64,000 nucleotides of DNA from Neelides folsomi (taxonomy: Eukaryota; Arthropoda; Collembola; Neelipleona; Neelidae). The stretch lies in assembly GCA_034687125.1 (NCBI GenBank), contig JAQGBZ010000131.1, positions 95,710 through 159,709 on the forward strand, given 5' to 3'. The notes beneath the pieces were generated by a model, which was not told the DNA's origin, ran no database searches, and worked only from the letters and a program-made list of their open reading frames with translations. Position numbers and translations under genes: made by a program. This document shows positions 1 to 64,000 of this stretch, one piece after another (the stretch's first letter is position 1; each line of letters begins with the position of its first letter).

Positions 1-1655
1 GGAACTCGAATCAAAGCTTTAAATACTTAAACAGTCAACTAACTTTTACAGAATCGTTGTCTGATACTTAAAGAACAATTCTCGGAAGTTTGAATGGGAA
101 ATTTAATATTGAGTCCTTCAATTTCAAGATTCTAAGCATCTAATGCTTTTCTAAATATTATAATACATAATTATGTATAGTACATACATAAATTACATAA
201 ATTATAGATTACTAAATATAACTTGGATTAGTATCCCCTATGTAATATTTTACAGAATCGTAGGTTCCAACTATAAAATATTAATAGGTATATCTGTATT
301 TCCCCATAACACTAACATGGGACCGCATGAGTTTATGTAATGTATAAGTGTAGTAAGTACAAATTTTATACTATAGAGAATCAATAGGGCAGTGCTCTCA
401 GCTCAATTAAGTAATTCGTAAATTACTTCGAGTAGCGAAAAACAATGGGGGGAGTGGAAAATGACTGCATTAGCTTTAGAAGATTCAAACTATACGCTAT
501 GAAAACTACTATAGGTTTGTTCTGATAAACTGAGGGGAACAGACGCATAATATCCCTGTAATAAAATTGTTAAACGAGGGGATAATGCAGAGCAGGATAA
601 AATGAAATAGCGTCAAAACTTTCATATCCAAATAGCTGAGAATGAACTAAGTGACTGAGAGAGCGAGAGTGGAGCCATATCAAAAGAGATAGTGCCGAGT
701 AATTTCCTCCTGTCTTGAGGATGCAAGCTGGAGAATCTGGAAATGACTCGAATTTATGCATTCACCATCCTCTCACTCTCATTCGAGAAAAGAAAGGAGA
801 TATCCATATTATATGAAACTATGTATGCATGTAATATACAACTCTCAAAGATTACTCTTCGAAAATGAGTCTTCTATTATCTGACAGTTATACGAAGTCT
901 TGTATGCATGATACCCACAGTGAGATTTCTTATGCAGAAGGTCTTATATCTACAGCTTTCCGTAATGTGAAGAAAGATGAGATTGCCAAATTTTGTTGTT
1001 ATAATAGAGAGTGAGGGTAGTGGAATAGGAGTTAATGCTATTTGTTTTATCTGTATCTGTCTCTCGTGCCATCCATCCGCTACGGGAGTCATTCCCAGCC
1101 ACAGTCCTTCTCATCATCCCTTCTTACTTTTGTATTATCTTCCTCCCTAAATGCTCAGGGAAGGGAAAAAGAAGAGAATACCCATGAAATCATTCTCCAT
1201 CCCTGGCAGGAAATGCTTTGTGAAAGATTTCAAACCCGAAGAAATAAGATGAATGTCAATTAGAAAACCCGAGAGACTGAATAAATAGCATAAAGATCTT
1301 TCTTCGGGCAACATTTATTTGGTACTACAGATACATATAAGTACAGCGAAAAACTGTGGGTCCATGCAATTTTTCTTCATTGCCCAATTATGTAAATTAT
1401 ACATTATTTTTATTCTATTTAATCCTCCACAATGTTCCCCACCAGATACCTTAACTCATTTCTCTTAAGAATAACCTATTACCTATTAGTCATTGGACAA
1501 GACTCATTTTAGCAAATCTTGAAATTTTCGACTATTTATTTGTAATAAAAGAGCAAAACTACTGCAAGAGAAAACGAAACTAACATTAACAGTTGTTGAA
1601 TACAACTTAAATAAGTAAATATACATTATACCAATATGTAGTACGCGTAATTATG

Positions 1656-2271
1656 CTTGATTCGCGCTGGGAACACGCGTGAGTTTGAACTAAGCCTCCG
1701 TATAGATATCTATATCTATATAGATATAAATAAATTGTAGATTAGATATTCAAGGTATCTACAAGCGTAGATATAGATATAGATTAGATCGAACCGTTTT
1801 GCTGTAGATAAGTTTGTAGATATCCATATGATATCTATAGATATCTATAGATAAATCTAAATATCTATAAGTATAAAAATTATTCTTCGTTGTCTTTATA
1901 AATTGGAAAATCTTTCCATTTTACAATAAATGTCGCCCAACTTACTTATTTACATATAAAAATATTGATAAACCTGTAATAAGTTAATAAAATATATAGA
2001 AATCTAGAGTTATCTATAGATAACATAGATAAAGATTGGTCAATGCATATCTATAGATTATCTATATAGATATAGATTGGCCATTTATCTATAAGCGTAG
2101 ACATAGATTAGATACGGATTTTTTATCTATACGGAGCCTTAGTTTGAACTAACCGCTTAAATATGCATATGTGGGGCCCAGGTAACGCTTGTGCACGTTA
2201 CCATATAAGCCCCGCTTGAGCATATTCAATAATTCGATTAAAACTCACGCCTGGTCCCAGTGCGAATCAAG
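1656..2271. mobile_element. Older foldback MITE, host of a nested insertion
   Basis: The left arm at 1656-1686 (starting CTTGATTCGCGCTGGGA) pairs with the right arm at 2242-2271, whose reverse complement starts CTTGATTCGCACTGGGA. Both arms run into GCGTGAGTTT. Between them, 2150-2230 folds into further hairpins, for example GGTAACG at 2181 against CGTTACC at 2197. The left arm and the body are separated by the hAT-like insertion at 1691-2141. No coding sequence is visible. The superfamily is not clear because no clean target duplication can be read. Confidence 0.6.
1691..2141. mobile_element. hAT-like MITE with 8-bp target duplication
   Basis: The 451-bp element begins TAAGCCTCCGTATAGAT and ends with the reverse complement of TAAGGCTCCGTATAGAT, so the 17-bp terminal repeats differ at one base. 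It is flanked by an exact 8-bp duplication, GTTTGAAC, at 1683-1690 and 2142-2149. An 8-bp duplication is typical of the hAT superfamily. The interior is made of palindromic TAGATATCTA-type words with no open frame, so it is non-autonomous. Confidence 0.75.
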
Positions 2272-3969
2272 TATAGTAAGTTTTCCCTCACTAGAATTTA
2301 AATCTTTTACAGACTTTTTAAAACAAATTAACAACTTTCCACGAATTCTTAGCTAAAAAGTATTAACACAATAAATCAATTTACTAAGATCCTATTTAAA
2401 CCTTTGTCGAGTGAATATGCTATAAACCTGGAGGTATTACATATTTATTAATCAAAAACCAATTTGTTAAGAGTTATTTGTGTAATCTTATCAGAGTATT
2501 GTAGATCTGTATGATGCCTTGTTGATCGTTTTCTAAGACTGATAGATGAACAAAGGAAGAAAACTAAGGGAAAATAATGTAATTGGCATGAAGGGGGAGC
2601 TTTTACTTTCATTTTCCTACAGATATAAGTATTGAACGAATTTGTCGGATTTAATCAAGAATCGGTCCGGTCACTCAATACTTTTCCCTCTCGATTCATC
2701 TACAAGAAAGCCCATCAGTTTAGAAATAGCTCACTCCGTCAGATATAATTGTATTTATACAATGCATTTTCTTCTACTCCTGTCATCCTCCTCATAATGC
2801 ATTTACAAATAGTATTGGGTATGTACTATATATGCTACCGGATATAATATACAAATCCCGTTTTCAGGATGCATAGATCTTTTACACTAGGGATGAATTG
2901 AACATCTCCCCTTTTCCTCGTACTTCCTTTATTCCAACTCACTGATCTTCTAAAGCCTATTCAGCAAAATAATAAAATTTCTGCACTGTTCTCTCCTTCA
3001 CACAGACTCGGCATTCCGATCCTCCGCAACTTCCACTTAAAAACTTTATATTGAAATTCCGATCTGTACCACAGGGATGAGGCTTCTATTAAATTTATGA
3101 CTCGCATTAAAATATATGTTTCTCTATTCCATTTGGTTCTATTTTTTTATTTACGAGATCCTCTCGTCCTTATACTTTATGTCGTCTCCCTACATTATTC
3201 ATAGCTGTCGTCGAAGTTGTAATTTAAAACTTCGACTCATTCAAAACGAAGCCTTCCAACTCTACACCTTACATTTATGTATATAGTTCTCAGCACCAAT
3301 ATTCTCATCTCATAAATCAATTAGAATTAAATAATAAAAACATTATGACTTTCAATTCAATGAATGATTAAATAGATCGTTGAACTCGTCACCAAATAAA
3401 AGTAAAGATGTCTATGCCTATGTACAGGTATTAGAGTTTTACTATTATGATATTTCTTAATGTCCAATTGTTTTAATAGTACTCACCTTTATGTCCAAAA
3501 AATGATTTAAGAGAGAAAAACTTCACAACGTAAAAATGAAATTGAGTAATATAGTGAGTACATAATTTTTAAGTTAAACACTTGGCATGTATAGTACATA
3601 CCTACTAGTATTATTTATAGTTCATATATTGGCTTAGGTATGTTAAGTATTATTATTAGGTATTTATTAGGAACGAATTCTTATGATTAGTTAATAGGAA
3701 ACTATCAGTATTTAAATGGTGTTGTAGAATACCTAATAATTCAAACAATTGCTAATTGCCAGATTCAAATCCCATTTTTCTGTCATAAAATAGAGGGATT
3801 TTTGATTAAATGTGGTTTTCACAATTAGAAAAATTAGATAACACGTTAATAATAAATTATTCAAAATATAATGGATTTCAGTGAAAGCGTTCTTGAATAA
3901 AGTTAAGTGTTTAAAAAATAAATGAACATTTAGACATTTCTTTTTATGCATAAAAATATAAGTAATATA

Positions 3970-4494
3970 CTAGATGTCCCATGAAAAGTGTCCCATGATT
4001 TTACCATGATAGTTCAAAAAACAATTCCCGGTTCTCATTTCGTTTCCAATAAATCTTTCGCTTCATTAAAATGATTTTCTAACATTTTTGATCGAAATGG
4101 CCAATTTTAATAAAATATACTCAATTATTTCACATAAGGCCCAAGTTAAATCAGATTATGGCCATAGAAAATGCGCCCAAGTTTAACTGAAAAAATAATT
4201 GGCCTAACATATTGCCTAATCTTAATTCTCATTTTGAATCATTTTGAGATGAAGTTTTCTCAAAATAACACACAAGTATGGATAATTATAAAGAAAAAGT
4301 TGTATATTTAACCATTGACCGGGAGCGTCTTTTGATCGACTCGTTTAACCTATGTTTAAGGGTGCGTTTGTATTATATGGGAAGATATTTTAAAAAATAC
4401 AAATTCTACTCAATTTGCCACACATCAAGCTTCAATTTGTCATATTACATACATATACAATTTTTCTATGGGACATTTTTCGTTGGACACCTAG
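3970..4494. mobile_element. Tc1/mariner-type MITE
   Basis: The left end CTAGATGTCCCATGAAAAG (3970) matches the reverse complement of the right end, CTAGGTGTCCAACGAAAAA (ending 4494). Both are followed by TGTCCCAT, giving terminal repeats of about 28 bp with a few mismatches. TA dinucleotides flank both ends (3968-3969 and 4495-4496), as expected for Tc1/mariner insertion. The 525-bp interior shows no transposase-like protein; one 95-codon open frame inside it looks random. The incomplete element at 63843-64000 has a loosely similar end. Confidence 0.7.
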
Positions 4495-6766
4495 TATATT
4501 CTGAAAATGGTATTGTGGTCGTAAAATTTACCTTACTGCAAATTAAATTATGTAACTTCAACTAATGTCTAATGTACATATAACGTATGATAATATGATA
4601 TAGTAATATTGCTTAGTTCTATACAGACATTTTAAATTTTAACAAGTATATGGTAAATACAATATGCAAGGTTGGATGTTTAAGTTTAGCCTATGAATTA
4701 ATAGGCATTTAACAAATTTACCGTGTATTGTATTAAGTAACAAGGAAAAAGTGTTTTGGGGATATTTAAACTGATATTATTTCCTCATTATGGACATAAC
4801 CTAAATGAAATTAATGATGTCTCATATAAGGAAAAATGAGAAAACTCCGCACAGAGGGGAAGATATTGGGTTTCCTTTTAAGACTGTACTCATCATATTG
4901 TAATAACAATCATCTTATTCTTGCAATAATAATAATAAAGATTAGAGAAATAGACTCGGTCCGACATTAGTGTCGGTTCAAAAGGTCATTTCGGGTCTCG
5001 TCCTTGGCATGAAGCACTTCAACTCCAATTGACATTGGAATTCCTTCCACTTCATTTGTCGAAATTGAATTTGGAATCCCTTCACGAATGACCGACCACC
5101 TGGGCCTTCCTCATCTCAACCCCTTCCAAGACGAGCAGACAAATGGCTTATGGACCCATTACATCCCCATAGCTCCTTCCTCTTACTTATCCATTTCTCT
5201 AATGTTTAATGCAAATGCAAATCTGATTCCTAACCAACATTCTAATGGATGATCACGAACTCCGTATTCTATCGAATACTCACACTAACTAAATAATACT
5301 AATAAATAATACGTATCAATGATAAGGTATCATTATTTACATATTTTACAATATAGTACAAGTATAATATATATTATGTACTTTAATATAAATACTCGTA
5401 CCCATACAAATCTACCAACAATGTACTAATGCCTTTTCATTCTCAAATACTATACAATTGTATTACCCATATTACAATATTATACCTATACCATATGTAT
5501 GTATATGATATTTATTTATTAACTTCTATTGTATAATACAGTATTTATACAATTTCTTTATAGCTCAAAAACTATCCTTGCGATCTCTCCGAGTAAAGTG
5601 CAAATGAGATGAGAACTACAAAAGTCCATTCAAATCAATGTGCCTTTTCTATCTTCAAGAGAGGCTCTTCAGTTAAAGTGATCTAACAGGGAGGGAAAGG
5701 AAGGGTGAGTAATTAGCTAGAAGCAGATCTTTTATAGCTTCCTTCTAACGACCTCGTCTTGTGTTGATTATGCTAATAGCGGCAAAGAGGTGAGACACAC
5801 CTACTCACCTGCCTAAAAAAATAACGTTGCAACTATGCACCTGAGCCCACACACTTTATCCTCATTCTCAACAACTAAGCTAGAACAAGACACCCACCTT
5901 CAATTATTATGACATTTCCTTCACTCACTCGCTCGCTCATATAAAGAATTTAATAATGATGTTTTAATTTACTTATCATATCATGACTCTCTTTCTACTA
6001 GTAACTTAAAACCAAAATCTTATATCATTTGACAAATACTTAGGTTATTAGGAATTACCTTTTTCTTTCGGGGGAGACGAAAAATTAATCAGAGGTTTAG
6101 TGCCTTCTGAATACCTTACTAATGCAATTGAAAAAGATTTGTATCCCTTTAATAAATTTTAAATATAAGATATTTCTTGAAACAAGTTTTGCTTCGAGGC
6201 ATAAAGTATAATTTCTTCTGGGATAATTCAACCTTGCATTAAGCTCAAAAACTTGATCAGAAACGATTCGAAATTTTCATTAAGTAATGAAAATGAAAGC
6301 AGGGCGTCGATGTTAAGGCGTGGTCAACATATCTCTTTTGGGTAAAAGTGCATTTTGAAAGAACAGATTTTTCACTAACATAAGTAGGTATGTATATCAA
6401 TGAAAAGAGGTAGGTATAAACTGTAATATTATAATATTAGAATTAGAAGACAATTACATAGGATGTGAATAAGTACCTAGATACTTTACAATAGCAATTT
6501 AGCTAAACCAATTTAACTTATCTTACATATATTGATATAAATATAAAATAACATAATACGTACGTTTATATGTATGTACTGATATATGTATTATGTCTTG
6601 GTATTTTGTCCTTGAATAATATTGAACTTGTTTGACATAGTAAAACCACAAGAGCAATTTTACTCTATCAAATTATAATACCATCAGGAATGAATGACTT
6701 TTAATTTATAGTGTTCAAATTTTAAATGTAATTTATCTGTTTTAACCAAAAAAGATTTATATATAC

Positions 6767-6767
<1 letters not shown>

Positions 6768-6797
<30 letters not shown>
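6768..6797. repeat. (TA)n(GA)n microsatellite
   Basis: A run of alternating TA passes directly into a GAGAGAGAGAGAG run. Confidence 0.85.
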
Positions 6798-7626
6798 TAT
6801 ATCAATTTTTTATTTTCAAATCATCATTTTGATCTTCAAATTTATAAATATATAGTGGCTCAATGAAGACGAATAAAACTAGATGATTTAATCATAAATT
6901 ATTAAGCTATGAATCCTTGCTAATGACATTGAATAATTTTAATGGTGAGAATAAAGCCTAAGGAACTTGTAAGCGTCCTTGTCCTCTGTCATTTGGGATT
7001 CTCACCATATCTAATTCCCATTAGTGGAAGTCTTTGCATCTTTAGAACAATCCATGAACGTGGCTCATCTGCAATTCAAATCAGAGGAGTTAACCGGCTC
7101 CTGTCTGTATTAAATATTTTCTCTCTTACCATATCTTCTATGCCTGTACCTAGACGGTTTAAGTATCCATAATATACATATTAAATACATATACCATGTA
7201 TGATATGTAACAAGTATTACAACTACATACTAATATTACTTCTACTTCATAATTAAATACGATTCCATTGCAATCATGCCTCAATTCAAAGTTGCACAAA
7301 AATACTCTTTGTTAGTCATTTCTCATAACCCTACTTCTACATATTATTTATAATATACAGACCTACATATATTATTGGTACAGACAAGTCGGGATCCTCC
7401 AAAAATAAAAAACATGAAAACTTTTCTTAATTATGAGGTGTATCATCTCGTCTCATTTAAGATTTTTGGAATCCAAGTAAATGTTGAAAGAGGCATGATA
7501 TCTAGATGTAGATATTCAACATCTAAAGAATCTTTTAGATGTTGATTATTATTTATGAGGAAAATGAGGAATTTTTCTAACTACTAAATAAGTTCATATA
7601 CAGGTACCTACTTACATATTATGTAA

Positions 7627-7889
7627 TACAGATTATACCAACTTCTCTTAAATATTGGAGTAATGAAAATGAGTTAGTAACTTAGGAAATTTCTCAAATA
7701 AACAAAAAATGAAGTTTCGAAAAATGAAAAATGAAATTCGAATCTTTTCAACACTAAAGAATATTGCAGTAATACCGAGAATTGGGTTTTTATTTAAAGA
7801 ATTAAAAGTTTTTGTTTATTTGAGAAATTTCAAAGTTACTAACTCATTTTCATTACTCCTATATTTAAGAGAAGTTGGTATAATCTGTA
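7627..7889. mobile_element. Young foldback element with near-identical arms
   Basis: The first 80 or so bases (from TACAGATTATACCAACTTCT at 7627) are repeated in inverted orientation up to 7889. Apart from one substitution and a short length difference near AACTTAGGAAATTT versus AACTTTGAAATTT, the arms look identical. The loop of about 100 bp is AT-rich. The near identity implies recent insertion or gene conversion. No transposase or clear target duplication is seen. A transcript through it would form a long hairpin. Confidence 0.7.
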
Positions 7890-9852
7890 GAAGGAAAAGT
7901 AAAAGATAAAAGAGAGTTCTAATTGACATTTTTTCTCTGCCAAAATATGGATCCGTTCACATTCACATTAAGGAGTTTACTAGAAGGCAGTCGCCAACAT
8001 ACCTAAGAATATGTTGTGACTTCTAAAACATTTGGCTCCTTGGACTTTTGAATTAATCTAGCAAGAGAATAAGCATGAGTAATTTAAGCCTTATAAGAGC
8101 ATTATACCATGTCCAATGAGGTTAGTAAAAAAGCAAGCCTTTTATAATAATAAATGATCCGCCTAACGGCTGTCACTGAAGGCGCCAGCCCTTTCGTCCT
8201 ACACTCATCAGGTTTCTTCTAAATCAATCATTGTGAATTATTAAGTTTCCCTAAATGAAAGCTACAATTTTTCATGCAGATGATTTTAGAATAATAGTAA
8301 GATTTGTTGGACATGTTTTGCAGGAATACATTTTAGAAACTATTATAAGAAAGAAGAATATTTAAGAATACCTAAGCATGTAAGATACTCTAACTAAGTA
8401 AATGTAATTATTGGCTCCACATGTCTACATGTAGCTAATAAGAATTTTAGGTAATAAATTCAAAATAACATTTTACATTCATAACATTTTATCAAATTCA
8501 CTTTTGTGTACTACATCGACTACATGTCTTTGCCATTGACCTATAGTATAAATGTAGGTATACCATATAATAATATAACACAAGTATACCTTATCTATAA
8601 TTATATATATATAATATATAGATACCTAGATTCTTATATCTGTAGATGTACCATAGACTCATAGATATATGTAATCTGTAGGGTTATACGTATGGTAGGT
8701 ATTATGTTATGTTACAATTTATTATTATATTTATTTATATTGTTATTATGTTGTACACACATATTCTAACAGTAAATTATCATCATAGTCAATGTTGTCA
8801 GTTGAATTTAAGAGTAGTGGATTATTGTGCATTGAGAGACAGATATGTACTTGTGGTTAGTTTATTGGTTTAGATGATTTTTCATCCATTTATTATATTT
8901 TACTGCCATTCGCTAGTGACATTGTAAGTAACATTTAACAGTTATCATTTAATTTAACCAAATGCTCAATTCGATGATATAAAGAAGGCACCATTATTAT
9001 TGGTGGGAAAATGAAAATGATTCAACAAACAAGCGTGTGAGAGAAGCGACTCGACCTGTCTATTATTAAGATCGTTGACAAAAAGTGAGTTTAGGTATAC
9101 AATAAAGTGAAACTACTTGATGTAACAACGGCGTACGATGAAAACTCCTGAGTATAATTTAAGAATAATTGTTAATACCAAAGTATTAGGTTTGTGATAA
9201 AATGAACTTGGGACTTTGGTCTCTCTTATTTTATTACATACGTGAAATACATAGGAACCATAGCATACCACTACCCATATATGTACTCGTAATATAAAAT
9301 ATATGTATATTGTAGTTACCTACTTATGTGTACTATAATGTAATGTATTAAAAGACGTACGGTCGTGCACTTTTAAGTAAGAGAGCTTCTTGGGTTCTGG
9401 AGGGGTCTTTTTTTACAATTTAAGTTTAGTGTGTTGAGAAAGGATGAACGTGTTCAAGAAAGGAAGTAGTTTTCTCTTAGAATAGAAACAGAAGCCCTTC
9501 TCACATGGATATGCTGATGCTAATGTCTGTGGGAAATGAACCAGGCCGAGTAGAGCTGAAAAATGGTTAGGCTATCAGGGAAAACAAAAGTCAATTAGTT
9601 CCACCAGGTAGGAATATGAACCCCTCCCGATCCTTGTGGTATAACCTCTCGTCTTGAACCCGTATTTCAAGTTCACGAATCTCCCTTTGGCCATTCATCC
9701 TTTTATTTCGTTGGGTGATTTTATTTCTAGAATAAAAGTTAAAACGGTCTACCAATTTATATGTGAATTTATTCTCTGGATATTAATTAAATTACGTATT
9801 AAATATTATAATATTTTCATATTGGTTTGTGGTCAATTGGTATACCTTTACA

Positions 9853-10253
9853 TACCGTATTAACCCAAGAATTGTCCCGGGGCTTAATTAAAATTATTGC
9901 CTCTGACCCCCGGATATAAATTGAGTACCGGATATAATTAAAATAATTTAGGATTGGACTATTTCAAAATTATGTTTTTATTAAAAATTATAAAATTTTA
10001 AGCGTCAGAACAAGATTCTTCTGATGAAGAGTCGCTGATATTGTCATAAATAACAGCTTCGTTTGCTTCAAGTTGGAAAAAAAGGGTTAAATGAAAAAGA
10101 ATGCTATTTATATATTTAATTTATCGCGTATTTCAAAAAGTGGCCCGGATATATTTAGGGACCCGGATATAATTAAAAATCTCAGGTTTCACCCCCGGAC
10201 ATAAATCGGGGCCGGACATAATTTGGGTACCGGACAATTGGGTTATTACGGTA
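9853..10253 (-). mobile_element. Pogo/Tigger-like MITE, copy A
   Basis: Both ends read TACCGTA(T/A)TAACCCAA inward, so the element has terminal inverted repeats and is about 401 bp long. It contains many GGATATAA/CCCGGA words. A second, inverted and truncated copy lies at 27087-27425. On the minus strand, 10050 down to 9998 reads IYDNISDSSSEESCSDA followed by a stop. This looks like the acidic tail of a transposase, suggesting an internally deleted derivative of a coding element. Assignment to pogo/Tigger is inferred from the acidic tail and TA-rich ends only. Confidence 0.65.
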
Positions 10254-12021
10254 CTATATTTTATACTCGAATACCTAATAACTAATAATGATTTGTCAGT
10301 TCTTATACGTAGTTAATTTATAATGCTGAAAAATGGATGCAACAACTTACCCAATGTTTGTCTTTAATAAATAATAAAAATATATACGTATTATATAAAT
10401 TATTATAAGTATCATATCTAACTAATTGTACAATAACGTATACTTGTAGAAGTATGCAAGTCTAGCATATTTGAGGGATATGTCTCAAATGTCTCCTTAT
10501 ATAACATATGTACTATACCATACCATAAAGCTATTTTACTAAATGTTTTATATTTAGAGAATAAGTAAATACCTGTTGGTTCATACCTTTTTGGATTAGA
10601 TATGGACACGTATGGATTAAACACAATCCTATTTTTAAATTATTTATAAAAATAATTTCAACACAACTACTAGAAATTATATCAGAGAATTCGACTTATG
10701 ACCTCGTATACAAAATGAAATTTGTCAATTTAATGCTTCATACATAATATACATAGTTTCATATAGAAATATTATAAAAGGACCCACTATTAACTAAAGA
10801 CTTTAAAATATCGGCTAAAAGTATCTCACCTGATAAAGATGAATTGAGGAATCCTCAATCCCGAACATTTTAACTTTTTTGACAAATTGAAATTTCAATT
10901 TGATTCCATTCGTTCTTTGTTTAATAAAACTTGTAGAGTACCATATATTGCATATTATTTAAAAAACGATTTTCAAAATTGTGTTCTGATTTACGACAAT
11001 GACGAAAATTTTATTTTCGACGAGTTGAAATGTTTATATGTATCGTCATTTAAAATCGATCTTTTAATAAGGTTGAATGTTCGATAATTCAATTACTTAC
11101 CATACTTGTTATTACATACTTCATTATTGAAAATGAGTGTAGAGTAGGTAAGAGAGTGCTCAATGGAAATTCGTTTCTTCAATGGAACAATTTGTTTCTT
11201 TTTATTTAAAAATAAGGATGACTAAAGGTTGCGGAAAACGGTCATGCCTTCTGTACTTAAACTTGTTTTTCTTTGTCTCAAATAGAACTTTAAATTGAAC
11301 GGTTTAAAATTGCACTTAACTGATTTTGATTAAAATGATTATCGAGATTATCTTAAGAACACAGAAGCGTGGCAAGAGCACACACTTGGAAGATGCCTAT
11401 GGATAGGCAAGCCGAAGGAGAATGGAAGAGATTTGATGAGAGAGCAAAGGATGAGACATAGATGAGTCATCCATCCCCTTGCCCTTCCTCTACCTTATTT
11501 CTTTCCCCCTCTCGCTAACTATACTTACTCACTTAATATCCCGCGTATGTACATCATAGTAGTCTTCTTACGTATTCTCCCTATTCATTCAATTTTATCC
11601 TTATTCTTCAGAATCTCTCTAAATCCAATCTTACTCAATTCTTAAAATCCCTCTCTAGACTCTTAAATATTGCATGCTGCTTATATGTAATCTTAACTTT
11701 CTTGACTTCTCTTGTGTTTTCGTTAATAATAATAATATTACACTTACAAATGTGTTATAATACTAAATGTGTTATATATATTTTGGATAAATAATATTAT
11801 ACTCTATATTCTATCTATATGGGTACCATTTAAACTGCAATAAAACAATTCCCTTTTGCAATAATTTTTTAACTATTTTTGTAATATCCTTGTTTTGCGA
11901 TAAATTTTATCCTCTGTTTTGCAATAATTTTTTCAATTTGTGCAATAATATATCTTTCTTATATTACAACAATGTTATTCAAATAATGAAGTTTATTTGG
12001 TTAAAAAGTTTAGTTTTCAAA

Positions 12022-12090
12022 TACAGTAGACTCTGGGTGTAATGAAATTGACGGGAACGGCCGTTTTCGTTCATTAAAACCAATTGTCCG
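12022..12090. mobile_element. Isolated Tigger/pogo-like terminal sequence
   Basis: TACAGTAGACTCTGGGTGTAATGAAATT resembles the terminal repeats of pogo/Tigger transposons (CAGTAGACTCTC-type ends), followed by further AT-rich sequence. I could not find a matching inverted end nearby, so this may be a solo end or a decayed copy. Confidence 0.3.
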
Positions 12091-13066
12091 ATTTATAAAT
12101 CATTAAAATCAAATTTTGTTTTGTCAAATTATAATCAATTCAATTTTGCCAGATTTCTATAAAGATCTTATTACCTTGATAAAATGCTTGAACTGTGTAA
12201 TATCATATTTTTAATTGCATTAAATTGATTACATTTCTCAAAAAAACGATTACTGCTAAGCAATTGTCGGGGACTTTAGATCAGTAGATCTATAGTAGAT
12301 CAGTAGAATAGAATTCCAGAATATCATTAAATTTTTATTGATGTTATGTAGAACTATATTAATTTATGATACTTTATCTATCGGTGAGATTGCAAAACTA
12401 ATAAATAATATTTATGTAGTTATCATATAAAGTATGAAGGTATGTAATATTCTAATATTTCAAATTGTAATCGTATTAGTATGCTTATACTATAAGTATA
12501 TTTTATATGAAAAAGAATGAAAAATGACATTTTAAACACCACTTTAACAAAGTTTAATTGGAGCAATAATATTGATGAATATAAGACTTAAAAATAATAG
12601 TTGAAATTATATTTCCTACTTAATTAAATATAAATATATTAATGTGTTATATCATTATGTGTCTATTTAAACAAATGAAAAAAAGAGAATAAATTCAACC
12701 TACATAAGAATTAATTAACTTTTATTGTGTATTTATTTCACTTTCGACAAATAATTAAAATATGTTGTAAAATTAAATAATTGAAATAAACTTTTATAAA
12801 ATAATAGCGTTGTTTAGAGAAGGAAGTATTTGAAGGGTCGGGAAATTTTATTCGACATTACATATTTGAAAATGGAAATACTATTGATTATACATACTAT
12901 ATAACAATAAAACCTCGAACCTATTTATACACCTAAAACTTTCACTTGTAGAAAATTTGTAATGAACTGTCCAATTAAAGACCTTTTATAATCAAAAGAA
13001 GTCAAAAGAATTATAATTAATTGGTGTGTAATGTTAACTTTTTAACGTATGTATTTGCCTAACTCT

Positions 13067-16000
13067 TTAATCGTCCTTGTCTGAAGGAATGGGAGAGCGT
13101 TCCCCATTTTTCTCAGGAGACTTGGACCTACTTCTGGAATCTCTTCCTTTGCTCACGCTGCGTGAACGGCTCTTGTCCCTGAAAAATGTATGTAAATATT
13201 GAAATATCCCAATTATAAATTATATTAATTTGTTAGCAAATCATAAACGAAAGGGGAAAAATTTAAGAATATTACCTAGACTTGGAGCGAGAGCGAGATC
13301 GGGAACGGCTCCTGGATTTGCTGTTCGACTCCTTCTTCCCTTTGCTTGGCGAACGGGATTTATCTCTTGAATCACGCCCACTGTACAAAAAATTAGAATC
13401 GATAAAAATTATAAAAGACCTCTCATGCAAATAACTATCTTTGAAAGAAGGCTCTTGTTCGAATAACAGGGCAATAATTTTACAAAATTTTGTAATAAAG
13501 CTAATAATGTGTTGTATAATAGAGTATATTGAATTTTTTAAATTTATATTTAAACTTACACGGAGCGAGAGCGGGACTTTGAACGACTTTTTGACCTGCT
13601 CTTGCTCCTCGTCTTTGACTTGCTCTTCGACCTAAAATGCAGCAAAGAATCAGATAACAGATCTAATAGATAAAGCTTCTATCTACTCGACACAATTTAT
13701 TGTACGTATTGCATTCGCATCAATCCTATGCACACCAACAATATTGTAATATTTTAATTGTGCCGTATTAAATTTACGCAGTAATGAACATTCGAGTTCG
13801 CTAGTGCCTGAGATAAAACGAAAAAATGCCCAATTCATGCCGTCACGTCAGAGCCAAGGAAAAAGATGCCCGAAAGAATCCTCAACCCAAGCATTACGGA
13901 TCGACAGTTTTTCCCACTCCTAACATGAATCTGTGTAGGTTTCCAAATTTCCATTTGACACACCGGTCAGAATGAAAATTTGAGGAGTGACGCATTTTTT
14001 TGCCTTACCTCGACCGCGACCTAGAACGAGAATCACGGCGACCACGAGAACGGGATCGAGACCTGCTACGAGAGCGAGACTTGGAACGGGAACGGGATGA
14101 TGAACGAGAGCGGCGACTTCCACGTCCACGTCCACGATCTTCAACCAGCCTCACACGACGTCCATTTAATTCAGTGTCATCCAACTTTTCCAATGCGGCT
14201 TTCAAATCGGAATAACTTGCAAATTCCACAACCCTAATAAAATAAACCATAATTAAGCCTCCCGAAAAACAATTAACAAACTTAAATGGTTAAATTAAAC
14301 TCAGAACACGTTGGGAAAAGGAGTCATCATAAACAACTCAGACCCGAAAGATAAGGATCATCATTAAAATAAAATAAATAATGTGAAATTATTTAATTTT
14401 TTATTACCCTTCATTCCTTCGTTGTTTGTGGGCATCAGCGTATGTGACCTCGCCAGCTTGGCGCATGTAGTCTTTCAGGTCCTTTGAAGACAAAGAAAAG
14501 AAGCGGGTGAGGAATTTAGGTCAAGGGGCTTTCCTAGGTTGTGATAAATCAACGCAACAGTTGAGAATCTATGGTTGAGAAGAAGCAACTTCATGCAAAT
14601 TATTCAATATGCATGAATTTTAGCTCATTGGTTTCATTTATAATAGGTATATTGGGAATGAGTTGATGAAATGAGAGGAAGAGGAAAAGGAAGGTTGGTG
14701 TTTGAAGGAACTTCAACGAGGATTCCACAGGTTCCAGAGCAGGGGTGGACGGCGGAAACCGAGCAGATGACGAAGAGACCCACTCGTCTATTATCATTTG
14801 ATATTACGTGTAGTGTCCACCATCACTTCTTCTTCATATGGCATTTTCCCCGTTCCCTGTTTACCGACTCTCCGTTCTTTCTTCCGATGGAATCCCTTCT
14901 ATCCTTCCTCCAAGACGCGGCCAACAAAGGTCATTATGACACTTGACACGGCAGGGCTCTTTTCCTCACTATTATTCCATCCGTCCTTCATCCTTCAAAT
15001 TGAGTCGAACGAAAGAAAAGGGAGAAGGTACTGTGTGGTAGTAGAAGGGAAAGAGCGGATTTCGGACAAATTGATATAAATGTACTTTATCTACCTCCTC
15101 GCAAGAATCTCGCCTTGTTCTTTTTTTTACTCAAATACTTAATAATAATTGATTAAAAATTCAAATCATTCAAAACAATCGAAATTATCTTCAACAAGGA
15201 ATTAAGTAGATATTTTTTTAAAAAATTTATTAATTGTGCAAAAAGGCATTCAAATAAACGAGTCGTGATGGGTGCGAGGGGTAGGAGGAGAAATAAAAAA
15301 GTTTGTATTCAATGGACAATTTACCTTCCCCAGACAAGAGAGGAACACAAAAGCATTGGCAATCGAAACGGACAATTTGGGGGCTTGACGAACGGACTAG
15401 TCTGGTTGGCCATCTCCTCAGTGGCGGCTAACGATGAACAGAACGGAGGGTCTGAGCCTCCTCCAGCGGCCCCCGCCCAACCCCCCACCCTTTCCCACAA
15501 CACCCTTCATCGTCGTCAGAGATGCAAGTGGCCAAGGCGCGTCTAATCTCAACGTCTCCCTCGAGCGAATTTAGTCATCGTCCCAAGAAGCCTTATGAAC
15601 GACCGACCCAGAGGAGGAAGGACTGTGGGATGGGGCCATTCCTCATCATCACGACCGAGCGACCATGGCTTAGGATTGGATCGGGCTTAGGGCAGAAAAA
15701 GAGTTTACCCATTATCATTCCATTCCAACTTCTCTAGACCTCTTCTCGTACTCTAAACCCAATTTTAATATAATTCTTTGAACTTGAACGAAAGCTTATT
15801 TTTAATGAAAGGTTTCATTGATTAAATTATTTACTGATTAATACTATTTTTAGAGAAGCCTATCTTATGAATGTCTGAGTAATCTATTAAAGTTAATGGG
15901 CAATTTATTCACGCGATTTTGCTCATTCTAGTCTTAACAAATTTGGATTATTCTAACTTAAGTTGTTTTAATCTTCTACGAAAAAGGCTATGAATACAAA

Positions 16001-17726
16001 TTAAAATTATTCATCTATTCATGAAATAATTTTATGTAAATAAAGTATTTAAAAATTTAAAAATTCAATTTATAGGCAATTGAAATGGCTAATGGATTCT
16101 ATGAAATAAATTGTTTCAATATCAACTTAATACCTGACAGGATATTTCTAGGAAAAATGTTTCAAACATAAAGCATTCTTGGGAGAAGGCAGCGATGAAT
16201 GTTTTAAAATATCAAATATCTAACCTTTGTGAATATATGACTAACTTTCGTAATACATTGGAGACTATTCTCAATTCCTCATCTAAAAATATTTAAGCCT
16301 AGGTATATGAAAAAAGTAGTAGATATTAAATGAGGCTCGAAAGGTCTGGCGAAGATCAGCAATTACCTGCCAAGATACGCGACTCGAAAGATTTTCCACG
16401 ATGAGTCTGTATTCAGTCCGCGTTGGTGGCCCATACCTGGAGCAGAAACACATATTTAAAATAGCAAAACATGCTTAGAACCTTTTCAATCAACATAATT
16501 TGTATTTTTAAATCATATATTTACATAGATAAATTTATTATGCTCGTAATAATTATTAATTAATTAATATATAAATAAAGAGTATTTTTTGGAAAAAATG
16601 ATCGATTTCAGTCAGTAGTTTTTAGCCATTTCAGAGGATAGTAGTGCTCATTGTAAAATATAACTCAACTTACTTGTCCGAGCCTCGAGGTGGCCCTCGT
16701 CGTGATCGACCTCGGCCATCCCGGGGCACGCCTCGAGCCCGCTCCACGATCACTCTGAAACAGCCAAAAACAAACCGTGTGAATCTTTCGTCTTTCCAGT
16801 ACGCACTGTTTGGGGCGTCCGCTTCCTCCCGTTGGCTCCCTTCGGTCTCTGTAACCACCACCACCACCACTCCCGCCACTCCCTGTCCGGCGAGAACCAT
16901 AACCTCGGGATGAAGCATGTGCCAATTCGACTACAACTCTACACATCACAGAAATATGTTTAGCTGCCGCCCTCGATTCACATGTCCAACTCTTACCTGC
17001 TAAAATATACTAAATATTACTAATCTCCTTTATATGTAAAAATAAATGAATTGAACATGAGAATGAGTAGCGATAAGTTAATTCGATAATACATTTAGGT
17101 CATTAGACATTACATATCCATCATTATCATTTAGTTTGTAAATTGCTCTTTCACGATTGAAATTAAAAATATTAAAAGTGAACAAATTTACTTTAAAAAA
17201 ATAAAAACCTAAGCCATGCTGCCATAAAAGTGATTCAATGACAAATTTAATCAATAAAGCTTTCGCATAATGCTTTTGCAATATTAATTAACTCAATGGC
17301 GGCTTTTAAGTTGCCCGTGATGTGTTTAAACGAGATGACAATGAATGTATGAAATGTTTTTTTATTTTTAACAATACCTCTCTCCCAGTAAATCCTTTCC
17401 ATTTAGTTCGTAAACTGCGTCATCTGCGTCTCTGTAGTCGTCGAATTCCTATTAGTTAAAGTAAAATTATGAAAATATTCTTAAACATAGTTGAAAACTA
17501 ATTATTTCTCGAGTATACATATTCTAATGTAAAAAAACATTAATTAATGTGAGTTGGAAGATGAGGAAAAAATTACAGAGGTAATGAAAAATGTACTTAC
17601 AACAAATCCATAACCATTTTTAATTAAAATGTCCCGAATCCGTCCGTAACCCTTGAAAAATCTCTCAAGATCTTTCTCCCGGACACCGTATGGTAAGCCG
17701 CCGATGTAGACTCTTGTTCCTCCCAT
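13067..17726 (-). CDS. B52: SR splicing factor, B52/SRp55 (SRSF4/5/6) type
   Basis: Nuclear RNA-binding protein that promotes splice-site recognition. Exons in transcript order: 17726-17601, 17448-17378, then either 16938-16807 (3a) or 16754-16674 (3b), then 16436-16367, 14481-14408, 14233-14009, 13631-13560, 13380-13276 and 13178-13067. All phases close, giving 328 aa with 3a or 311 aa with 3b. RRM1 covers about residues 1-72 (RNP2-like VYIGGL, RNP1-like NGYGFVEF). RRM2 follows a Gly/Arg linker and carries the SWQDLKD signature of two-RRM SR proteins, split over two exons. An RS domain rich in SRSRSR runs to the end. The start is the first ATG, directly before VYIGGLPYG. It is divergently arranged with the coiled-coil gene. 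The family identity is secure; SRSF4, 5 and 6 cannot be told apart as orthologues here. Confidence 0.95.
14482..16366 (-). other. Large intron of the SR gene with a GC-richer block
   Basis: This 1885-nt intron separates the two halves of the SWQDLKD motif. Its flanks are AT-rich, but roughly 14650-15760 is clearly less so and contains stretches such as CCTCCTCCAGCGGCCCCCGCC. Genes of this family commonly carry an unproductive ('poison') cassette exon used for autoregulation. No specific cassette can be fixed by eye, so this is an observation about composition, not an exon call. Confidence 0.4.
16674..16754 (-). other. Alternative exon 3b of the SR gene
   Basis: This 81-nt exon is preceded by CTGTTTCAG and followed by GTAAGT. 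It starts and ends in the same phases as exon 3a. After the arginine codon shared with exon 2 it encodes [20 protein letters not shown], then a short Pro/Arg stretch that joins the next exon as ...[15 protein letters not shown] completes the last beta strand of RRM1 and matches the usual SR-protein form of this segment. Confidence 0.8.
16807..16938 (-). other. Alternative exon 3a of the SR gene
   Basis: This 132-nt exon is preceded by TGTGTAG and followed by GTGCGT. It encodes [17 protein letters not shown], a run of Gly/Ser, and [15 protein letters not shown], joining the next exon as Q-YGPP. Like 3b it completes the last RRM1 strand (RVVVE), so a working RRM needs one or the other. The gap between 3a and 3b is only 52 nt. 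Including both is in frame but would duplicate the strand. Confidence 0.75.
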
Positions 17727-17861
17727 GTTGTTTAGATTTATTCAACTTACTCTTTGAAAATGTTTTAATTGCAGGTTGAAAATTTAATTTTTAACGAGAA
17801 GTAAAAGCCGACAGCCACATAGGACTCGTCGAATTGCAGAGTGGTGAGGGAGAATTCCAAT
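17727..17861. promoter_or_regulatory. Likely bidirectional promoter region
   Basis: Only 135 bp separate the SR gene start codon (17726, minus) from the coiled-coil gene start codon (17862, plus). Both 5' untranslated regions and any shared core promoter must fit here or in upstream untranslated exons that I cannot see. No clear TATA box is evident in either direction. The arrangement suggests a shared promoter. This rests on the plus-strand start being correct. Confidence 0.45.
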
Positions 17862-20841
17862 ATGGCTCTCACAGTGGAAACTCCAGCGTCCTTTGCATCT
17901 TGTCCTCTCATTCGACAATCAATCTGGATGGGCGCAATATTCAGCCAACCAATGAACTCCAAGGACCAAATCGAATTTTTTGAGCGAGGAAAAGAGCTAT
18001 TACTTTCTAATGTTTTAAACCGCCAAGAACTTCCTTTATCTATCTCCTCAACATTATGTATGTTTCTTATTTCTCTAAAATGTTATAACTTGTACTTTTA
18101 TCATACAGTCTATCGGTAATATACGTAATATACCGATAGACTGTAGACTTAATTATAGCATGGTTGTTATCAAACTACATATTAGGTATTACAGTAAGTT
18201 ATTTTAAAACCACAATTTAATTATCTATTGTCATTCATTCACCGAATTACAATATAAATAAAATAATTTAATTGCGTTTTCAAAATTTCTTTTAAGTGCT
18301 CCAATTATCATAATTGAAGAACGAATTGAACTGGAAACCATTGAATGGTAAAATAGTTTCATAATAAGATCAATTTATATTTTATACATTGTATTACACC
18401 ATACACTAATTTACATTTAGTCTACTTAGGGTATACACAACATTACATAATACTAGTTATCATAAATATAAACGAATGCGAATCATTAATTTTATGTAGC
18501 GCCTACAATGATATTTATTATATTGCTTGAAAAATCTACTAAATTCGCTGTATGTACTAATATATAAGTGTAGTAGTACTCTTTTCTCGCAAATAAATTG
18601 ATTTGTTAATAAAATAATAGTATATAATGATGGTTTTTCGAAAGTTCTTCGATTATAATTATAACAAAACCAAATATAAATAACGTGTCTTATCTACATA
18701 TTGGTATATCAAGGTATACATATTATGTAGTTAGCGTTGATTTTACGTAGCATACTATTTATATAAGTATAATCACTTGTTTTTCTTACGATGTATAATT
18801 TTATGAAAACAAATGAATTATTCAACATGATATAAATATTAATCTTTACTGAATGTGAGTCTTACTCCAATATTTCTTATATGTACATACTCCTCTACAT
18901 ACTCATACATACTTTTAATATAATATCCAAGATAAGCGTATTATTATTTTAATGATTACAGAATTGTAAACTATTATTACGATTCGTGATAAAAGCACCT
19001 AGGAATTGCGTGCTGTAATAAAAGTAATAATAATAGATAATAATTTTACAAAAGAGAAATCCAGAGAAAACACGATCTTGCATTCCTCATATACATACAT
19101 AATATAAATATAGGTACCAATTTTACAAAGACGAATGGCTCTAATGTAAAGTACAGAGAAACATTTGGTCAAATGGGTGCCTTGAAAAAATCATCGATTG
19201 CGGAAACCGATAGTTGTATCATTCTTTACAAAAAAGGTTCAACCTTGAGTGATTTGGCACAAGAAAGTGAATTGGCAATAGGCGATCATAATCCAACCAG
19301 TCAAAAGAAAGTCCCTGCAAAAATATATCACAAATCTTCAAAAAAAAATTATATACCACAAAGTGAAAATGACCACTCCTATTTGAAACTGAATAACTCA
19401 ATCTTAAATTTAGAATTGGTACCATTTAAATTAATTTACGCATTGGTTCAACACTTCCTTTCACTTTGCTTTATTTATATTATGTACTACGTATGTATGT
19501 ATACATATTATATAGAATGGAGTAATGATTTAACAACATGATAGAATGAATTCAATTCAATTTGTTTACATGTATAGCTTTCCGATGAAATGAATGACGT
19601 AAACGAGCAAATAGAAATTGCCTTTAATAAGAGGGAAGACATAATGGAGAAGATTGTAAATCACAAATCACGTGAAGAGCTCTTAGCCGTGAATGAAGAA
19701 AATTTGAAGAATCAGGAGGAAATCCTGAGGCTGTTATCTTGGGAGGAAAAATATTATTCCGAGGTCCACTCGGTTCAGTAAGTTTCAGTCCAATAGAGTA
19801 AGATCTCGATCGTCAATTTCCTTCATTTTCCCTTGATTGTGTAGCCGTGAAGTGTCAGAAATGGCAGGAAGTGATGTGGATGAGTACTTGAAATCGCGAA
19901 TCACTGAGGAAATCGACTCAATCTACGAGTCCTATTACTCCCGCTTCGACATGGTAATGAGATTGAAAGCTCGGCAGAGCGAGGAGATGACCAAAGGTCT
20001 GGAGAAGTTGATCGAAGAGAAAAAAGTATTGGTGAAAGGGCCTAAGCCCGCAAGGAAGTTGAGACTGACAGACGTCCGAGAACGAGTCAAGTTACACATG
20101 AAAGCCGTCCTGAGAGATAAAGAGATGTCTCGCCGAAAGAAGATTCTCGCCCGTTCCCAGACGCTTGCCAACCTCCAAAAGCTCAACGAAAGGATCGAAG
20201 ATGAGAAAAGGGTAGGAGTTAGGATAGTCCGTGAGAGACGTCGCCGAGGTGAGTTGAAGGCTGAGCTGGACAGAAAATGCGAAGCAGCGTTGATGAACCA
20301 AGGACTCAATCCTTTTGTCATCAAGATTAAAAGTCAGCTCCTTGCGAAGGAGAGAAAGGCGGCCAAGGCCCAGCAAGAGAAGGAAGACTCGGCCGCGAGG
20401 AGAATCATAGAGGAGATGAAGGCAGTGGAGAGGAAGGAGAAGCAGACGGAGATAACTAGGAAGAAATGGGATTATTATTGGAAGGAGAGAGCCGCGAGAA
20501 TGAAGAAGCTCCAGAAACCCGTCGTCTCGAAGAATGAAGAGATGGTGAGCGGAGATGATGAAGAAAAGGAGAGCAATAGTGGTGGTGGTGAGCCGGAAGG
20601 ATCCGCTCGTTCTCTGCTCTCAGGGAAAATCATAGAATTTGACACGCTGGTAAAAGGATGCGAGTCTGGTGGGAGCTTACAGACTCTTCATCTTTTCTCA
20701 TCTACTACCACAAGCTTTGAACGGCTCACTGAAAGGGGAGATGAAGGGAATGAGTCAAATACAAAGGTCTTCTCCGGTGGTAAAGAAAAAAATGCAGAGG
20801 ATGAGGAAGAAGGTGAAAAGAGAGACGAAGGAGAAAGATGA
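17862..20841 (+). CDS. Coiled-coil protein of unknown function
   Basis: Proposed exons: 17862-18057, 19114-19418, 19578-19777 and 19845-20841, joined in phases 1, 0 and 2, for 565 aa. The last exon is certain: a 332-codon open frame. Joins 2-3 and 3-4 are good GT-AG sites; the first join (STLC-TNFTK) is weaker and another small exon could lie in the 1-kb intron. From about residue 175 to 455 the protein is highly charged and heptad-like (KLNERIEDEKRVGVRIVRER, EEMKAVERKEKQTEITRKKW), ending in an acidic, Ser/Gly-rich tail. The segment NQGLNPFVIK resembles motifs in ciliary coiled-coil proteins, but I do not recognise the family. An AATAAA lies at 21009-21014, 168 nt past the stop. Codons in the last exon are more GC-rich than the surroundings. 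Confidence 0.7.
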
Positions 20842-21008
20842 AATGAAAAGAAGTGAAAGTTTGAGTTTCGAGAAGAGGGAACGAGTCCACACTTTCTATT
20901 TATACTTCCAGCAAACAAGAACTTTTCAAAATTACTTTCTATTCATCTTCTTCAAAGAGGACTCAAGGGGAGGGAAGTGTTCCCTCTCCAAGAATATAAT
21001 TTGTCTCA

Positions 21009-21014
21009 AATAAA
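21009..21014 (+). terminator. Polyadenylation signal AATAAA
   Basis: Canonical hexamer, 168 nt downstream of the stop codon of the coiled-coil gene. Confidence 0.5.
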
Positions 21015-21226
21015 TGAGAAACTTATCGTTACAGGATACGTTCATATTCATACTCATTCAAGTGTCATCGTCTCATCAAAAATCATAGTTATTAAGCCAT
21101 ATATTTCTAAATACACAATTCAAATCGTATTACAATAAACGTGTAATTTATTGTAATATGTACAGGAGCAATATGTAGAGCAATTAATTATCTTGCTATG
21201 TACTTATTTAATAAGTAGTGTACCTA

Positions 21227-21607
21227 TACAGGGTGGTCCAAAGATCGCTGCGTTTTTTTAATCGATCATAAATTTAAGATGGTTAATGCTATAAAACTCT
21301 TCCGATCTGACCCCCTCGATTTCTTCATCTAGGTTCATGTAAAAAAAACCCTTACTCTGGTTGATTTGAAAGAGGCTAATAGCCAAAAGCATTCGCGGAA
21401 ATCCCGGTTGCTATTTGCAAAAGAGGATGCGGGGTAATCGAATGTTGGTTGCAGAGGTGTATTGAAGTAAATAGGGCTCAATTGACGAGTTTACTTATAT
21501 TATACTTTATATAAGGTATATACCTGCCAATTTTAATTAAATTCGGTTATTAAATAAAAAAGTTATCACTCTTTAAAAATACGCATCGACCTCAGGACTA
21601 CTTGATA
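21227..21607 (+). mobile_element. Internally deleted, decayed Tc/mariner-like element
   Basis: The left end is TACAGGGTGGTCCAAAGATC at 21227; the reverse complement of the right end (to 21607) aligns with mismatches over about 30 bases (ACGCAGCGATCTTTGG versus ACGCATCGACCTCAGG). Between them the plus strand keeps transposase C-terminal relics: DPLDFF, then after a stop KKTLTLVDLKEA, then in another frame RGCGVIECWLQRCIEVNRAQ. PLDFF and the W...RC...NG-like end are typical of this transposase group. Only the C-terminal part survives, with a stop codon and a frameshift. The N-terminal two thirds is deleted. Confidence 0.7.
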
Positions 21608-22031
21608 CATACTCATGAATGCTACCAGGGGCTCGTTCAATGGCAGAATAACAAATTGTTTTGGAAATAAATTTCAAAAAATATCGGATTTTAGTTCAAT
21701 CAACTATTGCCATGTGCAATATGATAAGTGAAATGTGAAATGATTTTAATGAAAATGAAATGTGCAAAAATTCTATTTTCGTTTATCCAAACAAGCAACA
21801 TTGCAAACAAACATTACACATTTCATTATTTTTTGAAATCACTCCCGAGCAGTTACATATTGCATTTATAATATAATCTATAACCTTCTTTAAACTATCA
21901 ATTTAATTTAATTCTCGACACGACGGCCGTACTACATAAAAAATAAGGTGAGTATTAAAAAATTAATGATTTTTATGAGATTTAATTGTGAAAACTTATA
22001 TAATATAAAATATATAATACATTTAAAAGGG

Positions 22032-23041
22032 ATGAACGCTTTTGGAGTAAACGATTTACTGTTCAACGATTCGGATGACGAAAATGGGGTTGTCGTGAGA
22101 AGAAAAAAATTTTCCGGGTCAGAGCAAACTTCGAGCTACCAATTTGGATTTTCGGGAAAGGTTCCGTCTCAACAGAGAAGAAATGGAATTTGTCCTCACA
22201 TCGGGATGGAAATCAAACACGAGACTGATCGGAACTTCGTCAATCACTTGTGACGCTCTACTGGCTGGGAAATAAGGGATCTTACCATTTGATCGGATAT
22301 GCTCACCGGTTAAGCAAAGGGACAGTTTGTACTACAATCAAAAGAGTCATTGGCTCAATTGTTGGAAGAATAAGGAACGACATCATTCGCTGGCCCGAAG
22401 ACTGAAAGAAACGTAGTGGGAGCTTACAGGTCGTCCGGATTTCCATCGGTCGGGGGTTGCTTGGATGGAACGTTTATTCCGATTAAGGCACCTACAGTTT
22501 AAGAAGAAAATTACGTCGATAGGCATGGATAGCATTCCATCAACGTGACAATTGTTTGTGGACATGACCTTGTATTCTACAGTGTTTCCCATGGCTGCCA
22601 GGAGCAACTCACGATGCGAGGGTACTGCGAAACTCGGATCTTTTTCGAGCATTCGAAGACGGTTGGAGGCCCTTTCCCAATGCGGTCTTGGTGATTCAGC
22701 TTATGGACTTCGCGATTGGCTCATTCCTCCAATACGAAATCGACCCGACGACCCACGCGAACAACGTTTCAATATCGCACACAAGCGTGAAAGAAGAGTC
22801 ATTGAATATGCTTTCGGATTTATGAAAGTGTTTTCCTTGTTTGCAATATCTTCGTCTCGAGTCCGAATTTGCTGTAGAGGTCATGCATGCTTGTGCCATC
22901 ATGCACAATATAGCGAAGAAAGAAGATTTTGCCTACATTCATGCTGATGATGTCCAAGCTTTCTACGAGGTGGAGGGAAATGGAAATCAAAAACTTATCG
23001 AACTTGTAGCTCTAAGCCCGATCTCGACATGTCGAATCTAA
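22032..23041 (+). pseudogene. HARBI1-like Harbinger transposase, broken
   Basis: Fragments in several frames follow the order of a HARBI1-type DDE transposase: an N-terminal acidic segment (NDSDDENG), FPSVGGCLDGTFIPI near 22440 with the first catalytic Asp, YVDRHG and HSINVTIVCGHD, then FPWLPGATHDARVLRNS, GDSAYGLRDWLIPP with the second Asp, HKRERRVIEYAFGFMK with the final Glu, and HACAIMHNIAK. Reading through needs at least three frame changes (about 22580, 22690, 22830), and there are in-frame stops near 22501 and 22529. The region between the N-terminal segment and 22400 is also disrupted. Confidence 0.85.
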
Positions 23042-23253
23042 TGACATTAGTCCCGTTTCTGTAGGTCAACTTTTACCCGAATTCGGTTTTTAGCTTTAAG
23101 AATTTTGAGATGGGAAATCATAATATTATAGATAAATTTGCATTTAATACAATTATTTATTTATTAAAGTCATAAATCAAGAAAAAAGAATCATAAATCA
23201 ATAAGAATTTTAACAATTTTTTATATAAACACAATTTCATTCAAACATAATAA

Positions 23254-23903
23254 CTAATTTGGAAAATCGTACAATTTAACAGTGAACTTTAAAGGTCGCA
23301 ACTCCAACTCACGCTCCAACTTCATAATCTTCAAATCCTTAAGATAAATTTCACGTTCCAAGCAGTCATTTTGAAGTTTTCTCTTCTTTCTGAGATCTTC
23401 TTGAACATCATTTCTCATTTTTGGAATATTTATTCCCTTCTTTGTAGTCGAACAAGTTTGAACATAACCGATATTGGTTATAACCAAGGACGAAGTTGAA
23501 GGAATTGGCTTCAAGGTTGGATCTTTTAAATCCTCATTCACAATTTCGTTTTTTGGGAGGAAAGTTGTTTCCACTCCTTTGATTCCATCCAGCAATGGCG
23601 ATTCCCTTCCAATCATGTCCAAAATTAAATTGTCGCATTCGTTGTAAGCCATTGACTTTCCACCTCCATTTTCTGTCTGTTTTTTCTCGTCGCGTTTGGC
23701 CAAGGTCCTTGACTTCCAAACTGCAAATTTGGAACGAAGCTCTTCGTAAGTCGCTGAAGACTTGTAGAGTTCAAAGGTCTTTGCTTTTTTAAGAATGGGA
23801 TCCCAAGCATCTTGCTTCTTCTTGCTCAGTACAGCATTCCATACTCAGCCTTAATCATCGTAATAATGAGCTTCTTTGCTTTCGAATCAACTCTCCTCCC
23901 CAT
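23254..23903 (-). pseudogene. Myb/SANT-like DNA-binding protein of the Harbinger element
   Basis: The minus-strand reading begins MGRRVDSKAKKLIITMIKAE at 23903, hits a stop after GMLY, and resumes in another frame from about 23830 as SKKKQDAWDPILKKAK. It continues through ATYEELRSKFAVWKSRTLAK and an ENGGG motif. The remaining open frame, ending at 23254, is coiled-coil-like (LERELELRPLKF). The Trp spacing and the GGG motif are typical of the trihelix/Myb-SANT protein that PIF/Harbinger elements encode alongside the transposase, and which helps it bind DNA. One frameshift near 23828 breaks it. Its 3' end lies about 210 bp from the convergent transposase. Confidence 0.7.
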
Positions 23904-24370
23904 CTATTATATTTAAATTGATTTGTATACAATATTTATAAATAAATCACTTACGTTCGTCTTATTCTTTTGTCGACCCACAATTGATGAAATCCCCTGA
24001 AGACGAAGGAATTGTCGCTTGTAGAAAGGAATTGGAAAGAGGAAAATAGAATCAAAAGGTAAATTTTCTATTTAGAGTAAATGATCCAATTTGTTAGAGT
24101 CTATTTCCATGCAATTAATTAAATTCAACATTGCACACTACATATCATTCTCGAAATGTGATATATGATATTGAAAACTTGGTTAAAGGATTTATCATTG
24201 CATATTGCATTTTTTGCAATTTGCAATGGATATTTGCAATCGCAATCTGAAATTTGGCTGAACGAGCCCCAGTATTATTTAGTTATTACAGTATGTATTA
24301 TGAATCATGATATCATGAATAGAATGGGCTTCATGGACAACTTATCAATTAGTACTAATTATCAGATTTG

Positions 24371-24504
24371 TATTATATTTCATTACAGAGCAATTTAGGT
24401 CTGATTTTGAAACAACCGCTTAATTATTTGTATCTAAATGCATGGAAATTATTTTGTGGTTATTTCAAACTCAGACCTAAATTGCTCTGGAATGAAATAT
24501 AGTA
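24371..24504. mobile_element. Short foldback element
   Basis: The left arm TTTCATTACAGAGCAATTTAGG... and the right arm, in reverse complement TTTCATTCCAGAGCAATTTAGG..., pair over about 45 bases through TCTGA(T/G)TTTGAAA(C/T)AACC. The loop is about 45 bases. It lies just outside the right end of the Harbinger element. No coding capacity. Confidence 0.65.
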
Positions 24505-25971
24505 AATATGGTATACAATACAATATACCTACAATATTGCTTTATCATAATTTTTAGAAAATATCTTAAAGACAATAAAATATTTTAAGCAAAAATGTAT
24601 GTATTGTATGGTAATAGTACAATAAAGTAAATAATAAAGTAAGCATAATACTGTAAGATCAATGATAATGTTTGATATAGGCGATTGATTAAATGATAAT
24701 ATATGTATATTTTACAGCTTATATACTAACAATAAGCATATTATATGTTTTTTTCATAGAAAACTTCAAAGAATTCATCATCATTTGGATTAAATGATAA
24801 TTTAAAAAGTTTTCTTGTACGAATTCCTCAATCAATAGTGGTGTTTGAAAGACTTTATGCGCCCATATTTCGATATATCTGTAGTTTATGAACGCCGGAG
24901 CGAGGACATTGCCTAAATGTATATATTATTGATTTTGACTTGAAGTGGCGCGATGAAAAGAGCTAGGACACAATCTCTTCAAGTGTGTATTCATTCTCCT
25001 ACTCATTTAATCACTGAGCGAAATGGGGCTAGTGGAAAATGAAATAAAAGTCATCAAAGTAGAAGAGATGGATTGAATTTTATTAGCCAACGAGCTTCCA
25101 CCCCCTTTGGTCCCAAGTCCGCTTGGACCCCCTCTGCTCTTTTTATGACTATTTCTCATTTAAAGTATTTTTGTCGTAATAATATAATCATAAATTGAAT
25201 TGGTTTTGTTGGTGAATATTGATTTCACAAACATGTCCGATCCATCAACATCATTCAGTATTATCATCGTTTTCATAATATTATTTAAAAGTTTATAAGA
25301 TAATAAATATAGTTTAACGTAATAGTATGACATTGATCTTAATTAGTACCATAAAGGAGTTCAAGTACTTAACGAATACTCAACATGTGCACACCACACA
25401 GAATTTCGATGAAAAATAAATGATCGGGTGACTTTTTTCAAACTTTTTCAAGTTAATACGAATACAGATACACAAAAGTACAGAGATATTGTAATAGACA
25501 CTCTATACAATATTTATGTTCAACACATTTCTTTAAGTCAATTCATTTTACATGAAACATACTCGTCAACACAGCTAGCATGTTTTCCACATCAGCGAGA
25601 CATTTATTATCTAGGATATATAATAATAATAGAGTTGTGTAGACAGGTAGGTTTGGATTCGTAGTCGCATTCTTTGTTTTTGTATTTATTATTTGTAACA
25701 TGAGACTATTATAATAATTAATAGGCTTTATTAAGTTAATGTACATACGATAAAGGAGGCTAAAGAGAGATGTTGATTAGATCCGAGCCTATATAGAACT
25801 ATTCATAAAGTAATGTAATAGTTTTCATTTGAATGACGATGACCCTCCCTCATGGTTTTCATTTTGCATATTAACTCTAGAGTAAAGGTGATTGATTGAT
25901 ATTCAGGAAGAGCAACAACACACACTTTGTGCCCAAAAAGAGTGCAAATTTGGGAAGAAAATCTTCATCAC
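24505..25971. other. Intergenic DNA
   Basis: AT-rich sequence with no supportable exon. A less AT-rich patch at about 25080-25145 contains purine/pyrimidine-rich words (CCACCCCCTTTGGTCCC) but no recognisable gene. Confidence 0.5.
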
Positions 25972-26608
25972 TTAAATCACAGATTGAACTCTCACGACTT
26001 GTTGTCCTTCTCCATTCCATTTATTGGGTTCGATACGCCAACTGTAAATAAGGAGAAAATGATTATTATTTTAAAAAATGCACATGAATTCATGGGAAAT
26101 ATATGAAAACAAAAAACGAAGTATTCCAACATTTTAACTGTACCATAATCATAGAATACACAATACAGAATGACGGTCATAAGAACATGTACATTTACTA
26201 CATTAAGATCTAAAATTAAAGTAGGCAGTTTGGAACACATTAAAAGATATAGAGGATTTTAAACAAACACATTTTATATCATCACATTAATCACATTCTA
26301 ACTTTCACTCTCGAGGGAACATTCAACTTCCTTGCTTTGATCCCTAATTTCCTTTTGGAACAGTAAGAGATGAACGTGAGAATAATTCCCCTTAACATGA
26401 TCGATAAATAAATCGTGAAAAGAATACAAAGGCTCAAAGTCAAAAAAGGATTCTTTAGAAGAGAAATCTTCAACTTCTCAACTGTAACGAGGGAGTGAGT
26501 GCCATCGCAAATGGCCAGTGCTCTCCATCCGACAGCCGGATTGGAAATTTCATCCGGCATTACCGTATTGATGCCGGATGAGAATAACGGATTGGGAATT
26601 TGAGACAT
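25972..26608 (-). CDS. Small predicted membrane protein (tentative)
   Basis: Two exons, 26608-26295 and 26041-25972, join at AT|GTGATT...TTTACAG|T in matching phase and give 127 aa. The N-terminus (MSQIPNPLFSSGINTV) shows no signal peptide. A hydrophobic stretch at about residues 52-84 (LTLSLCILFTIYLSIMLRG and onward) is a likely membrane segment. It is followed by a basic region (SKRKLGIKARKLN) and a C-terminus ending WRIEPNKWNGEGQQVVRV. The donor is weak and there is no family match, so this could also be a chance open frame. The 5' part holds a perfect 10-bp inverted repeat, CATCCGGCAT/ATGCCGGATG, at 26551-26580, with related words at 26950-27005. Confidence 0.35.
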
Positions 26609-27086
26609 ATATTACATATGAACCTAACGACTGATCAATGAGTTTAAATGTATTCCTTATAAAAAATCAAAGGAATGAATGATTAATTATTAAAATATAA
26701 AATCTAGATAATTTCTTCGAGATGACTATCATTAATTCTTTATTCCGAGTTGAACAAAGTCAAACCGGTAAACCTTGCTAATTTGTTTGATTAAATCTTA
26801 ATCTCACATTCAGTAAATTATATTTTAAAAACTCGTTTGTTTAAATCCGTTCGTTTTATTTTATTTTATTTTATTTAATAGAATATTTGAATATTGTCTC
26901 TTTCAAAAGGAAAGCAATAGGGCAAGTTTTAGCCATTTGGGGACTTCATCCGACATGCCGGATGAATTTTTGCCGTAAGGTACAATCCGGCAATGCCGGA
27001 CTGAGCTCTGCAAATGGCCAACTCTCAACTTATTGGAATCTAGGGGAAATGAAGTAGGTGGGTATACATATATCTCTATTCTATAC

Positions 27087-27425
27087 ATTTATGTCCGGGG
27101 GTGGAACCTGAAATTTTTAATTATATCCGGGCCCCTAAATATATCCGGGTCACTTTTTGAAATGGGCGATAAATTAAATATTTAATACAGTATAATATTC
27201 TTAACGAAACTGTTATTTATGACAATATCAGCGACTCTTCATCAGAAGAATCTTGTTCTGACGCTTAAAATTTAATAATTTTTTATAAAAACATAATTTT
27301 GAAATAGTCCAATCCTAAATTATTTTAATTATATCCGGTAAACAAATTTATATCCGGGCCCGATTTATATCCGGGGGTCAGAGGCAATAATTTTAATTAT
27401 GTCCAATTCTTGGGTTAATACGGTA
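27087..27425 (+). mobile_element. Pogo/Tigger-like MITE, copy B (truncated, inverted)
   Basis: This copy matches the element at 9853-10253 in the opposite orientation. It shares CCGGGGGTGGAACCTGA, the block encoding YDNISDSSSEESCSDA plus stop (plus strand, 27218-27268), and the terminal TTGGGTTAATACGGTA ending at 27425. The other terminal repeat is missing: the copy starts abruptly around 27087, at the GTCCGGGGG words. Confidence 0.65.
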
Positions 27426-28421
27426 CCTATATATGGTATTATGGTATATATTATATAATGTTTTGAGAATAAAGGCAGTTAAAGAATGATAAAGAAATGG
27501 ATATTACCTCAAGTGCATACTTATGATTAAAAGGAATACGCTAGCGAACGTGTAGAAAATACATGCAATAAGTCAAGGAGCCATATCACTGCTCAACTAT
27601 CCTGGTCTGTCTGTATGTGAAGATTTATATTATGTACTAATATATTGAAAATGAAAAGGAGGGACTTCAGAGCTTCGAGATCAATTCTGATTCGAATGCA
27701 AAGAGTCAAAGCTTGGCCTTAATCCTCTTTCAGATTAAGAAGAGGATTGATGGATTGGAAGTCTAAAATCCGATGTTCCAGCAGGTTCCTACTGTTTCAA
27801 CCGCTATTAGACCGAATGGAGTCGAGGGAGCATTAAGTAAATAATTGAGAGGAAACCCTGACAAAGAGATCTGAGATGTAAGTATTTGAACAATATCCAT
27901 AAATACAGTATGTATGTATGAAACTACTACATACATACCATACATACATTGGGATGGGTACGTATATTAGTAGGCGGATTGGAGCCTGTTGAGAAGACAG
28001 AACGGAAGAGTAGTGATTGACAGCGAGGCTGAATAAAAACGTAAGGCAAGCTCTTATTCCAAACGAGACGCTCCCATTCCTTCACGAAATACGGATTCTC
28101 TCAATTTCCATGCAAATGGATACAGACATACTATGCATTCATATAATAAAGAATACAGACACACACCGACACTCACAGTACCGGGGAAAAGGATGAGCGA
28201 GACGGAAAGAGAAACGAAATCAATTTTCTCTTTCAAAAGAAATACCGCATACATTCAAACATATAGATTCATGTTGTGGAATAGGAAATTAAATGAATTT
28301 GAATATATAATAAATTTTTTGAAAGACCGTATTTGCACATTGAAAAGTATAGTAGCCTGCGGAAAACGACTGGCTGAGAGTAAAATGGGTTTTGTGATAG
28401 AGATATAATTTAAGAATATCC

Positions 28422-28427
28422 TTTATT
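28422..28427 (-). terminator. Possible Shaw polyadenylation signal
   Basis: TTTATT on plus reads AATAAA on minus, about 285 nt beyond the Shaw stop codon. Confidence 0.35.
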
Positions 28428-28709
28428 CTCTAGACAAGAAGTTTGGGAGAAGTTCATTTTAATTCCGCTTATCCTCTTCCCCATAAAAAGAAATTTCATA
28501 AAATAATAATGAGCTCGTTATTAAGTCTTTAAAGGATTTACACATAGGGGAGTCACATCACAGTCATATGCGCCACGACAGACTCAATAATATACAATGA
28601 CGATAAGGGAGGCAACGACGACGACGACGAGACATATGGAAGATGTGAGGAGGATCAAATACCTTGTCCGCAAAGGAAAAGAATACAGAATGACCAATTT
28701 TTTGAATTA

Positions 28710-31700
28710 TCAGAGAGAGAATGCTATTGCTGCAAAGAGAGGAGGAGGGCGACTTAGTTGCCGTTTTGTCCCGCTTGACCTCGGTCTTGTTGAGCCCGGC
28801 TCCACGCCTTTTTCATCGCTTCATTCAAAAGTCCACATTTCATATTTCATCCTACACTCATTCCGGCCGAATTGGGTTACAGGCAGAAAGATGTTTCAAG
28901 TGCCATTACAACTTACCCATTTTCGGTGTGGAGAGAATGTCTTTCGCCGGGTTGCTTTGTTTTAAGGCGTTGAGCCCACGGCGGCCTGGGTTTGAAGTTG
29001 CACCAGGCCCTCCTCCACCCATACCACAGCCGGGAATGCCGCCGCCTGGGCCGCCGGAACGAGGACATGGAGCTGGTCGCAGGGTTTCGACCGGAATCAC
29101 CCGTCTCCTTTTCTTTGGAAGCTTTGCTCGCGCCTGGAATCAATAACTTCCTTGCAACAATTTTGATTATCTTCAAAGGGAGAGGAATGAGCTCCAAATG
29201 TGGACCGTGAGAGATAAATAATTCTCTAGCCATCTTTCATTTAACTTTTAAGATAAACTGTGTGCGAAAAATGTGATCGTAAATAAAACCCCTTCTCGTA
29301 TAAACTTTTTATGGCTACATCTCCTAACACTCTTTCCTTCTACCTCGTCCGACCTCCAAAGATTGTTTATGAGAAAAGTTCTTGGGAGGAAATTGCATTA
29401 AGTGTACTAACGAGAATAACTCCCTCCAACATCCCTTCACTTTTTCATATACACAGGCTCGGTTTGTAACATCCCATCTACATCTATACATTGGAAAGCA
29501 TCTGGTCGTTCTTGTAGCTGTTGTATCTAATTTAATATCTTGGGAAGATCATCAAGTAACAAAATCATTTTCACCTTTCCATAATAATTATGATGCTGGA
29601 GCTTTCTCTCTTCACCATCTTCGTAATTTAATAAAACAGATCACAGTATTATTGATGAAATACTGAAGATTGTTAAATGTCGATGGGGTACCTAAATTCA
29701 TCACCATTTACTAAATTGCCTACTTGATGAGAACATTTATGTACTGCATTTACATAACTGATTTATTTCTATTCAATATTTACTCTTGATTTTCAGCTTT
29801 TAGATATGCTGCCTTGAGTATATTTTGTACTTTTTAGTAGTAACATAAGCAATTTCTTAAAATTTCATATTGTAAATTAATAAATTCATTTAAAGAGAAA
29901 TATTGAAACATCAAACCTAATATTGCTGAGTTTGCAGATACTACCCTAGTACGACCCTACCTACTCTGAAAGTTAAATTTCTGCGCAGACCTATTTTTCT
30001 AAAATTGTTTCAAGTAACTTCAACTAAAATATCATACCAATAAAATGCAAAAAAACTTGCATGTTATTTGCCTTTGTTGCCCTGTTTTCTGTCTATTTTT
30101 AAAAAGCTACTGAGAAACTGAAACTACTGAATTTTCAGTATTTTCGTAAACAAAGGCAAAATGGGAGAAATGAAACTTTTAATTGTTGCACTAAACTAAA
30201 TGTTTAAAAATACTTTCCATGAACTTCATTGATGAAATTCTTTTTCAAATTTCAGTTAATAATTTACAAATATTTATAATTATCATCTTAGCCAACTAGG
30301 TGTACTTCCAATGTGTTTTTGTACCAAATCGATGGTGGCGATTACGAATTTGATAATTATTAGAGGAGGAAAAATTATAATTGAGAATTTAAAGTTAATT
30401 AAAGTTAAAGTCAGTTAAATACTATTTTACTTTTAATGGATTTGTGTTGTGAAATCATGATTTATTCGTTTCATTTTAGCGCTTCTTACATATTAATTAA
30501 TTATCTTTACTCGTTTTTGACACTTTTAATTTTCCAATTTTTGCTCTACAAAAAATTCCTTTATTTTAATTTTCTCCCTCTAACTACTATAATCAGATTG
30601 GTAAACTTCATCATTTTATAGGTTAGGATGATAGATAATAGGTTCGGCGGAAGGCCGCCGTGGACCTTTCTCGACGGCCCTTGGCCCGGGCTTCGTCTTC
30701 AAAGGAATTGGTGATTTAGTTTATTTTAATTTTCTCCCTCTAACTAGAGTATAATCAAATTCACAAACTTCATCATTATTTTTTAGGAATAATTAATGAT
30801 TCTGTTTTATTTTAATTTTCTCCACCTAAACCATTATGAAATTCTTAATCTCCAATGTCGATTTTTGAAAAATACTTCTGATGTAGAATTGGACCGGTTG
30901 CACCATCAGTGAAAATAGAATATTTAACTAACTTTAATTTCTCAAATACAATTTTTTCCCTCTAATAACCACCAGATTAGTAATCTTTAATCACAAACAT
31001 TGATTTGGCATAGGTAATCATCAAGTACACTTGGTATGTAATGCCAACTCCACATTGTAAAATTATTTAATTTTTGATTAATTAATTTTATTAAGAGATA
31101 GAAGTGCATAGAAGAGCTATGGAATGGATTTTATATCGATACGATCCATTTCCATGAGATTAGATTGTTACTTAAATACTTTGAATAATTTCTGATCGAA
31201 TGGATCAAATTAAATTAACAGTTTCTCAGTATCTTGGGTGTACTTTTGTATTAGCTAAATAACAAGTAAAATGATTTTTCATATCGGCTACTTTTAATCT
31301 CAACTTGCATAGTAACTCCGCTTGTAGTTAAGTTAAATGGATTTTTGGCTAGCCGTGTAGAGGTTAAATAATAAGATATATAAATATGTATTTTGAATAA
31401 TGAAGCAAACATATCGTACTGAATAATTTGATCATTTTATGCATATGAGACAAAAAGCCGAAGAGATCGAAGGACCCATCTTTGATCGAAGTACTGATAG
31501 AGTAAATATAGATAATAATAAATATTCTAATACTTTAATGCACAAATAAACAATTGATGCTTGACCAGTTTCACATGTGACATTTATAAGTACGCAAATG
31601 ATTTTACATACGACGTAAGACTTGAAATAAGATAAGCAAACTAAATTCCTCACCTGAGTGTGAGAGTAGTACATGGCAAAGTTGGAGACGATAACGGGAA

Positions 31701-34700
31701 CAGGAAGGGCAATTGTGAGTACACCGGCAAGAGCACACAAGGCGCCAACAAACATGCCAATGTAAGTCTTTGGGGTCATGTCTCCGTAACCTACGGTGGT
31801 CATCGTGACAAGGGCCCACCAAAGCCCTAGTGGAATGCTATTGAAATCATTGTGGGGATTCGCCTGGATACGCTCAGCGTAGTAGACAAGGCTCGCGAAA
31901 ACGACGATGCCGAGCACAAGGAAGAAAACGAGGAGAGTCAACTCCTTCGCAGAGGCCCGGAAAGTCTGGAAAAAACAAATTTACATGTTAAAACATGGGG
32001 TGATAAAAATGGGTCCATTACCTGAATGAGTATCTTGAGACCGGAGGAGTGCCTCGTGAGCTTGAACAGCCTCATGATCCGAATGATGGAGAAGAACTCC
32101 AGGATATCGGCGTTCTCAAGGTGTGAGGCAAACCTCTGGAGAATGAGGTCGATGTAAAATGAGAGCGTCGCGACGTAGTCGATGATATTCACTGAAGATC
32201 GAATGAACTCGCACTTGTTGGGAGCCGAAATGAAACGGACGAGGATCTCAAATGTAAACCACGCATTGCATACACACTCGATGTAAAAGAAAGCAACATG
32301 GGCATTGGTTGACATTTTGTCGAGTGTCCAAGCCGTTCGGTTGTCACTGGTGTTCACAGTAATGTTCTTTATGACAGGGACCCTCATGTCTGGGTGGGTC
32401 TTGAGACAAAAGGAAAGGATTGATATACAGATGAAGAACACGCTCACCACCCCTATTATCTGCAAAGAGAGGAAAGAGAATGAGCAAACTACCGAACCGC
32501 AAACCGCAATCTACTACAAAAGGATTCATTTACAATTCATTCCCTCTTGTTTATTACATCATTCCACCCGCCAGCCCTTGCACATACAGATGTAACCGAG
32601 TTAACCACAGAGACAAAGATACAAATTTCAATCACGGGCGAAAATAAAACCAATTAAGGCTCCATCCACATCGAGTCGTTTAACACGCCCCTACATATTT
32701 AAATTATTGAGATCTCCCAATCAACGCGCCATAAGGACTTCCCTCATCTCCACTTTATCATTTACATTGCGTAATTACATTAAAGGTCTAATCAAATGGC
32801 CCTTACTTTGGCAGAGTTTGAAGAGTAAGGCTCGTCGAAGAGAGACCACATTTTGGGCTTCAAGCGTTGCCACCATGAGAGATTCCCCGACGCGTAGTCG
32901 TCTTCGAACCCGAACTTCCTTGCCAGGTCCTCATCTGACGGCTTCTCTGTGTCTAAGTCTAACCGGTCGAGAACAGCCAGTGTCTCTTGTGTATCTCGAT
33001 GCTAAGGAGGTAATAAATCTAAATTTCGAGCTAAAACATAGACGGGCACACAACTTCGATGAGTCTTTTTTGATGAGACATTAGCTACTTCTTCAGAGAT
33101 TCTCCCAACTTCCAAAAATTAAAGCTCAAACTTTACTCAAACATTTGCTCTTCTGGAAAAGGAGCTGTAGATCTTTTTAGTGATAAAAAATTATGAACCG
33201 TGTGGAAAATAAAGTTATTATTAGTTATATTCTTGCATTCATTTCATATCATGATGACAAATAGAATGCAAGTGCTCTCTCCTTTAAAGAGATGCGCAAA
33301 TACTTACTTCCCTGTTGCATTACATAGCACTATTAAAATTAAAACAAGAGGATTATTAATATTCTTATATTTTCTAACTTATATGTATTAAAATAATACA
33401 CAAAGAGACTTAAATAAAGTTGTATACCTATCTAGTTTTGTTATTTACTCCTCAAAGTCAACTGGGTTTGCGCACTCCCTGATTCGACTACCTTCCTTCT
33501 TTCCTGTGAGAGCGTAAACCCAGTTGACTTGGGGAGTATATCGTTTTAAATGAAACAAAGTTGATAATCGAATGTTGTGCCAGCCAGGCAGTTCTAAATA
33601 ATTCAAAAATAAAATTTAAATTAATACCTGAGTATATGTCATCCAACAACAAGGCTCCACTTGGTTTGAATCCAATCCCCAAAATTCAAGTTCTTCTTCG
33701 AAAAGTGGACCACAGACATCTGTAGGGTAATGAAGCTTTCCTGTTCGATAATAATTCAGCACCTGTCCAAATCAATTATTTATTTAAATTTTCGGCAAGT
33801 TAATTAATCACGAGCAAGGAGCGAATTGAAGATGTTATCCTATAAGTGCCTTTCTCGGGGAGAGCTCGAAAGAGAAAAAATGGTGTGCTAAGGCGGATAG
33901 GATTTATCTAGTCAAAATCTCATTTTGACGGACAGGTCGTAAATAAAAGTTTAGAGCTTAACCAAATCTACTAAGGATCGGCCTTTCGAATTTTCAGATT
34001 TAAAGAGGAATAGGGGATACATAATGTAACGATTGTAAAAATAGATCCTTATACTTTCTTCTCCTCCCACCACCTCTCGTGTCACATCCGGCAAGGCGGA
34101 GTTTAAACCAACTTTACACAAGACTGTATGCCAAATATTTGTTAATCAGATAAAAAGTTTCTCCTCGTCCAAAGCGATTAAATTAGAATTCTTATCGCGA
34201 GAACTGCATACTTGCATTCTCGACAAAACCTCTAAAAATCTACGGCTTCCACGATTAGAAAAAATTCCTAGTGTAATAGGGAGAAAAGAACATCCTATTT
34301 ATTCACTCGGAAGAACGATTCCATCTACTAAATTCTCATTTTTTAATCCAACCAACCCATTCATATTAAAAAGGCCTCTAAAAGAGACCTCGAAATTACG
34401 CTTTCTCTACATATAGCCATTCTAAAATTGTAGCACATGAAATTAATTTGTTTTGGACGAGGATAAAATTGAAGACTTACCATATATGGTATATTATTCT
34501 TTTTAATTACCTATATTATCCATAGACGCTATTCGTATTACCATGCTGTGTATCTTTAATAATTATTTATTAGTATACTATTTATATTAGTACATATATC
34601 ATATAGTTTGCTATATAGAGTAGTACTGAAAATAATGTAAACTAAGCATGAAAATTACGCACCTAAACACATATTATAAGTACATATTATTATGTAGTGA

Positions 34701-36121
34701 ATGTAGATGTACATAGGTATAATATACTAGATATACATAATATACATAATGCAGTGTGAGTACATATCCGTGTCCTTATATGTATGGCGTATGAATATCC
34801 TTTTTCATTTATACATGTAATATTAATTGTAAAATAAAGAATTAATATAATTTTCATTATCATATTATTACATTATCTGAAATAAATTAAAAAAGTGAAT
34901 ATCCATTCGATTTATGGTATGTACTTCAATGTTTTTATATTAGATATATAAGACAAAAATCAAAATATATTGTTTTGAGATAGTTAATAGATAGAATAGG
35001 AGTTATAATTCGAATCCGAAATGAATCGGAAATATTAGTTAGTATTATGAATGTATCTTACAAGCAGCCATTTGGTCTTTAAATAATATCCATCTTTTGT
35101 GTATTTAAACAAGAGATTCATTTCTTCCATGCTTCACTTATGTTTACTCTGAGCAAATATTATATGTTTATGTATGTTATGTGATCCTTGGTATTGCTAG
35201 TTTAATATACAGAAAAGATAGCCAAAGAGATTAAATGGAAACATTGACTTCTCCCGTGAGTCGAAATGATATAAAAGTGAATGAAAAGAACCATTGAATC
35301 CTTCATGTTTATGTACATAATTCAAACTTTGTTTTCAAAAACAAAATTTCGTCGGGAGTCCTGAGCCAAAGTAAAGTTCAATGATATTTCAGCCGAATTG
35401 CTAAACGAATGTTGAAAACTGTTTCGCATAAGGAAAATATTAAATTCGACGTTCGTAAATGAATCTCTCAACCAGACCAATCTCCCTAGCCTTTAGGCCA
35501 TAAAGAATTTTGTCATCACGGAACTCATTTTACTCCCTCATGATAAGATGAGAATCGATTTCCGAAGTCAATTATTTTTTAAACCTCTAAATCCTCCCTG
35601 CCCTAAATGAGCCTTCGTAGATATGAATATGATATGCGGTTGGGGATGGAGCGTTCGCATATTAAAAGTTCATAAGTCAACCAGAACGCTCCAGCCGATC
35701 CAGATGAGGAATGTGTGTAAATATAGAAAGGAAGCCATAGAGGAGTTGAGAGTGGAAAAGGCATAAAGTGTGAGAAATGGGTTTGGGATCAGGATTCAAG
35801 TGACAGTCTCGAGAAGCGGATTCTTGGAGAAGGAGATTAATGGGAGGTGGGACTAGTGCAGATGTGGTTTGATATAGAAAGGCAGAAATTAAATATTCGC
35901 CCGATGGCGGATAAAGTGAGAATTGGGCGCACCTGTGCAAAGACGCCGGGGTGGCGATCGAAGAAGTACTCGTTGAGGATCGGGTCGTAATTTGCGAGGG
36001 CCTCTGTGAGGCGGGAGAGCCTCGTCGCCGGGATCTTCTTCAGAGTCGCCTTGTACGTCTCGTGGCGGATGCCGCCGACGTTGAGAACCACTCGGTTCTC
36101 CGCGTCCATGTTCACATTCAT
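28710..36121 (-). CDS. Shaw: Shaw-type (Kv3) voltage-gated potassium channel
   Basis: Pore-forming subunit of a tetrameric voltage-gated K+ channel in the plasma membrane. Seven exons: 36121-35933, 33762-33628, 33001-32807, 32459-32022, 31965-31654, 29133-28917 and 28729-28710. All phases close, giving 501 aa, about the length of insect Shaw. The T1 tetramerisation domain spans residues 1 to about 108 ([19 protein letters not shown]). S1 starts at [11 protein letters not shown]4 ends exon 4 with [14 protein letters not shown] and has the few positive charges characteristic of Shaw. The selectivity filter TTVGYGD is at about 375-381 and the S6 PVP hinge at 407-409. Exon 6 encodes the basic/proline-glycine tail [16 protein letters not shown]; the last exon is only 20 nt and ends MAIAFSL. 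The start precedes [10 protein letters not shown], as in the family. Nothing is missing. Confidence 0.97.
30562..30990. repeat. Degenerate repeats in a Shaw intron
   Basis: The unit TTATTTTAATTTTCTCCCTCTAAC...AAACTTCATCATT occurs at about 30562 and 30720. It recurs more degenerately at 30806 (TTTTCTCCACCTAAAC) and 30950 (TTTTTTCCCTCTAATAACC). Spacing is about 85-160 bp. On minus these are purine-rich (GGGAGAAAAT). The GC-rich candidate exon at 30616-30696 sits between the first two units. Confidence 0.5.
30616..30696 (-). other. Possible alternative C-terminal exon of Shaw
   Basis: An isolated GC-rich segment lies inside the very AT-rich intron between Shaw exons 5 and 6. On minus, after CCTTTGAAG, it reads in the phase required by exon 5 (phase 0) for 26 codons, [20 protein letters not shown] then IYHPNL, and stops. 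Splicing after SHTQ would replace the usual basic/Pro-Gly tail with this short one. The acceptor is not strong, and the block could instead be an insertion. Confidence 0.3.
33446..33538. mobile_element. Short MITE in a Shaw intron
   Basis: The left arm TACTCCTCAAAGTCAACTGG and the reverse complement of the right arm, TACTCCCCAAGTCAACTGG, pair over about 30 bases, including GGTTT(G/A)CGC. The whole is about 93 bp with TA at both edges, which fits a Tc1/mariner-type MITE or simple foldback. Confidence 0.6.
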
Positions 36122-39100
36122 CCTGGCCCGAGTCTCACCAGGGGTGTAAGGGAGGAGGGAGTCACCAGATACTCGTAAAATCTAAATCCGGATCAAGAGT
36201 GTTTATTTGGCCAGCCAACGAAATCACGAGTCCCTCGTGTCCTCGGGAAAGGAGGGCGTAAAAGGGGCTTTACTACCCTCATCATAATAATATCACATTT
36301 ATGAGGAGGAGAGAATGAAGGAAAAAGAATTCCCTTTCTCTCCATCCCTTATTCATCCTCTTAAGGAGAACTCTCACCGGCTACTCATCATAATTGAACT
36401 TTAAAGGAACATCTCCTCACTCTGAGAGAGAGAAGTTTGCTCGGTATACCTACCAACGAGGTTGTACTGCTGAAAGTTTAACTCTTTCTATTTCGGAGGC
36501 TAATAAGAAAGGAATGGGAGATGAGGAGTGAACCTTCGTTCACACAACATCCAAGGGATGGGAAATCGATGGAGCAGGGTCTGCTAATCGGCGGGCTTGA
36601 ATTCAACTCCCGCTTCAATTCCCTACATTTCCTCAAGGGCCTCTTTCCGCCAGTTCTCTACGACTCCAGTCGAAGATTGGAACCTTTAACTTCGTGAATA
36701 ATCCACTGTAAACCTATTATGCCTTCAATCTCTGCTTATTTTGTCATCATTTGCGAGTTCCTTCCCCTCCAATCTCCTTTTACCTGTTACGCTTTCCGTA
36801 TATGGGGCCAAAGAAAAAAATGTGGAATTCGAGATGGGGGTTCTTATATGAAATGAACAGTGGAGGAGTAAAAAATGAAGAGTGCTTAAAGGGTTTAAAG
36901 AACCTGGCTCACGCTTAGCTGTAACAACATAACTATATTTCGAGCGTGAGGAACGAAGCAGTAAAGGTCTCAAATATTTGGCGGATCCAAGTGAGTAGAC
37001 CTACAATGACTTTTAGCGATTCAGAACGAGTCCCAGTGGATGAAGAGTGATAGGCAGAAAGGGGAGTAAGTGCACACATGCTTTTACTCTCCTCCCCGAC
37101 GAGTAGGTCAATAATGAATTCGAATTCAATGTTTCAAACGAGAGCAGTAAAAGAGAAAGAGGATGGGGGAATAAAACGTCTCTCGTACATCTCCATACCC
37201 TAGTTGCAACAGTTGAATTAATGAAAGATTTCGAGAGGTTCATAAAAAGAATGAGAATGGGTTTTACAGCACTTTTTATCGGAAGGAAAAGATATAAATT
37301 TGGGGAGGTTTGTCCTCAAACATGAGAAGAAAGATGTAATATATATTATTTGTATACTAATTATTTATAACAATGTATGTACATTGTATTTAGAACATTA
37401 TTTTGTATAACTATGTATTTTACTAAATTCTCTTTTGCATATATAGGAAGAGAGGAAATTGAATAATAATTCCTTGGAAAGTTTTGTACAAGTTCAAAAG
37501 GAAGGATTTACCTAAAAGAAAGTACTACTTATACGTAACTTGTATTCAAAAGAGAGCTTTCCGCTCCGGAGACACGTAACAAGACTTGTGGGGACCTTTT
37601 GAAGCAAACTACCAGGGAAGAGAGTATTAGAAGTAAGTACAAGTTTCCCGGCGCTGAGCCTTCCAGCATTGTTAAAACTTTGAAGAAAAATAATGGAATT
37701 AGAGGAGAGAAAGTTGAAGCGCCAGGAGGAGTCGAATGTCTTTTTCGCACAATTCACCCATAATCCCCTAATCCCATCCAAATCAAATCACGTTAAAAGC
37801 TAATGATAATGCCACTCATTCCCCACAACCCACTTTGCCTTCCTGTGGCGACGTGGGTTGGGCCAAAGATTCATGGTGGTCGAAGATTATTGAAGAAATA
37901 ATTGAATTTACCTCCTCGTTCGCACTTCACCAACATTATTATCCCTCGTCTCCTCATCTCGGATCCAAGGCGGAGCGGGTCCTCGTTCCGAGAGAAGATT
38001 GATAAAGTGGATTAGCAGCGCGGTCCCCCCACTCGCCCGACAAGTGCCTCTGAAAGACTTGTGGCGGCGGAAGTCCTTGCGGGTGAGGCTCGTGACCGGG
38101 CACAGGAGGCTCTAACTGACTCTCCCTCGACTCGAGCCAAGAATGGGTGGAATCCTGGTGGAATCTAACCTCAGAGTGGATCCATTTGTGCAGTAAAGAG
38201 AGAATCGATTCACACTGCAGGTGAAATACATAGAATGGCGAAGAGTTCGATAACGGCAAGACTTGCGCTCCCGTGACCCACTCCCTGGTCGCAGGCGCCT
38301 CTTGGCCAAACTCCTCTACGATACTCCTCGCTCTTTGCCCGGATCGAATCTCGGGAGCTGGTCAAAAGACGAGTCCGGGAAAACCGACTTCACACTACCC
38401 TCAAACCTCTTCGGCAGCCCCACAAAGCAGACAGGGATCCGTGTCAAAGTCAAAGTCAGTTCCCACTCCATCACTCTCCCGAGTCCGACCCCGTTTCCTT
38501 ATCACTCGACGGCTCTCACCTTCTACAATTTGACCCATCAATTATTTTCTCCACCGGATCTTGCCCCAATATTTACATTCCTCCCGAATCGTTCCATGGA
38601 ATTCGCATTCCTCTTTTCCTCACGCTCTCCAAGGCCTTCGTGAGGTCAACTTTCTTCCCTGCCAAATTACGACTTCCAAACAATTCCAAAACTCCTATGT
38701 AAAATGCATCGCATGCTATGACTCCCAATGGACTAACATCTCTTTTCTCTTTAAATCCCGCGTTTCTTTAATTGACATTTTTCCAGACTCAAGAAATTTA
38801 ACGAATTCCCAAATATGGACCTAACACGATAAATACATCTGTAATTGTTCATTGAATTGTTCATTTTTTAATACAATCTGTATGCAAATAATAATGATAG
38901 TATATGCAAATGTTAGTTAAAAAGTCAATATGCTTTAACTTCAATTTCAAATCATTATTTACATTATAATTATTTATTAGGTAAGTACTTAAGTACCTAC
39001 ATTCATACTTATAAAATATCTGTACATACGCTGAAACATGACAAATGCAAGTAGAGAATTAACAGCATAATACCTAAATACCTACTACTATATGTAAACA

Positions 39101-39918
39101 ATTGATTTTTTCCTTTGAAACTACATTTAAATATACCATAAAAAAAGAAAATAGAATAGATGTTTAGCATTAAAGTCTATACTATTAACCTTAACTATAT
39201 AAGCTTCAGTTTTTTACCAATTCAATACTGTATTACTTAATAGGATAATAGGATTTAGCTACTGTAGTATTCTATCTGTATACTATATAGTGTCGTTGAT
39301 AATTGTCATTGATATTGGTCTCGATTCGTGTTCAACTTGTTTTCAGCCATACGATGTAAAGTAAGATATAATAAATACAGAATAAAGTTTGTAACCAAGC
39401 TTCTGATTCAAAGATTTGAAATAAACTTTGGAATCTTAATGAGTTAAAAATAATGGAAATAATTACAATAGTTTTAAGTTCTAGTATTCTCTTAATCTCC
39501 AAAATTCCAAGATGAATTTAAAATTTCGTTAAATTAGCTTGTATTGAAGTTTATTATGAGATAATTCAATATACCTTATATATAAATTAAATAATATAAG
39601 TGAAAATAATTCAATCTTTGAAATGGTAATAAGATTATTTCATGTTCGATTCTTAATAAAAAAAATATGTCTGTAAAGTAATGTAATGTTATCATATCTT
39701 TGGTCAAAATAATTACATATTATAAATTATATCTTACCTAAGTACCAATTATTTAAATACATTATATGGTACATCATAAGAATAGTTAAATATGTATACG
39801 AAAACGTATATTAATAACGTATATCAAGTAGAAAATGCATTAATATTTATGAAATGATAAAAGACTAATTTACGTCATCAAACCAATTCTCAATAAACTT
39901 AATTACCTACCTTTGTAG
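36122..39918. other. Upstream region of Shaw; no supportable exon
   Basis: About 3.8 kb separates the Shaw start codon from the next gene. The first 2.5 kb (36122 to about 38650) is less AT-rich than the typical intergenic DNA here and could hold Shaw promoter and untranslated first exons. Several open frames of 80-126 codons occur on both strands, but none has splice support or a recognisable domain. From 38650 the sequence returns to AT-rich repeats. Confidence 0.45.
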
Positions 39919-42112
39919 TCAACTTTGAAAAAGAATGGTAGAACGAAAGATTCAAATGAAAAAAAGATTCGAGATCAAATGGAAATCAACGATAAAAATA
40001 AAGCCGAAGTACTTTGGAAAAAACCTGGAGGAAGGAAACCGAAGACTATAAAGGGAAAAGATGTAACAACAGAGGTTAAAACACATTTGTCAGATTCATC
40101 AGTCCACGATGACGCTAACGAAGATTGTGATGATGATTTGAAAAAGAAGAAAACCAAAATTCCTCGAATTTATGTATCATCATCAATGACAAAGTACTAA
40201 TTATGAACTCTATAGTGTACATAGAATATTTTATTTTATTAATTATAATTACATTATAATGTACAAATATTTTAGCAAAACGATCCATCCTTATCCTTAA
40301 AAATTTCCTATAAATAAATGAAGGATATTCTTTCGTAATACTAATATGTAGAAAATACTATAATATATATTATTAATATATTTCAATTCATTAACGACTC
40401 ATCTCATAAATAGTCATAAATAGTTTTTATTGATGATTATAGAATGTGCCACAATATGATAAAAATGCTATGTTCAGAATACAGAGAAAAATATCCGTTG
40501 TTCCCTGTTGATGTCGGTTTTTATGATCCCTGGTACAAATTCGAAAAAACGCCAACTGACCCTCGTATTTTCTTGAAGCAAAAAAATGTGATCGTTCCTC
40601 CACTTACACTCGAACGAAGCAGCTTCAATTTTCATGGACAGGAAAGCTTGAGCAGTATTGGAACTGACGTTGCTCATCTTCAGCAACCTAACGAGAGTGA
40701 ATTGAGCATTAAAAAAACTCAAAAGCATGGTGAAGGAAATGAATCAGAAGAATTCCCAACAGAGAAACCTAAATGGCATGATTCTTTTACTGGCGTGAGT
40801 GCAACTTATGGTTCCTCTACTTTCATATCGTCAGATGAAGGAAAAAGCTCCGATTTTGGCATGTCAGAAATTGATAAGCGAATCGAAATGGATGAGGACT
40901 TTTATGATAAATTTCGTCGGACTCGAGTCAAAAATGATCCTGATATACCCGACGATTTCTTTAACTCTGATATCTCTTTGGACGCGACTGATGCACTCTT
41001 TGTTGGTCGCCACAGAGGAGAAGTCTTTACAAACAAAGGGAAAAAACTAACAAAGAAAAGAAAGCAACTCGAGGCAAAAAAAGAAAATGCTTTCGATTCA
41101 CATATTGACCCTTCTGGTAGAGTAAATATTATATATAACATAACATAATATTTAATTAATAATCGAATATCTCAGCGTCACGGGAGTTGTCAAAATATCC
41201 GTTCGACTACCTTTCCATTCTTTCCCTTTTCTCCTCCTCTATTCTTTTCACTTTTTTTAAAATTTAAATTATATTGTATTTTAGAATAAACTAAAGATAA
41301 ATTAAAGTAAAAAATATGTAATACTGATTACTTTGAGATAATAATGCATGGTAGTCGAACAATGGATATCCCGCGGAACTCCCGCGACCCTGAATCCGAG
41401 TGGTGATATTCCGTATGCTTATATTGTATGTATGTGTAATTAGTAATTATGTACAATATGTAAGTATTCTCCGTTACCACTTACGGTTTTTTCGCGAGAA
41501 ATATTCAATTGACTTACAATGAAATCGAACGTTAGAAAATCACGTATTTTTCTGTTTTTCAACACCGCGAAATCCGCAGCTAACTGGTAACGGAGAATAT
41601 ATGTATATACATATATAAGCATTGTACCATAGTACTTGTATTTATTCCTTGAAGTTGTTATATTTATTTCAATTAAATTAAACGGACCCATAAATTATGC
41701 TTTTACTATTCATTATTTACAGGTTACATACATAAGCCAATATTTGCTGGGTAAATCTAAAATTTTATTTTTTATGACATTTTAGCAAAAGATTCATTAA
41801 TTAAATCTTCAAAATTATAATAAATTAAACTAAAAACCGAATATGAAATACATACCACGTGTGTATAATATCTAAATGATTTTTTTTGATTAAATTCTGG
41901 GAATAAGGATTGGACTTGAGGAAGAGGAAGCTAGGATTTTGGATAAAATTGAAAGAGATGTGCGAATCAGATACAGTCAACCAACTATGGAATTCATCAC
42001 AATACACCCTGATGAATATGAATACATGGGCGATGACCGAGAAGAATTCGAAGGTGAAGGAGATCCCATTGAATTTGAGCATCATTTCTGTAATTGTCGT
42101 CGACAGCGTTGA
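39919..42112 (+). CDS. Unrecognised hydrophilic protein with a 28-nt microexon (5' incomplete)
   Basis: Exons 39919-40193, 40443-41116, 41723-41750 and 41908-42112 join in consistent phases (2, 1, 2) and end in a stop, giving at least 393 aa. The first exon opens after TTTGTAG with STLKKNGRTK and has no early ATG, so one or more upstream exons are missing; the first in-frame ATG is at 39979. The protein is basic at first (KKPGGRKPKTIKGK), then has PLFPVDVGFYDPWYKFEK, a Ser/Glu-rich middle, KKLTKKRKQLEAKK, and an acidic end (GDDREEFEGEGDP) with a final CNCRRQR. The 28-nt exon encodes YIHKPIFA and bridges HIDPSG to GIGLEEEEAR. No known domain is recognised. Two MITEs sit in the intron before the microexon. 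Confidence 0.6.
41172..41393. mobile_element. MITE in an intron of the unknown gene
   Basis: Left arm TCAGCGTCACGGGAGTTGTC...ATATCCGTTCGACTACC and right arm, in reverse complement TCAGGGTCGCGGGAGTTCC...ATATCCATTGTTCGACTACC, pair over about 40 bases. The interior is AT-rich with no coding capacity. Confidence 0.65.
41463..41601. mobile_element. Short MITE in an intron of the unknown gene
   Basis: Left arm TATTCTCCGTTACCACTTACGG and right arm, in reverse complement TATTCTCCGTTACCAGTTAGC, pair over about 35 bases, through TTTCGCG on both sides. Total about 139 bp. Confidence 0.65.
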
Positions 42113-42426
42113 ATCCTTAATACTATATTTTTATTCTTATCTTATTTTTATATTTAAAATTGAAAGGACTAATTTTATCATAATTTAATAACTACTTACA
42201 CAATATAACATACTATATGTTACATCAACATAATTTATAATTGCAAAATTAGCAAAATAAATAAATTTGAATGGTTGTTTAGCTTTATTGATATGTAGCT
42301 GTCATTTGAATCTAGAGATTTTAAGTTAAGTAAGCGTCTAATTAGGAAGATCGCTTTTGTGAGTATTAAGACTCTTGTAAAATCGCCAATATGCTTGTAT
42401 TATGACATCTTATTATGCGAATAAAT

Positions 42427-42450
42427 TTGAATTGAATTGAATTGAATTGA
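42427..42450 (+). repeat. (ATTGA)n tail, probable retroelement 3' end
   Basis: GCGAATAAATTTGAATTGAATTGAATTGAATTGA: a pentamer array directly after an AATAAA-like sequence. This is the form of 3' tail left by some non-LTR retrotransposons and SINEs. The element body upstream (about 42290-42420) is not recognisable. A similar tail with a different pentamer is at 47880-47896. Confidence 0.45.
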
Positions 42451-42490
42451 TACCTTATATTATAAATGTATATTAAATACATTATGTTTA

Positions 42491-42605
42491 TACAGCCCGT
42501 TTACTTTGTAGTGTTCTTTTTTAAATTCCTAATACTACTACTATAATAATACTTCCTTAGTTATTAGAAATTCAAAAAAGAACACTACAAAGTAAATGGG
42601 CTGTA
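42491..42605. mobile_element. Tc1/mariner-type MITE
   Basis: TACAGCCCGTTTACTTTGTA at the left pairs with TACAGCCCATTTACTTTGTA (reverse complement of the right end); the arms extend over GTGTTCTTTTTT to about 40 bases. TA lies at both edges. Length about 115 bp. Confidence 0.7.
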
Positions 42606-43601
42606 CTGCTGTACATATTACCTAGTATATTTCTTCATTCAGCTCATTCATCATTTGTCATATTTGGTATCTATCTAGCATATGAATTTAGGAAAGCCGA
42701 ATTGCCCTCTTAAATATATAAAAACCATGCATACATAGTTAGTTACATACACATTGATAAAACACTAATATAATATCTTTTACAGGGGATGTATGCATAT
42801 AAATATGTTTTCTATGTACAGAACGAACCTTAAAAGGATCCGTTTAAGGTTTAAAATGATTATTTTATTTGTTAAATTGGTCTGTGTGAGTATGAATTCT
42901 ATCAAAATCATAACAAAGACGAATACGATTCTAAGTCATCGGAGATATTTTCCTCAACATAACAGGGGTAATGTACGAAAGTTAATTCCTTTATCCTAAT
43001 TTCAACATCATTTACTTTGACGCCGAATAAAAAATTATAAAAAAATCTACTGATTATGAGTTACTGAGAAATAAACGATACATTAGATTAAATGTAGCTT
43101 GATTTAGGCTATTATAACATGTAGGGATAAAGCGCGACAAAGGTGACCCTTTTTAGGACCGTTCTGTATGTTATGTACATAATATTATGATAACATGATT
43201 AAGATATTTTACATATTTTGCTAATCAATGGTTATTATTAAGATCAATGAATATAATATTCGATTGAATTCAACTATGTACATAAATATTTAATATGGTA
43301 TTTATGTATACATGTATATTCTTATGTAGAGTATAAATACAAAACTATTTACTCTTTCTTTCAACCTGAAACCTGAAACCCAAACTTCAGGTCTTCAACA
43401 AAGTCCTTGAATCTGGAAAGGACTCCATGCCATCTGATATACTAGAAATACCACAAAGTACCGTGGGTTGGTATTGTGTGCTTACTTTTAGGTAGTTATA
43501 GACAAAAGTTCTCTTTCTGAAAAACTAATTAGTGCTTGTTTTTAAATTGAAGTACATTGTTTTAAACTCTAAACAATTTCGACTGTCATCTGACATTCAA
43601 G
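42606..43601. other. Intergenic DNA upstream of MIF
   Basis: AT-rich; no coding exon recognised. The MIF promoter and 5' untranslated region should lie in the 3' part, but no clear core promoter element can be named. Confidence 0.4.
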
Positions 43602-44059
43602 ATGCCACATTTAAGAATAGAAACAAATGTTCCAGCAAATCAAATACCAGCTGGTCTTGGAAAGGATTTGAGTCAACTTGTTGCGAAAATTTTACAAAAG
43701 CCAGAAGCCGCAAGTTTTAAACAATAATTTAAATTTTTTATTAAATTGTACTATTGTATAGTGGAACAAACTCCAATGTAAATTAATAATTAATACTTTT
43801 ACAGTACGTTTGTGTCACCATCATTGGAGGTGTTTCAATGCTGTTTGGAGGATCAGATGCTCCATGTGCCACAACAACCCTTATGTCAATTGGTCGTTTG
43901 GGTGAAAAGGAAAATATTTCTCATTCAAAGGCCCTATTTGCAAAAATTTGCTCTGAATTAAGAATTGACCCTTCTAGAATGTACATCACTTTCGCAGATG
44001 AAAAATCTGGAGATATTGGATACAATTCAACAACATTATTCGAAATTTTTGGAAAGTAA
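43602..44059 (+). CDS. MIF: Macrophage migration inhibitory factor (MIF) family
   Basis: Small tautomerase-fold protein, usually a trimer, acting as cytokine-like mediator and keto-enol tautomerase. Exons 43602-43709 and 43805-44059 give 120 aa, the usual family size. It begins MPHLRIETNV; the proline after the initiator Met is the catalytic base of the family. Other family marks are LQKPEAYVCVTI, SMLFGGSDAPCATTTLMSIG and the end DIGYNSTTLFEIFGK. The CxxC pair of vertebrate MIF is not kept (CATT). No signal peptide, as usual for MIF. The only boundary that gives a normal MIF sequence is GCC|GCAAGT...TTTACAG|TAC, a GC-AG intron. The canonical GT two bases into GCAAGT would put exon 2 out of frame. 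In parasites MIF homologues are often implicated in host interaction, but nothing here shows that. Confidence 0.93.
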
Positions 44060-44437
44060 AACAGAAAAGCATTTCATTAACGTATTCTTGTATTTTATTG
44101 CATTCGATGAATAAAACCTCAATTCAATTCAACCATTATCTATACTATTTAATATAAAAAACTAGATCGAAATTTAATATGTTAAGTAAACAGGCTGTAT
44201 ATTTATTAATACCTGTACATGCATAATCTTTAACTTTTAATAGATATGTTATGTTGTAAGCTACATAAAATTAATACATTATCATAAAACGAAAAATTAG
44301 TAATACATGATTTATGTTCATAATATTCACAACTTTGATGGCAGATTTTGAGCATTATTGATATTTTAATATGTAAATATACAGGTACAAGTTTTGTTTT
44401 TATATCCCACACTTGGAATATGAAATTCATTTAAATA

Positions 44438-46637
44438 CTATGATGGCCTTTTCCTTTCTAAAGCCTTAATGACTAAAGTTACTATATCTTCGTTGGGGTA
44501 ATGCTTGGAATCGTAGGTGTTGTTAATATTATTAATTTCTTCAGATTTTCCATTGTATATTAAAGTGGCTGACGATAAGTTTCCGATATCTTTTCCATCT
44601 TCAACAATATTTGTTCCAATCTCAATGAAATTTCTTAATTCCTTAAAATTAATTTGTTTATCTTGAGGAGTTTTATTAGGTAATTGAATTTCAATATGAG
44701 GCCCAAGGCCATAAGGAAGAGTCGCTTTTGTTATTATTTGGAAAATTCCTCTCGCCCTAAAATCAATAGAGTTTATTGTGAAGTAGAGTTATTTCTTTGA
44801 ATTTTAGAACACACATTAAGATGAATAATTCAACAAATAAATGATAAATTACTTATGGGACAAATGTTCTCCCATAAATTCCACATCCTCTCCTTTGCAA
44901 AGGCACTCTCCTTTAACGTACTTTTCCAATGATTCACATTTGCACATGGGGAAAGCCAAAGGGGCGGTAATCGACTCCGTGAAATACTGAACAGCTCTTC
45001 CATGATTGCAATATAGGGCTATTTAGAAAATCATATATTTCAACTCTGACGAGTGTCATGCAATATTTAAAGGTTTAAATAAAAGCCAGATGACATTTAA
45101 TAATATACTATATTTGTACATACATAAATTAATCATATTCTTTACATGTAATATTATTATTATGAATAAGAAAATTAGCAATTAGACTTTCATAGTAGTA
45201 AAATGTCAAAACCTTACCATGCACTTATGTATTTATATAAAATGACTTTCTCAACATTTTTGTGTACTATAGTTTATAATTTAAAAGCATATTGAATGAT
45301 ATCATACTTGTGTAATATCGTGGATTTTCTACTGGACATCCAGTTTGCCTTTCTCCTCCATTTGGGTAAACGTCAACATGACCGAGTGGGTCAATGAGGC
45401 CATAATGGCCTCCCCATAAAAGCCTCGTACCGCCATTTACATGAATAATGTCCACAAATTTCGCGTCTGACTTATCAAGCCTATGATCATTACTAACAAA
45501 TTTGAAAAGTGGGCCTGCTGGATCACAGCCTGTAATTCTCCCCAATTCTCCGTTAAGATGAGCGCCTGCGAATCCTAAGCACAAAGCACAACGTAAATGA
45601 TTACCATCTCGACATCAGGAATTAATCAGTGACAATGAGTTGGGTTAAGAAATGATATATGATTCAACCTGCTACATGAGCACCCCAAGACCACCCGATC
45701 AAATGAAAGGATTCGAGTGGTGCTCCATTGCTTTTGTTAAGGAATCCAATGAATTCCCCAACTCTTTCGCCAACTAACTCCGGAAGAGTCGACACGTAAA
45801 GGAGAAAGACAGCATAAATTGTGTAATCGACAAGAATAACATTAACATCTCCAAGTTTGAGAAAGCCGTCTCTCATGTTGAGCATCCAATCTGTAATTGC
45901 TACTTCTGAAGCCGTATCAGCAAATCCATGAATGATAAGCTTTGTAAGCTTTTCAGGGTCAAAATTGCTCGATCCGAGTGTTTTTATGTTATTGTATTTG
46001 ATCTCTTGAGCAAGATGGGGATTTTTCCTGTAAATAAATATTGTATAATTACATAATACTTAATGTTAGTATAATATACCAACTAAATATTATACAGACC
46101 TATCTAATTATCTATGGTATAAAAGAACATAGTACTTATTCATAAATGTGTTATACTTACATATAGAGTATAGTACATTATGTAGGATACCTAACACATA
46201 AATATTAAAATAAATAGCTACGTAATGTAAGGATATGTTATTTCTTTAATATAATTTATTTTATGAAGTTTGATACCTTGTCCAAAGTCGAAATTTGACG
46301 TAATTTTTCATATTTAACCAACCGAATAAATTGTCTTTTGAAATTTTATCAGGCAACACTTGATTAGGATCGTTTATTATTTTATGGTGCACCGGATTTG
46401 GAAATATATAGAGTCGTGCTGGACCACCTAACACTTTGGTAGTAACAAAACAATTTCAATTATAAAATGACTTCCATACTTTTATTTTGAATTTTACTAA
46501 ACTATATGCTAGACCTGGCCAGGTATGTAATATATTTAATAGAGTAAACAATATATAAAAATATTTAAATATATTTGTAATTAACCTTTAATAACATTGA
46601 TAAAGAATAGAGGAAATATTAACTTTGTTAATTCCAT
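44438..46637 (-). CDS. Secreted lipase, pancreatic lipase family
   Basis: Predicted extracellular triacylglycerol lipase or phospholipase. Exons 46637-46586, 46427-46277, 46027-45669, 45574-45308, 45018-44853 and 44756-44438 join in matching phases to give 437 aa. The first exon is a signal peptide (MELTKLIFPLFFINVIKG). Catalytic triad: Ser181 in HLIGWSWGAHVAG, Asp205 in GCDPAGP, and His282 in LYCNHGRAVQYF. Other family motifs are KLIIHGFAD, DAKFVDIIHVNGG and GHVDVYPNGG. The nucleophile elbow is GWSWG where most relatives have GHSLG, so the two residues beside Ser are unusual. The Cys-rich stretch after the His (CKCESLEKYVKGECLC) is typical. The last exon may be a short C-terminal beta domain. 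Which lipid it cleaves cannot be told. Confidence 0.93.
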
Positions 46638-46969
46638 ATTTAAATTAATAATTTGTCAAGAGGTTAAATGGATTATACAAAATGGGTAGCCAAAAAACTA
46701 ATATTGGATCGTTAGGTCCTCCAAGGTTGAAGGATTAAAGAAGAATAAAGCGATAGAATTATTTTGTAAGTAACAATATTAAATGTTTTGTCTTGGTCAG
46801 TTTCTACTATTCGAACTAACGTAATGTATTTATTATATCCACAACTGGCAATGAGTACCTAATGTATCTTTTAACTTGAAAGTTTGAAAGGTTCAGATGC
46901 TTGTTAATGTTGTTAACCTCATAGGCTTACTTTTATTTTTACAATTCAAAATCATGACAGATATACATG

Positions 46970-47896
46970 CAAATATAAGGTTTCGATTGATGAGTTCAAA
47001 GTGTAATTCAAATCTATCGAATGTAAATTGAGTGAGGTTAAAGAAGAATTGGAAGTTGTAAAAAATTCAAATAATTATTGTGCTTCTTTGGCTCACGATT
47101 CTCAAATGGACTTAACCGAATCTCAACCGTCTACCGAATTTCAACATAAAAATCCAAATCATCAGCAAATTATGAACATCATAAATGAACATAGTGAAAG
47201 ACGGGCCAAGAAAAACTGTGGTATTCTCTATGGAATTAAAGAAAAGGCTAATATCGAAAAAACTCCTCGCTTCTCAGTCCAAATATCAAAAAAGATTAAA
47301 TAACTTATGAAAGTATCGGAAAAGCTCCTGCTGAAAACTCAAACATCTTAAGACCGCTCCGCATCAAATTTGCAACTCTTGAAGCTAAATTAGAGGTTAT
47401 AAAAAATTACGACAAAATGAGAACATCTCCATCTCCTCCTTCATTTACTATGCGTCCCGACCTCACAAAACTTCAACAAAGGGAATAGAAAATTAAAATG
47501 GGTTATATTTAAACTTCTTATATTCTATTCTAGATAAATTAAAATTAATTGTATTGAATTAAATCTTTAATTAAACTTAATGTACAAAAATTGTAAAATC
47601 AACACTTAATTTGTATAATTTATAATCTTTTATTAGATAAAAAATATCCTTCGTATTGAATTAATCGATTATTTCTAAAAATATATTTTCTACTTATTGT
47701 ATTCAAATTCTTATTATAATCTTGTATTATTTCTTATTGTATAATTATTATATTAAAATTGTAATTTTAGGGTTCACTTAACTACCTATGCTTACATATG
47801 GGCGTGATCTCTAGTTCGTCTAGCAATTGTAAACTAATTATTATGAAATATTTTTGAAATTTGCTTTTCTGAATAAATCCATTACATTACATTACA
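46970..47896 (+). mobile_element. Fragment of a non-LTR retrotransposon (ORF1 part and 3' end)
   Basis: 47020-47300 reads SEVKEELEVVKNSN...NEHSERRAKKNCGILYGIKE on plus. After a stop and frame change, 47305-47490 reads RPLRIKFATLEAKLEVIKNY and SFTMRPDLTKLQQRE. The order (coiled coil, RRxKNxxIYGI-type RNA-binding strand, RPLRIKF, then PDLTKxQ) is that of the ORF1 protein of non-LTR retrotransposons. No reverse transcriptase follows. The sequence runs to GAATAAATCCATTACATTACATTAC at 47870-47896, an AATAAA with a short tandem tail. Stops and the missing ORF2 make this a dead, internally deleted copy. Confidence 0.65.
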
Positions 47897-48918
47897 AATA
47901 TTATGTACAATACATATGTCGAATCACCTATATCCGCTACGCAATTAGTACATACAAGTACATAACATAGGTATACATAATTGTAAATTTTTAGAATATG
48001 TGAGTACCTAAAGAATACCTATTTTGGTACTTGCCTAATAGGATCTTTAATAATTAATAGCTCTACAACATGTACTATAGATATTATGTACCTGTCTGTT
48101 ACAGACAGATATTTATGTGAATAAGCATAGGTATACAACTAACTACTTACTTATTGTTATTACAAATAATACGCATATTATATACATATTATATACCTAC
48201 CTAGTATAGTATTTATATAGTATCTTAAATACAATTCATGGTAAAATTAAGATTTTTGTAATGTAAAAGGAAAAGATGCATGGTATAATAAAATCTTTTT
48301 TTAATTAATAGAAGGCTAAAGTCCAGTGTTAAAGGTCAAAGATCTTATTGCAATTCAAATCACAGATATTCAATGTTTAAATGCACTTGGATCCAAGAGC
48401 ATGTACTTGGCTAAAATCAAATGAGTAGAATCTTAATGACAAAAATTTTATGTACATAAATACTGAAACATAAATCAAGTACATAGGTCTCATAAGTGTA
48501 ATGTTAACTAATTGTAACAGGTTATGAGCAAAAAAAGAAATAATGAGGATTTTGTGAATGCCAGTAGCATATACTTAAATGGGACCATGTGTGAATTACT
48601 ATTAGCCTCTATCACGTCAGGCATCAAATATTGAAATTTAAAGAAAAGGTCAACCTGTTGGCCGGTAATTTCGAGTACATACATAAGTATGTAGTTATAT
48701 AATATTACATACATACCTATTTACTATATATACTCAATTCAATATTATGAAACTGTTTTAATTATGTGCCATATACCTATCTGTATGTTCCTTATTCCTG
48801 AATCCTTGTTCTTTACCTCCACCTCCTCAATTGTATATTTAACATTATTACCCTATTATTTAATAATTCTATCATTTACAAGGTCAATAATTCAGTAATT
48901 TTGCATTTTTAGTGCACG
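47897..48918. other. Intergenic DNA
   Basis: Very AT-rich, with TATGTA/TACATA words. No supportable feature. Confidence 0.5.
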
Positions 48919-49516
48919 ATGAACTTCAGATCTTATCTTCTTTGGCAGTTAATTCTTATAGGAAATCTTGTCATTGTCATCGGTTTTGGTTCCAATGCAT
49001 ATTGGTATACAGTTATATGCAAATGGTAATGCACATATTTTTTAGTAAGTATAAAAATAGCCTATGCGTGAGCACATAATTTACATTAAAATTAAACTAT
49101 AAGTACTTGATCGTCTTATATAATTATATATTATTAATTTATAATTAACCGATAACATATATTAATACATATGTATTATGTATATGAAGTTAAAATATTC
49201 TAACAATGTAAAATTAAAATAGGTATATGTTAATAATTACTGCATCGTATGAATTCTAGCAATAAATATGAAGTAGGTGAGTCATTTTTAGAAAAATGCA
49301 AAGATGTGAAGATTTTCAAAATTAGTCACATCGACATTATATGTAGGTATGTATGCAAAGTTTGACAACATAAACCATCTAGAAGGTTTATGCTCACTAA
49401 AATACATTGTAATTCTGAATTCGTACATATTATGTCTACATATGAGGTAAAAGTAAAAAAAAACTTGAATTCAACACGGATGTGTGGAAACAATATTGGG
49501 AATATGATCGTAATGG
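48919..49516 (+). CDS. Possible first exons of an EF-hand protein (tentative, 3' unresolved)
   Basis: Three candidate exons join in matching phase: 48919-49004 (ATG; hydrophobic MNFRSYLLWQLILIGNLVIV), a 17-nt exon at 49260-49276 (NKYEV, followed by GTGAGT) and 49447-49516 (KKKLEFNTDVWKQYWEYDRN then GG|GTGAAC). DVWKQYWEYDRNG resembles the entering helix and first loop residues of calbindin-type EF-hands (DVW..YD.DGNG). The expected continuation of the calcium loop should be on the next exon, which I could not find before the convergent HMGXB4 gene. The first exon would act as signal peptide or membrane anchor. It could be a real gene with distant exons, a decayed copy, or chance. Confidence 0.25.
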
Positions 49517-49919
49517 GTGAACTGTAATTTATTTCACATTAGTAGGTATTTAAACATTATATTAATATTATACAATAACAACAAATAAAATAAATTTACA
49601 CTAATAGGCAGATTTAATTAATCTATGTGTAGTAATTTGTCACCTTAATTTATTTAGATATTGACATATTTATAGGTAATTGTTACACTTCGAAATACAA
49701 AATGCTGTAAATAAATAATTATTTACATTTAATTTATTAAGCTAATTATTAATTATATCATAAAATTTTAAAAATGTACTATAAACATTAAAGACTAAAC
49801 ATTCTACACACATTTACAGTTAGAATTATATTATTCGGAAAGTTGTTGAATATATTGTTTTTTCGCATTAATTTTATTAAGCCTTGACTGACCTCTGTTA
49901 CTTAAAATTGTTGTAAAAA

Positions 49920-51877
49920 CTAAAGTCCTGGCATTATATAAGCGATGTTATCTAATATATTAGCAAGATTTTCTTGAGGAATACAATTCAGTTCCGGAAT
50001 TTGTTGTGTTAAGCAAAGTAATGGGCCAGTGGCGCAAAGAAGCGAATCAAGTAAAACTGAAAGACTCCCACTAACAGTTTGTCCCTGTAATTATAGAAAA
50101 AAATTAATATTAAATTTCGGCATGATTTACTCATAAATTAAAACTTGAAAAACTGTGCTTACTATATTATATACATATTTACACAACTTAATGTACCTCA
50201 CGCTCTTTAAGCCTTTCACCAATGATAGTGAGCGATTCGCCTAAAAGGCTAAAATGTGCAGCGACGTCAATAGGTGCAACGCCAGTAACTTTGTAAAGGC
50301 CAGTTTCGTCGTCTTTTTTAGGAGATAATCTAAATATTCAATAATAAAGTTGTATAATTATTAAATACACTAAAAACAAATTACGAAATAAATAATTAAA
50401 TCTACGCTTACTGCATTAATTTCGACGAAGGAGAGTCCAGAATATCTTTAACAGTCATTGCTTGCATCGTGGAGACATTCACGTTATTACTCATCCCCAA
50501 CGAGTTGCTCTTTATAGAACGGTCATTTATATGAACATTTGTATGATGAGCAAATTCTAGAGAAGAAATTTTAGGGCTCATTGAATTTCCAGAATTTGGA
50601 CCTATGACCTTGAGTGATTTCCCTATAGGCTTCTTTCCTCTTATGTTTTGGGGAAAAGAATTTTTTGATTTTATTTCCGATGGCTCGGGTTTCTTCGCAT
50701 GTTTTGGACTTATTCCTTTCGGAACAACCTTAAGTTTCCCCCCGCCGTTAGGAGCTTTATTTGGTAGTGTAGAAATACTTGGGACTTTTTTCACTTTTTT
50801 ACCTGTGGGCCCTGGGAGGGGAGTGGGAACCGTTGATGGTAACTTATTTGCATTATTGGCTGAGTTTTTAATATTTTCAAATTCATTGGAATTCTTTTTC
50901 ATTTGCTTAAAGGCTTTATTTTTCCACATCTTCTTTTGATTGGGAGACACTGTGGACCAGAGCTCACCAAGCTTCTTGGATATGGTGGCGAAATCCATAT
51001 GAGGAAATTTTTTCACAAAGTCAATTCTTTGTTCTTTAGACCATAGCATGTAAGCAGTAATTCTTGTATTCTAAAAAGTTATTCAAAAAGTTAATTCTAA
51101 ACTTATTGATCATTATGCTGTTATCAATTATGTTTATGTAATCCTAAAAATTTACCCCTTTGTCTTTTCTCGGTTTTGAACTTTTAGAATCCTTCATTGA
51201 TGTAAGTGGTTGATGTAGAGATTTTCTTAACTTTTCTGCGGACCTTTCCATCATGTAAGTTGACTGTGCTTGAGACTTGAGACGATTTATCGATATGTTG
51301 TCACACAATTCAGTCGCTCCGTCTTCTTCATCTAGCAGTCCTTCATCAATAATTTCCTCAGCGGCCAACATAGGCATTTCTCCTTCAAACTCTGGAGGCA
51401 AATCAATTTCTAAATCTCCTTCTTCGTCTTCGATTAAATCAAGCCTTGGCTCCATCAATAAGTCAACTTTTGGAGCAAGTTTAGCACGCTTCGGAGGAGG
51501 CTTCTTCGCTGCTACTTTTTTAGGAGTCTCTCCAATCTTCAAAGTCACCTTCAATATCATTTATTAATTAATGTATTTAACTTTATTTAGTTTTTTTAAA
51601 AAACTTATGATAAACAAAATGATTTACTTTTGCTGGAACAGGTGAGTCTTTCTTTGAAGTCTTTTCTGATTTTCTTTTCGGTTTCTCGTATTCATCTAGA
51701 CTTTCAAATCCAGCCAGGAGAGTATTTTTCTTCCTAACTCTTCCAGATCTTGAAATATCTATAGTTGAATTACCACCGGCTGTACCTAAAAAATAATTAA
51801 AATAAGAACTACAAGATAGTAAAAAAACATTTGTTAACTTTACCATCTTTAGGGGCTTGGACAGAAGTTGAATTCAT
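49920..51877 (-). CDS. HMGXB4: HMG-box protein HMGXB4
   Basis: Nuclear HMG-box protein; in vertebrates (HMG2L1) it is linked to transcriptional and chromatin regulation. Six exons, 51877-51844, 51785-51628, 51548-51156, 51070-50412, 50329-50197 and 50084-49920, close in phase to give 513 aa. N-terminal region: basic/acidic, with [18 protein letters not shown] and an acidic stretch ([20 protein letters not shown]). HMG box at about 196-265: [36 protein letters not shown] low-complexity Lys/Pro/Ser linker follows. The C-terminal domain (about 430-513) has the HMGXB4-specific motifs [34 protein letters not shown] and [10 protein letters not shown] at the very end. The start is an ATG in a 34-nt first exon. 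The acceptor of exon 3 (ATATTGAAG) is weak but the phase fits. Confidence 0.93.
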
Positions 51878-53928
51878 TGTATAAATTTTTGCTAAATACT
51901 GTTTTAACGTCGATCGATTTATATATTTAGTAATATTGATTTACTTTTAATTATAGATATAATTCACATCATTATTATAATGTTTAAATTATTAAAGATT
52001 CTGACTCTATTTATTTTTAATCAAATATATTATTGAGATAAAATGATTCCGATTTCCCAATATTCAATTTTAAATTTTCACATGCATATTAAAATTTATG
52101 CTTATTATAATGTAATATCTTAATGTAATATCTAAAACATTGAATTTTACGACTATAAAGATCTTGAGTTCTCGGATACTCCTTTACGCCTTTGCTCCTT
52201 TTCTGACTTTACTTTACACTTCCTTTCCAATGAATATTATTGAAGAGAGAAGCTTTTTAGCTCTTTCAGATTCTAGGCCATTGCTTCAATTGTCTCAAAA
52301 CCACAGCACAAAATGGTCTTTAGACCACATACATACACATTTTGCCTTTTTAATGTTTAACAGGTGATGTAACATACTCGTATGAAACGATTAATTTGTT
52401 AAACAAACTAGTTTTTAATAAAATCTTTTAATATTATCATGGTCAAGATAATTATCGTCATATTATTTGTATCATATAATAATATGAAATTGAATTTATA
52501 GTCAACAAGGTTAAATATACATGGAAGGAGAACGTGTGTAATGTGTAGGTAGTATACATTTACTGCATGTAGTAATGTAATATGAGTAGCATCATTTTCA
52601 TAATTCTATCAGAGATTACATCAGATTTATGCGGAGAGTAAATAATATTTAAAAATTCTAAAAATCTAAATTATATTTATATTCACTGTATTGGCGAATT
52701 GTATTAGTATTTTTATATAACCATGTGTTTATTATAATTATATGACTTTTCATGTATTTAACCATATCTTTAAACTGATGTTATTCAAAAGTCCTCCATA
52801 TTTAAGAAAAGATATTTGGAGACAGTATTCTACATCATGTGAAGTACATTGACTACACAAGATGTGTTAAGGAATTATTTTTAGTTTCTCGTCTGTAACG
52901 ACTCAAATATGATGGTCTTTTATTATGTATATATTGAAATGTGTAAACTTATATGTTGTAACTTAGGGAAATTTGTTAGATATTGTAACCGAGTTTTCCT
53001 TTATGAGAATTCAAAATTATGAATTCAGTCTGATACCACATTTTGTAACAAAAGGTGTTTTTCTCTTCTCTCCGCAATTTGTGACCTTTTCCGAAATAAA
53101 GTTATTAAGTTTAACCTCTGACCTTTCATTTTCTCAAGTGAGATTTGATAGTATTTGGTTTAGAGTTTAAAGTCATTAGTCGACGATACATTCACTGGAG
53201 AATGAGATTATCTTTATCTCAAGAATCTATTCAATTATATAATATGTATGTTTCCATTGTAAATACAAGGAGTTTTATAACAAAATATATTATTTATTTA
53301 TGTTACATAAAATGTCTTATAAATTATCAATTAAAAATGTTATATACATTCAAACATATTAGCTAAATAACTTCATAAAATAATTTCAAAAGATATGAAA
53401 TATGAATGTACATATCTTATAGTACTTTAGTCATATTCATGTTAACATTTGGCCCTAAATAATTTTATTGAATGTATACACTGTTAGTTAATAATGTTAT
53501 ACTGTGTATTCACATTTTAGTTTTACATTTTTAAAATAAGAATTGACTTCCAAAGAAATATATTTATTGGCAAGGAAAGGAGTATGATCTCATAAAATTA
53601 TAATAAATATTAATTTAAAATTATTTTGTAAACTTTTATCAATATCGAAAACAAAGTAAAGCTGAACTGCTGAACACCCTTTCTTCATATTTTAAGTTTT
53701 GTGCTTAAAGTATAAAAGGAGTGGTTTGTAACTTCGAAAAAGGTATGCAAAATAATACTCCATTATACACCTGTAAAATTCTTATAAATAACAAATATTT
53801 CGTTATATTATATAAAAACTATTACGGTCATAATAAGTGAGTAAAATAGTGTGATTCATGGTTATAAAATTAAAATTTCTCAAAGTTAAGTACTCACCAA
53901 TTTGTAAATTGGTTAATTAGATCAAACA
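51878..53928. other. Intergenic DNA
   Basis: AT-rich. Short open frames at 52140-52367 and 52973-53170 have no ATG context, splice partners or domain similarity that would support them. I see nothing further. Confidence 0.5.
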
Positions 53929-54270
53929 ATGGAAGAAAGTGCGGCTGCAAAGGAGTTACGACCTTTCTTACTTGACTTAACGGCAGAGTTTCTTGTCCAG
54001 AAGCCGAACGACTTTTCTCAATTCGGACTCACTTATTTTCAGGAGCTCAAGGCAAATCCAAGCAAAAGTCTCAAAATGCGAATTGAAGAAAAGGACAGCA
54101 TTATTCAAGGGAGCAATTCTAAAATTTCTGCCGCTTTCACCAACTGGATTCTTGATTTTTCTATTCAGTACATCTACCAAAAGAAAATGGATCCAAATAT
54201 CAGAACGGAAAATTTTGGAATCTGTTATTGTCAATATCAAATTCGCCAGTCTCAAAAGCGATTATCATAA
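53929..54270 (+). CDS. Small RIIa (dimerisation/docking) domain protein
   Basis: A single-exon frame of 113 codons begins MEESAAAKELRPFLLDLTAE. The N-terminal 45 residues fit the RIIa fold that mediates dimerisation of PKA regulatory subunits and binding to A-kinase anchoring proteins: hydrophobics at LRPFLLDLTAEFLV, then the typical P-x-D before a second helix (KPNDFSQFGLTYFQELK). The rest (IIQGSNSKISAAFTNWILDF...) matches nothing I know and contains no cyclic-nucleotide-binding domain. AATAAA lies at 54301-54306, 31 nt after the stop. Small RIIa-only proteins occur in sperm and cilia. The family call is moderate and the role is inference. Confidence 0.6.
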   Translation: MEESAAAKELRPFLLDLTAEFLVQKPNDFSQFGLTYFQELKANPSKSLKMRIEEKDSIIQGSNSKISAAFTNWILDFSIQYIYQKKMDPNIRTENFGICYCQYQIRQSQKRLS

Positions 54271-54300
54271 TGGCCATTACCCTTGTGTAACTTGTAATTA

Positions 54301-54306
54301 AATAAA
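54301..54306 (+). terminator. Polyadenylation signal AATAAA
   Basis: Canonical hexamer 31 nt downstream of the RIIa-domain gene stop codon. Confidence 0.5.
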
Positions 54307-54799
54307 GACACCCATGTAATCGACTTTGAATGGAGTTTTTCTCTAGCCCGACTTAAACAATTGGAACAATAATACCTATTTTTTATAGTTATGGTTGTTC
54401 CGATTTGTGCAATAGGATATTATTATGTATAATAATATGCATATGATTAGGTAGGTATATGCCAAATAGGTAATTACTTTAGGTCATGTTAAATAAGGTA
54501 CCTATTACATTTATAATAAAAACTAATACGTACAGTACTATATTTCATAAACTTATCGTCTGAATGTGAGTTGATGGGTACTTTTTCTAAAGAATTTAAC
54601 TTTTTATGCTAATTTTTAATGATAATGATACATAAAAGATAGATCTGCATAATATAGATACATACTTTATTAAATTGAAAATATGGAAGCGTAATTTTGT
54701 ATTAGAGTATGTATTTAATGTCTCGTATTTCTTCAAGAATAAAAATGGAATGTTAAATAATTTCATTGGCATGTATTACTCCATAAAATATTGTAGGAT

Positions 54800-55180
54800 T
54801 TATATTCTATTCAGAAAATCCGTGCAGGTGAGTTTGAAAAACATAATTTCCAGAAATACGAATTTCAATTTCACTATTACTATTAATTGTAGTATTTCAT
54901 ATGCAATATTTAAACCAATTCATTACCCATCTACAAAATACATAACATAACTATTTCATTGACAATTCATTTCATTTGAATTTTATTGATGTTTTAATAA
55001 AACAATAAAATAATGAAATTGAGGCCAAAATATAAAATAAACATTAAACTTTTTCAAAAACAATATAAATTAGCATTACTACAATTAATAGTAACAGTGA
55101 AATTGAAATTCGTATCTCTGGAAATTATGTGCGGGTTTTTCAAACTCACCTGCACGGATTTCCTGAATAGAATATAGTAG
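54800..55180. mobile_element. Foldback element with arms of about 90 bp
   Basis: The left arm (TTATATTCTATTCAGAAAATCCGTGCAGGTG...) and the right arm (reverse complement CTATATTCTATTCAGGAAATCCGTGCAGGTG...) pair as far as ATTACTATTAATTGTAGT, with few mismatches and one 4-base indel. The loop of about 185 bp is AT-rich. No coding capacity. It lies between the RIIa gene and enolase. Confidence 0.7.
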
Positions 55181-55458
55181 AATGTAAGGTTTATCACTTA
55201 TAACAATTATTTTGAAATCTCTTAAGCTCAATCTTCATAATGAATTAATCATGTTATATTGGGTAGTAGGTAGTATAAATATAATATTACTTATTAAATA
55301 TAATATTACAAGCCAGGGCCAAATGTTAAAGATATTCTTACTATTTATAATTTACAATTAAATTAAAGATTATGAAAGCACCTCTTATTACTATTACTCA
55401 AAAACTTAACAATCGCATCCATAATTGTCAAGATCCAACATGGCAAATGGCAGTTATT

Positions 55459-57719
<2,261 letters not shown>

Positions 57720-58737
57720 TTTGATTAAATGAGGAGTTTTGTCGTTTAGATTTGATGGTGAATGTTGGTGAGAGAAGAACTAGGTATTTGGGAAATATCG
57801 CCACTCGCACACACCTTGTCCTTGACTTTAAGTTGAAGTTTCCAGAAGGGCATGAGATTGCGCTAAAATGGATGGATGTTTCATACAATGCAATACCGGA
57901 GAGTATGCAGATCTCGCAAAATAATTTCAAGCATTTAAATTAGGTATAATTCTATGAATAATTATTTATTCATGTTATTTAGTATTACTGTATAAAGTAT
58001 CATATTAAGTATTAAGCGTTTCCAATTTATATTTTGTTGGCTACTTGACTATGGTTATTATTTTTGAAACATTACATATATCACGTTTACGATCAATGCT
58101 GAAGTATTATATATATTGAATTTATATGAGATAATACACTTATAATTATAGGAGTGTTTTTAATATATGAGATAATTTATAATAAAACAGAATTATAGTA
58201 GTTAGCGACTAAAAGGAATGGAATGATGTAATATTATTTCATTCATAGGGCATGTAATAAGTATATACAGGATTTTCCAGGATCTACTAAACGGGACTAT
58301 AAACACTTTTTTCTAAATACTGGGCCAATCCACGCAGAAGGTAAAATCGGGATATTGAAAAACCCTTGAGGTTCTCTTAATACGCCCCAAAGTCCTATAC
58401 TTGTAACACGTGATTTTTGTTTTTAGCCATACGCTAAAAACGTTCAACGATCCAAGTCACAAATATGCTTTATGAGTATTAGTTAGAGTATATTTGATAC
58501 TAATATATCATTTGGATCGTTGAACGTATTTAGCGCATGGCTAAAAACAAAAATCACGTGTTACAATTATAGGACTTTGGAGAGTATTAAGAGAACCTTA
58601 AGGGCTTTTCAATATCTCGATTTTACCTTCTGCGTAGATTGGCCTTACTAATAAACATAAATACTTTATAAATCATTCAATGTATTAATAGTAATAAATA
58701 CATATGTTATGTACATAAAAACCTACATATTTAGTTG
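57720..58737. other. Intergenic DNA between enolase and INPP1
   Basis: The enolase promoter must lie in the first part. A plus-strand open frame at 57755-57943 ([20 protein letters not shown]...) is balanced in composition but has no family similarity. The second half is dominated by the long inverted repeat at 58323-58644. Confidence 0.45.
58323..58644. mobile_element. Long inverted repeat, foldback element
   Basis: The left arm (58323-58456, GGCCAATCCACGCAGAAGG...) is repeated inverted at 58512-58644 over about 133 bases with roughly a dozen differences. The pairs include AAGGTAAAATCG(G/A)GATATTG, GGTTCTCTTAATAC, TAACACGTGATTTTTGTTTT and CGTTCAACGATCCAA. The loop is about 55 bases. Just outside, TACAGGATTTTCCAGG (58266) may be an outer end. 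No open frame spans it. It lies 3' of INPP1. Confidence 0.7.
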
Positions 58738-60330
58738 TTAATGTTTCAAACAAAGGCAATCTAAAGCTTCAATAGCCGCGTTAACATTACGATATGCTAA
58801 CACGCCTCCAATGTTAGAAAAATTTGCTAATTTGGCTTTTTCATCAGTAAGCGAATAAAGTATGTCTTCAGTGAAAATGGCTTTTTCTTCGGAATTTTTG
58901 GAATAGAGAGTGAGAGCTTTCTGGAAATTTAATATTCCACCTCCAATAGAATTCTATGAAATCAAAAGTATTTGTAATGTTATATTTCTTAAACTTAATG
59001 TTTTTAGTATCAAATGAATATATTTTGTAATTATTAAGAAACCAAAGGAAAAAATTTACCAATATAGAATGGGGAGCACATGTATCCCAAAAATGTGTCG
59101 TGTTCTTTGAAAGGATGTAAAGGTCTGCGAGACCTAACGTTACAGCCATAAGCTTGTATCCAGCACCGGATGAAAATATCAAATTGAATTTTCCATTAGA
59201 GATCAATTTACTTTGAAGAATTTTATCTTCCGAAGAGCTCATTACGATTGTCTTCTTCTCATTTTGAGAAATAAGGAAATCTTTTTTTAAAGATTCGGAT
59301 GAAAATGACACTTGAGGTTTACCTTCGTGTTTCATGGTTATACCCCAATAATTTCTTCCTGTCCATCTTGAAAAATAAACATATTACAATATATACACAC
59401 TGAACATGAGCAATAGTAAATATAAAGGTATACCATATAAATTTGTAAATAGGTAAATCACTTCAAGCAATTAATTACTTTTTTTCATCATTATCGTATT
59501 TCCAAAAGGGTTGATTTAATACACCGACAAACGGCTGTCCGGATTTTAAATTGAAAGCTCCAATTAGCACTGTAACACATTGTAGTCCATTGTTGGCAAT
59601 TTCTGTTTCATCACATTTTGAGTTTTCTTGTCCCTTTATGTATTCATTCGTTCCATCTGCAATGAAATATAAATAATTTACATATTACGTATATTTATGT
59701 GGCTATGAAAAGACAGCAATTATTGTGCAAGGCATGGCAAAACATTTGACATAACATTTTCTATTACCAATGGGGTCAATCCAAATCCCAATGTCGGTGA
59801 AAGAATCAATTAATCCAGTAATTGGAACTATACTGATGTCTTCGTCCTCTATATCCAGATGCCGATGAACTTCTTTGGCCAGGATTTTAGCTGCAATTGT
59901 GTTTCCGTTCAATACTCTCGAAAGCAGCAGAGCCGTTTTCTCTTCATTTTCTTCCACTTTCACTTTAATACTTTCACCAATTGAATTCATAAAAGTATTA
60001 CTTTCTTCACCACAAATATTATTTGTAATTTCTGGATACTGAAAATTATTAAAAATAATTATTTAACAAATAAATATGTAATAATTTATTACACACTTAT
60101 AAATTACAAGTTTTTATTTGTAATACCGTTGAAGATATTTCATGTCTTAAACTTTCTTGAATTAGAACATCGGCTAAAGTTTTGAAATCTCTTACAAATC
60201 TTGGATTTTTATCTGATAATGTTTTTTCTTGAATTAAAAGAGTGAACAACTCGTTTTCACTTCTGATTACACGAGCTATATTTGCTGCTTTAATGGCACA
60301 GTTTATCAGGACTTTTAAAAAGGCTCTCAT
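58738..60330 (-). CDS. INPP1: Inositol polyphosphate 1-phosphatase
   Basis: Cytosolic Mg-dependent, lithium-sensitive phosphatase that removes the 1-phosphate from inositol 1,4-bisphosphate and 1,3,4-trisphosphate. Exons 60330-60127, 60038-59768, 59656-59479, 59366-59060 and 58953-58738 close in phase to give 391 aa. Metal-binding motifs: the acidic VEENEEKTALLLSRVLNGN segment, WIDPIDGTNEYI (residues 154-165, Asp156 and Asp159, split by an intron after WIDPI), and WDTCAPHSIL (311-320, Asp312). The INPP1-like start MRAFLKVLINCAIKAANIAR and the insert-containing middle separate it from inositol monophosphatases and from the 3'-nucleotidase BPNT1. The C-terminus ends EALDCLCLKH. All motifs are intact. 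Confidence 0.94.
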
Positions 60331-60663
60331 TTTTATTTGAATTGCTCAATTTTATAAATTCAATATATTTTTATTTAAAATACATAGGTTGTAGTATTTA
60401 GTTTACGAATTATGAATTGAAGTTGTATAATAATATATAATTGCAATATTAAATATTACTTAAACTGTATAATACTAATTGAAAGTTTAAACTTAAGGAA
60501 TTGGCACTTGAACTGATTGCATTAATATTTAAATCATAAATTTAATTGATAAAAGTTTAAATCCAAAGTCCACCATTGACAGATTATTATAACCGGTATT
60601 AAATTCTATTAAATTCAAAGGAATGAACTATTTATCTATTATTAGATTACACAAATTCGCAGG

Positions 60664-60720
60664 AAATCTGTAGCATAGTGGCTAAGTTTGCTTATCAGCT
60701 GGGTGGACTTCCTCTGAGCT
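60664..60720 (+). repeat. Possible tRNA-derived SINE head
   Basis: TAGCATAGTGGCTAAG at 60671 fits a pol III box A (TRGYNNARTGG). About 30 bases later GGTGGACTTCC is a degraded match to box B. No cloverleaf or full tRNA can be formed, so this is at best a decayed SINE. Confidence 0.25.
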
Positions 60721-61252
60721 CTGAAAGAGAATTTCAGAAAATTGATTTTTGGCAAGGAACGACCCATGTCTGCCGTTCGCACTCTTGATGCTGTGCATTT
60801 TACAGTGACAGTAGCCTACTGCTCCTTCTACTATAGAATATATTTATGTGTAATGTATGTACTTATATGGTACACACCTACTTATATAAATATTTAAGTA
60901 TCTATTTACGCAGAAATATTTTAAATAATGTATTCTTTATAATATGGATTTACAAATAGGTTTAATTAAATTATTTTTACACAAAGCATTTTATTCCATG
61001 TGATTTCATGTTAAGTGTTAAAGAATTTATAAGCTACTAATAGTAAATTATTCATCAAATAATTTCTTTATATAGGTACTTACTTAGAATAAGTATTATC
61101 TGTAATAGTTTTACACATTATAGTATATACTACAGTAGGTATGTACAATTCGTTGTATCTTTATTCTTTACTGAATGTGAAAGTTAAATAACTTAACATC
61201 ATCATCCTTGAATAATATGTAAATATTTATATGTATATGTAAGTATGTATTT

Positions 61253-61272
61253 TATATATATATATATATATA
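61253..61272. repeat. (TA)n microsatellite
   Basis: About ten uninterrupted TA units. Confidence 0.9.
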
Positions 61273-61781
61273 TGTAGTGTAACCATTTAGCATAAACCGC
61301 ATTTATTAATTTATTTAGAATACATACTGATGAGTAAAGTAATGTATGGGATGGATGGAAAGAACGTCAAAGTATAACAAGTGATTTTATTAACTTTAAC
61401 TACAAAGATTAGGCTCCCTGAATGGGAAACAAAAGAATGACCTCCAAGTAAATAGATAATTCGCCTTATATACCTTCCCTTAATTTTACATTCATTTTTG
61501 AACTCAACTTAAGCTTCAAACACAATTTACTTATTGATACTTTAGACTTTAGGAAAAACAACACATTTAAATAATATAATATTTAAATTATGAACCAACC
61601 TCTAGTGACACATGCATCAATACATACTAGATTTTTACGTAAGTATGTATGTGCTTATTAAGTTGCACTACACAGACTTACTCTTGTGAAAAAGCTCGAA
61701 TCAAACCTGTTCCTTCGTTAGGTTGTTCGAGCATCTTTGATGACCGTACATCAAAAATTAGAAGAATAAAAATCTTATATA

Positions 61782-63679
61782 ATGCGGATCTTTCTTATAA
61801 TTATTTTTTTAATTTCAAATATTGTACATTCTAAAAATTTAAATTATGACTTTGAAATTTTTTACTTTTCTGGCTCACCTGATGGTGTATTAAAAAACAA
61901 TATATTAGGAGTAAATGGACAATTTCCAGGCCCTGTAATTCATGGCCAAGTTGGGGATAAATTGACTGTTAAAGTCACTAATAAAATTCAAGATGGACAA
62001 AACACAACATTGCATTGGCACGGAATATTTCAATATCATACTCCATTTAACGACGGGCCAAATCAAATCACTCAATGTCCAATACCAAATGGAAAATCAC
62101 AAATTTATAGCTTTGAATTAAAACAATCCGGAACTTACTGGTAAACTTTCAATTTTATTTGAAATATTATTACCACATTGATTTGATTATATATTAAATA
62201 CAATTAATCCGTTAGTCAAACATAATTTTGATATATAATTATTACGTTGTTATACATAAAAATAAGCAGATGTTAATGTTAGTATTCTTATTATTATACA
62301 TAATAAAAAACTAAATTAAATTATTCTGATTTAGGTGGCACAGTCATGTTGATTACCAGTATACAGAAGGACTTTGGGGAACTTTAATAATCACCGATAA
62401 AAATGATTACACCAATTCTTCTCTATATGATGACGAACTTTTAATAACACTTAATGATTGGTATCATAAATCCGGGAAGGAAAACACTGCTTGGTTTTTA
62501 TCATCTCAAAGTGAAGGACACGAACCAATTCCTGACTCAGTTCTTATAAATGGCCGTGGAAAGTATTCTTGCCATTATGCTAAATTACAAAATTATACCT
62601 GCAACCCATTGCTTCATTATCCAAGTCTCTTTGAAGTATATCGTGGGAAAAAATATCGCGTGAGGATTATAAATACAAGTTCTATATCTTCATATGACTT
62701 CTCCATAGACAACCATACATTGGAAGTTATTGAAGTTGACGGAGTCGATACTGTAAAAGTAGAAACGGAGGTCATTACCATTGCTCCAGCTCAAAGATAC
62801 TCATTCATTGTTCATATGAATGGAGAAAATACAAGTGTCAATAAGTACTGGCTAAGAGTTAAAGTCCTCACAGACATGTATTCCGAAGGAGTCAATATCA
62901 ACCCTTATCCTGAAGCTCTTGAGAAGGAAGTTCTCGCTGTGCTCAAATACAAATCTGATCCGTATGCTTGTGGAATAAGAGAGCCTAGCATACAGAATTA
63001 TAATCATTTTGACAATGGAGTTTATGTCCATGACCAAGTTGGAGAATTTTTTGAAAATGGAAATAAGACACTTAGCCATTTAGAAGAACATTATTTAAAA
63101 CCTCAAGATGGAATTTATGCTCCTAATTATTTTGATCAAGAAATAGAATTAAAGGTAGAATCGGTTGATGAAGCCGGAGTCGATCGTTTAACTTTTAATG
63201 GGATTATTTACAAAATTGGAAATTACCCTGCACTTGCTCTTCTTCTCAACAACCAAACAATATCAGAGTCTTTGAACCCAATTCAAGTAAATTTTTCAAA
63301 AGTAATTCAAGTTGTTTTGAACAACAATGATTCTGGGGCGCATCCATTTCATCTTCACGGCCACAATTTTTACGTTATGGGGAAAGGTGAGGAAGAATCC
63401 GGTGATTATAATGCGACAAGAGATGAGCTAATGTTAGACGGAGTTCGAAGAGACACGGTGACTGTTCATGCAAATTCATGGGTTGTTCTCAGATACTTTT
63501 CAAACAATCCTGGAGTTTGGCTATTTCATTGTCACATTCAATGGCATATGCAAGCTGGTCTCGCAGCCCTATTTGTAGAAGGATCAGAGGAAGCCAAGAA
63601 AGTAATAACTATTCCTGATGAAACTAAAAAGATTTGCAATTTTTCAGGAATAAATCTCTCAAATATTTCGACAATATAA
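61782..63679 (+). CDS. Laccase-like multicopper oxidase
   Basis: Secreted copper oxidase that couples one-electron oxidation of a substrate (phenols, catechols or metal ions) to reduction of O2 to water. Exons 61782-62140 and 62335-63679 join at TG|GTAAAC...TTTAG|G, giving 567 aa. Signal peptide: MRIFLIIIFLISNIVHS. Three cupredoxin domains. All four copper motifs are intact: HWHG (78-81), WWHSH (120-124), HPFHLHGH (456-463) and HCHIQWHM (518-525). The last of these carries the axial Met for the type 1 copper. HSHVDYQ replaces the more usual HSHxGxQ. At 567 aa with no long Cys-rich N-terminus, it is shorter than the insect cuticle-tanning laccase 2, so a different role such as detoxification, iron oxidation or digestion is possible. 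Confidence 0.94.
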
Positions 63680-63842
63680 CTATCAACTAACTACAAAAGT
63701 AAAGATATAATAATCATTAATTAAGGCATTCTATAAATACTTATATAACATTTCATGAAATATTCAGATATTGTATTCACGAGACTTTTAAATAATATCT
63801 AAATTAACATCATTTAACCTTACTTTAAACTACAGGTACATA

Positions 63843-64000
63843 TACTAGGGGGGCGTATAAAGTGTCCGACTTTAAATTTCGATTTTTAAAAAAAAACAAA
63901 AACTTTTATTCAAAGAGTAATATATCAAAATGAACAATTATATGTAGCAATTAAAATATAATATCACTTATTAGAAAATTCATTCCTTTTTCTTGACACG
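63843..64000. mobile_element. Start of a Tc1/mariner-type element, cut by the window end
   Basis: TACTAGGGGGGCGTATAAAGTGTCCGAC at 63843 has the form of a Tc1/mariner terminal repeat (TA-flanked, with a TGTCC core). It resembles the ends of the element at 3970-4494 (CTAG(A/G)TGTCC...TGTCC). Read on minus from 64000, a short basic reading (RVKKKE-like in one frame) followed by an AT-rich tail would fit the C-terminus of a transposase, but too little is present to say. Confidence 0.4.

Follow-up and report, generated by a model that had tools for sequence, protein, structure and literature searches.

A B52-type SR protein gene with two candidate alternative exons for the end of RRM1 and a predicted hairpin over the acceptor of one of them

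The 64,000-nt stretch of DNA analysed here (the window) carries on its minus strand, from position 17726 to 13067, a gene coding for an SR protein. Its coding sequence is distributed over nine exon positions, the third of which is double and occupied by exons 3a and 3b (Table 1). The encoded protein features a canonical RRM1, a linker, a pseudo-RRM2 with the SWQDLKD motif and an RS-rich C terminus, the layout that defines membership of the SRSF4/5/6 (B52) group. Human SRSF6 and SRSF1 are the closest solved proteins among the best 60 of 185 and of 180 matched sequences. The 75-Mb assembly contains one copy of the gene: a 201-aa query with 3a and without 3b matches ten places, six of which are exons of the SR gene and four weaker matches to other RRM genes. 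Pfam RRM_1 is present in all four forms tested of the protein; the score is alike (~118 bits) for the forms with 3a, with 3b or with neither exon and this model is thus no test of the need for the strand that these exons encode. A search of the segment 12800-18200 at Rfam gathering thresholds gave no match, and a scan for a B52-type protein in two contig collections, neither of them animal, gave 26 viral and 196 genome pattern matches, none of which was confirmed. The exon ends agree with those that we take to be the boundaries of SRSF5 (RRM1 end and linker; RRM2 start to SWQ; DLKD onwards). The SRSF5-like exon structure is described as conserved (PMC4379411).

Table 1. Positions in the window of the exons of the SR protein gene, of the gap between exons 3a and 3b, and of the two arms of the predicted helix.
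Feature	Positions	Strand	Basis
Exon 1, coding part, RRM1 start	17601..17726	-	gene model; RRM_1 match
Exon 2, RRM1 middle, ends in split codon AG|	17378..17448	-	gene model
Exon 3a, 132 nt: RVVVE strand and 40-aa Gly-rich linker; weak donor (5th percentile)	16807..16938	-	gene model, site scores, shuffles
52-nt gap between 3a and 3b; sole YTNAY motif as candidate branch point (16780, 26 nt beyond the 3a donor)	16755..16806	-	
Helix 5' arm (predicted): polypyrimidine tract, AG and first 2 nt of 3b	16753..16771	-	inverted repeat, duplex energy
Exon 3b, 81 nt: RVIVE strand and 23-aa Arg-rich linker	16674..16754	-	gene model, site scores
Helix 3' arm (predicted), intron 3	16618..16636	-	inverted repeat, duplex energy
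Exon 4, pseudo-RRM2 start (...SRVSWQ), acceptor common to 3a and 3b	16367..16436	-	gene model
Exon 5	14408..14481	-	gene model
Exon 6, RRM2 end and RS domain start	14009..14233	-	gene model
Exon 7, RS domain	13560..13631	-	gene model
Exon 8, RS domain	13276..13380	-	gene model
Exon 9, coding part up to stop codon	13067..13178	-	gene model

The first-pass annotation of this DNA had assigned it to a copepod. Copepod mitochondrial genomes are generally strongly rearranged. The mitochondrial contig C742 (15,157 nt, code 5) reads as frames for nad2, cox1, cox2, atp6, cox3, nad3, nad5, nad4, nad4L, nad6, cob and nad1 (cox1 was identified by a family search, the other genes were named from their reading frames; a tRNA scan of the C742 locus found no genes). 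Gene order and orientation are those of what we take to be the ancestral arthropod arrangement, and the copepod assignment is left without support. The locus most plausibly holds the one SRSF4/5/6-type (B52) gene that an arthropod-like animal possesses; RRM1 would be finished, and the linker supplied, by either of two alternative exons. This explanation, taken as a whole with the helix mechanism described below, has in our view an even chance of being correct.

The coordinates and phases of exons 3a and 3b (both 2-2) were re-derived as originally claimed. The separation of the two exons by 52 nt, the completion of RRM1 by each exon's own RV(V/I)VE strand (RVVVE in 3a, RVIVE in 3b) and the length of the products carrying 3a (328 aa) or 3b (311 aa) hold equally. 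Products with both exons (355 aa) or neither (284 aa) are also in frame, so that exclusive use of 3a and 3b would operate without a nonsense-mediated filter. Retention of the complete 3a-3b block (265 nt) was rejected as a coding form; it shifts the frame and leads to an early stop. Splice sites were scored with matrices derived from CCT and myosin genes in this genome. From 23 of 25 rows for CCT and 71 of 101 for myosin, 61 introns could be placed, and the matrices use the 57 left after four poor fits had been set aside. On this scale the sites of 3a are weak (acceptor at the 30th percentile, donor ACA|GTGCGT at the 5th) while those of 3b are stronger (63rd and 75th percentiles). Exons that are stop-free, in phase 2, at least 60 nt long, start with R[VIL]x[VIL][EDH] and have sites no weaker than those of 3a were searched in the stretch 17377-16437. 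It contains two; 5 of 4000 dinucleotide shuffles had at least one and none had two, and shuffling the GC-rich stretch alone gave none in 4000. The exon pair is more than chance, and the sequence supports two alternative coding exons, the choice between which would replace both the final strand of RRM1 and the linker. Published criteria for mutually exclusive exon pairs ask for lengths within 20 aa of each other, for a common frame and splice type, and for similarity (PMC3228551). Exons 3a and 3b differ by 17 aa and are alike in frame (phase 2-2) and in splice-site type (GT-AG).

As to similarity, the two exons have RV(V/I)VE in common and their peptides align weakly. The proposal that 3a and 3b arose by tandem exon duplication finds no backing, as no significant similarity extends beyond RV(V/I)VE. 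The score of their DNA alignment was matched by 397 of 500 shuffles and that of their peptides by 364 of 5000, and three comparisons of the surrounding intron stretches were matched by 475, 314 and 414 of 500. A duplication is therefore unproven. The shared RV(V/I)VE is what an RRM needs at that place, and an old duplication of the exons is possible. At the end of the strand the start of 3b is nearer than that of 3a to human SRSF6 (GERVIVEHARG). An excess of GG motifs in 3a that might act as an autoregulatory enhancer was also considered and rejected: counts do not differ from synonymous-codon shuffles for GG (20 versus 20.5, P 0.62), GGA (7 versus 6.0, P 0.40) or GG[AT] (14 versus 11.4, P 0.15). 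Among the literature matches listed, judged by titles and abstract openings, there is none describing alternative RRM1-end exons in SRSF4/5/6 genes. Insect database models of the B52-type gene may include several versions of the linker; should this be so, the exon pair could be of greater age and wider occurrence than is apparent here.

The first-pass annotation also suggested that the exon choice may change the RNA-binding surface and the linker. This applies to the linker, which differs, and not to the base-contacting Glu, which is kept in both exons: the Glu of VVVE/VIVE aligns with E87 of SRSF1, counted along the printed chain. E87 lies in β4 of SRSF1, and its change to Asn makes RRM1 accept U besides C, the base that is also preferred by RRM1 of SRSF4, 5 and 6 and of Drosophila B52 (PMC7813835). 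Counted up to YGPP, the 3a version of the linker is 40 aa long and includes 13 Gly and 7 Arg; the 3b version has 23 aa, among them 5 Gly and 8 Arg, and contains four RG steps. The SRSF1 linker restrains its two RRMs, its nine Gly were proposed to allow RRM1 binding on either side of RRM2, and poorly conserved linkers were put forward as a possible cause of specificity differences between SR proteins (PMC7813835). Linkers of SR proteins also recruit the export factor NXF1, and arginine methylation in those of SRSF1 and SRSF5 affects localization (PMC9022966, a review). The Gly run of the 3a linker is similar to the inter-RRM linker of SRSF1 and the β4 Glu is common to SRSF1 and both exons; the Gly-rich linker would differ here in being optional, selected by splicing (PMC7813835). 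Since either exon completes RRM1, the protein would keep its domains and the RNA-contacting Glu, while its linker would change from long and Gly-rich (3a) to short and Arg-rich (3b). We infer that the swap alters spacing, flexibility and perhaps export contacts rather than base preference, and with them the geometry of RNA binding. A gene swapping this linker alone by splicing would be a natural experiment on the role of the linker. The gene shares with SRSF5/B52 of Metazoa the two RRMs, the SWQDLKD pseudo-RRM and the RS tail (PMC4379411), the placement of RRM1 end/linker and RRM2 start on separate exons (SRSF5 boundaries partly presumed), and a long intron at SWQ|DLKD that contains a candidate poison exon rich in GC (PMC4379411). 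It differs in that the RRM1 end and linker have a putative second coding exon, which is absent from the available portion of the account in PMC4379411, and the accessible parts of two Drosophila B52 papers (PMC5057162, PMC2940736) make no mention of an alternative linker exon among the B52 isoforms and exons.

The suggestion that the gap sterically prevents inclusion of both exons holds in one respect: 52 nt is below the length of all 127 introns sampled. It is weakened by the existence of an intron of 54 nt. The sample joins the 61 placed introns, poor fits kept, to 66 whose length was estimated from the gaps between neighbouring exon matches (32 of kinesin genes from 55 rows and 34 of protein kinase genes from 70 rows picked by eye among those listed of 158 found). 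Applied to the placed introns the estimator is exact in 44 of 61 cases, with errors from -42 to +24. No sampled intron has 52 nt or less, one is shorter than 60 nt and four are shorter than 70 nt. The shortest, read directly, has 54 nt and belongs to an AKT-type kinase gene; another has ~63 nt. Introns that are very short and divisible by three in length might have been hidden within a single match and so have escaped sampling; 52 is no multiple of three. Position 27 of the gap is the A of its one YTNAY motif, and in the 54-nt intron such A lie at 30, 34 and 44. Exclusion of the both-in form by the short gap is thus plausible rather than demonstrated, with a thin margin. The gap of 52 nt and the position of the sole consensus branch-point motif, 26 nt from the donor, would both disfavour joining of 3a to 3b. 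The exclusivity of human OGDH exons has been attributed to branch points situated 25-41 nt away from the donor (PMC7969005), a range that includes the only candidate here. Birds and mammals have, however, 118-131 nt between OGDH exons 4a and 4b, with distant branch points that were mapped, whereas here the whole gap has 52 nt and the branch point is predicted. U2AF1 exons Ab/3 offer another likeness, a splicing-factor gene with two alternative tandem exons altering part of a conserved domain (PMC5224494). Those exons are homologous and inclusion of both is lowered by NMD, while in the SR gene the both-in form is in frame and homology is undetectable. The locus would show how a very short gap separates exons in a genome where the shortest sampled intron is 2 nt longer.

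Between the 3b acceptor and intron 3 there is a complementarity of 19 positions, spotted in a list of 11 inverted repeats and not predicted in advance. All 19 positions pair (16 Watson-Crick and 3 G-U) and the 116-nt loop of the predicted helix contains exon 3b. The duplex energy is -26.5 kcal/mol, whereas shuffles of the intron average -11.5 (sd 2.1) and 0 of 2000 do as well. Two of 541 overlapping 237-nt stretches on the same strand of the window are as good, both covering the helix site itself, and 57 control acceptors of other genes reach at best -21.5 (mean -10.8, sd 3.1), none equalling 3b. In a context of 1101 nt the pair probability of the helix is 0.99-1.00 at all three span limits. 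The wider fold of 381 nt is not unusually stable (z -1.19, matched by 13 of 100 shuffles), so the claim rests on the single helix. Gapless stems of at least 17 bp on the same strand, with a loop of 60-400 nt and at least 4 G-C pairs, number ten in the window: three foldback elements account for eight of them, and the other two are the stem at 24489-24386 and the 3b helix. The foldback elements are long, near-perfect and MITE-like (7627-7889, 54801-55176 and 58323-58644); the stem at 24386-24489 (minus strand), outside them, is a perfect 19-bp hairpin with a 66-nt loop. The 3' arm has two exact copies in 75 Mb, itself included, and a total of six places with at most 2 mismatches (one for the reversed control). 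It is low-copy and not a dispersed repeat. Its exact copy at G000:C5:507428-507446 has unrelated flanks and no strong partner within ~400 nt.

For 16 splice sites of the SR gene, partners were sought within 600 nt in both directions, and five further pairings were each set against 1000 shuffles. Shuffles as good numbered 19 for the 3a acceptor with intron 2, 2 for the exon-2 donor with exon 3a, 68 for the exon-4 acceptor, 123 for the 3a donor and 359 for the 3b acceptor with intron 2; no claim is made for any of them. The exon-2 donor region (17364-17386, minus strand) that pairs with exon 3a (16807-16938), with 2 of 1000 shuffles better, is one of many pairings examined and possibly a product of chance. 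Competing partners of the intron-3 arm in intron 2 (58 of 1000 shuffles) and in exon 3a (89 of 1000) are not significant, in contrast to the 3b acceptor (0 of 1000), and the arrangement is for this reason not classed as docking-selector.

In the mechanism that we propose, the 19-bp helix would close the 3' splice site of 3b and loop this exon out. When formed, it would keep U2AF from 3b and exon 2 would join 3a and then exon 4, despite the weak 3a donor; in its absence the stronger 3b sites would win. Looping-out of an exon and masking of its polypyrimidine tract are described ways to lower exon use (PMC11802352). The 3b acceptor is transcribed ~135 nt ahead of the completed partner arm, and U2AF could consequently bind before the helix forms. 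Caution comes also from the serpent-type design, in which pairs around each exon contribute to its activation (PMC6071210), so that pairing around an exon may also help it. Intronic pairing around one of two alternative exons likens the locus to Dscam1, srp, MRP and 14-3-3zeta (PMC6071210, PMC11802352); the difference is that here a single predicted helix would hide the 3' splice site itself and the competing partner is not significant. Taken together, the reading of the sequence as two alternative linker exons, with a helix restraining 3b and a gap discouraging inclusion of both, is one that we believe and doubt in equal measure. A hairpin over a whole 3' splice site would be a simple, testable switch. 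Its bolder version is speculative and in our opinion improbable: by opening or closing the helix, the SR gene would toggle its inter-RRM spacer between an SRSF1-like flexible Gly form and a short Arg-rich one, with base preference unaltered and two binding geometries. If this were true, whatever opens the helix, be it the protein itself, transcription speed or temperature, would act back on the splicing programme.

Three other explanations bear on this reading. The one that we consider the least unlikely keeps the alternative use of 3a and 3b, with which it is compatible, and attributes exon choice to site strength and protein factors, the 19-bp complementarity being fortuitous or a foldback remnant. 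The window does hold three long foldback elements, and the exact copy of the 3' arm elsewhere in the genome lacks similar flanks; against a fortuitous origin, pairing of this quality is reached in none of the 2000 intron shuffles and at none of the 57 control acceptors, the complementary bases of the 5' arm are those of the tract, the AG and the exon start, and the 3' arm is low-copy. Rather unlikely, in our estimate, is an arrangement without exclusivity, in which 3b is constitutive and 3a a separate cassette, rarely used: its inclusion would lengthen the protein by 44 residues (both-in, 355 aa), or most transcripts would skip it. Weak sites in 3a and good ones in 3b are what it expects, the both-in product is in frame, the 54-nt intron in the genome indicates that a 52-nt gap may be spliced, and the start of 3b is the one nearer to human SRSF6. 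It leaves the both-in protein with the 3a strand completing RRM1 and 3b adding a surplus RVIVE, whereas two exons that each open with a usable RRM1 strand fit alternatives better; moreover, none of the 127 sampled introns is as short as 52 nt and the helix would oppose 3b, not 3a.

We give little credence to the remaining explanation, namely that 3a, or a longer form of it ending at a donor at 16776, belongs to an unproductive, NMD-coupled autoregulatory exon like the poison exon found in intron 2 of vertebrate SRSF4/6 (PMC4379411). The donor at 16776 (ACG|GTTTGT, minus strand) lies inside the gap and scores at the 75th percentile versus the 5th of the 3a donor. Being 31 nt beyond the latter, it would generate a 163-nt exon with a frame shift and a stop in exon 4. 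In addition, exons of 13-222 nt ending at 16997 have in-frame stops for four of four acceptors (a fifth acceptor gives a 3-nt exon without stop). Exon 3a, on the contrary, is open and symmetric and encodes an RRM strand and an SR-type linker. The SR gene has moreover its own candidate poison exon in the SWQ|DLKD intron, which we take, judging by the SRSF5 exon boundaries, to be the poison-exon intron of SRSF5.

Two further sites in the introns deserve mention. In intron 2, 58 nt before 3a, a juxtaposed acceptor and donor, TATATTTTAGCAG|GTAAGA, is found at 16991-17016 (minus strand), its donor at the 98th percentile. It is one of 2 composite sites and one of 3 donors as strong on both strands of the window, and looks like either a recursive splice site or the terminus of an exon with in-frame stops. 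The SWQ|DLKD intron (1885 nt) contains a GC-rich stretch at 15325-15874 (minus strand) that ends at the 15325 donor (93rd percentile) and has possible acceptors at 15833 (47th percentile) and 15874 (32nd percentile).
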